Source of the DNA: Thermoleptolyngbya sichuanensis A183
GTDB taxonomy: Bacteria; Cyanobacteriota; Cyanobacteriia; Elainellales; Elainellaceae
Assembly (NCBI RefSeq): GCF_013177315.1
Contig: NZ_CP053661.1
Location: 1,736,001-1,800,000 of the forward strand
DNA: 64,000 bases
Reading direction: 5' to 3'
Part shown: positions 1-64,000 of the stretch, one piece after another
How the letters are laid out: each line of letters begins with the position of its first letter
How positions within the stretch are numbered: position 1 is the first letter of the stretch
The notes under the pieces: generated by a model
Database searches by the model: none
Seen by the model: only the letters and a program-made list of their open reading frames with translations
What the model was told of the DNA's origin: nothing
Program-made: the position numbers and the translations under genes

Positions 1-681
1 GAGATAGATCAACAGCAAATCGCCTGGACGAAGCTGGCGTGCAAACCGACGGGAAATCCATAGCAACAGGACAAAGCCGGCCAGGTTCCACAGCGACTCG
101 TAGAGAAAGAGTGGGTGAAATCGTGTGCTTTCAGGATACAGGATTATATTGTCATACGGGGGGATGCGGCGGTTTTTCGCGGGATCGGTGCTGTAGTCAA
201 TAGCGAGGCCCCACGGCAGATTGGTGGGCGGCCCGTATAGCTCCTGGTTAATGAAATTGCCCCAGCGACCGATCGCCTGGGCCAGTGGCAACCCCAGCGC
301 GATCGCATCTAGGAAAACCAGTGTAGGAAGTTTGCGGACGCGGGTATAGAGCCAGAGGGCGATCGCCCCAAAGATAAACCCGCCAAAAATATGGATGCCG
401 CCTTCCCATACGCGAAAGATGGAAAGCGGGTCTGAAAGGTAGTCTCCTAGTCGATCGCGCGGCGACTGGATAAAGACGTAGTAGAGCCTCGCCCCCAGAA
501 ACCCTGGCACCAGCACCCAAATCAGCATGTCCCAGAAGTCGTCAGAGGAACGCCCCCGCCGCTCTATTTCGCGACTGGCGACGGTTGCCCCCACAATCAC
601 AGCGATCGCCATCAGTAGCCCATACCAGCGCAGCGCAAACGGGCCAAATTCAAAAATAACGGGGTCAACAGGGGGATGCAT
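1..681 (-). CDS. lgt: Prolipoprotein diacylglyceryl transferase, 3' part missing
   Basis: Lgt transfers the diacylglyceryl group of phosphatidylglycerol to the lipobox cysteine of prolipoproteins in the plasma membrane. Reading the minus strand from ATG at 681 gives 227 residues that run open to the window edge. Several hydrophobic spans are visible, with the family signature GRWGNFINQE at residues 138-147 (essential Arg/Asn/Glu region) and an HxFGG segment near residue 97. The start is chosen because the N-terminus MHPPVDPVIFEFGP matches cyanobacterial Lgt proteins. About 50 residues are missing at the C-terminus. A likely client is the lipobox-bearing efflux adaptor encoded near 17 kb. Identification is firm from the signature. 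Confidence 0.93.
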   Translation of the reverse strand, partial: MHPPVDPVIFEFGPFALRWYGLLMAIAVIVGATVASREIERRGRSSDDFWDMLIWVLVPGFLGARLYYVFIQSPRDRLGDYLSDPLSIFRVWEGGIHIFGGFIFGAIALWLYTRVRKLPTLVFLDAIALGLPLAQAIGRWGNFINQELYGPPTNLPWGLAIDYSTDPAKNRRIPPYDNIILYPESTRFHPLFLYESLWNLAGFVLLLWISRRFARQLRPGDLLLIYL

Positions 682-720
682 AACCAAAACGTCTATTGCG
701 CTCGCTTTATCAGGTGTTCG

Positions 721-813
721 CTGGATCTGTATTTACTGGATCTGTATTTACTGGATCTGTATTTACTGGATTTACTGGATCTGCGTTCACTGGATCTGTG
801 TTCACTGGATTTT
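721..813. repeat. 15-bp tandem array upstream of lgt
   Basis: The unit CTGGATCTGTATTTA occurs three times perfectly (721-765). A 9-bp truncated copy, two diverged 15-bp copies (775-804) and a final partial copy follow. The array lies in the leader or promoter region of lgt, which starts at 681 on the minus strand. Confidence 0.9.
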
Positions 814-852
814 GATTTCGCTCGGTCAGGGCAGCGCGAAATCAGCCTCAAC

Positions 853-894
853 TTTTAGGTGGCAGGTTTTTAGGTGGCAGGTTTTTAGGTGGCA
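853..894. repeat. Second 15-bp tandem array upstream of lgt
   Basis: The unit TAGGTGGCAGGTTTT is present as two full copies (856-870, 871-885) plus a 9-bp partial copy. It is unrelated in sequence to the array 40 bp away but has the same 15-bp period. Confidence 0.9.
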
Positions 895-1140
895 CCGGAC
901 ATTTTGCTTGCCCTGCACTCTGCCCTTTGCAACTTGGCTCACTCGCTCTTCACTATATCAAGCCCCCAGGACGGTTGGGTGTGGGGAATGTGCTGCGATC
1001 GCAGGCGCAAGAGCCCTAGGTTGTCCCCATAGCAAAAGCCGTTTGTACAGAAGCGGACATAAAGCAATGGGCACAGACGGGACAAATAAGCCTTTCCCAA
1101 CTGCACCCTGTTCAGCCTGATCTAGCCCAATTCACCTGGC

Positions 1141-1893
1141 CTATCCGCGCTCCACCGGACGAACCCCCGCCAACTGCTCTGGGATACCTAAAATTGGGCA
1201 GTGTGTGTTGGCTCTGAGCTTGTTGACCAGTGGATGAGCTTTGGTGCTACAGCCCAGCACCATCAGGCCCGCGCCCACTTCTTGGGCAACTTGATGGAGT
1301 TCGGCATCCGTTGCGCCAAACCGGAGGTGTGCTTCCAGAGAGCCGCGCCACTCTTCGGCCAGACAGCGAGCCTGCCAGAGGATACAGTCCGCCTGTTCCA
1401 GCAGATTTTGCGCTGGTGGTTCGGCAGGGTTGATGTAGCAATCGGTCAAGCAAGCTGGGTTGGCGTGGTAGTGGATATGCGTACTGAGCGGGACGAACGA
1501 TTCTGCCGGAGTCAGTCGAGGCAAGGTCAGGGTGTTGCCCACGCGCTCGGTCTGTCGTTCTAGCGTTGCTGTTTGGCGCGATCGCGCTCTTTGCGATTTC
1601 TGAGAAGGTTGGGGCGATTGCCCATTAAGCAGCCGATCGACCACGTACACCACATGCACCATGACCTGCTTCTGCGTTGCCAACCGGGTTTGGTGAGCAA
1701 TCCACAGCGTTAAATCCAGTGCCACCTGGCTATTGGGCGATCCGTTGTAGCCAATGACCAGATTCACCGTCTCATCTGACTGGGTTTCTGCGGTATCCAG
1801 CGTCGTCTTGCCAGATGCCAGCAGCATTTGCTCCACCAACTCAGGCTGCCCCAGGGCATTTTGCAGACGCATCAGCATCGACTTAATCTTCAC
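1141..1893 (-). CDS. Universal stress protein (UspA family)
   Basis: This is a 250-residue cytoplasmic UspA-fold protein of the long cyanobacterial type. After about 40 N-terminal residues the fold starts with VNLVIGYNGSPNSQVALDL, followed by a WIAHQTRL helix. It ends with a GAGLMVLGCSTK segment that corresponds to the usual nucleotide-contact loop, then CPILGIP. The open frame reaches back to a TTG at 1917. GTG at 1893 is preferred because a GAGG Shine-Dalgarno lies 8 nt upstream, but ATG codons 5 and 7 residues further in are also possible. The middle (residues about 85-140) is rich in Gln, Ser and Arg and probably disordered. The specific stress role cannot be read from sequence. Confidence 0.8.
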   Translation of the reverse strand: MKIKSMLMRLQNALGQPELVEQMLLASGKTTLDTAETQSDETVNLVIGYNGSPNSQVALDLTLWIAHQTRLATQKQVMVHVVYVVDRLLNGQSPQPSQKSQRARSRQTATLERQTERVGNTLTLPRLTPAESFVPLSTHIHYHANPACLTDCYINPAEPPAQNLLEQADCILWQARCLAEEWRGSLEAHLRFGATDAELHQVAQEVGAGLMVLGCSTKAHPLVNKLRANTHCPILGIPEQLAGVRPVERG

Positions 1894-3693
1894 AATACTC
1901 ACCTCGTCAGAAAACAATAGACCGACAGAACTTCAAAACAAAGCTAAAAAAGCCAAACCCGCTAAAACTGGGAACGCGGCAGAGATCGAGCAACTCAATT
2001 GCTAAAGAAGCCAGCGCAGGAAATGCAGTCGGCTTCTGCTTAACCAGCGCTCTTGATACAGCGCCCCTTTGGAGACAACCCTCCTACAAGCGGCACTCTG
2101 GCTTCATTGTCCAGACTTACAAGACAGAATTTTGAAGATACAACTCCCTAAATCTGTCAGAACAAGACTGCTGACCCTCGTGGCGATCGCCCATCGGAGC
2201 ATCAATCGCTATCACCAGACCAGAGGTGAACCCTCCGCACAGGCGGCAGCCTTCTCGGCCAAGTGGCCTAGAAACATAGGTTCTGCTCAGAACTCGCAAA
2301 AGGTTCAGCGCGAACCCGCCCCATTTCTATGAAGCGACTTGCCCCAGCCAACTTGTTTGAAATCACTCAAAGGACTCCATCTCAACCAGAGAATCCTGAG
2401 AAGAAAATCTCCAGGAGAGACGTTGCCAATTACCAACTTCTATATCCGCCTATAACCACTTGTAGCCTCCTCAGAAAAACGCCACATGCAACGATCCAGC
2501 AGGCAGAGTGTGCAAGCTGGAGGCTCTATCAGTTCTGAGGACACTGAATAACTTTGCTTCAGTCTCCTCCCAAAGCCGACGGAGTTAGCTGACGGGCTAG
2601 GGCTGAGAGGTGCCCCTCGTTGAGTACGGTAGAGCAATGTCATGAAACCTAGACAGAACCAGTTTCACTATACGCGGCAGATCGAAAAGCTGCCTTCTAC
2701 CGCACGAAAGATACGCCCCAAAGGATGGTTCCTCCGCTTCTGGTGTGCTGCACAAAGGGGCGATCGCGCACATCGCGCACTGCTAAACATGAACGCTGCC
2801 GGGACAGAGTAACGTCCCCAAAGGCAGCCCCTGCTCGAGACAAGGATCTCAAGGGGCTAGCTTAGCAAACCACCGCAATTGTCAGACCTCGAATTAGGCT
2901 GATGCATCTAGAGCTGTTCAAACATACCCTAACAATGATTGTCAGGAATCGTCAACAAAACAAAAAATATCGTTAGGTTTCCAAAAAGATCAGCCTCACC
3001 CATCAATGCCTAGAGGGAGGCGGGCGAGGCTGGAGACGCAGTTAGGAGGTATCTTGTCCATAAGATTACTCGCAGATTTCCAAATTGCGCTGCCTTTTAA
3101 GATGTTCTTAAGTTTGTAGTGCCAATTTGGCGAAAATCCTTCAATTTTCGTTTCAAAGAATACATATAGGACTTACGCAGTTGGACAATTTCTCGCGGGC
3201 GCAGCCCGCGAGAAATTGTCCAAAACCCAAAGAGCTTATCGCAAGTGCGTAAGTCCTGACATATTCGCGGTCTGCAAGTGCTGGCTGAAGAGGATCTGGC
3301 ACCCTCAGCCTTTCAATCATGGCGGCAAAATGCCAGCTTTCTGAACCTATCGTCTGGCTGCATATCGCTGCGATTTGCTTGCAGGGAGCTAAACATTCCA
3401 GCGGGCATTTTACGGTCATTTTAGTAGAGAATGACTTGGAGCTTCCTCCATCACTTGCTTTACAAAAAGCGGAACGGACTTAATTTGAACTTCACGCAAA
3501 AATGACGAAGTATTTAACCTTAAAGACAATCAATTGTAAGTATTAGCACAAATCTATTCTTGCGCTGAGGATGCTGCCTTTTATTGCGTAAGCCGCCGCC
3601 GAGGGGAAAACTCTGACAGCGGCTTATGCATTTAAAGTCCTCTTAAGGGGACTCCTTGCATTGCTAGAGAGCGCTGCGGAGCCCAAAGGTGGC
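1894..3693. other. Gene-poor 1.8-kb region
   Basis: No open frame here has recognisable homology or good coding character. The region contains a MITE-like palindrome (3168-3257) and a stretch at about 2530-2880 with several short stem-loops, such as a GGCAG/CTGCC hairpin near 2680 and an AGCCCCT/AGGGGCT pair near 2825-2870. These might belong to an untranslated RNA, but no known RNA family was recognised. The DNA after 3430 is AT-richer. A weak frame at 3153-3419 (minus) is partly made by the palindrome and is not called. Confidence 0.5.
3168..3257. mobile_element. 90-bp MITE-like element with terminal inverted repeats
   Basis: The ends are perfect 12-bp inverted repeats (AGGACTTACGCA and TGCGTAAGTCCT). 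Inside is a perfect palindrome with 20-bp arms and a 3-nt loop (3181-3223). The flanks carry ACATAT on both sides (3162-3167 and 3259-3264), possibly a target duplication or an outer repeat arm. There is no coding capacity, so a transposase would have to act in trans. The terminal sequence is of a type seen in cyanobacterial miniature elements; I infer a MITE. Confidence 0.75.
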
Positions 3694-4563
3694 TCAAGTA
3701 GAAGGGCTGATCTTGGCGATCGCCTGGGAAGGCGGCATCACCACCTTCTTGGCCAGTCCTGTCGCGCGAAGCACCTGGATTGCCCACCAAGTCATGTCGA
3801 TTTCCCACCAGCGCAGACCTGCCTTGGCCATGTTGGGGTAAGTGTGGTGGTTATTGTGCCAGCCTTCGCCATAGGCAAAAAGGGCAGCCCACCAGAGATT
3901 ACGAGAGTTGTCGTCGGAGTCAAAGTTGCGATAGCCGAACATATGGGTGGCAGAGTTGATGAACCAAGTGCTGTGCCACACCAAAACCGTCCTGACAAAG
4001 ATGCCGTACAGCACAAACTGCCAGCCGCCGAGGGCATACAGCACGGCTGCCAGAGGGATTTGCAAGAACAGGAAGTAGCGATCGAGGAACTGGTAATAGG
4101 GATCACGCGCCATGTCTGGGGCAAAGCGGCGATAGGCTTCTTTGTTAAAGAATTCTTCGCGGGGGAAGATCATCCACAGCAGGTGGCTCCACCAAAAGCC
4201 CAGGCTGGCGGCGTAGGGGTCTTTTTCTTCCTCTTCGGTGTGGGCATGGTGCAGGCGGTGGCTCGCAACCCAGAAGATAGGGCCGCCTTCTACAGCGAGA
4301 GCACCGATGGTGCCCAGGATGTATTCCAGCCATTTGGGAACCTGAAAGCTGCGGTGCGTCAGCAGGCGATGATAGCCCAAACAGATGCCAATGCTGGCGG
4401 TGAGCCAGTGCAAAAACAGCATGACCCCCAGGGCTGCCCAGGAGAAGTGGAATGGGGCAGTGAGCGCAAGAATGTGGTACACCCCAAAGAAAAAGACGTG
4501 TCCCCAACTCAACGGGGGTAGTTTGATACCCTTGAGCGTGGGGCTAAATGAAATCAATGACAT
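3694..4563 (-). CDS. desC: Acyl-lipid delta-9 fatty acid desaturase
   Basis: DesC introduces the first double bond at position 9 of glycerolipid-bound fatty acids in cyanobacterial membranes, using ferredoxin-derived electrons and a di-iron centre. The 289 residues carry the three histidine boxes in order: HRLLTH (65-70), HRLHH (102-106) and HNNHH (236-240). Hydrophobic pairs lie between them, as expected for a four-span desaturase. The length is typical of DesC. An AAGGA Shine-Dalgarno precedes the ATG. The gene is divergent from a TetR regulator, and the shared 268-bp gap holds two operator-like palindromes. Transcriptional control by that regulator is inferred. Confidence 0.93.
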   Translation of the reverse strand: MSLISFSPTLKGIKLPPLSWGHVFFFGVYHILALTAPFHFSWAALGVMLFLHWLTASIGICLGYHRLLTHRSFQVPKWLEYILGTIGALAVEGGPIFWVASHRLHHAHTEEEEKDPYAASLGFWWSHLLWMIFPREEFFNKEAYRRFAPDMARDPYYQFLDRYFLFLQIPLAAVLYALGGWQFVLYGIFVRTVLVWHSTWFINSATHMFGYRNFDSDDNSRNLWWAALFAYGEGWHNNHHTYPNMAKAGLRWWEIDMTWWAIQVLRATGLAKKVVMPPSQAIAKISPST

Positions 4564-4760
4564 AGATCATCCTTAGTGATGAGGCTTGCAGGCCTACTGG
4601 GCGATCGCAATATTTAGCTAATAAACAGGTTCCAGAAGAAAAAAGTCGGTCAAGCAGGAGGTTAAAAGATGTCCTGAACAAAAAGTACCGATGGCTTTTT
4701 AACTAGCTCGCTGGGGTGCATCCTGCCTTTTTGGTAAAGTTGTCGCTACAGTAGGGGTAA

Positions 4761-4777
4761 TGCAAGTGCTACTTACA
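4761..4777. promoter_or_regulatory. Candidate TetR operator O1
   Basis: TGCAAGTGCTACTTACA is an inverted repeat with 7-bp arms and a 3-bp spacer (one mismatch). It matches the second site at 4808-4824 in both arms. It lies mid-gap, about 200 bp upstream of desC and 55 bp upstream of the regulator's start. Confidence 0.6.
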
Positions 4778-4807
4778 TCCTGAGCTTAGCAGTAGTCAAC
4801 CTTTCTG

Positions 4808-4824
4808 TGCAAGTTTCACTTGCA
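4808..4824. promoter_or_regulatory. Candidate TetR operator O2, next to the regulator's start codon
   Basis: TGCAAGTTTCACTTGCA is a perfect 7-3-7 inverted repeat ending 7 bp before the regulator's ATG (4832). It lies 47 bp, centre to centre, from O1. The position suits autorepression. Size and symmetry are typical of TetR-family operators; binding is inferred. Confidence 0.65.
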
Positions 4825-4831
4825 TTTGTCT

Positions 4832-5542
4832 ATGTCGGATCGACGCACCTCCAACCGCCAACGCCTGATTCAGGTTGCTGTGGATTTATTCATGACGCAA
4901 GGCGTAGCAGAAACCACGACGCGGCAAATTGCTGAGCAGGCTGGTGTCAATGAAGTGACGCTGTTTCGTCACTTTGGCAATAAACATGGACTGCTGCTGG
5001 CGGTGATGCAAGACAAAGAGGCCCTGAGCCGTTTGGGCATGGCCTTAGGCCAACAATCGACCCAAATGGGCAGCGCTTCGCAAGCCATCAAAGATTATGC
5101 CAATGTTCACCTACAGGCGCTAGAACAAATTCAGGAATTTGTGCGATCGCTCATTGGTGAAGCAGGGCACTATCCTGATGAAAACCGACGCGCGCTGGGA
5201 CGGGGGTTGCTCCAGGCCAATCGCTACACGGCACAATACCTCGCAACAATCATGGAGCATGAGCAGCTACAAACCTGTCTGCCAACTGAAAAATTGGCTA
5301 GTCTTCTTAACAGTATGCTACTGGGCTACGCAGTCCTAGAATTTACCAGTGAATTTAATAATTTATGGCCGAGTCGAGAGAGTTTTATTGAAGCACTGGT
5401 GGAACTGTTTATGTACGGGGCGATCGCCCAACCGCCCACCGCATCCACCCCCCCGACCGCGCCGCCACCAGCCGCGCCGTCCAATGCCCCCACAAAGCGC
5501 CCATCCTCAGTCAATCTGACCCATCCCAGCGAAAAACCATAG
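4832..5542 (+). CDS. TetR/AcrR family transcriptional regulator
   Basis: This is a 236-residue regulator. Residues about 5-60 form the TetR DNA-binding domain with the recognition segment TTRQIAEQAGVNEVTLFRHF. An all-helical ligand-binding and dimerisation domain follows (about 65-200). The final 40 residues are a Pro/Ala/Thr-rich tail, probably disordered. The frame extends upstream to a TTG at 4820, but that codon sits inside the palindrome at 4808-4824, so ATG 4832 is preferred. No clear Shine-Dalgarno is visible. The divergent arrangement with desC and the two matching palindromes suggest that it regulates itself and possibly lipid desaturation. The ligand is unknown. Confidence 0.85.
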   Translation: MSDRRTSNRQRLIQVAVDLFMTQGVAETTTRQIAEQAGVNEVTLFRHFGNKHGLLLAVMQDKEALSRLGMALGQQSTQMGSASQAIKDYANVHLQALEQIQEFVRSLIGEAGHYPDENRRALGRGLLQANRYTAQYLATIMEHEQLQTCLPTEKLASLLNSMLLGYAVLEFTSEFNNLWPSRESFIEALVELFMYGAIAQPPTASTPPTAPPPAAPSNAPTKRPSSVNLTHPSEKP

Positions 5543-5581
5543 CTTCAAAATCGTGGGGTTGGAGGAAGTGGAGTCATTTGT

Positions 5582-5637
5582 CAAAAAACCGCGTGATGGA
5601 GCGTCAAAGCCCTCAAGCCCCAATCCTTCATCACGCG
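5582..5637 (-). terminator. Rho-independent-type terminator of the META-domain gene
   Basis: On the minus strand 9-bp arms (CGCGTGATG and CATCACGCG) enclose a 30-nt loop and are followed by GGTTTTTTG. The structure sits just after the stop codon of the minus-strand gene ending at 5646, between two convergent genes. Confidence 0.55.
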
Positions 5638-5645
5638 AACTGGTT

Positions 5646-6167
5646 CTACCACAGACCCCGAACGGCGATCGGCGCAAAGCGCAATTCTCCCGATTCACGC
5701 TCGTTTTGATATGAAACGATCAAGATTCCCTGGGGATCAATTTCATAGCGCTGAGCGCCCTGCAACGCCGTCAGATAGCGAAACTCTTGATCCATCAAAA
5801 AGCTCTCGCAGGCGCGTTGGGTTGAGGCTAGAGGACTAATGCTCAATTGGCTCCCTATAGTTTGATAGCGGCCGGTGAACTGATTGCAGCCGCCAAACCC
5901 AGACAGGCGATCGCCCACAAACTCCGCCGTCAGCCGCACATCTTGCGACGGCACTCCCGGCTCAATCCCAGCCATCGACACGAGCCGCCAGCTCCCACTG
6001 AGGGGGGGTGCCTGCGCCACCTGCGGGCGGGCCACGCTGACCTGCGCCAGAGCAGGATGCGCGATGCCCACACTCGTCAGCCCCATCGCCAAGGCCGCTA
6101 ACCCGCACGCCAATTTGGATGTCAACGCCGGTTTGTTAGTAGAGGTGTGACTAGATTTAGCGTTCAT
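5646..6167 (-). CDS. Secreted META-domain (HslJ-like) protein
   Basis: This is a 173-residue exported protein. The N-terminus has a hydrophobic signal segment (residues about 19-40) with an ALA cleavage motif at 39-41. The META domain follows from about residue 56: LSGSWRLVSMAG, then FGGCNQFTGRY, then CESFLMDQEFRYLTAL, and a final strand ending GELRF. META domains are small beta-rich modules found in HslJ and in periplasmic proteins linked to stress or inhibitor resistance. Catalysis is not expected. The two cysteines in FGGC and RACES are typical of the family. It ends in a terminator shared with a convergent gene. Its exact function is unknown. Confidence 0.8.
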   Translation of the reverse strand: MNAKSSHTSTNKPALTSKLACGLAALAMGLTSVGIAHPALAQVSVARPQVAQAPPLSGSWRLVSMAGIEPGVPSQDVRLTAEFVGDRLSGFGGCNQFTGRYQTIGSQLSISPLASTQRACESFLMDQEFRYLTALQGAQRYEIDPQGILIVSYQNERESGELRFAPIAVRGLW

Positions 6168-6611
6168 AAAGATGCCTCAAAATCCTTTCTAAACAGCAAA
6201 TCTGCAAAAACAGCACCCAAGCATCATAAACGCTCTAGCTGCGGTTTTCTGGCTGGAACTAATTAGGCAGATTACGCGGTCTAAAGAAGGAAGACTACAT
6301 TTTGGGAGATTCATCGAAACTTTACAAAGTGGGGTTTACGTGTGCCTTGCCCTGCAAAGCGTTGATTTCCAGGGATTGCAGGTCTCTGAGCAAAGCTATG
6401 TAACTGGGGGTGATTACAGAGAACGGGGGCGATCGCCCTCACCCTGCATTCAACCCAACATTCCGTGATACCCTTCTGTAAAGAATCGTAGCGACGGTTT
6501 TGCTGCGAATTTTTCGATTGTTTCGCCTGTAATCCCCGAAAAACCAGTCCCATCTGTCTTCAATTTTGTTCTTGGTCCTGAACAATCTGTCTCTGTCGGT
6601 GTGAGGTTGTT
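6168..6611. other. Intergenic region between divergent genes
   Basis: This 444-bp gap separates two divergently transcribed exported-protein genes and must contain both promoters. No RNA gene or credible small protein was found. Confidence 0.5.
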
Positions 6612-7826
6612 GTGATTCAAACGCTGAAATACACAGGCTTTTTGCAAGCCCTCGTCAAGCTGGGTTTCAAACTGGGCAAACGCTCCTGGTGGCTGACGGC
6701 AGTGCTGTGGCTAGTGGCGATCGCCCCTGCACGCGCCGAGCTTGACCTGCGCGTGTCGATCGAGCGCGACGTGCCCGCCGTGCAAATTGGCAGCAACACC
6801 GCCTCTGTTCTCAAAGATGGCTCCGGGCGGGTGCTGGGGCAACTCCCCCAGGGAACGTCGCTTATTGCCACGCCCGACACCGCAGGACTAAAAATCAACG
6901 ACTGGCAACTCAGCGCCGTCTGGCTAGAGCCGCAAAACGGCGGATTTGTCTACATCGACAACCCCAACGACAACACGCGCGGTCGCTACTATCGCGGGCG
7001 AGTGCTGGTAGTGCCTACCTCCTCTGGGCTAACCGCTGTAAATTATGTTGACCTGGAGGAATACCTCTACAGTGTGGTAGGCAGCGAAATGCCCGCAAGC
7101 TGGCATCTAGAAGCCCTGAAGGCCCAGGCCGTTGCTGCCCGCACCTATGCCCTCTATCAGCGGCAGACTAGTGGCAACACCGTCTTCGACCTAGGCAACA
7201 CCACACGCTGGCAGGCCTATGGCGGCGCAGAAAAAGAAGCCAGCAGCACAATCGCTGCTGTGCGGGCAACCCGTGGGCAAGTGCTAACCTATAACGGACA
7301 ACTTATAAACGCGGTTTATCACTCCTCCTCTGGCGGCCATACGGAAAACTCCGAGGACGTGTGGGTCAGTCCGCTGCCCTACCTACGCGGCGTGCCCGAC
7401 TATGACCAAGCGGCTCCCGTGTTCCAGTGGACGGAAACCTTTACGGCTGAGCAGATGCGGCAGCGCATTACGGGCGTGGGCAATATCCTCCGGTTTGAAC
7501 TGGTTCAGGCTTCGCCCAATCAGCGGTTGCGGCGGGTGCGCGTGGTGGGGGACTCAGGCAGCAGAGAGCTAACGGGCGATCAGATGCGACAGGCGCTGAA
7601 TCTCCGCAGCACCCTGTTTACAATTCAACCCCAAGCAGGTCAGGTGGCCAGCGCTCAGGGCGCAGCGGCTCCCCTTAGCTTCCAGGTGACGGGGCGGGGC
7701 TTTGGGCATGGCATTGGCATGAGCCAGTATGGTGCGTTTGGCATGGCCTCCCAAGGCTCCAGCTATCGAGACATCGTGACGCATTACTATCGCGGGGCGA
7801 TTCTGTCGCGCATTCGGGTGCAATAG
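6612..7826 (+). CDS. SpoIID/LytB-domain protein, exported
   Basis: This is a 404-residue protein of the SpoIID family. In Bacillus SpoIID is a peptidoglycan lytic transglycosylase; the cyanobacterial members are presumed to act on the cell wall. A signal peptide is visible (WWLTAVLWLVAIAPARA, ending at about residue 42). A beta-rich N-terminal part follows. The SpoIID domain covers about residues 125-400, with EYLYSVVGSEMP, the helix AQAVAARTYAL, the segment YHSSSGGHTE and the closing GRGFGHGIGMSQYGA motif. The start is GTG at 6612. Cell-wall hydrolysis at septa or during growth is an inference from the family. Confidence 0.85.
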   Translation: MIQTLKYTGFLQALVKLGFKLGKRSWWLTAVLWLVAIAPARAELDLRVSIERDVPAVQIGSNTASVLKDGSGRVLGQLPQGTSLIATPDTAGLKINDWQLSAVWLEPQNGGFVYIDNPNDNTRGRYYRGRVLVVPTSSGLTAVNYVDLEEYLYSVVGSEMPASWHLEALKAQAVAARTYALYQRQTSGNTVFDLGNTTRWQAYGGAEKEASSTIAAVRATRGQVLTYNGQLINAVYHSSSGGHTENSEDVWVSPLPYLRGVPDYDQAAPVFQWTETFTAEQMRQRITGVGNILRFELVQASPNQRLRRVRVVGDSGSRELTGDQMRQALNLRSTLFTIQPQAGQVASAQGAAAPLSFQVTGRGFGHGIGMSQYGAFGMASQGSSYRDIVTHYYRGAILSRIRVQ

Positions 7827-7872
7827 CGTTGGCTGATTGCGTTCTGCCCAGGCGGTTCTGCTCGTAGCGGTT

Positions 7873-7920
7873 CTATCTACAGGGTTTATTTGGTTCTATC
7901 TACAGGGTCTATCTACAGGG
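7873..7920. repeat. Tandem copies of the aspartoacylase gene end, with stop codon
   Basis: CTATCTACAGGG occurs at 7873-7884, 7896-7907 and 7909-7920. The last copy contains the stop codon (7913-7915) and final codons of the minus-strand gene. The other two reproduce that 3' end downstream of it. Confidence 0.85.
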
Positions 7921-8887
7921 TTTCTGCAAAATCCACCTGAAGATCGTGCCGCTGCGTCAGCACCATCGCAATGTCTTTTTCATAGTAGGCGGCCTCATTG
8001 ATGAACACGGGAAATACGACCGTTTCGCCCGTGTAGAGCAGCGTTTCTCCAGTTAGTGAGAGAAATATGGGGTCCCCTGGGTTCAGGCTTTCATAATCCC
8101 GCCCTTGGAGGTGGGGATGAATCATCGCAGTGATCTGTCCTTCGGTATCTCTGGGATAGGGCATCGTGCCCAAATATTGATAAACCGTTAGCGGCTGCAT
8201 GGTGACGGGTTGGGTGGTGACGGGTTGGGTGGTGACGGGTTGGGTGGTGACGGGTTGGGTGGTCACGGGCTGCACCGTGGGCAGTGGCTCGTCTCGATTT
8301 TGTTGGTTTAGCACATCCAGGATTTGTTGAACCAGCGCCTCGGTGCGCTGAAACAGGTCTGCCTGTAGCACGCCCTGAGCTACCGGGCCAACCTCCAGGC
8401 AAATACCAAACCGACCGAGCGATCGCAGCGCGTCTTGCTGTCGTCCTGAGTTGACCGAACTGTAAATCCGCAGGTCGGGCTGTTGGGCGCTGAGGGCTGC
8501 TGCCAGTCGCAGCTTGAACGGGTGATGATCATCCAGGATCAGTGTCATCCCCATGTTCGACGTGGTGCTGTGGATATCGAGAATGACATCGGCGGGTGTG
8601 GAGCCGGAGGGCCCAAAGCGACGGTTGATCTCCTGCGCCCGACGGACTTCATAATCGACGGGTTCTGGTAGTTCCAGATGGGCGCGATCGCAGCATCGGT
8701 TCATATCCTGATCGACATAGCGCACTCCAGCGGCGATCGCCTCCAGATTGCTCAGCAGCGTAATCGTCTCAAAACTGGGGCGCGAGATCAGTTGGGGAGC
8801 GTGTTGAAATCTCCGGATCAGGTAAATTCCCGTCAACTCGTTGCCATGTGTGCCGCCGACCAGCAGCACCCGCCGAATCTTATCCAT
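7913..8887 (-). CDS. Aspartoacylase-like zinc hydrolase (AspA/AstE family)
   Basis: The 324-residue protein belongs to the M14-like aspartoacylase/succinylglutamate desuccinylase family. Visible zinc ligands are His14 and Glu17 in GGTHGNE and His106 in DIHST. Glu165 in LEVGP is the expected general base, and VDQDMNR (58-64) contains substrate-contact residues. These suggest hydrolysis of an N-acyl amino acid; the true substrate is unknown. Residues about 207-231 hold a tandem PVTTQ repeat, coded by a 15-bp DNA repeat, inserted between the catalytic domain and the C-terminal beta domain. The stop codon lies in another tandem array. The repeat insert is not part of the normal family fold. Confidence 0.82.
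   Translation of the reverse strand: MDKIRRVLLVGGTHGNELTGIYLIRRFQHAPQLISRPSFETITLLSNLEAIAAGVRYVDQDMNRCCDRAHLELPEPVDYEVRRAQEINRRFGPSGSTPADVILDIHSTTSNMGMTLILDDHHPFKLRLAAALSAQQPDLRIYSSVNSGRQQDALRSLGRFGICLEVGPVAQGVLQADLFQRTEALVQQILDVLNQQNRDEPLPTVQPVTTQPVTTQPVTTQPVTTQPVTMQPLTVYQYLGTMPYPRDTEGQITAMIHPHLQGRDYESLNPGDPIFLSLTGETLLYTGETVVFPVFINEAAYYEKDIAMVLTQRHDLQVDFAETL
8201..8272. repeat. In-frame 15-bp tandem array inside the aspartoacylase gene
   Basis: The unit GGTGACGGGTTGGGT is repeated four times exactly (8201-8260), with a diverged partial fifth copy. It encodes the PVTTQ pentapeptide repeat of the aspartoacylase-like protein. Confidence 0.92.
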
Positions 8888-9386
8888 ATTTCTATAGCCT
8901 ATCTCTATAACTTACCTTAGTGTCTTATCCATCTCCAACGGAGCTTACCCGCCTGCAATGAGAATGGGGTTGAATCGCGCTTTGCAGACGCAGCCCGCCA
9001 AAAACTCTTCAACTGCATCCGTTTTCTCTTAAATCGAGATGAGGCCAGAATAGCGCGAGAAGCTTGGGAATTGCCGCAGTCAAGATGCCTGGATGTCGCT
9101 ACCTATGGCGATCGCACGGGAGGCTATACACCCACCCTCAGAAATGGGGGCTTTATATTCCTGTAGATAGAAAAGCCCGTCTCAAACCTATCACTAGGGG
9201 CGATCGCCCAACACTCCCTGTGGGAGATACCGATAACAGCTCATCGATTTATGCTGTGATACAGCAAGATTGAAACAGCGATTAAAGGTTATCACGCTGC
9301 CCCAAATTAATAGTTAAAAGGGCAATGTTTGGGTCGCCAATGTATCTCAATCTCGCGCTGATGATCTCTGAGTTGAGGTGCTAAAC
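8888..9386. other. Intergenic region, 0.5 kb
   Basis: No recognisable gene or RNA was found. A 69-codon open frame at 9064-9273 has no coding character. The region presumably holds the promoters of the flanking divergent genes. Confidence 0.5.
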
Positions 9387-9602
9387 GTGCTGAGTTTTAA
9401 TGCTTTGTTTTTAGTGGAACCTGCAGTTTCTGCTGCCCAGGAAGGTGCGGGCGCGTCTCTAGCTGCGGTATTTGTGATTGGCTTTTTGGCTGCGGCAGGT
9501 TTGGGGTCGATTGCTTGGTACAACTCTCGCCGTCCGACGGGCTGGGAAGATAAGGAACGTCCTGATATTGTGCCCGAAGTCGATCCGAATCCACACGTTT
9601 AA
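9387..9602 (+). CDS. Small single-span thylakoid-type protein, possibly Psb35-like
   Basis: This 71-residue protein has one transmembrane helix (about residues 22-43, SLAAVFVIGFLAAAGLGSIAWY). A conserved-looking basic boundary YNSRRPTGWEDKERPD follows, then an acidic C-terminal tail. From memory this architecture resembles the cyanobacterial Psb35 (Ssl2148) family, a PSII assembly factor tied to the CP47 module, but I cannot verify this by alignment. GTG 9387 is chosen because GAGGTG lies 6 nt upstream; GTG 9378 in the same frame is the alternative. The next gene encodes another small acidic cyanobacterial protein. Confidence 0.6.
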   Translation: MLSFNALFLVEPAVSAAQEGAGASLAAVFVIGFLAAAGLGSIAWYNSRRPTGWEDKERPDIVPEVDPNPHV

Positions 9603-9802
9603 GTCAGGTGTGGACTCAGGAAATTGATTGAGGCAATTAGCAAAAACTGGGCTAAAGACTGGGCTTTGATTTGAAGTTTTTGGGTTTCTTTGCGTTTTCT
9701 TTGAGTCTTCTTTGAGGTTCTTGCTGGGGTTTTGAAAATAGGGCGATCGCCCTCGAAACCCTTCCCTCAAGACTGCTTGCAAATCTATTGGAGGACAATT
9801 CC

Positions 9803-10147
9803 ATGTCAACGAACGAACGAGTCGAACGGGACACCTATGATCGCGGGATTATCCCCGCTGAAACTGCCGCCCGCAAAGAGCGAGAAGGCGAGAACTACAA
9901 GCAACCCCCGACTGCTGAAGGCGACATCGACACGGCTGCGGGCTATACAGTAGACAACGAGGGCCTGGTGAATAATTTCGCCGTTGAACCCGAAATGTAT
10001 TACGAGGTGCCGGGTGACCTGAAGGCGAAGGAAGAGGCAGAGGAAGCCGCCCGCGCCGCCGAACTCGCCGAAATCAACGATACCGATGAAGACAGCAAGT
10101 TAACCGAAGATGGTGACAATCGCAGCAAGGGCGTTGGCGTGATCTAA
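9803..10147 (+). CDS. Small acidic protein with Hlip/Psb34-like N-motif
   Basis: This is a 114-residue hydrophilic, highly charged protein with no membrane span. Residues 54-68 (EGLVNNFAVEPEMYY) resemble the LNNFAxEPxxY stretch found before the membrane helix of cyanobacterial high-light-inducible-type and ssl1498/Psb34 proteins. Here the helix is absent. The C-terminus is Ala/Glu-rich helix followed by an Asp-rich tail. The start ATG 9803 has GGAGG 8 nt upstream. It may be a soluble partner in photosystem assembly, an inference from motif and neighbour only. Confidence 0.6.
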   Translation: MSTNERVERDTYDRGIIPAETAARKEREGENYKQPPTAEGDIDTAAGYTVDNEGLVNNFAVEPEMYYEVPGDLKAKEEAEEAARAAELAEINDTDEDSKLTEDGDNRSKGVGVI

Positions 10148-10207
10148 ATTCAGCCCAAAGGCTTGCTGAGCAAAGGTGGGAAGTGCTGCCGATGACGGGG
10201 CGCTTCC

Positions 10208-10927
10208 CTATTTGCTGAGTGCTGCTGGATGGAGGACAGACACGCTGGGATCGGGCGCTTCTATCCTGCCAAAGCGAGCGATCGGATAGAAGCGAAAGAT
10301 GGCTCGACCGATGATGTTTTCAACGGGCAAAAAGCCCCAAACGTGGGAGTCGTTGCTGTTGTTGCGGTTGTCGCCCATGACAAAGACGTGGCCCGGCGGC
10401 ACCGTTACGGCACGCATTTCATAGCCTGGTGGTTCGGCAATATAGGGTTCCGTCAGGGGTTTTCCGTCGATCCAGACTTTGCCCAAGTGAACCTGCACCG
10501 TTTGTCCGGGTTGACCAATCACCCGCTTGATGAACGCCTGATCGGTCGTGTAGCCCAACTGCTGAAGCTGGGTCGGCGGGTCGAAGACCACGATGTCGCC
10601 CTGCGCCGGAGGATGCAGCCGATAGGATACTTTTTCGACCACTAGGCGATCGCCCACTTGCAGCGTCGGCACCATCGAATCAGACGGGATATACCTCGGT
10701 TCTGCCACAAATAGCCGAATGACTAGCGCCAGAGCAAGGGCGATCGCCAAAACCAGCCCATTTTCTCGCTGGGTCTTCCAAAAGCTGGCGCTGCGCTGAG
10801 TTTCCAAGTCTGAGCGATCGCCCGCAGGCGCTTCGGATGGCTTTGGAGATGCAACCGTTGGGCTGGGTTCGATGGCGTTGGGCAGCGAGGCGTTTGATGC
10901 AGGGGGGTCACCGGGCGGAGTCGTCAT
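10208..10927 (-). CDS. lepB: Type I signal peptidase
   Basis: LepB cleaves signal peptides of Sec and Tat substrates at the outer face of plasma or thylakoid membranes. The 239 residues start with about 50 Pro/Ser-rich residues, then one membrane span (about 57-73). The catalytic Ser84 lies in PSDSMVPTL and the catalytic Lys134 in FIKRVIG. The conserved box GDNRNNSNDSHVWG follows near residue 190. The active site is complete and the length is usual for cyanobacterial signal peptidases. It lies 41 bp downstream of the riboswitch-controlled reductase gene on the same strand, so some co-transcription is possible. Confidence 0.93.
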   Translation of the reverse strand: MTTPPGDPPASNASLPNAIEPSPTVASPKPSEAPAGDRSDLETQRSASFWKTQRENGLVLAIALALALVIRLFVAEPRYIPSDSMVPTLQVGDRLVVEKVSYRLHPPAQGDIVVFDPPTQLQQLGYTTDQAFIKRVIGQPGQTVQVHLGKVWIDGKPLTEPYIAEPPGYEMRAVTVPPGHVFVMGDNRNNSNDSHVWGFLPVENIIGRAIFRFYPIARFGRIEAPDPSVSVLHPAALSK

Positions 10928-10968
10928 GGGAAAACGCAGGCGGCTAAGAAGGGCGGTTAAAAGGCGTT

Positions 10969-11736
10969 CTAAAAGGCGTAAAACGATTCTGAGCGTACCT
11001 GGTCTAGTTTAGCCCCCAGCAGCACCGCCATGTCCTGAAGCTGGGCCGGGCGATCGCCCACCGCGCAAATTTCCACATCCACGCCTCGCCAGTCAAGGTG
11101 CATCTGGCTCAAGGTTTGGCGAATCTGGTCTGGACGGGTGGGTAAATAGCCAAATGTCGGCCACCGCTGCGAGAGCGATCGCCAATCGGCCTGGTAGGGC
11201 AAATAGTCTGGCGTTTCTGGATTTGCCTGCACCAGCCACACAGGTTGGTCAAAGCCCTGCTCATAGAGCCAGTCAATCTGACTTTTTAGGGGGGCAATCC
11301 CAGAGCCTTCAGCAATGTAGAGGCGCGGTCGGTCGGGAAGGTGCGCCAGCGTCATCAAGCCGTAGGGGCCGCGCAGGGCGATCGCCCCACCGATGGGTAA
11401 ATCTTGTAAATAGGCGGAACTCCAGCCCACCCGCGACACGCACAATTCCACCTCTGGGCAGCGCGAGGGCGACGACGCGATGGAGTAAATCTTGGTGAAC
11501 TGCTTGCCGTCTCGCTGAAATCGGGGCCAGACCGACTGCCCCGGCAAAAACCGGAAGGCTGGCTGATCCAGATGGAGGCGAATGGCCTGAATCGTTGGCG
11601 TAAGGGCGATCGACGACAGCACCGTACCGACGCAATCCATGGCCGGAAGGGGAGTCGGCGGCGGGGCGATCGCCAAACGAAGCGCAGGCCCGTGAACCTC
11701 CGCCTTCGGAGGCTGCGGCCGTTCTAAATGTTGCAT
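10969..11736 (-). CDS. Ferredoxin-reductase-like flavin oxidoreductase, B12-riboswitch controlled
   Basis: This is a 255-residue FNR-superfamily enzyme. The flavin domain (about 38-140) carries FLPGQSVWP and the flavin-binding KIYSIASSP; the nucleotide domain starts at about 145 with the GSGIAPL motif. There is no iron-sulfur or ferredoxin domain, so it should pass electrons from NAD(P)H to an external acceptor. A cobalamin riboswitch lies immediately upstream, and a GAGG Shine-Dalgarno is placed between it and the ATG. That context suggests a role in cobalamin metabolism, for example reduction of cob(III/II)alamin, which is an inference. Note the N-terminal 35 residues are Pro-rich. Confidence 0.78.
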   Translation of the reverse strand: MQHLERPQPPKAEVHGPALRLAIAPPPTPLPAMDCVGTVLSSIALTPTIQAIRLHLDQPAFRFLPGQSVWPRFQRDGKQFTKIYSIASSPSRCPEVELCVSRVGWSSAYLQDLPIGGAIALRGPYGLMTLAHLPDRPRLYIAEGSGIAPLKSQIDWLYEQGFDQPVWLVQANPETPDYLPYQADWRSLSQRWPTFGYLPTRPDQIRQTLSQMHLDWRGVDVEICAVGDRPAQLQDMAVLLGAKLDQVRSESFYAF

Positions 11737-11754
11737 CTTTACCTCGACCCGTGC

Positions 11755-11945
11755 ATCGCGGGCATTGCAATGGGCAGCATCGGGCGGGCATTCTGACTTT
11801 GAGGCGGGTTCTGTGATGGGCCCTCAGACCCTCGTCGAACCGCTCATTCACAGCTGCGGCACAGCGCCGGATTTACACCGGACTTTCCCCACAGATACGG
11901 CCAAGCTACAGGGCGATCGCCCTTCGCATGGCAAACATCTGCTGC
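11755..11945 (-). promoter_or_regulatory. Cobalamin (B12) riboswitch
   Basis: On the minus strand GGGGAAAGTCCGG is followed by TGTAAATCCGGCGCTG, then GCCGCAGCTGTGAATGAGC, and finally the B12-box segment AGTCAGAATGCCCGCC (about 11783-11798). These are the hallmarks, in the right order, of the cobalamin aptamer. The aptamer ends about 20 nt before the start codon at 11736, with the Shine-Dalgarno in between and no terminator run. Translational control is therefore more likely than attenuation. Exact limits are approximate. Confidence 0.88.
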
Positions 11946-12084
11946 CTGGACTGATCCTCCAGACAACCCGAATTCGTCCCGAAATTGTAGCTCGGATCGG
12001 GTCAGGTCGTCGCAAGCTGAAAATTACGGAAAATTACGGATCGTTGCAACCCTGGCAGACCAGGGGCTGGGCTAGCGTCCCTGC

Positions 12085-15000
12085 CTACTTGGTCAACGGC
12101 TGCTTGCGAGTCGATCCGCTGAGTTGCCGCAGCCGCTTTGCGCCCAGCGTTGCGCCTTTGGCCCAGGGCACTTCATGCAGCAGCGTGTAGAAGCTAGGGA
12201 TGATAAACAGCGTCAGCAGCGTCGCCAGCGACAGACCAGAAAACACGACAATGCCCAGCGGCCGCAGGAATTCTGACCCTTCGCCAATACCCAGCGCCAG
12301 CGGAAACATCCCCAGCACGGTGGTAATGGTGGTCATCAGGATGGGCTGGAGGCGCTGCGGTGCGGCTTGCAGCATGGCACTGCGGTGATCCAACCCTTGC
12401 TCTTCGCGGATTTGATTCGCCAGTTCTACCAAAATGATGGCGTTGTTGACCACAATGCCCACCAGCAGCACCGCGCCCACAATCACCGTCGCGCCGATCG
12501 CCGTTTGGGTCAGGAACAGGCCGAAAATGCCCCCTGCCAGCGCCAGGGGAACTGTCAGCATGATCACCAGCGGATCGACCAGCGAGTTGTATTGCACCGC
12601 CATCACCACAAACACCAGAAAGGCAGCCAGCCCCCCCAGCAGAATCAGGGATGAACGCACTTCCTGGGCGCTTTGGGCACTGGCGCTGGGCAGGCGGCTC
12701 ACGCCTTCGGGCAGCGTCAATCCCGCCAAGATCGCGTCCGATTCGGCGATCGCATCGCTGAGGTTTGCGCCATCCACCAGGTTGCCTACGATTTGAACAA
12801 TTTGCCGCTGGTTAATGCGCTGAATTTCTCCGGGCGCTTCGCCAGCCTCGATCCGTGCCACGTCGGCCAACCGCACAAGCTGTCTACCGCTCGTAAAGAC
12901 GGGCAGTTGGGCAAGCTGGGTCGGGCGCTGGATGGCATTGTCGGCAAGCTGCACGCGGATATCCACTAGGCGATCGCCCCGCTGAAGTTGGGTCGGAACC
13001 GATCCGGTAATGGCGGTCTGAATCGTGTCACCAATGTCTTCGGTGGAAAGTCCCAACTGCGAAGCCCGCTCCCAGTCTGGGCGCACCTGGATTTCGGGCT
13101 GCGCCTGATCCGCATCAGGGCGATAGCGGGCCTGCCTGGCCTGCGAATCGAGCGCCGCCAGCACTTCGCGCCCCGCCTGCTGTAGGGCACGGGTATCGCT
13201 CCCCTGGAGCAGGATATCCACATCGGCCCCGCGCACAGGCGAGTTATTCACAATCAGCCCGCGCACCGATTCTGGACTCAGCCGCAGGCGCGTTCCCACC
13301 AAGTTCAGCCGATTCAGTTCGGCGGTCATCCGCTCAGTAAACTCAGCCACATTGGTTCCTGGCTTTAGGGTAATGGTGCTGGAGCCGCGCAGGGGATTGG
13401 CGTTGGTATTTGTGCCAAACAGCGACCCGCCTGCGGTGGAAAAGAGATACTCCACTTCGGGCTGTTGCAACAAAATTTGATCCGCTGCTGCCATCACCCG
13501 GCGATTGTCTTCCAGGGTTGTGCCGGGGGCAAACTGGGCGTTGAGCCGGGCCTGGCCCGTGTTAATGCGGGGCAGAATCTCCTGTGGCAACTGACCCGCC
13601 ATCCAGAAGCTCGTGCCGCCAAACAGGGCGATCGCCAGCCCAATCACCACCAGCCGATGCCGCAGCACCCACGATAGCCCCCGCACATAGGTATGGGTCG
13701 CGTCGGCCAGTCGCGCTCGAAACGCCCGTAGCGGAGCCGAATCGCCCACCCGACTCGACCAGCGAACCGCCAGCAGCCGCGAGGTCAGCATGGGCACCAC
13801 CGTCAGCGCCACGATCAGCGAAGCCGCCACCGCAAAGCTAATGGTGAGAATCAACTGGCTAAACAGCAGCGAAAAGAAACCGCCAATCAGCAAAAAGGGC
13901 AATACAGACACTAAGTTGGTGGTCGTAGACGCGACCAGCGCCGACTCTAGCTGCTGGCTGGCTAATTCCGCTTGCCGCAGGAGAAACGCCGTCGCGCTGA
14001 CCCGTTTGCCTGTGCGTCCACGGGTCACATTTTCAACATCGCTGCTGGGGGCATAGTCGTTTCTACGGCTGTCATAAATCCCGTTGCCATTCCCATTCCC
14101 ATTCCCATTCCCGTTGGCATCGCTATTTCCGCTTCCATTCCCGTTGCCATTGCCATGTCCATTGCTGGAACCGTGACCGTTGCCATGTCCATTGCCGTAA
14201 CCGTAATCATGCCCGCCGCTGTTCGATTCATCCGGTATTTCCCCATCCTCGGTCGTGGAGTATTCAGCAGTCTCAATGCTGTTTACGGCGCGGCGACGCT
14301 TGGCGGCCTCTACGCCCTGCACGATGCTCTCCAGCATCACGATGGAGTTGTCCACCACAATGCCCACGCCCAGCGCCAGACCGCCTAGGCTAAACACGTT
14401 TAGCGTCAGCCCGAAAGTGCCCATGAGCAAAATCGCAATTAGCGTGGCCAGAGGAATGGCGAATACGATGATCAGGGTTTGGCGGAGTGAGCCTAGAAAC
14501 AGAAGAACGGCGATCGCCGCCAGCAGCGCCCCAATCAGTCCCGACATGGCCACGTTGGAAATCGAGTTGCGAATAAACCGCGACTCGTCCAGCGTGGTGC
14601 GAACCGCCATGCCCGTTGGGAAGAGTCCCGCTTGCTCCAGTTCTGCTAGCCGCTGCTTTACGCCTTCTACCACCGACACCGTATTGGCATCGGGCTGCTT
14701 TTGAATGCTGACCTTGACCGCTGGATCACCGTTCAGCGTCACAAAAATCCGCTGTTCCTCAGTGCCATCCACCACCTGCGCCACATCTCGCAGGTAGACG
14801 CGCCGCGCTTCCGGAAAACTGCTGGTCGATGCCTCGCCGCCAGACGCGCTGCTGACCCCGTTTACAGGCAGCGACAGGTTCCGCAGTTCCTCTGCCGACT
14901 GGAACCGTCCGACGGTGCGGATCAGCACTTCCGCTTCCCCGCCTCGCAAGCGGCCACCCGATATGTCCTGATTGCGCCCCCGCAGCGCGTTGAGCAGATC

Positions 15001-15606
15001 GGTCAAGCCCACGCCTAGCGCTTGCAGACGATTGATGTCTACATTGACCTGCACCTCTTCGCGCACGCCGCCCAACACATCCACACTGGCCACCCCCGGC
15101 ACCACCGACAGTTCCCGCGCCAGTTCTTCGTCGGCAAACACGCGCAGATCAACCGACTGGAGCGAATCGGATGTCAGCGCAAACTCATACACCGGAAGCT
15201 GGGACGGGTCAAACTTAAAAATTCGCGGCTCTTGAATCGTGTTGGGCAATCGGCTGCGGGCGCGGTTGAAGGAAGCCGTTGCGTCGTTTAAGGCGCGATC
15301 GATATTGCCCCCAGGACGAAAGTAGAGGTCTACGCTGACCTGTCCCTCCCGCGTCTGAGAATAGATCTGCTGCACACCATCGGTCGCCGAAAATGCCTGC
15401 TCCAGCGGCCGCGTAATCTCGTCTACCGCCACCTCTGGCGCAACCCCCGGCGCATCCACCCGCACCCCAATGCGCGGATAGGTAATCGACGGTAGCAAAT
15501 CCACCGGCAGCCGCACCAGGAAGAAAACTCCCAAGACGATAGCCGTCAGGGTAAGCATGAGCGTGCCGATGTGGCGGCGGATGGAGAGGGTGCTGAGGGA
15601 GGTCAT
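12085..15606 (-). CDS. RND-family efflux pump (HAE1/AcrB type)
   Basis: This 1173-residue inner-membrane proton-driven exporter has the usual RND plan: a first span at about 15-32, a large periplasmic loop, spans 2-6 from about 350, a second loop, and spans 8-12 at the C-terminus. The proton-relay aspartate region GIVVDNSIVMLE is present (Asp419). An unusual hydrophilic insertion of about 110 residues (about 435-545) lies in the cytosolic loop after span 4 and includes a Gly/Asn/His-rich stretch (464-510). The adaptor gene lies immediately upstream on the same strand, 174 bp away. No TolC-type channel is seen here. Substrates may be drugs or lipids; unknown. Confidence 0.92.
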   Translation of the reverse strand: MTSLSTLSIRRHIGTLMLTLTAIVLGVFFLVRLPVDLLPSITYPRIGVRVDAPGVAPEVAVDEITRPLEQAFSATDGVQQIYSQTREGQVSVDLYFRPGGNIDRALNDATASFNRARSRLPNTIQEPRIFKFDPSQLPVYEFALTSDSLQSVDLRVFADEELARELSVVPGVASVDVLGGVREEVQVNVDINRLQALGVGLTDLLNALRGRNQDISGGRLRGGEAEVLIRTVGRFQSAEELRNLSLPVNGVSSASGGEASTSSFPEARRVYLRDVAQVVDGTEEQRIFVTLNGDPAVKVSIQKQPDANTVSVVEGVKQRLAELEQAGLFPTGMAVRTTLDESRFIRNSISNVAMSGLIGALLAAIAVLLFLGSLRQTLIIVFAIPLATLIAILLMGTFGLTLNVFSLGGLALGVGIVVDNSIVMLESIVQGVEAAKRRRAVNSIETAEYSTTEDGEIPDESNSGGHDYGYGNGHGNGHGSSNGHGNGNGNGSGNSDANGNGNGNGNGNGIYDSRRNDYAPSSDVENVTRGRTGKRVSATAFLLRQAELASQQLESALVASTTTNLVSVLPFLLIGGFFSLLFSQLILTISFAVAASLIVALTVVPMLTSRLLAVRWSSRVGDSAPLRAFRARLADATHTYVRGLSWVLRHRLVVIGLAIALFGGTSFWMAGQLPQEILPRINTGQARLNAQFAPGTTLEDNRRVMAAADQILLQQPEVEYLFSTAGGSLFGTNTNANPLRGSSTITLKPGTNVAEFTERMTAELNRLNLVGTRLRLSPESVRGLIVNNSPVRGADVDILLQGSDTRALQQAGREVLAALDSQARQARYRPDADQAQPEIQVRPDWERASQLGLSTEDIGDTIQTAITGSVPTQLQRGDRLVDIRVQLADNAIQRPTQLAQLPVFTSGRQLVRLADVARIEAGEAPGEIQRINQRQIVQIVGNLVDGANLSDAIAESDAILAGLTLPEGVSRLPSASAQSAQEVRSSLILLGGLAAFLVFVVMAVQYNSLVDPLVIMLTVPLALAGGIFGLFLTQTAIGATVIVGAVLLVGIVVNNAIILVELANQIREEQGLDHRSAMLQAAPQRLQPILMTTITTVLGMFPLALGIGEGSEFLRPLGIVVFSGLSLATLLTLFIIPSFYTLLHEVPWAKGATLGAKRLRQLSGSTRKQPLTK
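14070..14215. repeat. Low-complexity Gly-Asn-His repeat inside the RND pump gene
   Basis: Short 6-bp units such as CCCATT and CCGTTG repeat imperfectly and encode a GNGNG/GNGHG tract, residues about 464-510 of the pump. The tract interrupts a loop that is normally short. Confidence 0.85.
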
Positions 15607-15693
15607 GGGTGAGGAGGGGGAGAGAGGGACGGGGTCGCAGGGGGAGGGGGGCTTGGTTGATTTTGGATTTTGGATTGCCAGTTGAGTAGCTTC

Positions 15694-15750
15694 CCAGTGG
15701 CTTTTCAGTGGCTTCTCGGTGGCTTTTCAGTGGCTTTTCAGTGGCTTCGG
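15694..15750. repeat. 11-bp tandem array between adaptor and pump genes
   Basis: Five or so copies of CAGTGGCTTTT, two with small changes, lie in the gap between the adaptor's stop and the pump's start. They may separate or modulate translation of the two operon members. Confidence 0.85.
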
Positions 15751-15780
15751 GGCTTCTATCTTGACGCGACCTCGGCCCGT

Positions 15781-17169
15781 CTAGCGTTCTGAGAGGATGC
15801 TTAACCGCACGGGCTGTCCGTCTTCTAGGGGGCGGCTGCTGCGGAGGACAAAGGATTCACCGGGCTGGAGGCCGGAGAGGATTTCGATGCGACCGTTAGC
15901 GCGATCGCCCACCTGCACGGGGCGAGCGACGGCTCTGGCTTCTGCACCATCGCCTTCCACCACAAACAGCACCGAGTCGTTGCCCTCGCCGCCTGCTTCC
16001 AGCGCCTCTTCGGGAATCACCACGCGGCCGGCTTGCCCCGCCTGAAATTGCACTCGTGCCAGCAGTCCGCTCCCCAGTCGGCGGCTGCCGGAGTTGGGAA
16101 TCACCACCTCCACGGGCACCAGACGAGAGGCAGGGTCGGCGGCGGGAGAAATGCGGCTGACGCGGCCTGCAAAGGGTTCATCGGGAAAGGCATCCAGTCG
16201 GACTTCAACAGCCTGGCCGACCCGGAGTTGCCCCAGGTCAAGCTCCGATACTTGCACGGCCACCTTTAGGGCGCTGAAGTCGCCGACCCTCAGCACTTCG
16301 TTGCCCGGTTGCACCAGGTTGCCCGGCTCCGTTAGCCGCTCCAAGACAATGCCCGTGAGGGGCGCGGTCAGCAGGCTGAAGGTCTGGCGTTCGCGGGTTT
16401 CGGCGACGGTGGCCTGCTGCGCCTGGACGCGGCGCTGGGCTGCCACGACTGCCTGCTCGCGGGTGCGGATGCGCTCTTGGGCAGAGCGAAACACCTGTTC
16501 CGCCGAAAGAGCAGCGGTTTTTGCCTGGTCTGCCTGCTGCTGGGAAACGGCTCCCTCAGCGGCGAGCTTTTGCAGGCGATCGCTGTCCATCCGGGCCTGC
16601 TGAAGCTCGACTTCGGACTGGGCCGCCTGGGCGCGGGCATCGCTCACTTCTGCCTGAGCCTGGGCCACCTGCGATTCCAGGGCGGCCAGTTCTGCCCGAT
16701 TTTGGCTGACGGCGGCAGACAGCAGCCGACTATCCAGCCGTCCCACTACTTCGCCCTCTCGCACCGAGTCGCCCACATCTACGCCCAACTCCAGGAGCCG
16801 CCCCTCTGCCTGCGATCGCAGCGATGCCTGCCGCACGGGTTGCGTCGTGCCGGTGTAGGTAGGCGCTTCCTGCAAGGCCCCAGAGCGGGCGATCGCCGTT
16901 TCCACCGAAGCCGGGCCGCCTTGCCCTGGGCCACCCGGCCCGCCGCCCGGTCGCCCGCCGCCGGGGCCGCCTGCCTGCCCTGGCTGGGCCTGCTGCGCCT
17001 GCGCCGTTTCCGAGGGAATGCGGCATCCGGCGATCGCCACTAGCCCCACCAGAGAACAGGCGAGAAACAGGGCAAGGTTTGAACCGCGAGGCGGACGACC
17101 GCCCTCCACAGGCTGACAATTCCAGAGAGACGAGAGAGAGCGCAGCATAAATATCAAGTTTGGGGACAA
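15781..17169 (-). CDS. RND efflux periplasmic adaptor lipoprotein (HlyD/AcrA family)
   Basis: This 462-residue membrane-fusion protein links the RND pump to an outer-membrane channel. A lipoprotein signal ends in VAIAGC (lipidated Cys49). A Gly/Pro-rich linker follows (about 60-85), then a biotinyl-lipoyl half motif, a long Ala/Gln/Arg coiled-coil hairpin (about 150-265), the second lipoyl half (TAPLTGIVLERLTEPG) and beta-barrel domains to the end. ATG codons at residues 1 and 8 are both usable. It is transcribed before the pump on the same strand, so the two form an operon. Lipidation would require Lgt, also encoded here. Confidence 0.9.
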   Translation of the reverse strand: MSPNLIFMLRSLSSLWNCQPVEGGRPPRGSNLALFLACSLVGLVAIAGCRIPSETAQAQQAQPGQAGGPGGGRPGGGPGGPGQGGPASVETAIARSGALQEAPTYTGTTQPVRQASLRSQAEGRLLELGVDVGDSVREGEVVGRLDSRLLSAAVSQNRAELAALESQVAQAQAEVSDARAQAAQSEVELQQARMDSDRLQKLAAEGAVSQQQADQAKTAALSAEQVFRSAQERIRTREQAVVAAQRRVQAQQATVAETRERQTFSLLTAPLTGIVLERLTEPGNLVQPGNEVLRVGDFSALKVAVQVSELDLGQLRVGQAVEVRLDAFPDEPFAGRVSRISPAADPASRLVPVEVVIPNSGSRRLGSGLLARVQFQAGQAGRVVIPEEALEAGGEGNDSVLFVVEGDGAEARAVARPVQVGDRANGRIEILSGLQPGESFVLRSSRPLEDGQPVRLSILSER

Positions 17170-17609
17170 TCAAGCTTGAGGACAGGACTTGAGGCAAAGT
17201 AGCTGGAGGCCGACAGCGAATCTGAATCTTCTAGAGACTTGAAAGACTTGAAAGGCTTGAGGGAGGCGCTTTGCCAAACAGGGGCGGCCAGGCGCGAAAC
17301 CTTGGCGCAGAATTCCGGCTGGAGACTGCTACGGAAGTCAGCGACGAGTCAGGGTTGGCGGAAGACCAGCGCGGGGCGCGAATGGGGCGCGAATGGGGCG
17401 TGAAGTTGGCGAATCACGGGCGGCTTGCAGAAAAAGCCTGAGCCGTGCAAACCCGGCGCATCAAGAGGGCATGGGGTGCGGGCGATCGCCTTCCGGCAAT
17501 CGTTACGCTTTGTAAACCTGGCCCTTACCATAGTATTAACTGCCTCATCACACCTGGGCAATCTACCTCTAGAGATATAGGAAGACCCGGAAACCCAGTC
17601 TGGGCGTGA
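17170..17609. other. Intergenic region
   Basis: 440 bp upstream of the adaptor gene and downstream of the PHP gene. It carries small direct repeats (GAAAGACTTGAAAGGCTTGA near 17240, GGGGCGCGAATGGGGCG near 17380) and no recognisable gene. Confidence 0.5.
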
Positions 17610-18500
17610 CTATTTTCCTATTGACCCGGAGCTTGCCCCAAACTCGCAGGTCTGTGGAACGAGGGCTTGGGCAGCGCGTTGCAGCGGCAACAGCAGGCAC
17701 AGCGGCAGGTTGAAGCGGTTGAGGGCATAGGGCTGGTCGGCAGCCTCGCCGGGGCCGTGATAGTCGCTGCCGCCCGTTTTCAGCAGCGAATGGCGATCGC
17801 ACAGGGCTGCCAGTCGCTCAATTTGACCAGGCGTATGGGACGGGTGATACACCTCCAGACCCATGAGTCCTGCATCCAGCAGCGCCGTCAGCGTCTCTTC
17901 TAGCGGCCCCCCACGAAACAGATAAGGATGCGCCCACACGGGCACTGCGCCGCACTCGCGCAGCAGACGCACGCCGTCCGTCGCCAAAAACTTTTCGTAT
18001 TGCACATAGGCAGGGCCGTCGTCCCCCAGAAACCGCTCAAAGGCTTCGTGTGCTGTTTGTACATAGCCTGCATCCACCAGCGCTTTGGCGATGTGGGGCC
18101 GACCGGGAGCCATGCCCACACCCAGCTTCGGCATTTCAACCGAACAGCCCAAGGCCGCTAGCTTGTCGAGGATTTGCTGGGCGCGGCGTTTGCGGCCGGC
18201 GATGTGGTCTTGCAGCACGGGCGCAAGCTGGGCAGGGTTGGGATAAAAGCCCAGCAGGTGCAAAGAGCGATCGCCCCAAACGGTACTCAGTTCTACGCCA
18301 GGGACGATTTCGAGAGAATGGTCTAAAGCATGGTCTAAAGCCCACTGGCGGGCAGCGGCGATCGCCTCCTGCCAGCCCGCCAGCGTGTCGTGGTCGGTAA
18401 TTGCCAGCGCCCGCACGCCCGCTGTCACGGCTGCCTGCACCAGTTCCGCTGGGGTCAGCGTTCCGTCGGAATAGGTGGTGTGGCAGTGCAGTTCCAGCAT
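17610..18500 (-). CDS. PHP-domain phosphoesterase (RNase AM/YciV type)
   Basis: This is a 296-residue PHP-superfamily metal-dependent phosphoesterase. Metal ligands are visible in ELHCHTTYSDG (His5, His7, Asp12), ITDHDT (Asp36, His37), the Glu of VPGVELS and the C-terminal SDYHG. The length and motif set match YciV/TrpH-like proteins, which act as 5'-3' exoribonucleases or 3',5'-nucleoside bisphosphate phosphatases. Which of these applies cannot be told from sequence. The gene ends 28 bp before pepA's minus-strand start region on the same strand, but there is no functional link. Confidence 0.85.
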   Translation of the reverse strand: MLELHCHTTYSDGTLTPAELVQAAVTAGVRALAITDHDTLAGWQEAIAAARQWALDHALDHSLEIVPGVELSTVWGDRSLHLLGFYPNPAQLAPVLQDHIAGRKRRAQQILDKLAALGCSVEMPKLGVGMAPGRPHIAKALVDAGYVQTAHEAFERFLGDDGPAYVQYEKFLATDGVRLLRECGAVPVWAHPYLFRGGPLEETLTALLDAGLMGLEVYHPSHTPGQIERLAALCDRHSLLKTGGSDYHGPGEAADQPYALNRFNLPLCLLLPLQRAAQALVPQTCEFGASSGSIGK

Positions 18501-18528
18501 GGCGATTGGGCAGAAGGACTCCCGTGGC

Positions 18529-20004
18529 TTAGCTCAGCACCCAGTTCACCAGCGTCCGCACTGCGAAGCCTGTGCCGCCCGCATTGTTATAGCCACTGTC
18601 TTTGTCGATCCACACGGGGCCGGCCACGTCCAGATGCGCCCAGGGCGTATCTTTCACAAACTGCTTCAGGAAGAGCGCCGCCGTGATCGCGCCGCCTGCG
18701 CGTGGGCCCGTGTTTTTCATGTCGGCCACCACCGACTTCATGCCGTCGAAGTATTTTTCCTCCAGCGGCATCCGCCAGAACTTTTCGCCTGCGGGTTCTG
18801 CCGCCGCCAGGATGGATGCCGCCAGTTCGTCACTAGGACTCCACAGGCCGGCCATGTCTTCGCCCAGCGCCACAATACACGCGCCTGTCAGCGTCGCCAG
18901 ATCGACGATCGCATCCACGCCCAGCTTTTCGGCAAACACCAGCGCATCCGCCAGCGTCAGCCGTCCTTCGGCATCGGTGTTGTTGATTTCAATCGTCTTG
19001 CCATTGGAGGCGGTGAGGATATCGCCGGGGTGCATCGCGTGGCCGCTGATCATGTTTTCTGTCACCGCGCTGATAAAGTGGACTTCCACATCCGGCTGAA
19101 TCTGGGCGATTGCCTTGGCCGCGCCAAAGGTAGCCGCCGCGCCACCCATATCGGTCTTCATCATTTCGATGCCGCTGCCTGCGCCCTTGATGTTTAGCCC
19201 GCCGCTGTCAAAGGTGAGTCCTTTGCCAACGATGGCCAGCTTCTTGCGGGGCGTGCCTGCGGGCCGGTAGGTCATGTGGATAAACTTGGGCGGCAGATCA
19301 GACGCTTTGGCCACGCCCAAAAACGCGCCCATGCCCAGTTTTTCGCATTCGGCCTGCTCCAGAATTTCGATCTCCAGCCCATATTCGCGGGCGATCGCCT
19401 CTGCCGTTTCCGCCATCGTAATCGGCGTGACGATATTGGCCGGAGCGCTCACCAGTTCCCGCGCCAGGATTACGCCCAGTGAAATCTGGCGGGCCCGGGT
19501 CAGCGCAGCGTCCTGCCCTTCTAGCCCCAGCAGGTCTACTCGCTCTAGCGGGGGCGCTTTTTTGTCATCCTCGCCCGATTTGAAGCGGCTATCCTGATGC
19601 AGGGTGAGTTCAATTCCTTCGGCGATCGCCTGTGCCGTTGCGCGGGCATCCTGATTCCACAGCGGCAGACTCAGGCCCAGCGTCTTTGCCTTTTCGCGCT
19701 TGGCTAGCCGCGCTACCGCCGCCGCCGCCCGCCGCAGCCCGTCCAGCGTCAGAGTCTCGGCCTTGCCCAGCCCCACCACGCCAACTTTTCGCACCGGACT
19801 GTTTGACCCGACGCGGGCTGCCGCGCTGCTCTCTGGCTTGCCCTTAAACTCGACCTCGGCAATGAGTTCTTGCAGCGTACCCGCCAGTTTTTCGTCCAGC
19901 GCTGCCAGGTCGCCGCCCAGGTCTATGCCGTCTTCAAACAGACCCACCACCAGCAGATCGCCTGACCATTCCAGCAGTGACGTATTAATCCCTCGCAGCT
20001 CCAT
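18529..20004 (-). CDS. pepA: Leucyl aminopeptidase (M17 family)
   Basis: PepA removes N-terminal residues from peptides using two divalent metals and forms a cytosolic hexamer. The 491 residues comprise a divergent N-terminal domain and a C-terminal catalytic domain. The metal and catalytic residues Lys261, Asp266, Lys273 and Asp284 are visible, with the family signature NTDAEGRL at 342-349, so the active site is intact. The length is normal. It sits just upstream of the PHP gene in the same direction with a 28-bp gap, so co-transcription is likely. Confidence 0.95.
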
Positions 20005-20149
20005 CGTGTCCTACTTTTCTAGTTGTTCTAGAGTGTTCTAAGATTTCTCTCCAGTATTGCGTAATTTGCAGACGGTGGCTCAGGGAATTGGGATGTGAGG
20101 TCACAGAGTCATGCAGGAACCGCAACCCGCCCCGCATCGCAACACGTCA

Positions 20150-21139
20150 TCAGCCCCCCACTCTCACGGTTGCCAAAATCGTCTGGGCGACCTGCTTGCT
20201 GTTCCAATAGCTGCCGTGGGCGCTGCCGCCGTTTGCCAGGGAGAGGAAGGTGCTTTTGAAAGGACTGGCGACCCACTCCATTGGGCCGCCGCCGCTGGTT
20301 AGCACATCTTGAATGTTCAAGTAGTCTGCTTTTGCCCCCTGGGGTGCGAGCAGTTGCGGGATCACGGTAGCCAGCGGATAGGCAATCGGGTCGCCAGGGT
20401 GGGCGTAGTTTTTCCAGGGGAGGGGACGCTGGCGCTGCTGATAGAGCGCAGCCAGAAACTTCTCCAGTCCTAGCGTGATGTCGTGGGTAAATACGGTTCG
20501 CGTTTCCTGAATCGTGAGCGTTGCAGGGGCCATCTCCTCGCGCTTGAGGTTGATCAGGTTGGCCAGGGCAATGGGGGAACCCATCGTGTGGATGCTGGCG
20601 ATGGGAATGCCGTCGGCCAGGTTGGGTTCTACGCCAAAGAGCGCACTGCGAATGGTTTGTACGTCTTGGTAGCCAGGGATTTTGGGGTCATCCCAGCGGC
20701 CGGCGAAGAGAATGTCGAACAGGATGACCGTGCCCCAACTGTGGGTGACGAGGTGGAGGCGATCGCCCGTCTGTCGATTGGCCAGAAATTGCAGCGATTG
20801 GGCCAGCAGCAGCTTGGCCACTTCTGAGCCGATGTAGCGGCTGATGTAGAGGGCCGCGTCGCCCATGAAGGGAATAATCCGCGTTTCGCGGAAGTCTCGG
20901 AACCAGAATTTCGACCAGTCGGGCGATCGCGCAAACAGGTCTTTTAGCTCGGCCTCCGCCTGCTTCATCAGGCTATACCATTGCAACTCCTGCATTTTGA
21001 GCGTGAGGGGACTGGCAGCCGCCTGGTTGAGCCGGGTGATCTGGTGAATCAGGGGTTCCGCGTAGTTGGCGCTGTCTGCATCGGCCCGCTGGGGGCGAAC
21101 GTTCACGCCATGCACAAACAGCAGATAGTCGGTGGCCAT
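20150..21139 (-). CDS. Alpha/beta-hydrolase-like protein
   Basis: This is a 329-residue soluble protein with the alpha/beta-hydrolase layout. FVHGVNV (8-14) forms the first strand and oxyanion region. HLVTHSWGT has the putative nucleophile Ser134 in a serine-Gly elbow (H-S-W-G). A further TMGSP segment and a C-terminal SAHGSYW histidine could complete the triad. The start ATG is preceded by no strong Shine-Dalgarno. No signal peptide or membrane span is seen. Lipase- or esterase-like activity is an inference; substrate unknown. Confidence 0.65.
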   Translation of the reverse strand: MATDYLLFVHGVNVRPQRADADSANYAEPLIHQITRLNQAAASPLTLKMQELQWYSLMKQAEAELKDLFARSPDWSKFWFRDFRETRIIPFMGDAALYISRYIGSEVAKLLLAQSLQFLANRQTGDRLHLVTHSWGTVILFDILFAGRWDDPKIPGYQDVQTIRSALFGVEPNLADGIPIASIHTMGSPIALANLINLKREEMAPATLTIQETRTVFTHDITLGLEKFLAALYQQRQRPLPWKNYAHPGDPIAYPLATVIPQLLAPQGAKADYLNIQDVLTSGGGPMEWVASPFKSTFLSLANGGSAHGSYWNSKQVAQTILATVRVGG

Positions 21140-21364
21140 GGGGCAAGCCTCCCGCCCAAGAACGCTCCCAACCTAGCACAGCCGCTTTGCAGCGTTGCTG
21201 AATATTGCAAAGGATTCACAGAGCTTGCAGCGCAGGTCGAAAGTTGGGATTAGTCGATTTTAGACTTTGAATTTTAGATTTTGGATTTGCGATTTTGGGG
21301 TGCGAATCTAGCGTCTGCGGGGCTTCCAGACATTGTTGCCTAGTTTCGCTCAGAAGCATGAATC

Positions 21365-22390
21365 TCAGGCTTGGGCGGGGAGCGTTGCTATAAACTGCTG
21401 AATCTGGGCCCAGACGCGCTCGATCAGTTCTGGATCTTCGGTGTCGAACCAGTGGATGGACGGATCAGCGCGAAACCAGGTGCGCTGGCGTTTGGCAAAC
21501 TGGCGCGTGTGCAGGGCGGTGAGGGCGATCGCCTCCGCCAGCGACACCTCACCCGCCAAATATTGCCGCATTTCCCGATAGCCCAGCGTATCCAGCAGCG
21601 GCAACTCCGCGCCGTATTTCGCCACTAGACCCGCCACTTCGTCTACAAAGCCCTGGTTCACCATCTGCACGGTACGTTTTTGGATGCGCTGCATCAGCGG
21701 GTCGGGATCGCCCTTGGCTGCGGGAGCCAGACAGTCCAGCCCGATTTGTAAAATGGGGTAGGCGGGCGGCTGTTCGCCCTGCTGCGCCGACATGGGGCGA
21801 CCCGTGACATAAAACACTTCGAGCGATCGCAGCGTCCGTACCTGATCATGGGGGTGAATCTTATGGGCAGATGCTGGGTCTACCTGCTTCAGCAGGTCGT
21901 AGCAGAAGGGCTGCCCCAGATCGGTTAACTGCGATCGCAAATCTGGCTGGGGAGCCACCTGGGGAATGCGGAGTCCCCGTGTGATGGCGCGGATGTAGAG
22001 GCCCGTGCCGCCCACCAGGAAGGGGGTTGAGGCGGTGGGGGCAGGTTCTCCAGCGCTCTGAATCTCTGACACGCTGATGGTTTCTTGCCCGCGATGGCAG
22101 GCTTCAATCAACTCGGTGGCTTGCTGCTGATACTCGGCGACCGTGAGCGTTTGCGTGGGGTCACAAATATCTAATAAATAGTGCGGAACTTGCTGCTGTT
22201 CTTGAGAAGAAGGTTTTGCAGTGCCGATATCAAATTCGCGATACACTTGGCGGGAGTCGGCGTTGAGAATCGCGCCGTTGAGCCGAGGCGCTAGATTTAG
22301 TGCCAGACCCGACTTTCCGGTGGCTGTGGGCCCACAGATTACGATTAAAATGGGGAAAGATGGGTTTAGTACAGGAGTATTATAATGCAA
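21365..22390 (-). CDS. miaA: tRNA dimethylallyltransferase
   Basis: MiaA adds a dimethylallyl group to A37 of tRNAs that read codons starting with U. The 341-residue protein has a P-loop GPTATGKS (20-27), the DSRQVY motif next to it, GTAKPS and the FLVGGTGLYIRA segment. It ends with FAKRQRTWFR near the C-terminus. No ATG precedes the P-loop in frame; the first plausible start is TTG at 22390 (an in-frame stop lies further upstream). TTG initiation is therefore proposed, with a weak ribosome site. Residues about 110-122 hold a Ser/Glu-rich insert. Confidence 0.9.
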   Translation of the reverse strand: MHYNTPVLNPSFPILIVICGPTATGKSGLALNLAPRLNGAILNADSRQVYREFDIGTAKPSSQEQQQVPHYLLDICDPTQTLTVAEYQQQATELIEACHRGQETISVSEIQSAGEPAPTASTPFLVGGTGLYIRAITRGLRIPQVAPQPDLRSQLTDLGQPFCYDLLKQVDPASAHKIHPHDQVRTLRSLEVFYVTGRPMSAQQGEQPPAYPILQIGLDCLAPAAKGDPDPLMQRIQKRTVQMVNQGFVDEVAGLVAKYGAELPLLDTLGYREMRQYLAGEVSLAEAIALTALHTRQFAKRQRTWFRADPSIHWFDTEDPELIERVWAQIQQFIATLPAQA

Positions 22391-24934
<2,544 letters not shown>

Positions 24935-25090
24935 GGCTTGCAGCTTATCTTTGGTGCTGTAGGGGCGACTCAGCACAGAGGTGGTCATTAGCTAATTCCT
25001 TGTAAACGGTTCTCACTCCGTCTTGCCATGCTGTGGATGCTGTCGTTTCGTCAAAATCTGAATAGCCTTCCCCAGCCAAGCTAGTTTTCA

Positions 25091-25318
25091 CTCCGTCTTG
25101 CCATGCTGTGGATGCTGTCAGAAGTGGAGAAACGTCGCAATGGCTGGTGTTTGAGAAGGCTGGTTTTAGACTGGATGCTTCCTCTTATCAGCGGTCTGGC
25201 GCTTTGTCAGGGCTATCGGGCCGCAGGCGAAACTGCGCCAATTCTGATGATTACTGTATTATTGTCGGCTATACGACGGCTGATGAAGTGTTTGGTCTAG
25301 GTGCAGCAGCCAATCCAT
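25091..25318 (+). pseudogene. Decayed response-regulator receiver domain
   Basis: Stitching the plus-strand frames gives the middle of an OmpR-type receiver domain. First comes HAVDAV..SGETSQWLVFEKAGF (frame starting at 25102). After a shift comes LDWMLPLISGLALCQGYR..APILMIT, which includes the phosphoacceptor motif LDWMLP. After a second shift comes TTADEVFGLGAAAN, equivalent to the region before ADDY. It stops at 25318. At least two frameshifts, no start region and no DNA-binding domain mean it cannot be functional. Part of its left end (CTCCGTCTTGCCATGCTGTG onward) is duplicated at 25017-25046. Sequence similarity is judged by eye. Confidence 0.7.
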
Positions 25319-25372
25319 AGCAAGAACCAAAACCAGCAAGCACTAAAACCAATTCAAGCACTAAAACCAGTA

Positions 25373-25445
<73 letters not shown>

Positions 25446-25563
25446 GACGAAAGCATTGCAACCTAGCATTGCTTCATCGACCCCAAGAGTTGATTATAGC
25501 AGAATTCGCAACACCTGCTAGGATTCATAACAGTATTTCTGTTCTGCAATTCTGGCAAGCGCC

Positions 25564-26151
25564 ATGCCGTCGGGCCGTACACACGATCGCATTACCCTCT
25601 GGACCCTGCCTGTGGTGGGCGGGCTGGCGCTGGGGCTGACGCGCAGCAGCAGCCTGACGCTGATTTTGTGTGCGGGTTTTTTGGCAGGCGGGCTGCTGTT
25701 TGGGCCCGATTTGGATATTCACTCGGTACAGTTCAAGCGGTGGGGCTGGTTTCGGTGGATTTGGATTCCCTACCGGGGCAGCCTAAAGCATCGCTCGCCC
25801 CTCTCGCACGCGCCCATCACTGGAACCGTAGTGCGGATTCTGTATCTACTGGCATGGGTAGGAGCGGCCAGCTTTTTCGGACTAGCGCTGCTGAATCAAA
25901 TCTGGCAGCTTGGCTGGACGTGGGGCGACATTGGTGGCGTGATGGGGCGATCGCTCCAAACACACGCCTGGGCCTGGCTGACGTTTTGCGGCGGGCTGGA
26001 GTTGGGAGCGCTGAGCCACTACGCCGCCGACTATTTCGTGTCCAGCAGCAAGCGGTTCAAGACGCAGGGCTGGCGGGCGTTTTTGCCCAAGACACCGAAA
26101 TCTAAGAAATCGAAACAACGTACGACTCGTTCCCGAAAACGGCGATCCTGA
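25564..26151 (+). CDS. DUF2227 putative metal-binding membrane protein
   Basis: This 195-residue protein belongs to the cyanobacterial 'uncharacterized metal-binding protein' family (COG2389/DUF2227). Conserved-looking motifs are PSGRTHDRIT at the N-terminus, FGPDLDIHS (residues about 46-55), the basic PYRGSLKHRSPLSH stretch and LGALSHYAADYFVSS. These are rich in His and Asp suited to metal binding. Three hydrophobic spans are visible (about 14-44, 88-108, 133-152). The C-terminus is a Lys/Arg-rich tail. Its role is unknown. Confidence 0.8.
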   Translation: MPSGRTHDRITLWTLPVVGGLALGLTRSSSLTLILCAGFLAGGLLFGPDLDIHSVQFKRWGWFRWIWIPYRGSLKHRSPLSHAPITGTVVRILYLLAWVGAASFFGLALLNQIWQLGWTWGDIGGVMGRSLQTHAWAWLTFCGGLELGALSHYAADYFVSSSKRFKTQGWRAFLPKTPKSKKSKQRTTRSRKRRS

Positions 26152-26153
26152 GG

Positions 26154-26213
26154 TTATGGCTTTGTCCAGCTTATGGCTTTGTCAGCTTATGGCTTTGCCA
26201 GCTTATGGCTTTG
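26154..26213. repeat. Tandem copies of the glycosyltransferase gene end, with stop codon
   Basis: TTATGGCTTTG occurs at 26154, 26171, 26187 and 26203. The copy at 26203 begins with the stop codon of the minus-strand glycosyltransferase gene and encodes its last residues. The other three extend downstream of it. Confidence 0.88.
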
Positions 26214-27375
26214 CCCGGAGCAGCTTGCGATAAGCCGCCACATGTAGGTGAGCAGAGCGCTCCCAGGTATAGTGCTGGAGAATGGGCTGACTGGCCTGGA
26301 CGAGGCGCTGAGCAACGGCGGGTTGGCTGAGTTCTAGCATCCCCTGGGCGATCGCCCCCACATCCTCTGGGTCAACCAGCACCGCCTGTCCGGTGGTGAG
26401 AAATTCGGTAAAGGGCGGACGGTTTGCCGTGAGGACGGGCAGCCCAGCGGCGATCGCCTCCAGCACGACTAAACCCCAACCTTCTTTGGTGGAAGGAAAC
26501 ACAAACGCATTGGCGCTGCGGTAGAGGGCGGGTAGGTCTGCATCTGAAACCACACCGGGCAAGACGAGCGATCGCCCAATTTCGATTTCCAACGCCTGCA
26601 CCCGCGCAAAGAACTCATCTCGATAGGACTGATAGTCAAACAGTGTCGCACCGCCCGCAATCACGAGTTGCGCTTGGGGCTGATCAGATAAAACCTGAGC
26701 AAAGGCCTTGAGTAAGAGAATAGAATTCTTGCGGGGTTCGATGCCGCCGACGGTTAGGTAGATGGGGGAGCCGTATAGCCCAAAGGTTTGCTGGATCTGA
26801 GCTTGGCGAACCGTGGAAACGGGAGAAAAGCGATCGCCCTTCACGCCATTGATCACGCGATCGGGACGGATCTGATACTGTTGCTGAACCGCTTGCTGCC
26901 AATGCTGGCTGACGCAGAGACACAGATCAGGACGGTCAATGGAGCGATCCTGACATTCCCGCAGGTATGGACTGTTGTATGCCTCGACATGGTGAACAGT
27001 TCGCACGACGGAGGGAATCTTGCTCTGATCTCGCAGGAGAATGAGCGCATTTGCAGTGATGCAGTCCTGGGCGTGATAGATGTCATACGAACCATCCTGA
27101 AGAGGGTCATTGTCCAAAAAAATCACAACTTCTTGAATGCGCTGGCGAATTAAGTAATCCACGCCTCCTTGCACAGGCAGAGCAGGAATCAGATGATATG
27201 AACAGGATAGATCTCGACCAAACCCTTGACCCTCTTTATCCAGCGCGTAGACACAGACGATATGCCCCTGCTGATGCAGCGCCTCTGCCAGTTCCAGCGT
27301 GTGGATAACGCTGCCTCTGGGGCGAGTGGAATAGGTGAACAGGGCAATTCGCAGGGGGCGATCGGGGTGAATCAT
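26203..27375 (-). CDS. GT4-family glycosyltransferase of the Nit1C cluster (MSMEG_0565 type)
   Basis: This 390-residue glycosyltransferase has a GT-B fold. An N-terminal Rossmann half (RIALFTYSTRPRGSVIHTLELAEAL) and a C-terminal GT4 half carry VGGIEPRKN, PGVVSDADLPALYRSA and FPSTKEGWGLVVLEAIAAGLPV (the nucleotide-sugar EX7E-type region). It corresponds to the MSMEG_0565 family that accompanies Nit1C nitrilase clusters. The start ATG 27375 overlaps the upstream gene's stop as ATGA, indicating translational coupling. The open frame extends 38 codons upstream, but those codons lie inside the neighbour. Donor and acceptor are unknown. Confidence 0.85.
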   Translation of the reverse strand: MIHPDRPLRIALFTYSTRPRGSVIHTLELAEALHQQGHIVCVYALDKEGQGFGRDLSCSYHLIPALPVQGGVDYLIRQRIQEVVIFLDNDPLQDGSYDIYHAQDCITANALILLRDQSKIPSVVRTVHHVEAYNSPYLRECQDRSIDRPDLCLCVSQHWQQAVQQQYQIRPDRVINGVKGDRFSPVSTVRQAQIQQTFGLYGSPIYLTVGGIEPRKNSILLLKAFAQVLSDQPQAQLVIAGGATLFDYQSYRDEFFARVQALEIEIGRSLVLPGVVSDADLPALYRSANAFVFPSTKEGWGLVVLEAIAAGLPVLTANRPPFTEFLTTGQAVLVDPEDVGAIAQGMLELSQPAVAQRLVQASQPILQHYTWERSAHLHVAAYRKLLRAKP

Positions 27376-28352
27376 GGAGGCGAGAATCCGGTGAGGGGCT
27401 GCTGGGCAAAATCCCAGAAAGTAACGGATTCTCCCTGAGAACGCAGAACGAGTTGCGTCATGGGCTGAATTTCGCCAATGATTTGACACGCTAGATGGCG
27501 ATCGCCAAACTGCCGCTGCACGGTTTCGACTTGCTCCGGCCGCACGCTGAGTAAGAATCCGTAGCTAGGAAAGCACGTCAGCCACCAGTCCAGCGCAATG
27601 TTACGCGGCGGCACAATGGCATCCAGGTCGATTGCCGCGCCGCAGCCGGAGGTTTCCAGCAGCATTAGCGCAGTGCCGATCACGCCGCCGTTGCTGATGT
27701 CTTTGGCCGTGTCGCAGAGGCCCGCTTCGGCAAGCTGGGGCAGCAGTTCCAGATCGGCGCGGAGGCGGGCGGGGTCGGCATCGGTGCTGGCGTTCCAGAA
27801 GGGATGGCGGGGATGGGCTTTGCCGCGCTGATCCACGACCATCAAGAGGCGATCGCCCGGTGTTGCCGAAAAGCTGGTTAGCAGGGCGTGCGATCGCCCC
27901 AAAATCGCCACGCCTAGCGCGTTGTAAACACTGTGGCAGTTGGTGTGCCCGCCGACGATGGGAACCTGATACGCGGCGGCGGCCGCCTTCATGCCGTCGA
28001 TCAGCGGCTGGCTGCGCTCGGCAGACTGGCTCCAGAGCATGTCCACCACGGCGATCGGGCGGCCGCCCATTGAGTACACATCGCTGACGTTTACCATAAC
28101 CGCAGACCAGCCCGCAAACCAGGGGTCGTTTTCCACGAAAAACGGCATCATGCCCTCTGCCGCGAGCAGCAGATAGCCGTCGCCATCGGGAATGGCGGCG
28201 CAGTCGTCACCCAGGAGAATATGGGGCGCATCCAGACGAAACGAATGGGCGATCGCCTGGATGTCTTGCTTGTGCAAAATGCCCAGGGATTCTCTCAGCT
28301 TTTTCACTCGCGTTTGAAACTGTCCTGTTGGGAACTGTCCTGCCTCGCTCAC
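27372..28352 (-). CDS. AIR-synthase-like protein (Sll0787 family)
   Basis: This is a 326-residue member of the PurM/AIR-synthase-related superfamily, the ATP-binding fold shared with SelD, HypE and ThiL. It matches the Nit1C-associated Sll0787 family by position and content. The Asp-rich ATP/Mg segment LGDDCAAIPDGDGYLL (about 48-63) is present, followed by NVSDVYSMGG (about 87-96) and the C-terminal DISNGGVIGT, both PurM-like. Its substrate is unknown. It lies 4 bp after the GNAT gene and overlaps the glycosyltransferase start, so it is tightly coupled in the operon. Confidence 0.85.
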   Translation of the reverse strand: MSEAGQFPTGQFQTRVKKLRESLGILHKQDIQAIAHSFRLDAPHILLGDDCAAIPDGDGYLLLAAEGMMPFFVENDPWFAGWSAVMVNVSDVYSMGGRPIAVVDMLWSQSAERSQPLIDGMKAAAAAYQVPIVGGHTNCHSVYNALGVAILGRSHALLTSFSATPGDRLLMVVDQRGKAHPRHPFWNASTDADPARLRADLELLPQLAEAGLCDTAKDISNGGVIGTALMLLETSGCGAAIDLDAIVPPRNIALDWWLTCFPSYGFLLSVRPEQVETVQRQFGDRHLACQIIGEIQPMTQLVLRSQGESVTFWDFAQQPLTGFSPP

Positions 28353-28356
28353 GCGC

Positions 28357-28884
28357 CTAGCTCGCCCGCTCGTACTGCACCGTGCTGTAGAGATTGTAGG
28401 GCATTGCAGGCCGCACCTCGGTTCCGGCCGGGTAATGGTGCAAATCAGCCTCCATGAGATGATGGGGGCGATCGCACAGGGTCAGTTCCTCCAGGGTTTT
28501 CCAGTGCAACCGCTGAAAGAAGCGCACGTTTTGCAGTTGCACCGTCGCCAAAAACCGTTGGCAGCCCCAAGTGTTGGCGGTGGTGACAGCTTTGTAAATC
28601 AGCCCTTTGCCAATCTGCCAGCCGCGCCGATAGTCGGGATGTGTGCCCAGTCGTCCGCCATACCACAGCCCCGGTTCGGGTTCGTAGATGCGGACAATGC
28701 CGACGACCTGATCCGTTTCATTTTCAATCGCAATGATGGGATAGGCGATATTGTCAATACTATCTACGTCGCTATCTTGAAACAAGCCCTGCTCTGTGCA
28801 AAAGATCATGCGGCGCAGGTTGAAATATTCGTTCACTTCCTGGGGCGATCGCGCCAGTTCAAAGTGATATCGCTTACCGTCCAT
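28357..28884 (-). CDS. GNAT N-acetyltransferase (MSMEG_0567/Sll0786 type)
   Basis: This 175-residue GNAT-fold protein has FNLRRMIFCTEQGLF at residues about 21-35, the central strand VVGIVRIYEPEPG, and a GGRLGTHPDYRRGWQIGKGL stretch that corresponds to the acetyl-CoA pyrophosphate loop. The family is induced on nitrogen starvation in Synechocystis (Sll0786, from the established cluster description). The acceptor is unknown. It is separated from the radical SAM gene by 123 bp that contain tandem repeats, and from the AIR-synthase-like gene by 4 bp. Confidence 0.85.
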   Translation of the reverse strand: MDGKRYHFELARSPQEVNEYFNLRRMIFCTEQGLFQDSDVDSIDNIAYPIIAIENETDQVVGIVRIYEPEPGLWYGGRLGTHPDYRRGWQIGKGLIYKAVTTANTWGCQRFLATVQLQNVRFFQRLHWKTLEELTLCDRPHHLMEADLHHYPAGTEVRPAMPYNLYSTVQYERAS

Positions 28885-28903
28885 ACTGCGTTCCTGGAGA
28901 TGT

Positions 28904-28947
28904 GATTTTGGGTTTTGGATTTTGGGTTTTGGGTTTTGGATGTTGGG
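28904..28947. repeat. TTTTGGG-rich tandem repeat
   Basis: GATTTTGGGTTTTGGATTTTGGGTTTTGGG and similar units fill the gap between the GNAT and radical SAM genes, next to the stop-codon array at 28972-29020. Confidence 0.8.
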
Positions 28948-28971
28948 CGTCGTTTGATGTGTGAGTGCTGT

Positions 28972-29020
28972 TTACTCGAAGGGGGTTACTCGACGGTGAA
29001 CAGGTGGTTACTCGAAGGTG
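28972..29020. repeat. Tandem copies of the radical SAM gene end, with stop codon
   Basis: TTACTCGAAGG and near-copies occur at 28972, 28986 and 29008. The copy at 29008 contains the stop codon (29008-29010) and last codons of the minus-strand radical SAM gene. The others repeat it downstream. Confidence 0.88.
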
Positions 29021-30093
29021 GACAGTGCTGAGCAAGCGCCACACTTTCCACATCCGGCCTTCATGTCGCGGGAGGACAATCCGGCTTGCCGCAGCAGTGC
29101 GCCGACCTGCTGATAGACTGCCATCATGAATTCGCTGCTCGGTGCAGGATGTTGGGCCAGCGGCGTTCCGGTAATCGGCACAAACGGCACAACGAACGGA
29201 TATACGCCAAGCTGAATAAGGCGATCGCACCCCTGCACCAACGCTTCTACGGTGTCGCCCAGTCCTGCCAGCAGATAGGTGCTGACCTGCCCTCGACCAA
29301 ACACCTGAATCGCTGCTTCAAACGCCCGGAAGTAATAGTCCACGGGCACGTCTGCTTTTCCGGGCATAATGCGGGCGCGAACCTCCGGCGTAATCGCCTC
29401 CAGGTGCATTCCCAGGCTGTCTACGCCCGCTGCGTGCAGCTTGGCAAACCAGGCAAAGTCGTCTGGCGGTTCGCACTGGGCTTGAATCGGCAAATCCACC
29501 CGCTGCTTTACCGCCCGCGCACACTCTGCCAGGTACGCCGCGCCGCGATCGCCCGTGTTGGGGGTTCCCGTTGTCATCACCATGTGCTTTACGCTATCCA
29601 ACTGCACGGCCGCTTCGGCCACTTCAGCAAGCTGGGCGGGCGTTTTGCGGGCGATGGTGCGGCCAGCCTCTAGCGACTTTTCAATGGCGCAAAACTGGCA
29701 AACGGTGGAGTCGTCTCGATAGCGGCGACAGGTTTGCAGCACCGTCGTCGCCAACACGTCGTGACTGTGCAGCAAGGCAATTTTCCAGTAGGGAATGCCG
29801 TCGGCGGTGGATAGCCCATAAAACTTGGGCTGTTGGGGAAAATGCAGCGGGGCGATCGCCTCGCCATCCACGCGCAGCAGGGGCAAGTCGGCGGGGTCGT
29901 CCAGAGACACAGAGAAGGGCGATCGCGCCGCCGTGTCCGTAAACACAGGCACCATTACGGTCGTGCCGTCCACCGTCACCGCCTTGTGATCCGACGGGCC
30001 CGCGCCGCCCCTGCGCCCCGATGCCCCCACGCGGTCTTCAACCAGCTTCAGACCCTGAGACTGAAGCGCCGTAATCAACTGCTGTTTGTTCAT
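29008..30093 (-). CDS. Radical SAM protein of the Nit1C cluster (MSMEG_0568 type)
   Basis: This 361-residue enzyme matches the biotin-synthase-like MSMEG_0568/Sll0785 family. The expected cluster cysteines are spaced C-X9-C-X2-C (Cys122, Cys132, Cys135) rather than the canonical CX3CX2C. The C-terminus adds a CX2CX2C motif (348, 351, 354) that may bind an auxiliary iron-sulfur cluster. The TIM-barrel segment ([40 protein letters not shown]) is intact. ATG 30093 with AGGA upstream is preferred over a longer in-frame extension. It overlaps the nitrilase gene by 56 bp in another frame. Reaction unknown. Confidence 0.85.
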
Positions 30094-31099
30094 GAATCCT
30101 ATGGTTCGTCGTGAAAGAGCCAGCCTCAGCAGACAGCAGATCGGGCAGCGCCGATGCCGCGCCGTGATTATCCTGCATGACTGACCAGGCGCTGGCGTTG
30201 AGATGGAGCCGCAACAGGTCGGGGCGAGCATAATGGCCCACCGAGTCCATCATTCGCTTGCGCTTGGTGATGAGGGAGAAGTCTAAATCGGCGATCGCCA
30301 TTCCTTCGCCTTCGGTAATTGGCGGGCACAGCGGTACACCTTCGGGACTGATAATTGCCGTGTAGCAGCCGCCCATCAGCACCTTTTGCAGCTTTTCGTC
30401 GGGCGTGATTTGGGCGATTTGCTCCGGCGACAGCCAGCCCGTTGCGTTCACCACAAAGCAGCCCGCCTCCAGCGCATGGTGGCGAATCGTGACCTCCATC
30501 TGCTCAGCAAAGAGCTGCCCCACCATCGAGCCGGGAAACTGGGCACAGTGGATCTGCTCGTGCTGCGCCATCAGAGCATACCGCGCCAGGGGATTGTAAT
30601 GCTCCCAGCAGGCCAGCGCCCCTAGGCGACCCACTGCCGTCTCTAGCACGGTCAGCCCTGCGCCGTCGCCCTGCCCCCACACCATCCGCTCGTGATAGGT
30701 CGGCGTAATCTTGCGCCGCTTCAGCAGCAAGGTTCCGTCTGCATCAAACACCAACTGTGTGTTGTACAGCGAACCGCCGTCGCGCTCGTTGACCCCCAGC
30801 ACCACCACGATGCCGTAGGAGCGGGCAGCCCGACTAACGGCATCCGTGACTGGGCCGGGCACGAGGACTGCCTCTTCGTATAGCCGCATGTGTTCCTTGC
30901 CCATCAGTACGGGCGGCTGCACAAAGGAAAAGTAGGGGTAATACGGAACGAAGGTTTCAGGAAAAACAACCAGTTGGGCCCCCGCCTGAGCGGCCTGGGC
31001 GATCGCCTGCAACACCTTCTCGGTTGTGCCTTCCCGACTGAATAAAACCGGACTGATTTGAACCGCTGCCGCTCGAACCGTGCGGGAATATTCCATCAC
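30038..31099 (-). CDS. Nit6803-type nitrilase
   Basis: This 353-residue carbon-nitrogen hydrolase has the nitrilase catalytic residues Glu48 (FPETF), Lys130 (KRRKITPT) and Cys164 (ACWEHYNP). They are spaced as in the characterised Synechocystis Nit6803 (Glu53, Lys135, Cys169, known from the literature). It should hydrolyse nitriles to acids and ammonia, giving a nitrogen-scavenging role. The start is GTG 31099 or ATG 31096 behind a GAGG site. Its 3' end runs 56 bp into the next gene. It lies 459 bp downstream of the Sll0783 homologue, in the same orientation. Confidence 0.92.
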
Positions 31100-31558
31100 T
31101 GTTCACCTCGTTTAATTGCTGCAAGAAGGCAGGAGCGCTGCACAATACTCAATCAGCGCTACGGAACGTCCCACATGGAAACCCGGCGCACCTAGGCAAT
31201 GCTCTGCGCCGCTTCTGAAACCGATCGGCAAACCCTGCTGCGGACGGCGTGGGTGCAAACTCAAACTCCAGGCAGGGACTCCAGGCAAGGAATCGCCCGC
31301 AAAAAACTAGGAGCATCCGGGCGATCGCCCCCCTCACCCATCCACAGCCGAAAGCTGCCGGAAGATGAAACGCCGCCTTGAGGGCGATCGCCCCAAAGCA
31401 GCCATTCTGGTTCCCGCTTGCCCCCCTTTGAGAAGAGGGAACCAGAAAGCTTGAAGAAGTCTGCGGAAGCTTAGAGGTCAGGCGTTAGACAGCGGGCGAC
31501 CTTAAGTTACCCAATCCGACCCGGCCCCTTAACCTCTGATGCTGAATCCTCCCGAAAC
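31100..31558. other. Gap between the Sll0783 homologue and nitrilase genes
   Basis: 459 bp, unusually long for an operon. It has a stem-loop (31405-31447, 11-bp arms TTCTGGTTCCC/GGGAACCAGAA) and no recognisable gene. The stem-loop could be a processing site or a repeat-family remnant. The MSMEG_0570-type small gene found in some Nit1C clusters is not here. Confidence 0.5.
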
Positions 31559-32041
31559 CTAGAGCGTCCAGGTGTCCAGAATAAACGCGCCGTCCTTGCG
31601 GTGCAGCAAGATCAAGTCCAGCACGTCGAGCGGGCTGATGGGGCGAATGCCGGGAATCAGCGACGGCTCGCCGTGTCCGTAGAGCGCCTGGAGGGCAAAG
31701 CGGCAGGCGTAGACTTTACCGCCTTCGGCCATAAACTTGCTGAGCTGGTTGTTGAAATTTTGATGACCAGGAAACGCTTCATCGCCAATCTTGGGAAAGC
31801 CGCGCTGTATGCCCAGCGTTACGCCCGGCCCATAGAGCAGCACGGAGGTTTCAAACCCTTTCCGCAATAGCCGCAGCGCTTGCAGCAGGTTCACCAAGCC
31901 AATCGAGCCTTCAAAGGCGACCGTGTGGAAGGTGATGAGCGCTTTCTCCCCCGGATCAGCCTTGACATCGGGAAATACTTTTTCCTCAAAATCAACAAAA
32001 TAGTCCCCCGGCTGATGGGCAGGTGTTGTCACTTCGGGCAT
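31559..32041 (-). CDS. Sll0783/MSMEG_0572-type nitrogen-starvation protein
   Basis: This 160-residue soluble protein has a DsrE-like alpha/beta fold. [26 protein letters not shown] forms the first strand and helix. [14 protein letters not shown] and [16 protein letters not shown] hold the later strands; the cysteine in YACRF is the only cysteine. It is the homologue of Synechocystis Sll0783, described as strongly induced in nitrogen starvation and linked to polyhydroxybutyrate accumulation. It follows the NtcA-type promoter by 330 nt and has a strong TAAGGAGG Shine-Dalgarno. Its biochemical activity is unknown. Confidence 0.9.
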
Positions 32042-32054
32042 ACGTTCCTCCTTA

Positions 32055-32104
32055 GAAAACGGTGAAAGACTGAAAACGGTGAAAGCTTAACGGTGAAAGC
32101 TTGA
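32055..32104. repeat. Tandem array in the Nit1C leader
   Basis: GAAAACGGTGAAAG, AAAACGGTGAAAGCTT and AACGGTGAAAGCTT follow one another just upstream of the Sll0783 homologue's ribosome-binding site. Confidence 0.8.
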
Positions 32105-32378
32105 CAATGACTGACGATGCTCGTGTGCGGCGCAACTTGAGATGTGTGGGAGAGGGGTGTGACGCAATCTACAATCCTCAAATGCTCATGAATGCTCAGG
32201 TGACGCTCAGGTAAAGTCTGGGACGCAGTTGAATGACCCGTTGCAGCGCAGAAAAACGATGCAGGAAAAACCATGAAGAATCCATACTCGCCGGATGCAC
32301 AGGAACCCAATGGCGATCACCCCACAGTTGAGCAATGGACTCAGAGCCTTGCTAACACAACCGGGCACTTGACTTGCA

Positions 32379-32421
32379 ACGTTACGAGGTTTCGGCGAGG
32401 ATAGTTTGTATCTCTTCATAC
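32379..32421 (-). promoter_or_regulatory. NtcA-activated promoter
   Basis: GTATGAAGAGATAC (32408-32421, read on the minus strand) is a perfect GTA-N8-TAC NtcA site, within a longer TTTGTA..TACAAA palindrome. After 23 bp comes TAACGT (32384-32379), which fits the TAN3T -10 box. This is the classic spacing of an NtcA class II promoter. It points to the Sll0783 homologue and the genes behind it. Confidence 0.82.
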
Positions 32422-32571
32422 AAAGCATCCAGGACTATCCATACAGGTAGCACAGAAAATTTTACTACCAGACTTTATTTCTTTTTTCACCAGCACCTAT
32501 CGATTTAGATAGGTGAGTTAGACAGGTGAGCAGGAATGCAGAGCCTCCTCCCTGCTCCTAAATTTAGGAGC

Positions 32572-33876
32572 TTATGAGCCAAAGGCGGCCACGTTCATAT
32601 AGCTGGGGGGACTGGCTTGCGTCATCTTGTAGCGAGAGAGAATGTGTTCTGCCAGATATTGGGCATCGCGGGCTATGCCAGAAAAGCGCCCCGACCCCCA
32701 GGTATAGAGCCACGGCAGCCCCAGAAAATATAGCCCCCGCGCTCCCGGGACGATGCCCCGCTCGTGCCCCGGATAGCCCTTACCGTCGAAGATGGGAATC
32801 TCGATCCACCTAAAGTCGGAGAGGTAGCCCGTACACCAGATGACGGACGTGATGTTTGCGGCTTCCAAATCGAGGGTCAGCGGTTCATCGCTGGGTTCCC
32901 AGACGGGGCGAAAGGGCGGATCAACGGGAGCGTCGATGCCGTTTTTCTCAATGTAGCCGTCGATGGTTTTCTTGATGCTTTCGGCAACTTCGTCGGCGTA
33001 ATCCAGATTTTGCTTGAGGTCGTCCCAGAAATAGAGCAGGCGATTTTCCTGCGGAAACGTTTCGCGAGCGCCCACCTGCTTAAGCCGCCCGTGTAGCCGC
33101 ATTCCTTCTAGGGCAAACTGGCGCAGGTCGATTTCACGACCGCCGTCGCGCCCGGTGACATAGTGGTTTGCCTTATGGCGCACGGCTTCTTTTTGCGGGT
33201 GCTGATCGACGGGCAGGTCGTAGTAGCCCATTTCGTGCAGCCACTCCACCACATCTTTGCCGCGATAGCGACGGGGCGATCGCGGCGCACCGCCCACGCA
33301 GAGGTGTACCTGCCGCCCTGCTAGGTGCAGGTCTTCGGCAATCTGGCAGCCAGACTGGCCCGTGCCCACCACCAGCACCGCGCCGTTGGGCAGTTGTTCT
33401 GGGTTGCGATATTGCGACGAATGCAGTTGTTGAATCGAGGCAGGGAGTTGCTGGGCGATCGCCGGAATTTTGGGCCGATGATATCCCCCCGTGGCCACGA
33501 CGACCTGATCGGCGGTGTAGTCGCCGCTGGTGGTGCTAATCGAGAAGCGATCGCCCTCTTTTCGCAGGTGGCGCACCTCGATGCCTTCCAGTACAGGCGG
33601 ATCAAACGCGGCGGCGTAGGCTTCGATGTATTGCACAATCTCGTCTTTGACCATGAAGCCGTTGGGGTCGTCGCCCGCGTAGGGAAACCCCGGTAGCTGA
33701 CACTGCCAGTTGGGCGTAACCAGGCAAAACGAATCCCAGCGATATTCCCGCCAGGAATGGCCGATTTTGTGCTTTTCAAAGACGAGATGGGCGATGCCCC
33801 GCTGCTTTAGGCAATAGCTCATGGACAATCCAGCCTGGCCGCCCCCCACCACAATGACGGGATAGTGCTGTTCCAA
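32572..33876 (-). CDS. Flavin-dependent oxidoreductase (MSMEG_0569 type)
   Basis: This 434-residue flavoprotein monooxygenase-like enzyme has an N-terminal FAD site VGGGQAGLSMS (10-20) and a second nucleotide site VGTGQSGCQIAEDL near residue 172. The ATG dinucleotide-binding signature VVVATGGYHRPK lies between them (about 124-135), as in FMO-type enzymes. It belongs to the MSMEG_0569 family that belongs to Nit1C clusters. Its natural substrate is unknown. It lies upstream of the NtcA promoter, so it is probably transcribed from its own promoter and only shares orientation with the rest of the cluster. Confidence 0.87.
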   Translation of the reverse strand: MEQHYPVIVVGGGQAGLSMSYCLKQRGIAHLVFEKHKIGHSWREYRWDSFCLVTPNWQCQLPGFPYAGDDPNGFMVKDEIVQYIEAYAAAFDPPVLEGIEVRHLRKEGDRFSISTTSGDYTADQVVVATGGYHRPKIPAIAQQLPASIQQLHSSQYRNPEQLPNGAVLVVGTGQSGCQIAEDLHLAGRQVHLCVGGAPRSPRRYRGKDVVEWLHEMGYYDLPVDQHPQKEAVRHKANHYVTGRDGGREIDLRQFALEGMRLHGRLKQVGARETFPQENRLLYFWDDLKQNLDYADEVAESIKKTIDGYIEKNGIDAPVDPPFRPVWEPSDEPLTLDLEAANITSVIWCTGYLSDFRWIEIPIFDGKGYPGHERGIVPGARGLYFLGLPWLYTWGSGRFSGIARDAQYLAEHILSRYKMTQASPPSYMNVAAFGS

Positions 33877-34382
33877 AACGTACCTCCGGTTTGCCGAACC
33901 CTGTGATTGAAAGAAACCTGCTGATCGTCAGGTTAGGAGGTTGCAAATAGGAAAAATTGTGCGCTTGGCTACGATGCACCCTAGTCTCACCATAAGGGCA
34001 GGCGGGGTAGAGGGAAGGGCGATCGCCCCCAGTTTTTTCCAGTGCTTTTGAAGATCACCTAACAAAATCAACAGGCATTCTGGCTCTGTTCGCGTTTGTC
34101 CTGCCCCAAAGTCGTTACCTTAATTTAAGGCCCTCCCCCGGTTTGATCCCCGGATCAGACAATGGAAAGATAGCAACGTCCGAAGCCCCCGTCTGACCCT
34201 CAAATTCTTGATGTGTAGCTTTACCTAACTGCCCTCACCCTAAATCCCTTTCCCAAGGCGGGAGAGGAACTTCCGAACCGGACGGCTCCCCTCCTCCCCG
34301 CTTGGAAGAAGGGGCTGGGGGATGAGGGGTTTCTTAGAGCGACACACCGCCTTCACACCAAACTTATTAGGAGTGTTTACCT
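33877..34382. other. Intergenic region between the Nit1C cluster and the proline gene
   Basis: The 506-bp gap between divergent genes has no recognised gene. Its right part, 34228-34330, holds a copy of a dispersed cyanobacterial-type repeat (CCCTCACCCTAAATCCC, then GCGGGAGAGG, and CGCTTGGAAGAAGGGGC, then GATGAGGGG). Confidence 0.55.
34228..34330. repeat. Dispersed intergenic repeat (CCCTCACCCTAAATCCC type)
   Basis: Pyrimidine-rich left arm with purine-rich complement (CCCTCAC at the left pairs with GTGAGGG-like GATGAGGGG at the right). It ends about 50 bp upstream of the proline gene's start. The motif is one commonly seen between cyanobacterial genes (recalled, not searched). Confidence 0.55.
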
Positions 34383-37379
34383 GTGGTAAGCAATATTGCC
34401 CAAACCCAATACGAATCCAAGACCCAGGCGATCGCCCGCCAACTGCTCAGCGCCACGCGGGAAAACCGCTCCTTTTTTGCCCAGATGCGCGACCAGATGA
34501 ACATGAGCGAAAAACTGCTGGGCTGGACGATGGGCAACCCAGGGCTGCGGGTGCAGTTGTTTCACTTCATCGACGCGCTGCCCGCCCTGCAAAGCAAACC
34601 CGAAATTGCCCGCCATCTCCAGGAATATCTCAGCAAGGAAAATGTGGAACTGCCCGCCGCGCTGAAGGGAATGCTGAACTTTGCCAGCCCCGATTCGATG
34701 CCTGGCCAGGTGGCCGCGACGACCGTTTCCACCGCCGTTGAAACCCTTGCCCACAAGTACATTTCTGGCGAAACCATTAAACAGGTGATCAAAACCCTGG
34801 AGCAGCTTCGCAAAGAAAAAATGTGCTTTACCGTAGATCTGCTGGGCGAAGCGGTGATCACGGAGGTCGAAGCGCAATCATACCTCGATCGCTACCTGGA
34901 ACTGATGACGGAACTGGCGGCGGCATCCCAGTCCTGGCCCACGATTCCGCAAATCGACGAAGCCGATGGCGAACCCCTGCCGAAGGTGCAGGTGTCGGTA
35001 AAGCTGACGGCGTTTTATTCGCAGTTTGACCCGCTGGACGCAAAGGGCAGCCAGGAACAGGTGAGCGATCGCGCTCGTATCCTGCTGCGCCGCGCAAAGG
35101 AACTCGGTGCTGCCGTCCATTTCGACATGGAGCAATACGCTTACAAAGACCTGACGATTTCCATCCTCAAGCAAATTTTGATGGAGGAGGAGTTTCGCAG
35201 CCGCAGCGACATCGGCGTGACGCTCCAAGCCTACCTGAAGGACACCGAAGCCGACCTGAAGGGGCTGATTGAGTGGGCGAAAGAACGCGGCACGCCAATC
35301 ACCATCCGCCTGGTGAAAGGGGCCTATTGGGATCAGGAAACTATCAAAGCCGCCCAGCATGGGTGGGATGTGCCCGTGTTTCAGCATAAGGAATCGACCG
35401 ATGCCAACTTCGAGAAACTGACGCGCCTGCTGCTGGAAAATCACGAGTCCCTCTACGCTGCCATCGGGAGCCACAACGTGCGATCGCAGGCCCACGCAAT
35501 GGCGATCGCCCAGGAACTCAACATTCCCCGCCGCCGCATCGAGTTTCAGGTGCTTTACGGCATGGGCGACAAGCTGGCCAAGGCAATGGTGAACCAGGGG
35601 CATCGCGTCCGGGTCTATTGTCCCTACGGCGACCTGATTCCCGGCATGGCCTACCTGATTCGCCGCCTGCTGGAAAATACTGCCAACACCTCCTTCCTGC
35701 GCCAAAACCTGGAGGAGCGCCCGGTGGAGGAGCTATTGGCCATTCCGCAAATGCGAGATCAAAGGGGACAGGAGGCGCATCAGCCCAGCCGCCCACCCAC
35801 CTCCCACGCCTTCGCCAACGCCCCAGATACGGACTTTTCGATTGCCGCAAAGCGCGATCGCGCTCTCGCTGCTATCCAAACCGTGCGTCAGCAGTTGGGG
35901 CAAACCTATCTGCCGCTGGTGAATGGGCAGCGGGTGAATACGCTGGAGGTGATCGAGTCGGTGAACCCGTCAAATCCGTCAGAAGTGGTGGGCAAGGTAG
36001 GGCTGCTGAGCATTGAGCAGGCAGAGGGGGCGATCGCCGCAGCCAAGGCCGCCTTCCCTGCCTGGAAGAATACGCCCGCGACAGAACGCGCCGCCATTCT
36101 CCGCCGTGCCGCAGATCTGATGGAACAGCGCCGCGCCGAACTCTGCGCCTGGATGGTGCTGGAAACGGGCAAGGTGCTGGGCCAGGCAGACCCAGAAGTT
36201 TCGGAGGCGATCGACTTTTGCCGCTACTATGCCGACGAGATGGAGCGGCTAGACGCAGGCGTAAACTTCGACGTGGTGGGCGAAACCAACCGCTACCATT
36301 ACCAGCCACGCGGCATTTCGCTGATCATCTCGCCGTGGAACTTTCCGCTGGCCATTCCCACGGGTATGACGGTTGCCTCCCTCGTCGCGGGCAACTGCAC
36401 ATTGCTCAAGCCTGCGGAAACATCGTCTGTGATTGCGGCCAAGCTAGCGGAAATTTTGATTGAGGCAGGCGTTCCCGCTGGCGTGTTCCAATACATTCCC
36501 AGCAAAGGTTCCACCGTGGGCGCACACTTGGTCAAACATCCCGATGTTCACATGATTACCTTCACGGGTTCCCAAGAAGTGGGCTGTCGCATTTACGCAG
36601 AAGCCGCTATCCTGAAACCAGGCCAGCGCCATCTCAAGCGCGTGGTGGCCGAAATGGGCGGCAAGAATGCGATTATCGTAGACGAAAGCGCTGACCTGGA
36701 TCAGGCTGTGCAGGGCGTGGTCTATTCTGCATTCGGCTATAGCGGTCAGAAGTGTTCCGCCTGCTCTCGCGTCATCGTGCTGGAACCCATCTACGACACG
36801 TTCGTAAACCGACTCATCGAAGCAGCAAAATCATTGCACGTCGGCATCGCAGAATCACCCGACACCAAGGTTGGCCCCGTGATCGACGCGCAGGCCCAAA
36901 ATCGCATCAAAGCCTACATTGAAAAGGGGAAGGAAGAAGCAACCCTGGCGCTGGAAATGCCCGCGCCCGACAATGGCTATTTCGTCGGGCCGACGATCTT
37001 TACCAACGTGTCGCCCAACGCCAAGATTGCCCAGGAGGAAATCTTTGGCCCGGTGCTGGCGGTGATCAAGGCGACGACGTTTGATGAAGCGATGGACATT
37101 GCCAATGGCACGCTCTACGCGCTGACGGGCGGCATCTACTCGCGCACGCCCTCCCACCTCGATCGCGCCAAGGCGGAGTTTGAAGTGGGCAACCTGTACA
37201 TCAATCGCCACATCACGGGGGCAATCGTGGCGCGGCAGCCCTTCGGCGGCTTCAAGCTCTCTGGCGTTGGCTCCAAAGCTGGCGGCCCAGACTACCTGCT
37301 GCAATTCCTAGAGCCACGCCACATCAGCGAGAACATCCAGCGGCAAGGCTTTGCCCCGATCGAGGGTGCAGAACAGTAG
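34383..37379 (+). CDS. putA: Bifunctional proline dehydrogenase / glutamate-semialdehyde dehydrogenase
   Basis: This 998-residue fusion oxidises proline to glutamate in two steps. Residues about 30-470 are the FAD-dependent proline dehydrogenase barrel, with RLVKGAYWDQE and YCPYGDLIPGMAYLIRRLLEN. Residues about 505-990 are the NAD-dependent aldehyde dehydrogenase, with SPWNFPLAIP, the FTGS nucleotide motif and catalytic Cys791 in GQKCSACSR. The proline utilisation DNA-binding (RHH) domain of enterobacterial PutA is absent. The start is GTG with AGGAG 9 nt upstream. It lies next to a nitrogen-starvation cluster, but regulation by nitrogen is not shown here. Confidence 0.93.
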   Translation: MVSNIAQTQYESKTQAIARQLLSATRENRSFFAQMRDQMNMSEKLLGWTMGNPGLRVQLFHFIDALPALQSKPEIARHLQEYLSKENVELPAALKGMLNFASPDSMPGQVAATTVSTAVETLAHKYISGETIKQVIKTLEQLRKEKMCFTVDLLGEAVITEVEAQSYLDRYLELMTELAAASQSWPTIPQIDEADGEPLPKVQVSVKLTAFYSQFDPLDAKGSQEQVSDRARILLRRAKELGAAVHFDMEQYAYKDLTISILKQILMEEEFRSRSDIGVTLQAYLKDTEADLKGLIEWAKERGTPITIRLVKGAYWDQETIKAAQHGWDVPVFQHKESTDANFEKLTRLLLENHESLYAAIGSHNVRSQAHAMAIAQELNIPRRRIEFQVLYGMGDKLAKAMVNQGHRVRVYCPYGDLIPGMAYLIRRLLENTANTSFLRQNLEERPVEELLAIPQMRDQRGQEAHQPSRPPTSHAFANAPDTDFSIAAKRDRALAAIQTVRQQLGQTYLPLVNGQRVNTLEVIESVNPSNPSEVVGKVGLLSIEQAEGAIAAAKAAFPAWKNTPATERAAILRRAADLMEQRRAELCAWMVLETGKVLGQADPEVSEAIDFCRYYADEMERLDAGVNFDVVGETNRYHYQPRGISLIISPWNFPLAIPTGMTVASLVAGNCTLLKPAETSSVIAAKLAEILIEAGVPAGVFQYIPSKGSTVGAHLVKHPDVHMITFTGSQEVGCRIYAEAAILKPGQRHLKRVVAEMGGKNAIIVDESADLDQAVQGVVYSAFGYSGQKCSACSRVIVLEPIYDTFVNRLIEAAKSLHVGIAESPDTKVGPVIDAQAQNRIKAYIEKGKEEATLALEMPAPDNGYFVGPTIFTNVSPNAKIAQEEIFGPVLAVIKATTFDEAMDIANGTLYALTGGIYSRTPSHLDRAKAEFEVGNLYINRHITGAIVARQPFGGFKLSGVGSKAGGPDYLLQFLEPRHISENIQRQGFAPIEGAEQ

Positions 37380-37438
37380 CAGTCTCCTCATTGCCGGGAT
37401 ATGCCACCATATTCCGGCAGTTCTTTTATCTATCTATA

Positions 37439-37578
37439 AGAGCTAATTTATGAAGCAAATCTTAAGAAGCCTGAAACTCTTGGCATGTGTGGCTTTGAGG
37501 TCATGTTTGCCCAGGAAAAGCGGTTTCTCGGAAATCCTTGATTAACAAGGCTTTCAGGCTCCTTTACAAATTAGCTCT
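37439..37578. mobile_element. 140-bp MITE-like element with long inverted repeats
   Basis: The ends are AGAGCTAATTTATGAAG and the complement of CTTTACAAATTAGCTCT, a 17-bp terminal inverted repeat with two mismatches. It has no coding capacity. It ends 6 bp upstream of the next gene's start codon, so it may supply that gene's leader. Confidence 0.65.
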
Positions 37579-37584
37579 AAAACC

Positions 37585-37809
37585 ATGACCATTTTTCAGA
37601 CCAAGCAACTCTCCATTGCAGATGTCCACAAGCGTCTTGGGTTTCAGCGAGGCTATGCCCCTTCCTTCGAGCCATTTCTGGTGCTGGAACCTATTACACC
37701 TAGAGAACAGGAGGAACTGCGGCAAATTCGCAATGATTTTGATGTCCTTTTTGATGTCCTTAATGAACCGTTAGCTTCATCTAGCTCTCCTATCAAAAAA
37801 CAGTCTTAG
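37585..37809 (+). CDS. Short protein resembling the N-terminus of a restriction-type protein
   Basis: This 74-residue protein begins MTIFQTKQLSIADVHKRLGF and has FLVLEPITPREQEELRQIRNDFD. From memory the LEPxTxxExxELxQIRxDF pattern occurs near the N-terminus of longer cyanobacterial restriction-endonuclease-like (type I R-subunit-like) proteins. Here the sequence turns to unrelated FDVLFDVLNEP and stops. A truncated, degraded copy is the simplest reading. The MITE at 37439-37578 abuts its 5' end. No partner methylase or specificity gene is nearby. The family link is tentative. Confidence 0.45.
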   Translation: MTIFQTKQLSIADVHKRLGFQRGYAPSFEPFLVLEPITPREQEELRQIRNDFDVLFDVLNEPLASSSSPIKKQS

Positions 37810-37976
37810 CTGTTCAGCAACTCTCTCTGCGTTTTCAAAGACGGAATCGGGTAGCGAAATGGCAGTTTTCATAGCAACCGTGTCGCAAGGGGGTGTGTGT
37901 TGACGGTCATACCCTGGTTATACCAAAACCGTCAGAGCAGATTCCGCGTGCCAACCATGCTTGTCCTGGCTGCGAT

Positions 37977-39146
37977 TTAGACCGGGGGCACGGCGGGTAA
38001 GGTAGCGTCTTGATCAATGCTTCGGAGGTTGCTGGGATCAATTTCGCCCGTGGTTAAGAACCGGAAGGTTTCTTGATAAAGGCTCTGCCAAAAGCGGTTG
38101 CTCATGCCCTGGCTAACTTCGATGGGGTCTATCATAGGGTGAGGCACGAGGTCTTCCTGCGGATATTGATAAAAGCGATGCCCCTGGCGATCGCCCCCCA
38201 GGTTTTGATAAAACTTGCGGTTCGTATCAATGTCGGCTGCGTCTTCGTTTTCCGTTAGCACCATGAAGACAGGCGTGCGGGAAATGCTGCGAACATTTTG
38301 CTGCACGTAGGCTTTGCCAAAGCGGGCATTTGCCGTCAGCGCCCCCACCGGAAACCGTAGCGCAGGGTCCCAGCCCAGTTCGCGAATATCCAGCGGACCC
38401 GCCAGTTCCACATACTTGCGCCGCTCTTCGCCGTAGATTTCTAGCAGGGGCGCATAGGCAACCACTCGCGCAATTCGGTCGGGTTGGTCGGCGGCCAGCG
38501 CCAGCGCCACTGCGCCCCCTACGGACAGGCCCACGGTGAAGATGGGCCCTGGCAGAGAGTCCAGTTCCCGCAGGCGATCGCGGGCATCGGTAAGATAGTG
38601 CAGATGCGATGAGATAAAATAGCGGTCAAAGTCGGGATCATTCGGGCGATCGATTGCCTTTAGAATGTCCAGCAGGCGCGGCTCTATCCGCAGCAATCGA
38701 GCAATCAGCGCCATCCGCTGCAAATAGCTGGGCCGGGGCAGGTCGCCAGCCGCTTCGGGATTCGTCAGGTTGGCCAGCGATGCTTGCAGCACGGGGTCGG
38801 CAGCCACTTTTTCTTTGAGGGGAATGGCAATTTCGGGTTTGAGATCCACCTGACACCAGTTTTTGTCGGGGTTGACGAAGGCATGGCCAGCAAGGGTGCA
38901 TTGGTAGACATTTAACCCATTACGAAACAGGTAGTCTGCCAGTCGCCACATCTGGTGCGGCTTGGCGCTGAACCCATGAAACATCATCACCGTGCCGCGA
39001 ATCGGTTGTCCTGCCTCGTGAAACAGGCAATAGGGATAGGCTCCCTCGCGGCGATCGGGACTGGACTCGATTTTGCGGACGTAGGCGGCGATCGCCTCTC
39101 TGGCTTGATCAATCTGGGCGGCTTTGGGGGTGGGGGCTGTTTGCAT
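37977..39146 (-). CDS. Alpha/beta hydrolase (serine-aminopeptidase-like)
   Basis: This 389-residue soluble hydrolase has the alpha/beta-hydrolase layout: oxyanion region FHGFSA (56-61), nucleophile Ser208 in GLSVGG, a cap region between (about 100-195), and VPHPMID as the probable catalytic histidine loop near residue 335. No signal peptide is seen. It is longer than simple esterases because of the large cap. Substrate is unknown. A tandem array lies just upstream of its start. Confidence 0.75.
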   Translation of the reverse strand: MQTAPTPKAAQIDQAREAIAAYVRKIESSPDRREGAYPYCLFHEAGQPIRGTVMMFHGFSAKPHQMWRLADYLFRNGLNVYQCTLAGHAFVNPDKNWCQVDLKPEIAIPLKEKVAADPVLQASLANLTNPEAAGDLPRPSYLQRMALIARLLRIEPRLLDILKAIDRPNDPDFDRYFISSHLHYLTDARDRLRELDSLPGPIFTVGLSVGGAVALALAADQPDRIARVVAYAPLLEIYGEERRKYVELAGPLDIRELGWDPALRFPVGALTANARFGKAYVQQNVRSISRTPVFMVLTENEDAADIDTNRKFYQNLGGDRQGHRFYQYPQEDLVPHPMIDPIEVSQGMSNRFWQSLYQETFRFLTTGEIDPSNLRSIDQDATLPAVPPV

Positions 39147-39182
39147 ATTGGGAAAGGGCTTGGGGTATCCAACCTTCTGTCA

Positions 39183-39229
39183 GTCGTCGATGTGAGTCGT
39201 CGATGTGAGCCGTCGATGTGAGCCGTTGA
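39183..39229. repeat. 13-bp tandem array upstream of an alpha/beta-hydrolase gene
   Basis: GTCGTCGATGTGA and GCCGTCGATGTGA units repeat three and a half times in the gap between divergent genes. Confidence 0.85.
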
Positions 39230-39389
39230 GCCGCTCTTATTATCGTCGCCCTGCCAGTTGCAAGCAAATGGGTGACTCTCCAAGGGGGCAGGGGGGATGT
39301 GGCTTAGAGGCTTCAGGCGAGGCTCCCATCGCGACATTCTGACTCAATCTGGGAATCCTGAAGGCAGTTCTTTTGCTTTCCCATTGGCG

Positions 39390-40862
39390 ATGCATCTGAC
39401 CGACCCTGTTTCTGCGCCAGAGTGGGCGCGTGTCCGGGCAACGTTTCAGCAAGTTTGGGGCTATGAGGACTTTCGCCCCCCGCAGGACGACATCGTGCGA
39501 TCGCTCTTGTTGGGGCAGGATGCGCTGGTGGTGATGCCGACGGGGGGTGGCAAGTCGATTTGCTTCCAGCTTCCGGCCCTGCTGCAAGCGGGGTTGACGC
39601 TGGTGGTGTCGCCGCTGGTGGCGCTGATGGAAAACCAGGTGCAGGAATTACGCCAAAAGCGGCTGCCCGCAGCCCTGCTGCATAGCGAACTGCCGCCCCG
39701 CCAGCGCCAGCAAACACTGTGGCAGTTGGAGCGCGGGCGGCTGCGACTCTTGTATCTGTCGCCGGAGACGCTGCTGAGTGCCTCCGTATGGAAGCTGCTG
39801 AGCCAGCCGCAGGTGCAGCTTCGCGGGCTGATTTTGGATGAGGCGCACTGTCTGGTGCAGTGGGGCGACTCGTTTCGACCGGCCTATCGGCGGCTGGGAG
39901 CGGTGCGTCCAGCGCTACTGGCCCACAAACCCGCAGGAACCTCCCTGGCGATCGCCGCGTTTACCGCCACCGCCGACCCCTCCGCCCAGCGCACCATCCA
40001 AGAGGTGTTGGGGCTACAACAGCCGCAGGTCTTTCTGCAAAATCCCTACCGGGCAAACCTGGCGCTGTCGGTGCAAACCGTGTGGAGTCCACGCGGGCGC
40101 AGGCGATCGCTCTGGCGATTTATTCGGGCGCGGCGGGGCAAGGCTGGGCTGGTCTACGTGCGATCGCGCCGGGAAGGCGAAGAACTGGCGGACTGGCTGA
40201 CCCAGGAAGGCTTTCCCACGGCGGCCTACCATGCGGGACTGGCTCCGGCTCAGCGGCGACGGATTGAGCAGGCGTGGCTGGGTGGAGAAATGCCGTTTGT
40301 GGTTTGCACAAGCGCGTTCGGCATGGGCATTAACCATCCCCACGTCCGCTGGGTGCTGCACTATCACGCACCCCTGTTGCTGAGCGAGTATGTGCAGGAG
40401 GTGGGGCGGGCAGGACGCGACGGTCAACCCGCCGAGGCGCTGACGCTGGTGAGCGATCGCCCCGGTTGGCTAAACCCAGACGATCGCCAGCGGCAGCAGT
40501 TTTTTACCGAAAAAGCGCGATCGCAGCACCAAACTGCCCAATCGCTGATCCGCAAGCTGCCCAAAGCAGGGCCCGTGGCCGAGGTGGCCCGCCAGTTTCC
40601 CGATGGGGCGATCGCCCTGGCCCTGCTCCACCGCAACGGTCAGCTTGTTTGGGACGATCCGTTTCACTACCGCATCTTGCCTGGTGCGACACCGCAGCCC
40701 TTCCAGGCAGACCCCGCCATCCGCCAAATGCAGGACTATCTCTATACCCGCGAGTGTCGCTGGCGGCGGCTGCTGCGGAGCTTTGGCTTTGCAAAGGAAG
40801 CAGAGGGGCTGCGCTGCCAAACGTGCGATCGCTGTCGGGCTGGCGCATCAGCACCATCATGA
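39390..40862 (+). CDS. recQ: RecQ-family ATP-dependent DNA helicase (short form)
   Basis: RecQ unwinds DNA 3'-5' in repair and recombination. Starting at ATG 39390 gives 490 residues. The superfamily II helicase core has Walker A TGGGKS (51-56) and DEAH (150-153). The C-terminal zinc domain has Cys456, Cys476, Cys479 and Cys482 (CRWRRLLRSFGFAKEAEGLRC, then CDRC). The HRDC domain is missing, as in several cyanobacterial RecQ proteins. The open frame reaches back to 39297, but the extra 31 residues are not conserved-looking. Confidence 0.88.
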   Translation: MHLTDPVSAPEWARVRATFQQVWGYEDFRPPQDDIVRSLLLGQDALVVMPTGGGKSICFQLPALLQAGLTLVVSPLVALMENQVQELRQKRLPAALLHSELPPRQRQQTLWQLERGRLRLLYLSPETLLSASVWKLLSQPQVQLRGLILDEAHCLVQWGDSFRPAYRRLGAVRPALLAHKPAGTSLAIAAFTATADPSAQRTIQEVLGLQQPQVFLQNPYRANLALSVQTVWSPRGRRRSLWRFIRARRGKAGLVYVRSRREGEELADWLTQEGFPTAAYHAGLAPAQRRRIEQAWLGGEMPFVVCTSAFGMGINHPHVRWVLHYHAPLLLSEYVQEVGRAGRDGQPAEALTLVSDRPGWLNPDDRQRQQFFTEKARSQHQTAQSLIRKLPKAGPVAEVARQFPDGAIALALLHRNGQLVWDDPFHYRILPGATPQPFQADPAIRQMQDYLYTRECRWRRLLRSFGFAKEAEGLRCQTCDRCRAGASAPS

Positions 40863-40884
40863 ACTGAATCTTTGGCGATGGGCA

Positions 40885-41769
40885 TCACACGGGACAGGGG
40901 TCTTGCTTCAGGAGGGGAAAGCCCAGTGCCTCCCGCTGTTTTAGATAAAGCTGGGCGACCTGCCGCGCCAGCCCGCGAATTTTGAGGATATATCGCTGCC
41001 GTTCGGTGACAGAAATCACACCCCGCGCATCCAGCAGGTTAAACGTGTGGGAGCATTTCAGCACATAGTCAAAGGCAGGCAGCACCAGTTCCTTTTCCAT
41101 CAGCCGGGTGGACTCTTGCTCAAACTGAGTAAACAGGCTGAACAGCAGATCGGGATTAGACGCTTCAAAGTTGTAGGTGGAGTTTTCGATTTCGCCCTGG
41201 AGATGCACATCGCCGTAGGTCAGCGTATCGTTCCAGCGGATATCGAAAATTGAGTTGACCCCCTGGAGGTACATGGTCAACCGCTCTAGCCCGTAGGTAA
41301 TCTCGACCGACACGGGATGGCAGTCGATGCCGCCGCACTGCTGAAAGTAGGTGAACTGCGTGACTTCCATGCCGTCTAGCCACACTTCCCAGCCCACGCC
41401 CCACGCGCCGACGGCGGCATCTTCCCAGTTGTCTTCCACAAAGCGGATGTCGTGGTCTTCGGGCTGAATGCCGAGCGATCGCAGCGATTCGAGATAAACG
41501 TCCAGAATGTTATTGGGCGAGGGCTTGATCAACACTTGATACTGGTAATAGTGCTGCACGCGGTTGGGGTTTTCGCCGTAGCGTCCGTCTCCTGGCCGGC
41601 GGCAGGGTTCCACATAGGCAACCGACCACGGCTCTGGCCCGATCGCCCTCAAGAACGTGTGGGGGCTTTTGGTGCCTGCGCCCTTTTCGGTGTCGTAGGG
41701 TTGCACAATCAAACAGCCGCGATCGCTCCAAAACTGATGCAGCGTGGCAATAACAGACTGAAAGTTCAC
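40885..41769 (-). CDS. glyQ: Glycyl-tRNA synthetase alpha subunit
   Basis: GlyQ is the catalytic subunit of the alpha2-beta2 glycyl-tRNA synthetase; the beta subunit is encoded elsewhere. The 294 residues show the class II catalytic fold: [17 protein letters not shown] at the N-terminus, [19 protein letters not shown], the acidic [21 protein letters not shown] and motif [13 protein letters not shown]. The C-terminus ends with [19 protein letters not shown]. Length is typical. It is divergent from rplI across a purine/pyrimidine tract. Confidence 0.95.
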
Positions 41770-41824
41770 AAGTCCAGCGTCGGGTAACGGGTCGATTCAG
41801 ATTCTACTACCTAGAGAGCGCGTG

Positions 41825-41960
41825 GATGGAGGGACGGAGGGACAGGGAGAGAAGGGGAGGGACGAAAAAGGAAGAACGAAAAAGGAAGAACGAAAAAAGG
41901 AAAACAGAACCTCTTCGCTCTCCATTCTTCTCTCTTCCTTTTTCTCTCTTCTTTCTTCCT
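41825..41960. repeat. Purine/pyrimidine-rich tract between glyQ and rplI
   Basis: The left half is almost pure A/G with three GAACGAAAAAG-type units (41855-41900); the right half is C/T-rich. The halves are approximately inverted and could fold. Similar GAAGGAAAAACGAAA and CTTCCCTCTTCG units recur at 56930-57212. Confidence 0.75.
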
Positions 41961-41989
41961 TTACACTCCTCCCGACATTTCGGTACAAT
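41960..41989 (+). promoter_or_regulatory. rplI promoter
   Basis: TTTACA (41960-41965) and TACAAT (41984-41989) with 18-bp spacing match -35 and -10 boxes. The predicted transcription start leaves a leader of about 20 nt before the rplI ATG. Confidence 0.55.
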
Positions 41990-42016
41990 AGCAGACTGGA
42001 CTATTTGGGAAGGCTC

Positions 42017-42487
42017 ATGGCGAAACGGATTCAGTTGGTTCTTAATCAAGATGTAAGCAAGCTGGGCAAGGCGGGCGATTTGGTAGAGGTGGCTCCTGGC
42101 TACGCCCGCAATTACCTGCTGCCGCAAGGATTGGCCGTGCATACGACCCCTGGCATTTTGAAGCAGGTGGAGCGGCGGCGCGAATTGGAGCGTCAGCGCC
42201 TGATCGAGCTAAAGAAAGAGGCGGATGTGATCAAAGCCAAGCTGGAGCAGTTGTCTGGCCTGGCGATCGCCAAGCAGGTCGGAGAAAAGGACGCAATTTT
42301 CGGCTCGGTGACGGATCGGGAAGTGGCAGAGGTGCTGCAAGCGGCGATCGGTCAAGAAGTGGATCGGCGCGGCATTACGGTGCCCGAAGTCCGCAAGCTG
42401 GGCACCTACAAGGTAGATATCAAGCTGCATCCTGAAGTGACCGCTACGGTAGACATTGAGGTGGTGCCTGCGGACGCAGAGGCGTAA
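42017..42487 (+). CDS. rplI: Ribosomal protein L9
   Basis: L9 binds 23S rRNA and stabilises the ribosome base. The 156 residues begin [32 protein letters not shown], followed by YLLPQGLAV, a long charged connecting helix and the C-terminal domain [19 protein letters not shown]. Length fits cyanobacterial L9. The open frame runs further upstream, but the conserved start MAKR at 42017 is clear and a GGGAAGG site precedes it. A terminator follows the stop. Confidence 0.95.
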
Positions 42488-42519
42488 AGATTTGGATCAG
42501 TCATCGGACAGTACATGAG

Positions 42520-42552
42520 TACTCTGCGAGAATAGTCGCAGAGTATTTTTTT
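42520..42552 (+). terminator. Rho-independent terminator after rplI
   Basis: TACTCTGCGA and TCGCAGAGTA form a 10-bp stem with a 6-nt loop, followed by seven T residues. Confidence 0.88.
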
Positions 42553-42710
42553 GATTTTTTGATCCGTTTCCTGTGAATTCTCTGCCTAGGGCGCTGCGAC
42601 GAAGCATTCGCTAGATTAGCGGAGATCGCCGCAGGAAACCGCCCCAATCAAACCCAGATCCGGTCCCGAATCCAACCCCAAATCTAGCCCGTTTTTTGGC
42701 GATCGCCCCC

Positions 42711-42738
42711 TTGCCGACTCTATCTATAGGGGTACAAT
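42711..42738 (+). promoter_or_regulatory. Probable dnaB promoter
   Basis: TTGCCG (42711-42716) and TACAAT (42733-42738) are separated by 16 bp, giving a leader of about 110 nt before the dnaB ATG. Confidence 0.5.
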
Positions 42739-42856
42739 AGCGATCACCTCCTGCACCACCTCCTACAGGTAGGATCTCAAGGGATTACTCCAAACTCGTT
42801 TCTGCAACCCTGTTCTCGTCGCTCTGCTTGCTGCCCTGCTCCTGCTGCCCTGCCCT

Positions 42857-45478
42857 ATGGTTCAAGAACTGAACTTTCAAGCCTACAGCGATCGCCTCCC
42901 CCCGCAAAACATTGACGCAGAGGAAGCCATTCTAGGCGGCATCTTGCTCGACCCGGAGGCGCTGGGTCGCGTCGCGGAGTTGCTGCGCCCCGAAGCCTTC
43001 TACATTTCCGCCCACCAGGAAATCTATCGCGCCGCGCTGGCGCTCCAGAGCGAAGGACGACCCACCGACCTGATGAGCGTCACTAGCTACCTCAACGACC
43101 ACAACAAGCTCGACAAAATCGGCGGGCAGAGCCGCATTGCCCAACTGGTGGATCGCACTGTCAGCGCTGTCAACATCGACCAATACGCCCACCTCGTAAC
43201 GGACAAATACCTGCGCCGCCGGATGATTCAGGCTGGCAACGAGGTCGCCTATCTGGGCTACGAAACCAGCACCCCCCTAGAGCAGGTGCTAGACCAGGCT
43301 GAACAAAAGATTTTCAACATTACGCAATCCCGCCCCAACCAGAGCCTCACGGCCACCTCCGATATCCTCACGGCGACCTTTTCCGACATCGAAAGTCGCT
43401 CCCTGGGGCTGGTACTGCCGGGGATTTCCTGCGGCTTCTATGACCTGGATGCGATGACCCAGGGCTTTCAGCGGTCAGACCTGATCATCGCTGCGGGACG
43501 GCCGGCCATGGGCAAAACCAGCTTTTGTCTCAACATTGCCCGCAACATTGCCGCCTTTCACAAGCTGCCCGTTGCCATTTTTAGCCTGGAAATGTCGAAG
43601 GAGCAGTTGGTTTATCGCCTGCTGTCGAGCGAAGCGCAGATCGAGAGCGGACGGCTGCGGGCAGGGCGGGTCAGCCAAGATGAATGGGAGCCACTGGGCT
43701 ACGCGATTAGTGCCCTCTCCCAGATGCCGATTTTCATCGACGACACGCCCGATATTTCCGTCACCGAGATGCGCTCGAAGGTGCGGCGGCTCCAGGCAGA
43801 ACAGGGCGGGGCGCTGGGGCTAGTGCTGATTGACTATCTGCAACTGATGGAGGGCAGCGGCAGCGAAAACCGCGTGCAGGAACTCTCTCGCGTGACGCGG
43901 GCGCTGAAGGGTTTGGCGCGGGAATTGAGCGTGCCCGTGATCGCGCTGTCGCAGTTGAGTCGGGGAGTGGAATCGCGCACCAACAAGCGCCCGATGATGA
44001 GCGATTTGCGGGAATGCGTAACGGGCGAAACGCTGGTGTGGCTGGCGGATGGTCGCCGCATCCCGATCCGGGAGTTGGTCGGTCAAACCCCAGAGGTGAT
44101 TAGTCTCGGTGACCGGGGTCGCCTAGTGGCTGCTAAGGCAGATTTAGTCTGGGAAGTTGGGGTTAAGCCCGTCTTCAAACTGACGACTGCAACGGGTAGA
44201 ACGATTAGAGCAACTGGTAAGCACAGGCTTTACACATTTGATGGCTGGCAACAGCTTCAGGATTTGCGGGTGGGCGATCGCCTCGCACTTGCAAACCATA
44301 TGCCCCGTCTGACTCAAGCGGCGATCGCCTGGCCAGATCTCCAGGTGGTCTTACTGGCCCATTTGATTGGAGACGGTAGCTACGTTTCCCATCAGCCCTT
44401 GCGCTACACAACAGGCTCAGAAGAAAACTCAGCAATTGTAAAAGCTGCCGCCGAATCGTTTGGCTGTCAGGTCAATCGCCATCCAGGGCGGGGAAATTGG
44501 CATCAGCTTGTCATTTCAGGCAATGGCAATCGCTGGCATCCAGAGGGGATGGGGCAGTGGCTAAAAGCCTTAGGAATTTTTGGGCAGCGCTCAGCAAGCA
44601 AGCGGATTCCTCAGGCGATTTTTCAACTTCCTGATGAGCAAATTGCGCTGTTTTTGCGCCATCTCTGGGCAACTGATGGCTGCATCAGCAGTTCTTTAAG
44701 TCCTGATGGACGTAAGTACAAGGCCACCATTTTCTTTGCAACGGTAAGCGAAGGGTTGGCCCGAGACGTGGCGGCTCTCCTGCTGCGGCTAGGAATTTTT
44801 AGCCAAATCCGTTGGACAAAATCCAACTGCTATAACGTTCAGATTTACGGTAAAACTCAACAACTTAAGTTTCTAGAAACTGTAGGTGCGTTTGGGCCTA
44901 GGGTCGAACCAGCGGCCGTGGTGATGCGAGAACTGGCGCATCGAGGCAAAGCGAATCCTAACAGAGATACGCTGCCAGCACAGGTTTTTGAACAGATTAA
45001 GCAAGACATGAAAGATCAGGGTATTTCTCAACGCCAGATGGCATCCCTGAGAGGAACACCCTATGGTGGCTCCGCGCACTTCAAGTTTTCCCCCACTCGC
45101 GATGTGGTTTTAAGCTATGCCGACATTTTGAACAACACGGCGCTCAAGGAAATTGCAACTGCCGATTTATTTTGGGATGCGATAACGTCTATTGAGCCAG
45201 ATGGAGAGGAGATGGTTTACGATCTGACCGTTCCTGGCCCTGCTTCTTGGATGGCAGATGGGTTGGTCTCTCATAATTCTGGCGCAATTGAGCAGGATGC
45301 TGACCTGATCATCATGCTGTATCGCGACGAATACTATAATCCCGACACCCCCGATCGCGGCATTTCCGAAATTATCATCACCAAGCATCGTAACGGCCCG
45401 GTGGGCACAGTGAAGCTGCTGTTTGAGCCACAGTTTACCCGCTTCCGCAACCTGGCTGCGCCGGGACGGGGTCTGTGA
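42857..45478 (+). CDS. dnaB: Replicative DNA helicase DnaB containing an intein
   Basis: DnaB is the hexameric replicative helicase. The 873-codon frame encodes a helicase of 452 residues once the 421-residue intein (residues 387-807) is removed. Extein features are an N-terminal domain beginning PPQNIDAEEAILGGILLDPEA and a RecA-like core with Walker A GRPAMGKTS. The C-extein resumes with SGAIEQDADLIIMLYRDEYY. The insertion point between DLRE and SGAIEQ is the classic DnaB intein site in the conserved core. The start is ATG 42857. Confidence 0.95.
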   Translation: MVQELNFQAYSDRLPPQNIDAEEAILGGILLDPEALGRVAELLRPEAFYISAHQEIYRAALALQSEGRPTDLMSVTSYLNDHNKLDKIGGQSRIAQLVDRTVSAVNIDQYAHLVTDKYLRRRMIQAGNEVAYLGYETSTPLEQVLDQAEQKIFNITQSRPNQSLTATSDILTATFSDIESRSLGLVLPGISCGFYDLDAMTQGFQRSDLIIAAGRPAMGKTSFCLNIARNIAAFHKLPVAIFSLEMSKEQLVYRLLSSEAQIESGRLRAGRVSQDEWEPLGYAISALSQMPIFIDDTPDISVTEMRSKVRRLQAEQGGALGLVLIDYLQLMEGSGSENRVQELSRVTRALKGLARELSVPVIALSQLSRGVESRTNKRPMMSDLRECVTGETLVWLADGRRIPIRELVGQTPEVISLGDRGRLVAAKADLVWEVGVKPVFKLTTATGRTIRATGKHRLYTFDGWQQLQDLRVGDRLALANHMPRLTQAAIAWPDLQVVLLAHLIGDGSYVSHQPLRYTTGSEENSAIVKAAAESFGCQVNRHPGRGNWHQLVISGNGNRWHPEGMGQWLKALGIFGQRSASKRIPQAIFQLPDEQIALFLRHLWATDGCISSSLSPDGRKYKATIFFATVSEGLARDVAALLLRLGIFSQIRWTKSNCYNVQIYGKTQQLKFLETVGAFGPRVEPAAVVMRELAHRGKANPNRDTLPAQVFEQIKQDMKDQGISQRQMASLRGTPYGGSAHFKFSPTRDVVLSYADILNNTALKEIATADLFWDAITSIEPDGEEMVYDLTVPGPASWMADGLVSHNSGAIEQDADLIIMLYRDEYYNPDTPDRGISEIIITKHRNGPVGTVKLLFEPQFTRFRNLAAPGRGL
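44015..45277 (+). other. DnaB intein with LAGLIDADG homing endonuclease
   Basis: The intein starts with Cys387 (CVTGETLVWLADGRR, block A) and ends SHN before Ser808, as needed for standard protein splicing. Block B is TGRTIRATGKHRLYTFDGW. The centre holds two LAGLIDADG-type motifs, LLAHLIGDGSY and FLRHLWATDGCI, with acidic residues retained, so the endonuclease may be active. At 421 residues it is a full-length intein, not a mini-intein. Confidence 0.93.
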
Positions 45479-45503
45479 CTGAAACAAAATATCTACCCAA
45501 ATG

Positions 45504-45533
45504 TTGACAAACCTTCCGGAGTGTCCACATAAT
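45504..45533 (+). promoter_or_regulatory. Probable tnpA promoter
   Basis: TTGACA (45504-45509) and CATAAT (45528-45533) with 18-bp spacing precede the transposon recombinase gene by about 30 bp. Confidence 0.5.
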
Positions 45534-45561
45534 TAGATGTATTCTATTATATGAGGCATTT

Positions 45562-46202
45562 ATGGAGGAAAGCACAGAGTTGACAGTCAGTATCGGTGAA
45601 GCGGCTAAGGAGTTGGGCGTTTCCGTTAAGACGGTAAGAAGGTGGGCAGACGCAGGCAAGCTAAGGTTTGAGCGTTCTCCGAGTGGACACAGAAGGTTTT
45701 ATTTGTCAGATCTAAAGCGAATAGTTCCTAGAGATTTAGAAGCTTTAGACGATCGCATTACGATCAACTATGCCAGAGTCAGTAGTCACGATCAAAAGCC
45801 TGATTTAGTCAGACAGGTTCAAGTTTTAGAATCTTACAGTTCGGCTAACGGATGGCAATTTGAAACCATTCAAGACTTAGGCTCTGGGTTAAATTACAAC
45901 AAAAAAGGACTTCAAAAGCTACTCAAAAGGATACTATCTGGTGAAGTTGGCAGGATTGTAATTACGCATAAAGACAGGCTTCTAAGATTTGGGTCAGAAC
46001 TTGTCTTTGCAATGTGTGAAGAGTTTGAGACTGAGGTTGTCATTGTAAATAAATCATCTGAAGCACTTAGCTTTGAGCAAGAGCTAGTTCAAGACATGAT
46101 CGAGCTTATCCAGGTCTTCAGCGCTCGTCTTTATGGAGCTAGAAGTCACAAAAATAAGAAGCTGATTGACGGAATTTCTAAGGCTGTAGATGAGGTGAAG
46201 TG

Positions 46203-46203
<1 letters not shown>
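45562..46203 (+). CDS. tnpA: IS607-family serine recombinase TnpA
   Basis: This 213-residue transposase joins and cuts transposon ends through a serine nucleophile. Residues about 9-55 are a MerR-like helix-turn-helix (IGEAAKELGVSVKTVRRW, then SGHRRFYLSDL). The resolvase domain starts at INYARVSSHDQKPDL, with catalytic Ser74. The helix RHKDRLLRF carries the conserved Arg residues (ITHKDRLLRFG). It overlaps the tnpB gene by one or four bases. The protein looks intact, so the element could be mobile. Confidence 0.9.
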
Positions 46204-47687
<1,484 letters not shown>

Positions 47688-47819
47688 CTTTGGCTAGATT
47701 TTAATTAGCGGTTAGAAATTTGCGGTTATCGTGAAGACTCTGATTATGCACGTTATGCAGGTGTCTTTTGCGATGCCGTTTGCCGCCTGCGCTGTCTGGA
47801 TCTCTCCCCCTAATTTCTC

Positions 47820-48272
47820 ATGAACCCGTTTGGACAATCTCTGCTGGATGGACTGGGCGATCGCCTCCTAGAGTCCCTCAGCACGCCGCTACAAACCTGG
47901 CTGGCCGCCCACCCGATCGCGCAATGGCTAGTGGTGCATCCCCTCTGGGCTTTGGGGCTGATAGTAGGGGCGATCGCGCTGCTGGTAGGTCTCTTCGGCG
48001 CAATTGGGCGGCTCACGGAAAACCTCTGGCTGCGGCTATTTCAGGTGCCGCTATGGCTATTTGCGTTCATTTTTGGCGGCGGCTTCCAGCTTGCAAAGCG
48101 CCTGTCACAATCCTCGACCCGACACCCCCACAAAACTGACTCAGACAACCCCACCCAGCGGCTTGACCAGATTCTCACCCGGTTGGACGACCTGCGCCGC
48201 GAAGAGGAGCAATTGCTGGTGGAACTGAAAACCCTGGTTGCGGAAGCTGGCTCAGAAGCAAACCACGTCTAG
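47820..48272 (+). CDS. Membrane protein with C-terminal coiled coil
   Basis: I do not recognise the family. The 150 residues have two hydrophobic spans (about 39-61 VVHPLWALGLIVGAIALLVG and 71-92 LRLFQVPLWLFAFIFGGG) and then a hydrophilic helix with a heptad-like pattern (RLDQILTRLDDLRREEEQLLVELKTLV). It would sit in a membrane with a cytosolic coiled-coil tail. HIP1 sites in it match normal chromosomal DNA, so it marks the resumption of host sequence after the IS607 element. Confidence 0.65.
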   Translation: MNPFGQSLLDGLGDRLLESLSTPLQTWLAAHPIAQWLVVHPLWALGLIVGAIALLVGLFGAIGRLTENLWLRLFQVPLWLFAFIFGGGFQLAKRLSQSSTRHPHKTDSDNPTQRLDQILTRLDDLRREEEQLLVELKTLVAEAGSEANHV

Positions 48273-48384
48273 GCGTTTGTCCCTGTCAGATCTTTGTCCC
48301 TGTCAGGGTCGCACTACAGTCGCACTACAATGGCCTCAACCGTCCGCTTTCCGCCGAACCCCATGAGCACTCCATGAGTACCCT

Positions 48385-48987
48385 ATGACGACGCTCCGCA
48401 TTCACGCTGAACTGACACCGCTGACCGTGGAGTTGCCTGCTCAGATGTCGCTAGGTCTGGAGCAGTTTCACGAGCTATGCCGTGCTAACCCCGACTTGCG
48501 AATCGAGCGCAGCGCCACCGGAGTCGTAATGATTATGCCCCCTACCTTTTCTGATAGTGGAAACCGAAACTTTAACCTAACCGTGCAGTTAGGCCTGTGG
48601 GCAGAGGAAGATGCTACGGGGATTGGCTTTGATTCCAGCACGGGGTTTACGCTGCCCAATGGGGCTATTCGATCGCCCGATGCGGCGTGGATTCGGCTGG
48701 AGCGCTGGAACGCGCTGAGGGATGAACAACAGGCCTCCTTTGCTCCGATTTGCCCGGATTTTGTGGTGGAGTTGCGGTCTGCGAGCGATCGCCTCAACCT
48801 GCTGCAAGACAAGATGCAGGAGTATCTCGACAACGGCGCAAGCCTAGGCTGGCTGATCGATCGCCCTGGCCGCACGGTGTATGTGTATCAGCGCGATCGC
48901 CCGGTACAGGTCTTGGAAAATCCAGAAACGCTCAGGGGTGACCCTGTGCTGCCGGGGTTTGCGCTGCGTCTCGAAAAGATTTGGTGA
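48385..48987 (+). CDS. Uma2 family (DUF820) endonuclease-like protein
   Basis: This 200-residue protein has the PD-(D/E)XK-like Uma2 fold, common in many copies in cyanobacterial genomes. The signature runs GFDSSTGFTLPNGAIRSPDAAWI, CPDFVVELRSASDRL, then LQDKMQEYLDNGASLGWLIDR, with Asp in SPDAAW, Glu in VVELRS and Lys in DKM as the probable catalytic set. Its role is unknown; it could be a restriction or mobile-element-derived nuclease. It is an isolated gene. Confidence 0.85.
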   Translation: MTTLRIHAELTPLTVELPAQMSLGLEQFHELCRANPDLRIERSATGVVMIMPPTFSDSGNRNFNLTVQLGLWAEEDATGIGFDSSTGFTLPNGAIRSPDAAWIRLERWNALRDEQQASFAPICPDFVVELRSASDRLNLLQDKMQEYLDNGASLGWLIDRPGRTVYVYQRDRPVQVLENPETLRGDPVLPGFALRLEKIW

Positions 48988-49198
48988 CGGGCAAGCGCCA
49001 CGGCTGCATCTCTCTCGCATCTTTCTCAGGACGGCTCTCTGAGCGTTGCTCCAACCTTTTAGGCAGAGCGAACCATAATGCTTAAAAAATGCTTAAGATT
49101 ATGGAGAGCTTCACACGAATTCATGACCGACTGTAACGGATGAGTGTTGGCCAGGTTCATCGCGCTCCTATCACCGCGCTCCTATCACAAGGTCACCC

Positions 49199-50911
<1,713 letters not shown>

Positions 50912-51073
50912 ACGGGCGATCGCCACCGTAAAGGTGCGAGTCGTGAGGTTGCGTTCTGCCTAAATGAAATAGAGGGCATCAGTACAGGGATCAGAGATTA
51001 ACATGACGCAATTCAAGAATCTGGTCGAACTGGGGATCGCAATCCGTAGCGAATTGACCGTTGATTACTACAG

Positions 51074-51125
51074 TTGATTGCCAGTGATTGCTAATGATTG
51101 CTAATGATTGCTAATGATTGCTAAT
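51074..51125. repeat. 10-bp tandem array
   Basis: TGATTGCTAA repeats about four times, directly after the stop of a short open frame. Confidence 0.88.
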
Positions 51126-51589
51126 CGGTTGAATAACAGTTTCTTGTGCTTGAAGCTCAACGGTTTTGTGGCAGAAAATCAAAGTCAGCTTGATCCTGAG
51201 AATCTCCAGGACAAAACCGAGATCGATAGTGTCACTTTATCGGTTTAGCTAGTTTTGTAATGCCCCATACACGCGGAGAAGCGTGAGGGTTCACAGCCGG
51301 TTTCTTAACCAGTCCTTAAGTCGATCTAGGGGTTGATGTCCTAGATACAGAGAGCATGTCAGCCTTTCAAAACTTGAGCATTGCAGTATTTTCTGGATGT
51401 GCTGAGAATTGAGAACCCCGTCTTAATTGGCAGCAAGACAGGATAGAGTCATCTGTAATCCGCTTGGGTGAAATTACTCAGGAAAACTAATCAATTCCTT
51501 ACATAAGCTCCATAAAAATCTTTTTCCTGATGGAGTTAGGTGATTTTTAAGAATTGGGTGATATTATTGCTGGAAAATTTGCATTACTC

Positions 51590-51605
51590 ATGTAAGTATT
51601 TACAT
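51590..51605. promoter_or_regulatory. Palindrome in the gpmI leader
   Basis: ATGTAAGTATTTACAT has 6-bp arms and a 4-bp centre, 84 bp before the gpmI start. It could bind a dimeric regulator. It is not an NtcA site (the spacer is too short). Confidence 0.35.
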
Positions 51606-51688
51606 ACTCAATTGTTTTAAGCGCTGAATTCTGTTCCCAACTGTTCCTAATCTACTGTTCCTAATCTGTTGTCATTCAGGCGATTCTC

Positions 51689-53287
51689 ATGGCACAAGCG
51701 CCAATCTCTCCAGTGGTACTGGTCATTCTAGATGGGTGGGGCTATCGTCCCAGCGATGACGGCAATGCGATCGCCACTGCCCAAACGCCCGTAATGGATA
51801 GCCTCTGGGCGGCCTATCCCCATACCCTGCTGCAAGCCTCTGGCAAGAGCGTCGGGCTGCCCGAAGGGCAAATGGGCAACTCCGAAGTTGGGCACCTAAA
51901 CATTGGCGCGGGGCGCGTCGTTCCCCAGGAACTCGTCCGCATCAGCGACGCGGTTGAAGACGGCACAATTCTCAGCAACTCTGCCCTGCTCAAGGCCTGT
52001 GAAGCCGTTCGCCAGAGCGGTGGCAAGCTGCATCTGGTGGGTCTATGTTCCGACGGTGGCGTGCATTCCCACATCAGCCATCTGTCGGGGCTGCTGGAAC
52101 TGGCTAAGGAGCAGAATATCTCGGACGTGTGCATTCATGTCATCACCGACGGGCGAGACACCAAGCCCACGGATGGACTCACAGCCCTGAAAACGATCCA
52201 GCGCTATATTGACGAAATTGGGGTAGGGCGGATCGTCACCCTCAGCGGGCGCTACTACAGCATGGATCGCGATCGCCGCTGGGAGCGCACCCAGGCCGCC
52301 TATGACCTGATGACCCAGGACGGCGAGGGCGATGGTCGTACAGCGCTGGAAGTGCTGCAAGCCTCCTACGCCGAAAACGTGACGGATGAGTTTGTTAAGC
52401 CGACGCGGATTGCGTCCGGAGCCGTCAGCGAGGGCGATGGGGTCATCTTCTACAACTTCCGTCCTGACCGGGCGCGTCAACTGACTCAGGTCTTTGTTGA
52501 TCCCAACTTCAACGGGTTCGAGCGGACGCAAATTCCCAACGTGACGTTTGTCACCTTCACCCAATACGACCCCGCCTTCCCGGTGCTGGTCGCCTTCTTG
52601 CCGCAAGATTTCAACAACATTCTGGGCGAAGTGATTTCTCGCAATGGGTTGCGCCAGTTTCGCACCTCAGAAACCGAGAAGTACGCCCACGTCACCTACT
52701 TCTTTAACGGCGGCATTGAGGAACCCTTTGAGGGCGAAGACCGGGCGATGGTGCCCAGCCCCCAAGTGCCCACCTACGACAGTGCGCCTACGATGTCGGC
52801 CGAAGCCGTGACCGATGAGGCGATCGCTGCCATTGAAAAGGGCATCTATGGGCTGATCGTCATTAACTACGCCAATCCCGATATGGTGGGGCACACGGGC
52901 AAAATGGAAGCTGCGATTCAGGCGGTCGAGACGGTCGATCGCTGCGTGGGGCGGCTACTGGAAGCCATTGGCAGAGCGGGCGGCACTGCGCTGATCACCG
53001 CCGATCATGGCAACGCCGAAGTCATGCTGGACGAGGATGGACACCCTTGGACGGCCCACACGACCAATCCGGTGCCCTTCATTTTGGTCGAGGGTGAAAA
53101 GCGGAAGATTCCTGGTCACGGCACCGATGTCGTGCTGCGCGACGGTGGCATCCTGGCAGACATTGCGCCGACCATTCTGGAAATTTTGCGAATTCCCCAG
53201 CCTGTGGAAATGACGGGTCAGTCGCTGATTGAACCCGCTGGCTTTGACGTGCGCCAGAACCGAACCCCAGTGCGCGTTTCCCTGTAG
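51689..53287 (+). CDS. gpmI: 2,3-bisphosphoglycerate-independent phosphoglycerate mutase
   Basis: GpmI interconverts 3- and 2-phosphoglycerate using two Mn ions and a phosphoserine intermediate. The 532 residues hold the alkaline-phosphatase-fold metal site Asp15 (ILDGWGY) and the catalytic Ser65 in MGNSEVGHLNIGAGR, with later ligands in TADHGNAEVML. The insert domain with VHSHISHL and DGRDTKPT is present. The length is about 20 residues above the bacterial norm. The start is ATG 51689. Identification is firm. Confidence 0.96.
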   Translation: MAQAPISPVVLVILDGWGYRPSDDGNAIATAQTPVMDSLWAAYPHTLLQASGKSVGLPEGQMGNSEVGHLNIGAGRVVPQELVRISDAVEDGTILSNSALLKACEAVRQSGGKLHLVGLCSDGGVHSHISHLSGLLELAKEQNISDVCIHVITDGRDTKPTDGLTALKTIQRYIDEIGVGRIVTLSGRYYSMDRDRRWERTQAAYDLMTQDGEGDGRTALEVLQASYAENVTDEFVKPTRIASGAVSEGDGVIFYNFRPDRARQLTQVFVDPNFNGFERTQIPNVTFVTFTQYDPAFPVLVAFLPQDFNNILGEVISRNGLRQFRTSETEKYAHVTYFFNGGIEEPFEGEDRAMVPSPQVPTYDSAPTMSAEAVTDEAIAAIEKGIYGLIVINYANPDMVGHTGKMEAAIQAVETVDRCVGRLLEAIGRAGGTALITADHGNAEVMLDEDGHPWTAHTTNPVPFILVEGEKRKIPGHGTDVVLRDGGILADIAPTILEILRIPQPVEMTGQSLIEPAGFDVRQNRTPVRVSL

Positions 53288-53517
53288 AAGACGTAGGGGT
53301 GGAGACGAGAGGGTGCGGCTCTTGGGCGATCGCCCCTATTAACCTGCCCCTAGCGCATTACTCAGAGGCAGGCCGTTCTCACAGCGCTAAACTCTCGATA
53401 GAATAGAGCTTGACCGATTTTTTGGTCGAATCTTTAAAGTCGGGCAAGCTCCAGTTCCGCAGCACTCTGGCGACTGGAATTTCGCTCTGACCTCTGATCC
53501 CTAACCTTTAACCCCTC

Positions 53518-53748
53518 ATGACCCTCGTTTCTATTGTTCAAATCATTTGGGCGATTTCTGCCGTTGGACTGATTGTGCTGGTGCTGCTGCATAGCCCCAA
53601 GGGTGATGGGCTGGGCGGGCTGGGCGGACAGGCGCAACTGTTTACCAGCACCAAGAGCGCAGAAACCACGCTGAACCGAGTCACCTGGACGCTGACGGTC
53701 TTGTTTATTGGGCTGACGATTGTGCTGAGCGCCAAGTGGCTGGCGTAG
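53518..53748 (+). CDS. secG: Preprotein translocase subunit SecG
   Basis: SecG is a small subunit of the SecYEG channel. The 76 residues hold two membrane spans (about 4-24 VSIVQIIWAISAVGLIVLVLL and 54-75) joined by the conserved loop HSPKGDGLGGLGGQAQLF with SAETTLNRVTW. This is the standard SecG layout in a normal length. Confidence 0.93.
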   Translation: MTLVSIVQIIWAISAVGLIVLVLLHSPKGDGLGGLGGQAQLFTSTKSAETTLNRVTWTLTVLFIGLTIVLSAKWLA

Positions 53749-53920
53749 GGATTGTCAGCGGCAGAGTCAGCCTCAGAGCTAGGTTCAGAGCCAGGCTTGG
53801 CAACTGTAAAGGGCGCTTGTAGGGGGCGGTAGCAATGGGGCGATCGCCCCTTCCCCTCCCCTCCCTCCATCAGCGATCTCCACTCGTCTGCTCTATCCTA
53901 TTGCAATCCTGGAGAAGATC

Positions 53921-54121
53921 ATGGCTCTCCAGTTTAACCAGATCGACCGGATTAAAGACTTTGACGAAGCGATCGCCGTGCTGGAGTCGGACTATGTGCC
54001 TGCGCTGGTAAAAGCGTTTGCAAACTCTCCCGAAGGACAGGCGTATCTAAAGGCTCAGCCCCATGAACAACCCGCGCAACTTTGGCATTGCCAAGTCGTT
54101 TTTCATGTCAGGGCAGGCTAG
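53921..54121 (+). CDS. Short frame, probable N-terminal part of the next gene
   Basis: The 66-residue frame MALQFNQIDRIKDFDEAIAVL... AFANSPEGQAYLKAQP has a good start context (GGAGAAGATC ATG). It then overlaps the next gene's frame by 59 bp. The last 20 residues (after about residue 46) look like out-of-frame translation. I suspect one gene, split by a frameshift near 54060, whose product continues as MNNPRNFGIAKSF. A real small overlapping gene is the alternative. Confidence 0.45.
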   Translation: MALQFNQIDRIKDFDEAIAVLESDYVPALVKAFANSPEGQAYLKAQPHEQPAQLWHCQVVFHVRAG

Positions 54122-55718
54122 CGGATTTGATATGACCGCGCCAGAGGGAATAACCGCTTATCAGGAGCAATATAACCAGCAGATTCGCGAGAATCCCTTG
54201 GCAGCGCTCTCACCTATGACCGTGCCAGAGGGCGTGCCGCCAGAGTTTGTGGCGCTGGTGAGCCAGCAGCTTGGGCTTGGCCCAGTGCCAGGGCTAGAGC
54301 ATTTGCCGACCGACCCGCAGGCGTTAATCAGCGCGATCGCCCAACACCTCATAGACACGGGCGTAGTAACTCTTGAGGAATCAGAAAGCCTCGACGCGGG
54401 CGCTGAGGATGCCGCAGACCCGCTGAATTCGCTGCTGAGTTTTGCTACCCAGTTCCAGCAGGAAACGCTGAAAAATGCAGTTCAGGAGCAAGGCGTAACC
54501 CTATCGGCAAAGGCGATCGCCCTCCTGCAAGACCTCCGCATCACGCCCACCACACCCGGCACCATTGTTCAAGATTTTGATCGGCTGCTGGAAAGAATCG
54601 GCGCGGACGGCATTCCGCTTAGCAGCACCCGTCAACAGCTTAATCTCAATACCCTCAAAGATCTGAACGCTTTGCTGAGCCAGCCGATTCAAATCGACCT
54701 CAAACGGCCGCAGCAAAAATCCTACCCCAATCTGTACGGACTCTATCTACTGCTGCGGGTGACGGGGCTAACCCAGATCCGCCAAACAGGCAAGACCCCC
54801 AAGCTGGTGGTCAATCCTGAACTCTACGCGGCGTGGCAAACGCTTAACCCCACCGAGAAATATTTCACGCTGCTGGAGGCCTGGCTGATCCGGGGTGATT
54901 TGGAACTGCTGGGAGAAGACCGGAATCCGCTGAATGAAGGGAGCCGAGTTCTAAAAGCCTGGACTGAGTTGTCGAAGCAGCCCAAAACTTACCGAAACTA
55001 CAGCGAACAAGATCGGCTGAGCTACTGGCCTGGATTTCACAATCTGACGCTGATGCAAATGTTTGGCTGGGTGGAGTTGGTCTGCCCCCGCCCTGAGGCA
55101 GGCAAGGGCTGGCGCGTTAAACAGGTGAAACCTACGCCGATTGGAGATGCGATCGCCACTCTGGCGCTCAGTGCCTACCACGATCAGGACTTTCAGTGGG
55201 AGTCTGAAGAGGATTTCACTCTGCCCTGGGGCGATTTTCAGCCCTACTTTCAGCCCTATTTTCCCGAATGGCAGCAAAACCTGCCCGCGCTCCAGCCCCT
55301 AGCGCATCAAACTGGAACCTACATTTTCAAAGTTTCGCTCGGAAAAATCTGGCGGCGACTGTCAATTTCGAGCGAGTCTACTCTAGAGGCATTGGGTGGC
55401 TTGATTCGAGAGTCGGTAGATTTCGACTCGGATCATCTCGATCTATTTTCCTTCAAAGACGCGATGGGTCGCACGGTTGAAATTCATCATCCCTACAACG
55501 ACTGGCGCGACAGAAAAGCCAGTAACGAAGTGCTGATTGGCGACCTGCCTTTACAGCCTGGTATGTCGATGACTTACCTATTCGACTTTGGCGACTGCTG
55601 GGAGTTTAATGTGCAGCTTGAGGAAATTCAGCCTGGAAAACCCAAGCGGGGCAGCAACAAGATTTTGGAGCGCCACGGCAAAGCGCCGGAGCAATCTCCC
55701 AACTGGGAAAACGAATAG
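54063..55718 (+). CDS. Plasmid pRiA4b ORF-3 family protein
   Basis: This 551-residue protein ends in a PF07929-type domain (about 410-540): TYIFKVSLGKIWRRLSISSESTLEALGGLI, then MTYLFDFGDCWEFNVQL. That domain is widespread on mobile and chromosomal loci, with unknown biochemistry. The N-terminal 380 residues have a helical, Leu-rich composition with NFGIAKSFFMSGQASGFDM at the front. No catalytic motif can be assigned. It may need the upstream frame at 53921 for its true N-terminus. Confidence 0.75.
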   Translation: MNNPRNFGIAKSFFMSGQASGFDMTAPEGITAYQEQYNQQIRENPLAALSPMTVPEGVPPEFVALVSQQLGLGPVPGLEHLPTDPQALISAIAQHLIDTGVVTLEESESLDAGAEDAADPLNSLLSFATQFQQETLKNAVQEQGVTLSAKAIALLQDLRITPTTPGTIVQDFDRLLERIGADGIPLSSTRQQLNLNTLKDLNALLSQPIQIDLKRPQQKSYPNLYGLYLLLRVTGLTQIRQTGKTPKLVVNPELYAAWQTLNPTEKYFTLLEAWLIRGDLELLGEDRNPLNEGSRVLKAWTELSKQPKTYRNYSEQDRLSYWPGFHNLTLMQMFGWVELVCPRPEAGKGWRVKQVKPTPIGDAIATLALSAYHDQDFQWESEEDFTLPWGDFQPYFQPYFPEWQQNLPALQPLAHQTGTYIFKVSLGKIWRRLSISSESTLEALGGLIRESVDFDSDHLDLFSFKDAMGRTVEIHHPYNDWRDRKASNEVLIGDLPLQPGMSMTYLFDFGDCWEFNVQLEEIQPGKPKRGSNKILERHGKAPEQSPNWENE

Positions 55719-55723
55719 AAGGA

Positions 55724-56884
55724 CTACCGGAGGCGATCGCCCGTCTCTGGATCAAACCCAACCAGCGCCCGCTCGTCGAACCGCAGCGAGAGGCGATCGC
55801 CCACCTGCACCGCCCGCTCCGGCGCAGCCAGCAGGTTGATCGGACGCGCCACCCCCGGCAGCTTTGCCCGCACCAGCGTTTCGCGGCCCAGCGGCTCCAC
55901 CAGCGTCACCTGTGCCACCAGTCTGCCATCTTCCCCATCAGGCGCAATCCCATCGGGCGCAATCCCATCGGGCGCAATTTGCAACTGCTCTGGCCGGATG
56001 CCCAGGTTGATGGAGCGTTCAGGGCGATTCGCGACGCGTTCGCGCAAGCGGTGCGGCGCACTTTCCCTACGGGAATCGCCCAGCACCGACTGCAACTCTG
56101 CGGGACAGGGCAGGACTTGTTCGCCGATGTGCAGCCTATTCTCTAAATAGACCGCGTTTAGAAGATTCATTGGCGGATTGCCCACAAACGTCGCCACCAT
56201 CTGATTTGCAGGCTGCTGGTAGATTTCCTGGGGTGGGCCGATTTGCTGAATCCGGCCCTGGTTTAGCACGACGATCTGATCCGCCAGGGTCATGGCTTCA
56301 GTCTGGTCGTGGGTGACGTAGATTGTGGTGATGCCAAGCTGCTGATGCAGTTGCTTCAGTTCAGCACGAGTGTCGTCGCGCAGTTGGGCATCCAGGTTGC
56401 TCAGCGGCTCGTCCATCAAAAACGCCTGGGGCTTGCGGGCGATCGCCCGACCCAGCGCCACCCGCTGCTGCTGCCCGCCGGAAAGTTGACCTGGCTTGCG
56501 ATCGAGCAGGGGTGTCAATCCAAGCGACTGGGCCACCGCTTCGATGCGCGACTGGATCGTGCGGACATCCGCTCCCCGCATCCGCAGCCCAAAGGCCAGA
56601 TTCTCCGCCACCGTCATGTGGGGATACAGCGCGTAGTTTTGGAACACCATCGCCACGTCGCGCTGGCGGGCAGGCAGGTCATTCACGCGGCGATCGCCAA
56701 TATACAGATCGCCCGACGTAGCCATCTCCAGCCCCGCAATCGTCCGCAAAATCGTCGATTTGCCGCAGCCCGACGGCCCCACCATCACCCAAAACTGCCC
56801 ATCGGGGACTTCAAAGGTAATATCGGCGATCGCCGTCGTTGCATTAAAGATTCGCGTAATTTGGTTCAGCGCAATTCGAGCCAC
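55724..56884 (-). CDS. Sugar-type ABC transporter ATP-binding protein (UgpC/MalK family)
   Basis: This 386-residue ATPase powers an importer for sugars or glycerol-3-phosphate-like solutes (family inference). It has Walker A GPSGCGKS, signature LSGGQQQR, Walker B LMDEPLSNLDAQ and the H-loop THDQ. A C-terminal TOBE regulatory domain follows. GTG 56884 is chosen; the open frame extends to 57265, but that part is low-complexity. A 15-bp tandem repeat encodes DGIAPDGIAPDGE near residues 310-325. No permease or binding-protein gene lies nearby, so partners are elsewhere. Confidence 0.88.
   Translation of the reverse strand: MARIALNQITRIFNATTAIADITFEVPDGQFWVMVGPSGCGKSTILRTIAGLEMATSGDLYIGDRRVNDLPARQRDVAMVFQNYALYPHMTVAENLAFGLRMRGADVRTIQSRIEAVAQSLGLTPLLDRKPGQLSGGQQQRVALGRAIARKPQAFLMDEPLSNLDAQLRDDTRAELKQLHQQLGITTIYVTHDQTEAMTLADQIVVLNQGRIQQIGPPQEIYQQPANQMVATFVGNPPMNLLNAVYLENRLHIGEQVLPCPAELQSVLGDSRRESAPHRLRERVANRPERSINLGIRPEQLQIAPDGIAPDGIAPDGEDGRLVAQVTLVEPLGRETLVRAKLPGVARPINLLAAPERAVQVGDRLSLRFDERALVGFDPETGDRLR
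55934..55978. repeat. In-frame 15-bp tandem array in the ABC ATPase gene
   Basis: CCCATCGGGCGCAAT is repeated two to three times, encoding the IAPDG repeat in the regulatory domain region. Confidence 0.85.
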
Positions 56885-57003
56885 AGAGCAAAAGGAGCAG
56901 TATTTTTCTATTCTCCATCTATCTAAAGAAGGAAAAACGAAAGAAGGAAAAACGAAAAACGAAAAACGAAAACCTGGTCTTCCCTCTTCCCTCTTCCCCT
57001 GGT

Positions 57004-57154
57004 TGCCTGACACAAGTCCCGAAAGCCCAGAAAATTCGTTGTCTTGGGATCGAAGCCCATAGCTCCTGAGTTGGAGCCGGAGGGCTTGGTCAGAGGAGCT
57101 TTTGGGCCAGCGTCCCCTACGAGAAATCAGGGGTTTCCAGAGATGTGTCAGGCA
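57004..57154. mobile_element. 151-bp MITE-like element inside CTTCCCTCTTC repeats
   Basis: Perfect 11-bp inverted repeats TGCCTGACACA (57004-57014) and TGTGTCAGGCA (57144-57154) bound a segment with internal secondary structure. On both sides lie CCTCTTCCCTCTTC-type tandem repeats, as if the element had landed in the array. Confidence 0.6.
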
Positions 57155-57164
57155 GTCAGCCTCT

Positions 57165-57212
57165 TCCCTCTTCGTTCTTCCCTCTTCCCTCTTCGTTCTT
57201 CCCTCTTCCCCC
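57165..57212. repeat. CTTCCCTCTTCGTT tandem array
   Basis: Pyrimidine units of CTTCCCTCTTC, some with GTTC spacers, repeat four or five times. They are complementary to GGAAGAACGAA units near 41865-41900. Confidence 0.8.
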
Positions 57213-57345
57213 CGTTCAGTCAAGTTTGACAACGTTTTAGCCATTAAATGTAGCAAATCTTGCAAATCTCTTTAGACCCGGCATTCGTTTTGCCTCCGCG
57301 CTTAGAATAGGAAAATTATTCTCCACCCACCCAGGAGCAACTGTT

Positions 57346-57993
57346 ATGACCGTGATCGCCGTTGTGGACTATGACATGGGCAACCTACACTCGGCCTGCA
57401 AAGGCTTGGCCAACGCTGGAGCCACTCCCCACGTCACCGATTCGGCCAAGGATATCGGACGGGCAGATGCCATTGTGCTGCCTGGTGTGGGCGCGTTTGA
57501 CCCGGCAATTCAGCATTTGCGCGATCGCGACCTGATCTCGCCCCTCAAAGATGCGATCGCCAGCGGCAAACCCTTCCTGGGCATTTGCCTAGGGCTGCAA
57601 ATCTTGCTGGACGGCAGCGAAGAAGGACGCGAACCGGGTCTGGGCATCGTCCCTGGTTGGGTGCGTCGTTTCCGCTATGAACCGGGCATCACCATTCCCC
57701 ACATGGGCTGGAACCAGTTGCAGCTTCGGCAGCCCAATCTGCCCCTGTGGAACCAGCTTGCAGATGATCCCTGGGTCTATTTTGTCCACTCCTTCTATGC
57801 CGACCCTGCTGATGCAGGAGTGATTGCGGCTACGACCACCCACGGGTCGCAAACCGTAACCGCAGCGATCGCCCGCGACAACCTGATGGCTGTCCAGTTC
57901 CACCCCGAAAAATCCTCCGACACCGGGCTAAAGCTGCTGGCCAACTTCGTTGCCTCAGTGCAGGCCAAAGAACTTGCGGGTATTCGCGGCTAG
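57346..57993 (+). CDS. hisH: Imidazole glycerol phosphate synthase, glutaminase subunit
   Basis: HisH releases ammonia from glutamine and channels it to HisF in histidine synthesis. The 215 residues form a class I glutamine amidotransferase with catalytic Cys81 (GICLG), His186 and Glu188 (QFHPEKS). The conserved GVGAF and PHMGWN segments are present. The start ATG follows AGGAGCAACTGTT, a good ribosome site. HisF and other his genes are not in the window. Confidence 0.96.
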   Translation: MTVIAVVDYDMGNLHSACKGLANAGATPHVTDSAKDIGRADAIVLPGVGAFDPAIQHLRDRDLISPLKDAIASGKPFLGICLGLQILLDGSEEGREPGLGIVPGWVRRFRYEPGITIPHMGWNQLQLRQPNLPLWNQLADDPWVYFVHSFYADPADAGVIAATTTHGSQTVTAAIARDNLMAVQFHPEKSSDTGLKLLANFVASVQAKELAGIRG

Positions 57994-58083
57994 CTGCCGA
58001 CTGTCGGGGCGATCGCCCTATGGTGAACCCAAACTGGAGATCGGGGGGCAACAGACCCCCTATTTTTTTGCCGACCACTAACC

Positions 58084-58662
58084 ATGTCTCTCCGCATCTA
58101 TGGCAACCGCCTGATTAAAACCCTCCCTGGCGGCGACACCCGCCCCACGCCCTCGCGGGTACGGCAAGCGCTGTTCAATATTTGGCAAGGGGAAATCGAG
58201 GGCTGCCGCTGGCTGGATTTGTGCAGCGGCAGTGGCTCAATGGGGGCCGAAGCGCTCTGTCGCGGCGCGGTGCTGGTCGTGGGCATCGAGCAGTCTGGGC
58301 GGGCCGCCGCCGTGGTCACAGAAAACTGGCAAACTGTCGCCAAACCGGATCAGCAGTTTCGGCTGCTGCGCGGCGATGTGCGGCAAATGCTACCAAAACT
58401 GAGCGGGCAACGCTTCGACCGGATTTACTTTGACCCGCCCTACGCCAGTGAGTTGTATGAACCCGTACTGGAGGCGATCGCCCGTCATCAGCTTCTGGCC
58501 CCCGATGGCGAACTGGCGGTCGAACACGGGGGCGATCGCTTTTCTGAAACGGCCCTAGCGACCCTGCTGCCCCGCATCGCGCCCCTAGTTCCCTGCCGCG
58601 AGAAGGTCTATGGCAATACGGCGCTGATGTTTTTTGGGTGGCAAGATGAGGGGTTGGCGTGA
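58084..58662 (+). CDS. rsmD: 16S rRNA (guanine966-N2)-methyltransferase
   Basis: RsmD methylates G966 of 16S rRNA. The 192 residues have the SAM site LDLCSGSGSMG (44-54) and the methyltransferase motif DPPY (117-120). The N-terminus LRIYGNRLIKTLPGGDTRPT matches the family's RPT motif. The gene lies 90 bp after hisH on the same strand and may be co-transcribed, without a shared pathway. Confidence 0.93.
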   Translation: MSLRIYGNRLIKTLPGGDTRPTPSRVRQALFNIWQGEIEGCRWLDLCSGSGSMGAEALCRGAVLVVGIEQSGRAAAVVTENWQTVAKPDQQFRLLRGDVRQMLPKLSGQRFDRIYFDPPYASELYEPVLEAIARHQLLAPDGELAVEHGGDRFSETALATLLPRIAPLVPCREKVYGNTALMFFGWQDEGLA

Positions 58663-59042
58663 ATGGGGGTTGAAGGAGTCGAGCAAGTTATAAAAAGAGA
58701 CCCCCAAAAGGGCCTCCATTCCGACAATTTTCCAGAAATTTCTAGCGGTAGTTCACAAGGTTTTTTTCAAGGGTTGCTGGGGTGCGTCTCAAATGTCCCC
58801 TGCGAGATCTCACTTGGCTATTGCGTACACACATCTCGACTGCCTATATCAAGCTCTGAAAGATCCCCCTGAATCCCCCTTGATAAGGGGGACTTTCGAG
58901 CCAATTCTCCCTGCTGCGGGTCACTCCGGATACAGTCCCCCCCTTGTTTAAGGGGGGCTAGGGGGGATCAAAGCATCGCCGCTTAGGCATACAAGACTTG
59001 TGTGTACACAGTAACTCAACACGGAGAGCGGGCAGAGGGTGT
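58663..59042. other. Intergenic region with dispersed repeats
   Basis: 380 bp between rsmD and petG. It contains a palindromic repeat cluster (58862-58969) and no gene. TGTACACA-type direct repeats appear at about 58825 and 59002. Confidence 0.55.
58862..58969. repeat. GATCCCCCT palindromic repeat pair
   Basis: Two hairpins, CCCCCTT/AAGGGGG (58875-58891) and CCCCCCCTT/AAGGGGGG (58937-58957), lie inside an outer GATCCCCCT...AGGGGGGATC inverted repeat. This matches a repeat type common between cyanobacterial genes. Confidence 0.7.
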
Positions 59043-59156
59043 CTACAGACCCAACTGGTCGCCCCGGCGATATTGCAGATAAGCCGCGACAAACAGACCA
59101 GCCAGCGTCACGGGAATCAAGCCCAACACAATTCCAGAAAGCAGCGGTTCAACCAC
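59043..59156 (-). CDS. petG: Cytochrome b6f complex subunit PetG
   Basis: PetG is a tiny subunit required for b6f assembly in thylakoids. Reading the minus strand from GTG at 59156 gives a 37-residue protein: a short acidic start (MVEPLLSG), one membrane helix ([20 protein letters not shown]) and a basic end YRRGDQLGL with a stop. This is the standard PetG sequence pattern. A GGAGATCG site precedes the start. It is divergent from the CytM-like gene, which is on the plus strand. Confidence 0.93.
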
Positions 59157-59491
59157 GGTTCGATCTCCTTAACGTTAAGTCAAATTTTAGCAACGAATGG
59201 TTGAGCAGTCAGCCCTGGGGCGATTTTTTGGCACGGCTTTTAAGGTTTTTTACGTTTTCGCTCGCCCCTTCTCAGAAAAGGGCGATCGCCCTCTCATCTA
59301 ATCCACTCCGCCAGGACTTGGGGTCGCAACCGTCAGACCCAGCAAAACCTTGCTATTTGCACTCCTTAAATAAATCTGTGCAGAGTTGCCGTCTCCGCTC
59401 AAGAAACTTTAAGCTAGGTTATAAATCGAAACGCTATTCACACCCCGCCTTGACCCCGAATCTCTTGAACGAGCCTATTCTAGAATCGCAA
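59157..59491. other. Gap between petG and cytM
   Basis: 335 bp between divergent genes, presumably holding both promoters. It has a HIP1 site and AT-rich stretches; no other gene was recognised. Confidence 0.5.
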
Positions 59492-59866
59492 GTGACGAGT
59501 GCAGCCAGCGATGCTCCGGATCGGTCGCGGCAAGCACTCTGGTTGCTGCTGGGTTCGGCGGTGGTAATGCTGGTGGCGATCGCCGCCCTGCTGCTGCTCC
59601 GCCATCCCGACCCCTACGTGCGGAGCGTGCTGGCTCTAGAGGGCAACCCGTCCCAGGGGCAAGTTATTTTCCAGATGAACTGTGCAACCTGCCACGGATT
59701 GACGGGGGATGGCGTAGTCGGCCCCAGCCTGCATCATGTTTCCGCCCGCAAGTCTCGCATCAAGCTAATCGAGCAGGTAATCAGCGGCAAAACACCCCCC
59801 ATGCCCCAGTTCCAGCCCAACGCTCAGGAAATGGCGGATTTGCTGGAATATCTTGAGTCCTTATAG
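59492..59866 (+). CDS. cytM: Membrane-anchored c-type cytochrome, CytM-like
   Basis: This 124-residue cytochrome has an N-terminal hydrophobic anchor (about 20-37, ALWLLLGSAVVMLVAIAALL) and the heme motif CATCH (Cys64, Cys67, His68). DPYVRSVLALEGNPSQGQVIFQMN precedes it, with the likely axial Met104 in PPMPQFQ. The DPYVxSVLAL start of the domain matches cyanobacterial CytM, which tunes electron flow in stress. GTG 59492 is the preferred start; TTG 59465 is also possible. It is divergent from petG, a fitting neighbour for an electron-transfer protein. Confidence 0.82.
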   Translation: MTSAASDAPDRSRQALWLLLGSAVVMLVAIAALLLLRHPDPYVRSVLALEGNPSQGQVIFQMNCATCHGLTGDGVVGPSLHHVSARKSRIKLIEQVISGKTPPMPQFQPNAQEMADLLEYLESL

Positions 59867-59916
59867 CGAGAGTCTTGATAGCAAGAGTCTTTGGCAGCAA
59901 GTCCTCATAGCAGTTT

Positions 59917-60633
59917 CTAGGTACTGGGTGCATCTTCAAACTTATAGCCCACGCCGATTACCGTTTTCACAAAGCTCGGCGTTGCTGGGTCAAACTCAAT
60001 TTTTTTCCGCAAGCGGGCGATGTGCGTATCTACCACGCGCTCATCCCCAAAGAAATCGCTACCCCAGAGTTTCTCAATCAACTGGGCCCGGTTCCACACG
60101 CGGCCGGGATAGCTCATAAAGGTAGTCAACAGGTCAAATTCCAGCGTAGTCAGGTCAAGCCGTTCGCTTTTCTGTCCTGGCCCGTCGCCGTGGCGATAGG
60201 CCGCCCGCTGGTCTACGTCTACCGTAAAATGCTGCGTGTGGTAGGTCTTGCTCTGTCCGCCTTGGCGCAGGGTGCGCCGCAGCAGCGCCCGGACGCGGGC
60301 CACCAGTTCTCGCGGACTAAACGGCTTCACCATATAGTCATCGGCTCCAGTAGACAGGCCGATTACGCGATCCATCTCTTCGCCCTTTGCCGTCAGCATT
60401 AGAATGTAGGGGTCTTTGTGGCCGGGCTTTTGGCGAATGCGGGCACACACCTCAAGCCCGTCCAGTTCTGGCAGCATCAAGTCCAGAATAATCAAGTCGG
60501 GCTGGAGTTCTTGAAATACGCGAATGGCCGTCTGCCCGTCACTGCAAACGCGACAAGAAAAGCCTTCTTTCTCTAGATAAAGCTGGATCAGTTGGGCAAT
60601 TTCGGCTTCGTCTTCAACGATTAAAATATCCAT
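59917..60633 (-). CDS. OmpR-family response regulator
   Basis: This 238-residue two-component regulator has a receiver domain (about 1-118) with phosphoacceptor Asp51 and acidic pocket near Asp8, plus Lys103 in YMVKPF. A winged-helix DNA-binding domain follows (about 130-235, with LTTLEFDLLTTFMSYPGRV and VDTHIARLRKKIE). No histidine kinase gene adjoins it, so its partner is elsewhere. It is on the minus strand, convergent with cytM. It is not RpaA or RpaB by sequence. Confidence 0.9.
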   Translation of the reverse strand: MDILIVEDEAEIAQLIQLYLEKEGFSCRVCSDGQTAIRVFQELQPDLIILDLMLPELDGLEVCARIRQKPGHKDPYILMLTAKGEEMDRVIGLSTGADDYMVKPFSPRELVARVRALLRRTLRQGGQSKTYHTQHFTVDVDQRAAYRHGDGPGQKSERLDLTTLEFDLLTTFMSYPGRVWNRAQLIEKLWGSDFFGDERVVDTHIARLRKKIEFDPATPSFVKTVIGVGYKFEDAPST

Positions 60634-60727
60634 GACCTGTGGAGGATTCGTCGCTTGCGTTTACCATTAAACCTGAGCGATGGTATGAGAGCAGTTTGTA
60701 AGCCGCTCGCTGCATCAGTCCTGGCTA

Positions 60728-60762
60728 ATTTCTCTGGTCAATTGCTCTGGTCAATTGATTGA
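60728..60762. repeat. CTCTGGTCAATTG direct repeat
   Basis: TTTCTCTGGTCAATTG and GCTCTGGTCAATTG follow one another, in the 205-bp gap before the next gene. Confidence 0.8.
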
Positions 60763-60838
60763 GTGAGCATCCAGGGACATGGGACTCGATCCTAGCGTAG
60801 CGGTGTGGCAGACCGCTGATCTACGGTTCTTCTAGAGC

Positions 60839-62809
60839 ATGATAGACGGCATGGTAACAGCTACCCCCCCTTCGGAATTGCATCGGTTGGGCTTCCAGTT
60901 GCAAACCTTGTTGCGGACGGCGCTGCCAGGATTGCCGCCAGTGCAGGTGCGGTGTGCGCTGCGGGAAGGCGTGCTGATGGTGCTGGTGCAGCAGGTTTCA
61001 CCTGACCCTGGAGCGGCTTCCGCCGTCCGTCGGTTAGAGGCTTCTGAGGCTTCAGAGATTTTCGCTTGTCTGGAAGATGAACTGCGGCGATCGCCCCCCA
61101 AGATTCCCCCAGCGAAATCTCCCTTTTCTCCCGCCCAGGTTCAGCCGCTGCCCGTGCGGGTGTATCTGCGGGCGGCTGGCCAGTCTCGCCCCTACGCCAT
61201 CCATCAGTTTCGCATCAATGGATCAGCGCTTTCTGCGATCGCCCCAGAACAGACCCAGGCTGAGCAGAATGAATTCAGCGCATTCGTCCCCACCGCAGCG
61301 CCAGAGCGGTTGCGTCGTCTCCCCCAGGATGATGCAAATCTGGATCATGCAGACTTGGCTCATGCAGACTTGGCTCATGCAGACTTGGATCATACAGACC
61401 CGGCGGAAACCGGGCTGCCAGATCCGGCTCAAGCCCCGGCTCCAGACCCAGACACGGCTGTTGCTGGGGGATATTCGCTCTCTCGAATGGCGATCGCCCT
61501 GGCAGCAGGGGTTGCGGCGCTGGCCTTTGGCGGCACGTTTTATGCCCTGACTCGCCCTTGCGTGATGGGCGGCTGTGCCGAGTTGCAAACCGTGGAGCGG
61601 CTGCATCAGGCAGTGAGCCAGCAGTTGAGCCAGGGCGCGACGCTGCAAGACCTGTCCCAATCCTACACGCGGCTCACGGAGGCCAGCTATCGCCTCAGTC
61701 GGGTTCCTCGCTGGTCGCGCCACTACGCAGCGGCGAACCAGGTACAGCAGCAGACCGAATCGACGGTCGCCGCGCTGGGGCAAGTGCTGTCGGCCCAGGC
61801 GATCGCAACCGAAGCCGTCGAGATGGCCCAAAATCCTCCCCATCCGCTGGAGGTGTGGCAGCGGGCGCAGGCGCTCTGGGAAAAGGCGATCGCCCAGTTG
61901 CAGCAGGTGTCAGAATCCAGCCCGGCCTACGATCTGGCCCAGCAGAAACGGCTGGAGTATGCCGAAAATCTGGCCATGATTGAGCAGCGCATCACCCTGG
62001 AGCAAAAGGCGCAGGACTGGGTGAATCGGGCGCGGCAGGCGGTGGAATTGGCGGAAGCGCGACAGGGCGCGGCCACGTCGATGGACACTCGGCTGGAGGC
62101 CCACGGCACCTGGCGAACGGCGATCGCCCTGTTGCAGCAGGTTCCCGAAACGGCGATGGCCTACGCCGAAGCCCAGCAGTTGTTGGCGCTCTATCAGCCA
62201 CGCCTGCTCGACAGCAGCGCCCGTCTCCAGCAGGAAGAAACGGCCGTGGATGCCCATCAGCGGGCGCTGCGGCTGGCAGATCTGGCGGCCGAGGCGGAGC
62301 AGCGCAGGCAGTGGTCGCAGGCGGTGCAGCACTGGCAGGGGGCGCTGGCGGCGGCGCAGCAGGTGGCCGCAGGCACGACCGTCCATCCCCAAGTGCAACC
62401 GCTGCTGTCATCCTATCGGGCATCCCTGGCGACGGCACAGGAAAAACTGAAAGGGGCGATCGCCGCTCAGGCAGCCGAGCAAGACCTGGAGCGCAACTGT
62501 AGCGGTACGCCCCGCATTTGCACCTACGCGCAGCGGGGCAGCGTCATGCAGGTGCGAATTACGCCCAGCTATGATCGGGTGCTGCAAGAGGCGGCCGCCA
62601 TTACTCAGGTCACACAAGAGACTGATCCGGACTCGGCCATCATGGCCCACTTCAATCCACTGCTGCGGGCGATCGCCACCGTCGGCGAAACCGCCCAAAT
62701 TCCCATTGAGGTCTACAACGCTGACGGCTCCCTGTTTGGCATCTACGATCCCGCCCTGGATGGATATGTTTCTCGCGAAGTCCGCAACCAGCAGCACAAG
62801 CGTCCCTAA
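60839..62809 (+). CDS. Large single-span protein with extended helical domain
   Basis: I do not recognise the family. The 656 residues fall into an N-terminal cytosolic part (1-215), a membrane span (about 219-238, SRMAIALAAGVAALAFGGTF) and a long Gln/Ala/Glu-rich helical periplasm-side region (about 250-560) with TPR-like segments such as AIAQLQQVSESSPAYDLAQQKRLEYA. A final globular domain (about 565-656) follows. The N-terminal part carries an in-frame repeat DHADLAHADLAHADLDH (15-bp DNA units). It lies 14 bp before the phosphatase-family gene and may be co-transcribed. Confidence 0.7.
   Translation: MIDGMVTATPPSELHRLGFQLQTLLRTALPGLPPVQVRCALREGVLMVLVQQVSPDPGAASAVRRLEASEASEIFACLEDELRRSPPKIPPAKSPFSPAQVQPLPVRVYLRAAGQSRPYAIHQFRINGSALSAIAPEQTQAEQNEFSAFVPTAAPERLRRLPQDDANLDHADLAHADLAHADLDHTDPAETGLPDPAQAPAPDPDTAVAGGYSLSRMAIALAAGVAALAFGGTFYALTRPCVMGGCAELQTVERLHQAVSQQLSQGATLQDLSQSYTRLTEASYRLSRVPRWSRHYAAANQVQQQTESTVAALGQVLSAQAIATEAVEMAQNPPHPLEVWQRAQALWEKAIAQLQQVSESSPAYDLAQQKRLEYAENLAMIEQRITLEQKAQDWVNRARQAVELAEARQGAATSMDTRLEAHGTWRTAIALLQQVPETAMAYAEAQQLLALYQPRLLDSSARLQQEETAVDAHQRALRLADLAAEAEQRRQWSQAVQHWQGALAAAQQVAAGTTVHPQVQPLLSSYRASLATAQEKLKGAIAAQAAEQDLERNCSGTPRICTYAQRGSVMQVRITPSYDRVLQEAAAITQVTQETDPDSAIMAHFNPLLRAIATVGETAQIPIEVYNADGSLFGIYDPALDGYVSREVRNQQHKRP
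61340..61400. repeat. In-frame 15-bp tandem array
   Basis: ATGCAGACTTGGCTC and variants repeat about four times, encoding the HADLA pentapeptide repeat. Confidence 0.88.
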
Positions 62810-62823
62810 CCCCCCAACCCCGA

Positions 62824-63630
62824 ATGCACTGGCCCGACATTCTCAACTTTGCCGAAGCCGCTACTCATTCAGTTGGCCAGCAACTGCTCCAGGACTTTGG
62901 GCAGGTGCAGGCCGATGAAAAGTCCGACGGCAGCCTGGTGACGCGGGCCGACCGCTGGGCCGATGAAACCCTGCGGGGGGCGATCGCCCAGCGGTTTCCC
63001 GACTACGGCATCCTCAGCGAAGAGTTGACCCACGTTTTTCCGGCTCAGGACTGGTGCTGGATCATCGACCCCCTCGACGGCACGACCAACTTTGCGCGGG
63101 GCATTCCCATCTGGGGCATTTCCCTGGGGCTGCTCTATCAGGGCACGCCGGTCTTCGGCTATGTGCATCTGCCGCCGATTCAGCAGTCGTTTCATGGCTA
63201 CTGGCCCGGCGACAGCGGACTGGAGATGCCCACCGGAGCCTTTTGCAATGGACGGGCGATCGCCGCTAGCCCCGACGCGCCTAGCGGCAACCACTTCTTT
63301 AACCTGTGCGCCCGCAGCATTGCCATCCTCCAGCAGCAGCCCTTCCCCTGCAAAATCCGAATGCTGGGCGTTGCCACCTACAACCTGCTCACTGTGGCAG
63401 CAGGAGCGACGCTGGGCGCAGTCGAAGCCACCCCCAAAATCTGGGACATTGCCGCCGTGTGGCCCATTGTGCAAGCCGCTGGAGCCGTGTGGCAGCCCCT
63501 AGAGCCAGGGCCGATTTTTCCGCTGGTGCCGGGGCAAAACTATGGCGATCGCCCCTTCCCCACCCTCGTTGTCAGCCAGCCCGCCCTTCTGGAAGTATTT
63601 CTCCCCAGAGTCGCCGTTTTGAGCAAGTAG
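62824..63630 (+). CDS. Inositol monophosphatase family protein
   Basis: This 268-residue Mg-dependent phosphatase has the metal-binding set Glu in ILSEELT, Asp-Pro-Leu-Asp-Gly-Thr in IIDPLDGTTNFARG, and WDIAA at the C-terminal metal site. The family acts on inositol phosphates, histidinol phosphate, PAP or fructose bisphosphate; which one cannot be told here. Length is usual. It starts 14 bp after the previous gene, so the two are probably co-transcribed. Confidence 0.9.
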   Translation: MHWPDILNFAEAATHSVGQQLLQDFGQVQADEKSDGSLVTRADRWADETLRGAIAQRFPDYGILSEELTHVFPAQDWCWIIDPLDGTTNFARGIPIWGISLGLLYQGTPVFGYVHLPPIQQSFHGYWPGDSGLEMPTGAFCNGRAIAASPDAPSGNHFFNLCARSIAILQQQPFPCKIRMLGVATYNLLTVAAGATLGAVEATPKIWDIAAVWPIVQAAGAVWQPLEPGPIFPLVPGQNYGDRPFPTLVVSQPALLEVFLPRVAVLSK

Positions 63631-63650
63631 AGCGCAGAAAGTAAAAAGAA

Positions 63651-63690
63651 GAGGCTGAGGATCAAGTCTAATCCTCAACCCCTCGCGCTA
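63651..63690 (-). terminator. Stem-loop between convergent genes, murA terminator
   Basis: TGAGGAT and ATCCTCA form a stem at 63656-63677 with further GAGG/CCTC pairing. On the minus strand it is followed by CTTCTTTTTAC, a plausible T-run for murA. Confidence 0.5.
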
Positions 63691-63713
63691 GCCTTCTTGC
63701 GGAACTGTAGTCG

Positions 63714-64000
63714 CTAGCTACGCGGCATCACGGGCAGGGATGAAACCGACTCGGCCCCCGCATCGCCTTTCACCCGGCGGATCTGGGCCCCCAGCAGCTT
63801 CAGCTTACCTTCCAGATCATCGTAGCCTCGATCCAGATGGTGCAAGCCTTGAATAATCGTGGTGCCGCGTGCCGCCAGCCCCGCCAGCACCAGCGCCGCC
63901 GATGCCCGCAGATCCGTCGCCACCACGGGCGCACCCGTGAGGAACGGCACCCCGCGAATCACAGCGTGATTGCCCTTGGTGCGAATATCTGCGCCCATGC
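63714..64000 (-). CDS. murA: UDP-GlcNAc 1-carboxyvinyltransferase, C-terminal part
   Basis: MurA starts peptidoglycan synthesis by adding enolpyruvate to UDP-GlcNAc. The 95 residues seen end the protein: a segment [21 protein letters not shown], then [20 protein letters not shown] (the conserved C-terminal RAS-x-ALV region), [26 protein letters not shown], and a short tail SSLPVMPRS. The gene runs past the window edge. The fosfomycin-target cysteine lies outside the part seen. Confidence 0.92.

Follow-up and report, generated by a model that had tools for sequence, protein, structure and literature searches.

Sll0783 is needed for PHB storage, and related gene clusters assimilate cyanide. For proteobacterial Nit1C clusters other nitrogen or cyanide regulators have been reported. 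In cyanobacteria the cluster has already been described as nitHBCDEFG, and in the same excerpts Nit1C is cited as conferring cyanide or nitrile use in other bacteria (PMC9716671, PMC10119275). The sll0783-ssl1464 operon of Synechocystis PCC 6803 is a homologous gene run. According to the excerpted sources it is induced by nitrogen starvation, with up-regulation of sll0783 (PMC3901256), and ammonium represses it (PMC10094980). In the literature searched, which was available in part, we found no description of an NtcA promoter for Nit1C; NtcA control of sll0783 may be in print.

The regulator NtcA responds to 2-oxoglutarate and works with PipX. Its class-II form, as given in the excerpts of PMC3898017, consists of a GTAN8TAC palindrome, centred at about -41.5 relative to the transcription start, and a TAN3T -10 box; a site-to-box distance of 22 nt is reported there for one NtcA promoter, and nirA is named as a canonical NtcA target. 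GTAN8TAC and the TAN3T box are common to the canonical class-II promoters (nirA, glnA, urtA) and the nitB locus analyzed here. Unlike these, the nitB locus has a long predicted leader, a nitrile/cyanide target and two putative promoters for one cluster.

The window, a 64,000 nt stretch of the Thermoleptolyngbya sichuanensis A183 genome, contained homologues of nitH, nitB, nitC, nitD, nitE and nitF together, all above the NCBIfam cut-offs and all on the minus strand. The run begins with nitH (32572–33876), a flavin-dependent oxidoreductase of the MSMEG_0569 family (TIGR04046, 676 bits, cut-off 498). It is followed by nitB (31559–32041), encoding the nitrogen starvation response protein of the Sll0783/MSMEG_0572 family (TIGR04044, 285 bits, cut-off 110), and nitC (30038–31099), a Nit6803-family nitrilase (TIGR04048, 586 bits, cut-off 503). 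The radical SAM protein of the MSMEG_0568 family, nitD (29008–30231; TIGR04043, 597 bits, cut-off 304), overlapped nitC as listed; its family match begins at residue 55, and the start given for the ORF is probably too far upstream. Further downstream are nitE (28357–28884), a GNAT acetyltransferase of the Sll0786 family (TIGR04045, 225 bits, cut-off 68), and nitF (27372–28352), an AIR-synthase-like protein of the Sll0787 family (TIGR04049, 466 bits, cut-off 321). The last gene encodes an MSMEG_0565-family glycosyltransferase (26203–27489; TIGR04047, 495 bits, cut-off 260). The five genes predicted to follow the Sll0783 homologue were thus all present and above their cut-offs.

In proteobacterial Nit1C clusters the order from nitB to nitF was the same, as far as the loci cover these genes. 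There, nitH was located at the far end of the cluster where it was covered, whereas in the window it adjoins nitB upstream. The Sll0783 protein of the window was 82–90% identical to those of non-cyanobacterial loci (L012, L030, L033 and others), and for GNAT acetyltransferase and glycosyltransferase of these clusters the identity to the window's proteins was only about 36–53%. The high identity of the first gene product could reflect either strong constraint or transfer. Across the phylum the module was patchy: the Sll0783 family was matched in 26 of 291 genomes (21 over the cut-off), and within the window's own family in 28 of 36 genomes (25 over the cut-off).

The putative NtcA-type site before nitB is the extended palindrome TTTGTATGAAGAGATACAAA at 32405–32424 on the minus strand, a perfect TTTGTA-N8-TACAAA and the single match without mismatch to this pattern in the window. 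Its core GTA-N8-TAC, GTATGAAGAGATAC (32421–32408), is likewise perfect. The -10 box TAACGT (TAN3T; 32379–32384, minus strand) lies 23 bp downstream of the palindrome, and the element is orientated toward nitB with its start codon at 32041. Coordinates and spacing given in the original prediction were read correctly from the sequence. A transcription start 6–7 nt past the -10 box would centre the palindrome about 42 bp upstream.

The original prediction had assigned this promoter to the Sll0783 homologue and five downstream genes of the Nit1C cluster, which agrees with our analysis; what had been missed is that nitH, which directly precedes the reported promoter in the same orientation, has an NtcA-type promoter of its own. 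Here, the site GTAGCCAAGCGCAC (33959–33972, minus strand), a GTAN8CAC with one mismatch, is followed after 23 bp by the -10 box TAACCT (TAN3T; 33930–33935, minus strand). Since nitH and nitB each have their own site, the cluster appears to comprise two units of NtcA type, namely nitH and nitB-nitCDEF-glycosyltransferase.

The original prediction proposed a search for the same site before Sll0783 homologues in other cyanobacteria. We analyzed the best 80 of 561 confirmed Sll0783-homologue loci, 47 cyanobacterial and 33 other, labelled by record titles so that mislabelled MAGs are possible. A site was counted when it lay within 600 nt upstream, deviated in no more than one of the six core letters and was followed by a TAN3T box at 22 or 23 nt. 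Such a site was present before nitB in 40 of 48 cyanobacterial loci, the window included, and was perfect in 32; shuffled sequences gave 3.3 (0.20 perfect). By the same definition it was found in none of the 33 non-cyanobacterial loci. Upstream of three later genes in the cyanobacterial clusters it was nearly absent (radical SAM gene 1/46, GNAT gene 1/42, AIR-synthase-like gene 0/36), and none of these matches was perfect. Orientation was examined in those 36 cyanobacterial loci where nitH is not divergent: sites pointed toward the gene in 28 and away from it in 2, and reversed letters gave 9. For perfect sites the respective numbers were 23, 0 and 0.

Upstream of nitH the site was present in all 33 cyanobacterial loci, window included, in which the nitH start was covered (L005 and L037, where it was not, are left out), and this applied to collinear and divergent arrangements. 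In the shuffle test, in which L037 was also let in, 34 of 34 loci carried the site (28 perfect) versus 3.0 (0.15 perfect) in shuffles. None of 26 non-cyanobacterial loci had a site before nitH. Where nitH is divergent, two back-to-back sites lie between the genes.

A match before nitC was found in 11 of 48 cyanobacterial loci, perfect in seven. A separate nitC promoter was rejected: eight of the 11, including all seven perfect ones, are the nitB promoter itself, which lies less than 600 nt from nitC in tight clusters. The remaining three (L026, L028, L032) are one-mismatch matches located inside or after nitB.

Two additional genome searches yielded 46 usable loci. Removal of 13 near-duplicates of the first set, one being the window itself, left 33, among which three pairs are still 74–81% alike over part of the region. 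Loci L113, L116 and L117 (gene start not covered) and L162–L166 (family matches below the cut-off) had been dropped before counting. In this set the nitB site was present in 23 of 33 loci (17 perfect), against 1.4 (0.03 perfect) in shuffles. Nine of the ten misses were all nine loci of one small-genome family; the tenth (L161) combines a stop codon within the gene with a perfect GTAN8TAC that has no TAN3T box.

The eight of 48 loci without a nitB site fall into different types. A perfect GTAN8TAC without TAN3T box was present in L002 and L024, and nothing was found in L011. In the other five (L026, L028, L032, L034, L038) nitH is located 61–189 nt upstream of nitB and has kept its own site. 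This has the appearance of a take-over, as if the nitH promoter served both nitH and nitB.

The small-genome family (f19; L152–L160) was given a brief look. The canonical site was absent between the divergent nitH and nitB, and two GTN10AC elements were present instead. One of them, GTAN8CAC, was found in 8 of 9 loci at 120–142 nt from nitB. The second was found in all nine at 64–75 nt from nitB, which is the position of the class-II site in many other cyanobacteria.

For scoring, 56 of 71 sites in other genomes, with the window excluded, were used to build a model from sequence alone (R1); the 15 omitted sites were mostly closely similar to ones that were kept. As core and box were the criteria by which its training sites had been selected, their invariance in R1 is built in. 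This fault does not affect the shuffles, the orientation control or the comparison with non-cyanobacterial loci. With filters off, R1 scored the nitH promoter highest in the window, at 15.2 bits (E 0.0021), and the reported nitB promoter second, at 12.7 bits (E 0.012); the next match had 6.7 bits. Throughout the 5.5 Mb genome the top match lay before nirA, encoding ferredoxin-nitrite reductase, and the nitH promoter was fourth of the 8 matches listed. The nitB site was absent among these 8, of which the weakest had 13.3 bits (150 of 337 candidates scored). Behind matches 2 and 3 no recognised gene was seen by inspection.

The conservation in cyanobacteria, the absence from the non-cyanobacterial clusters examined, the presence of an NtcA gene and the nirA match all argue for the class-II reading of the original prediction. 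We consider it very probable, as judged from sequence, that NtcA activates nitB and the following genes through a class-II promoter formed by this element, and that nitH is driven by a sister promoter. The sequence, its spacing and conservation, the absence from non-cyanobacterial loci and the NtcA gene are computed results, from which we infer binding, start site, induction and read-through as follows. Nitrogen shortage would raise 2-oxoglutarate, upon which NtcA, together with PipX, would bind the palindrome, whose centre is about 42 bp before the predicted start, and bring RNA polymerase to the TAN3T box in the absence of a -35 box. From nitB, transcription would then run through a gap of 459 nt into nitC, nitD, nitE, nitF and the glycosyltransferase gene. 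Just upstream, the second class-II promoter with its one-mismatch site would drive nitH.

The motif in isolation proves little. Bare GTAN8TAC occurred six times in the window versus 2.6 expected, a number reached by 6 of 100 shuffles. For TTTGTA-N8-TACAAA with at most two mismatches, five matches were found versus 0.93 expected, and none of 100 shuffles reached five. The composite of GTAN8TAC, 23 nt and TAN3T with at most one mismatch was present three times versus 1.8 expected (25 of 100 shuffles reach three), and two of the three are the two Nit1C promoters. The third, at 51228–51270 on the minus strand, was taken as a chance match, as no minus-strand ORF of at least 100 aa is located shortly downstream; the nearest minus-strand ORFs overlap a plus-strand ABC-type ATPase gene. 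Genome-wide, the composite without mismatch (22 or 23 nt) was not enriched, with 24 matches versus 30 for the reversed control. Taken alone, the motif is therefore not above chance, and motif statistics were rejected as a proof in themselves because the genome-wide count stays below that of the control. What is above chance is the place, orientation and conservation of the site. By our own arithmetic, 24 matches on two strands of 5.5 Mb correspond to about 0.001 expected per 530-bp intergenic region in one direction.

These counts would suit a reading in which palindrome and box before nitB have come together by chance and nitB is transcribed from nitH or from another promoter, all the more as nitH, preceding nitB in the same orientation, has an NtcA-type promoter of its own. 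Against this, the site recurs in 40 of 48 cyanobacterial loci and is missing from 33 of 33 non-cyanobacterial ones, the orientation control favours sites toward the gene, and a simple consensus scan of the minus strand from 26000 to 34400 gave no sigma-70-type promoter. We regard such a coincidence as very improbable. An equally slight probability is given to the reading that the palindrome is real and is recognised by another CRP/FNR-family regulator instead of NtcA. Regulators of this fold bind related palindromes, and seven further matches to the NtcA model were found in the genome. These, however, all scored far below the cut-off, and a single protein passed it, at 387.5 bits (cut-off 245). 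This NtcA is a close match to solved NtcA chains, and a stretch of 22 residues, which we take to be the DNA-reading helix region, is identical in chain 8h3v. Moreover, the top genome match of the model trained on Nit1C sites precedes nirA, and GTAN8TAC with a TAN3T box is the NtcA class-II form in the published excerpts (PMC3898017).

Very unlikely as well, in our view, is that the palindrome is real but control is exerted by the long leader as a riboswitch, attenuator or leader peptide, with NtcA being secondary. If the start is assumed 6 nt after the -10 box, the predicted untranslated leader comprises 331 nt (32042–32372, minus strand), which agrees well with the 330 nt proposed originally. 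The expected tandem array near its end was found as well: a 14-nt tandem repeat at 32075–32102 (minus strand), one of many short tandem repeats in the window. Direct reading showed a partial third copy and the Shine-Dalgarno sequence AAGGAGG between repeat and ATG. The length is indeed unusual, as over 74 loci (near-duplicates included, and L107 being the window itself) the median leader was 52.5 nt and only five exceeded 331 nt. However, the leader matched no Rfam family, folded more weakly than 97 of 100 shuffled sequences (z +1.85), hence not unusually, and had no meaningful similarity to other leaders of more than 100 nt. Near relatives with the same promoter also differ in leader length (59 nt in L019, 285 nt in L021). 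As structure, Rfam family and conservation were all lacking, a role as riboregulator was rejected, and we read the 331-nt leader as a putative expanded spacer.

Returning to NtcA-activated promoters before nitB and nitH, a more general picture appears rather probable, although with clearly less confidence than the assignment of the single element. According to it, cyanobacterial Nit1C is wired to NtcA at two fixed points, nitH and nitB, and the pair persists when nitH is flipped. The inner promoter would have been lost in one set of lineages, with the nitH promoter taking over, and the sites would have relaxed to GTN10AC in one small-genome, possibly picocyanobacterial, family. If true, cyanobacterial Nit1C would be a standard nitrogen-starvation set wherever it is present and not a cyanide-induced detoxification set. 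Irrespective of this general picture, the sites link a poorly understood cluster by sequence to the master regulator of nitrogen in the majority of cyanobacterial loci examined, and they place one gene module behind a putative control site that is missing from its non-cyanobacterial homologues. The NtcA-type units also tell which genes should move together, and the second putative promoter would explain how nitH is able to switch position and strand. The nitrogen-starvation induction of sll0783 has already been published; if anything is new, it is most probably the two-promoter architecture.

The gap between nitB and nitC (31100–31558) is, with 459 nt, the second longest among 47 cyanobacterial loci measured; in 13 of these it was below 20 nt. 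A terminator-like hairpin is located inside the gap at 31402–31372, and the nine such hairpins found here are no excess over the 8.3 expected by chance. Divergent from nitH, and with a common upstream region, lies a gene for a PutA-type proline dehydrogenase/glutamate semialdehyde dehydrogenase (34383–37379, plus strand). An Rfam match to mir-2114 at 34230–34330 was far under the gathering score and was taken as chance.

In the same genome, outside the window, NtcA-like composites were also present before genes for a response regulator (L120), an NCS2 nucleobase permease (L123) and an agmatinase-family hydrolase (L125), and before nirA (L167). The agmatinase-family protein is possibly a guanidine hydrolase, which is a guess.
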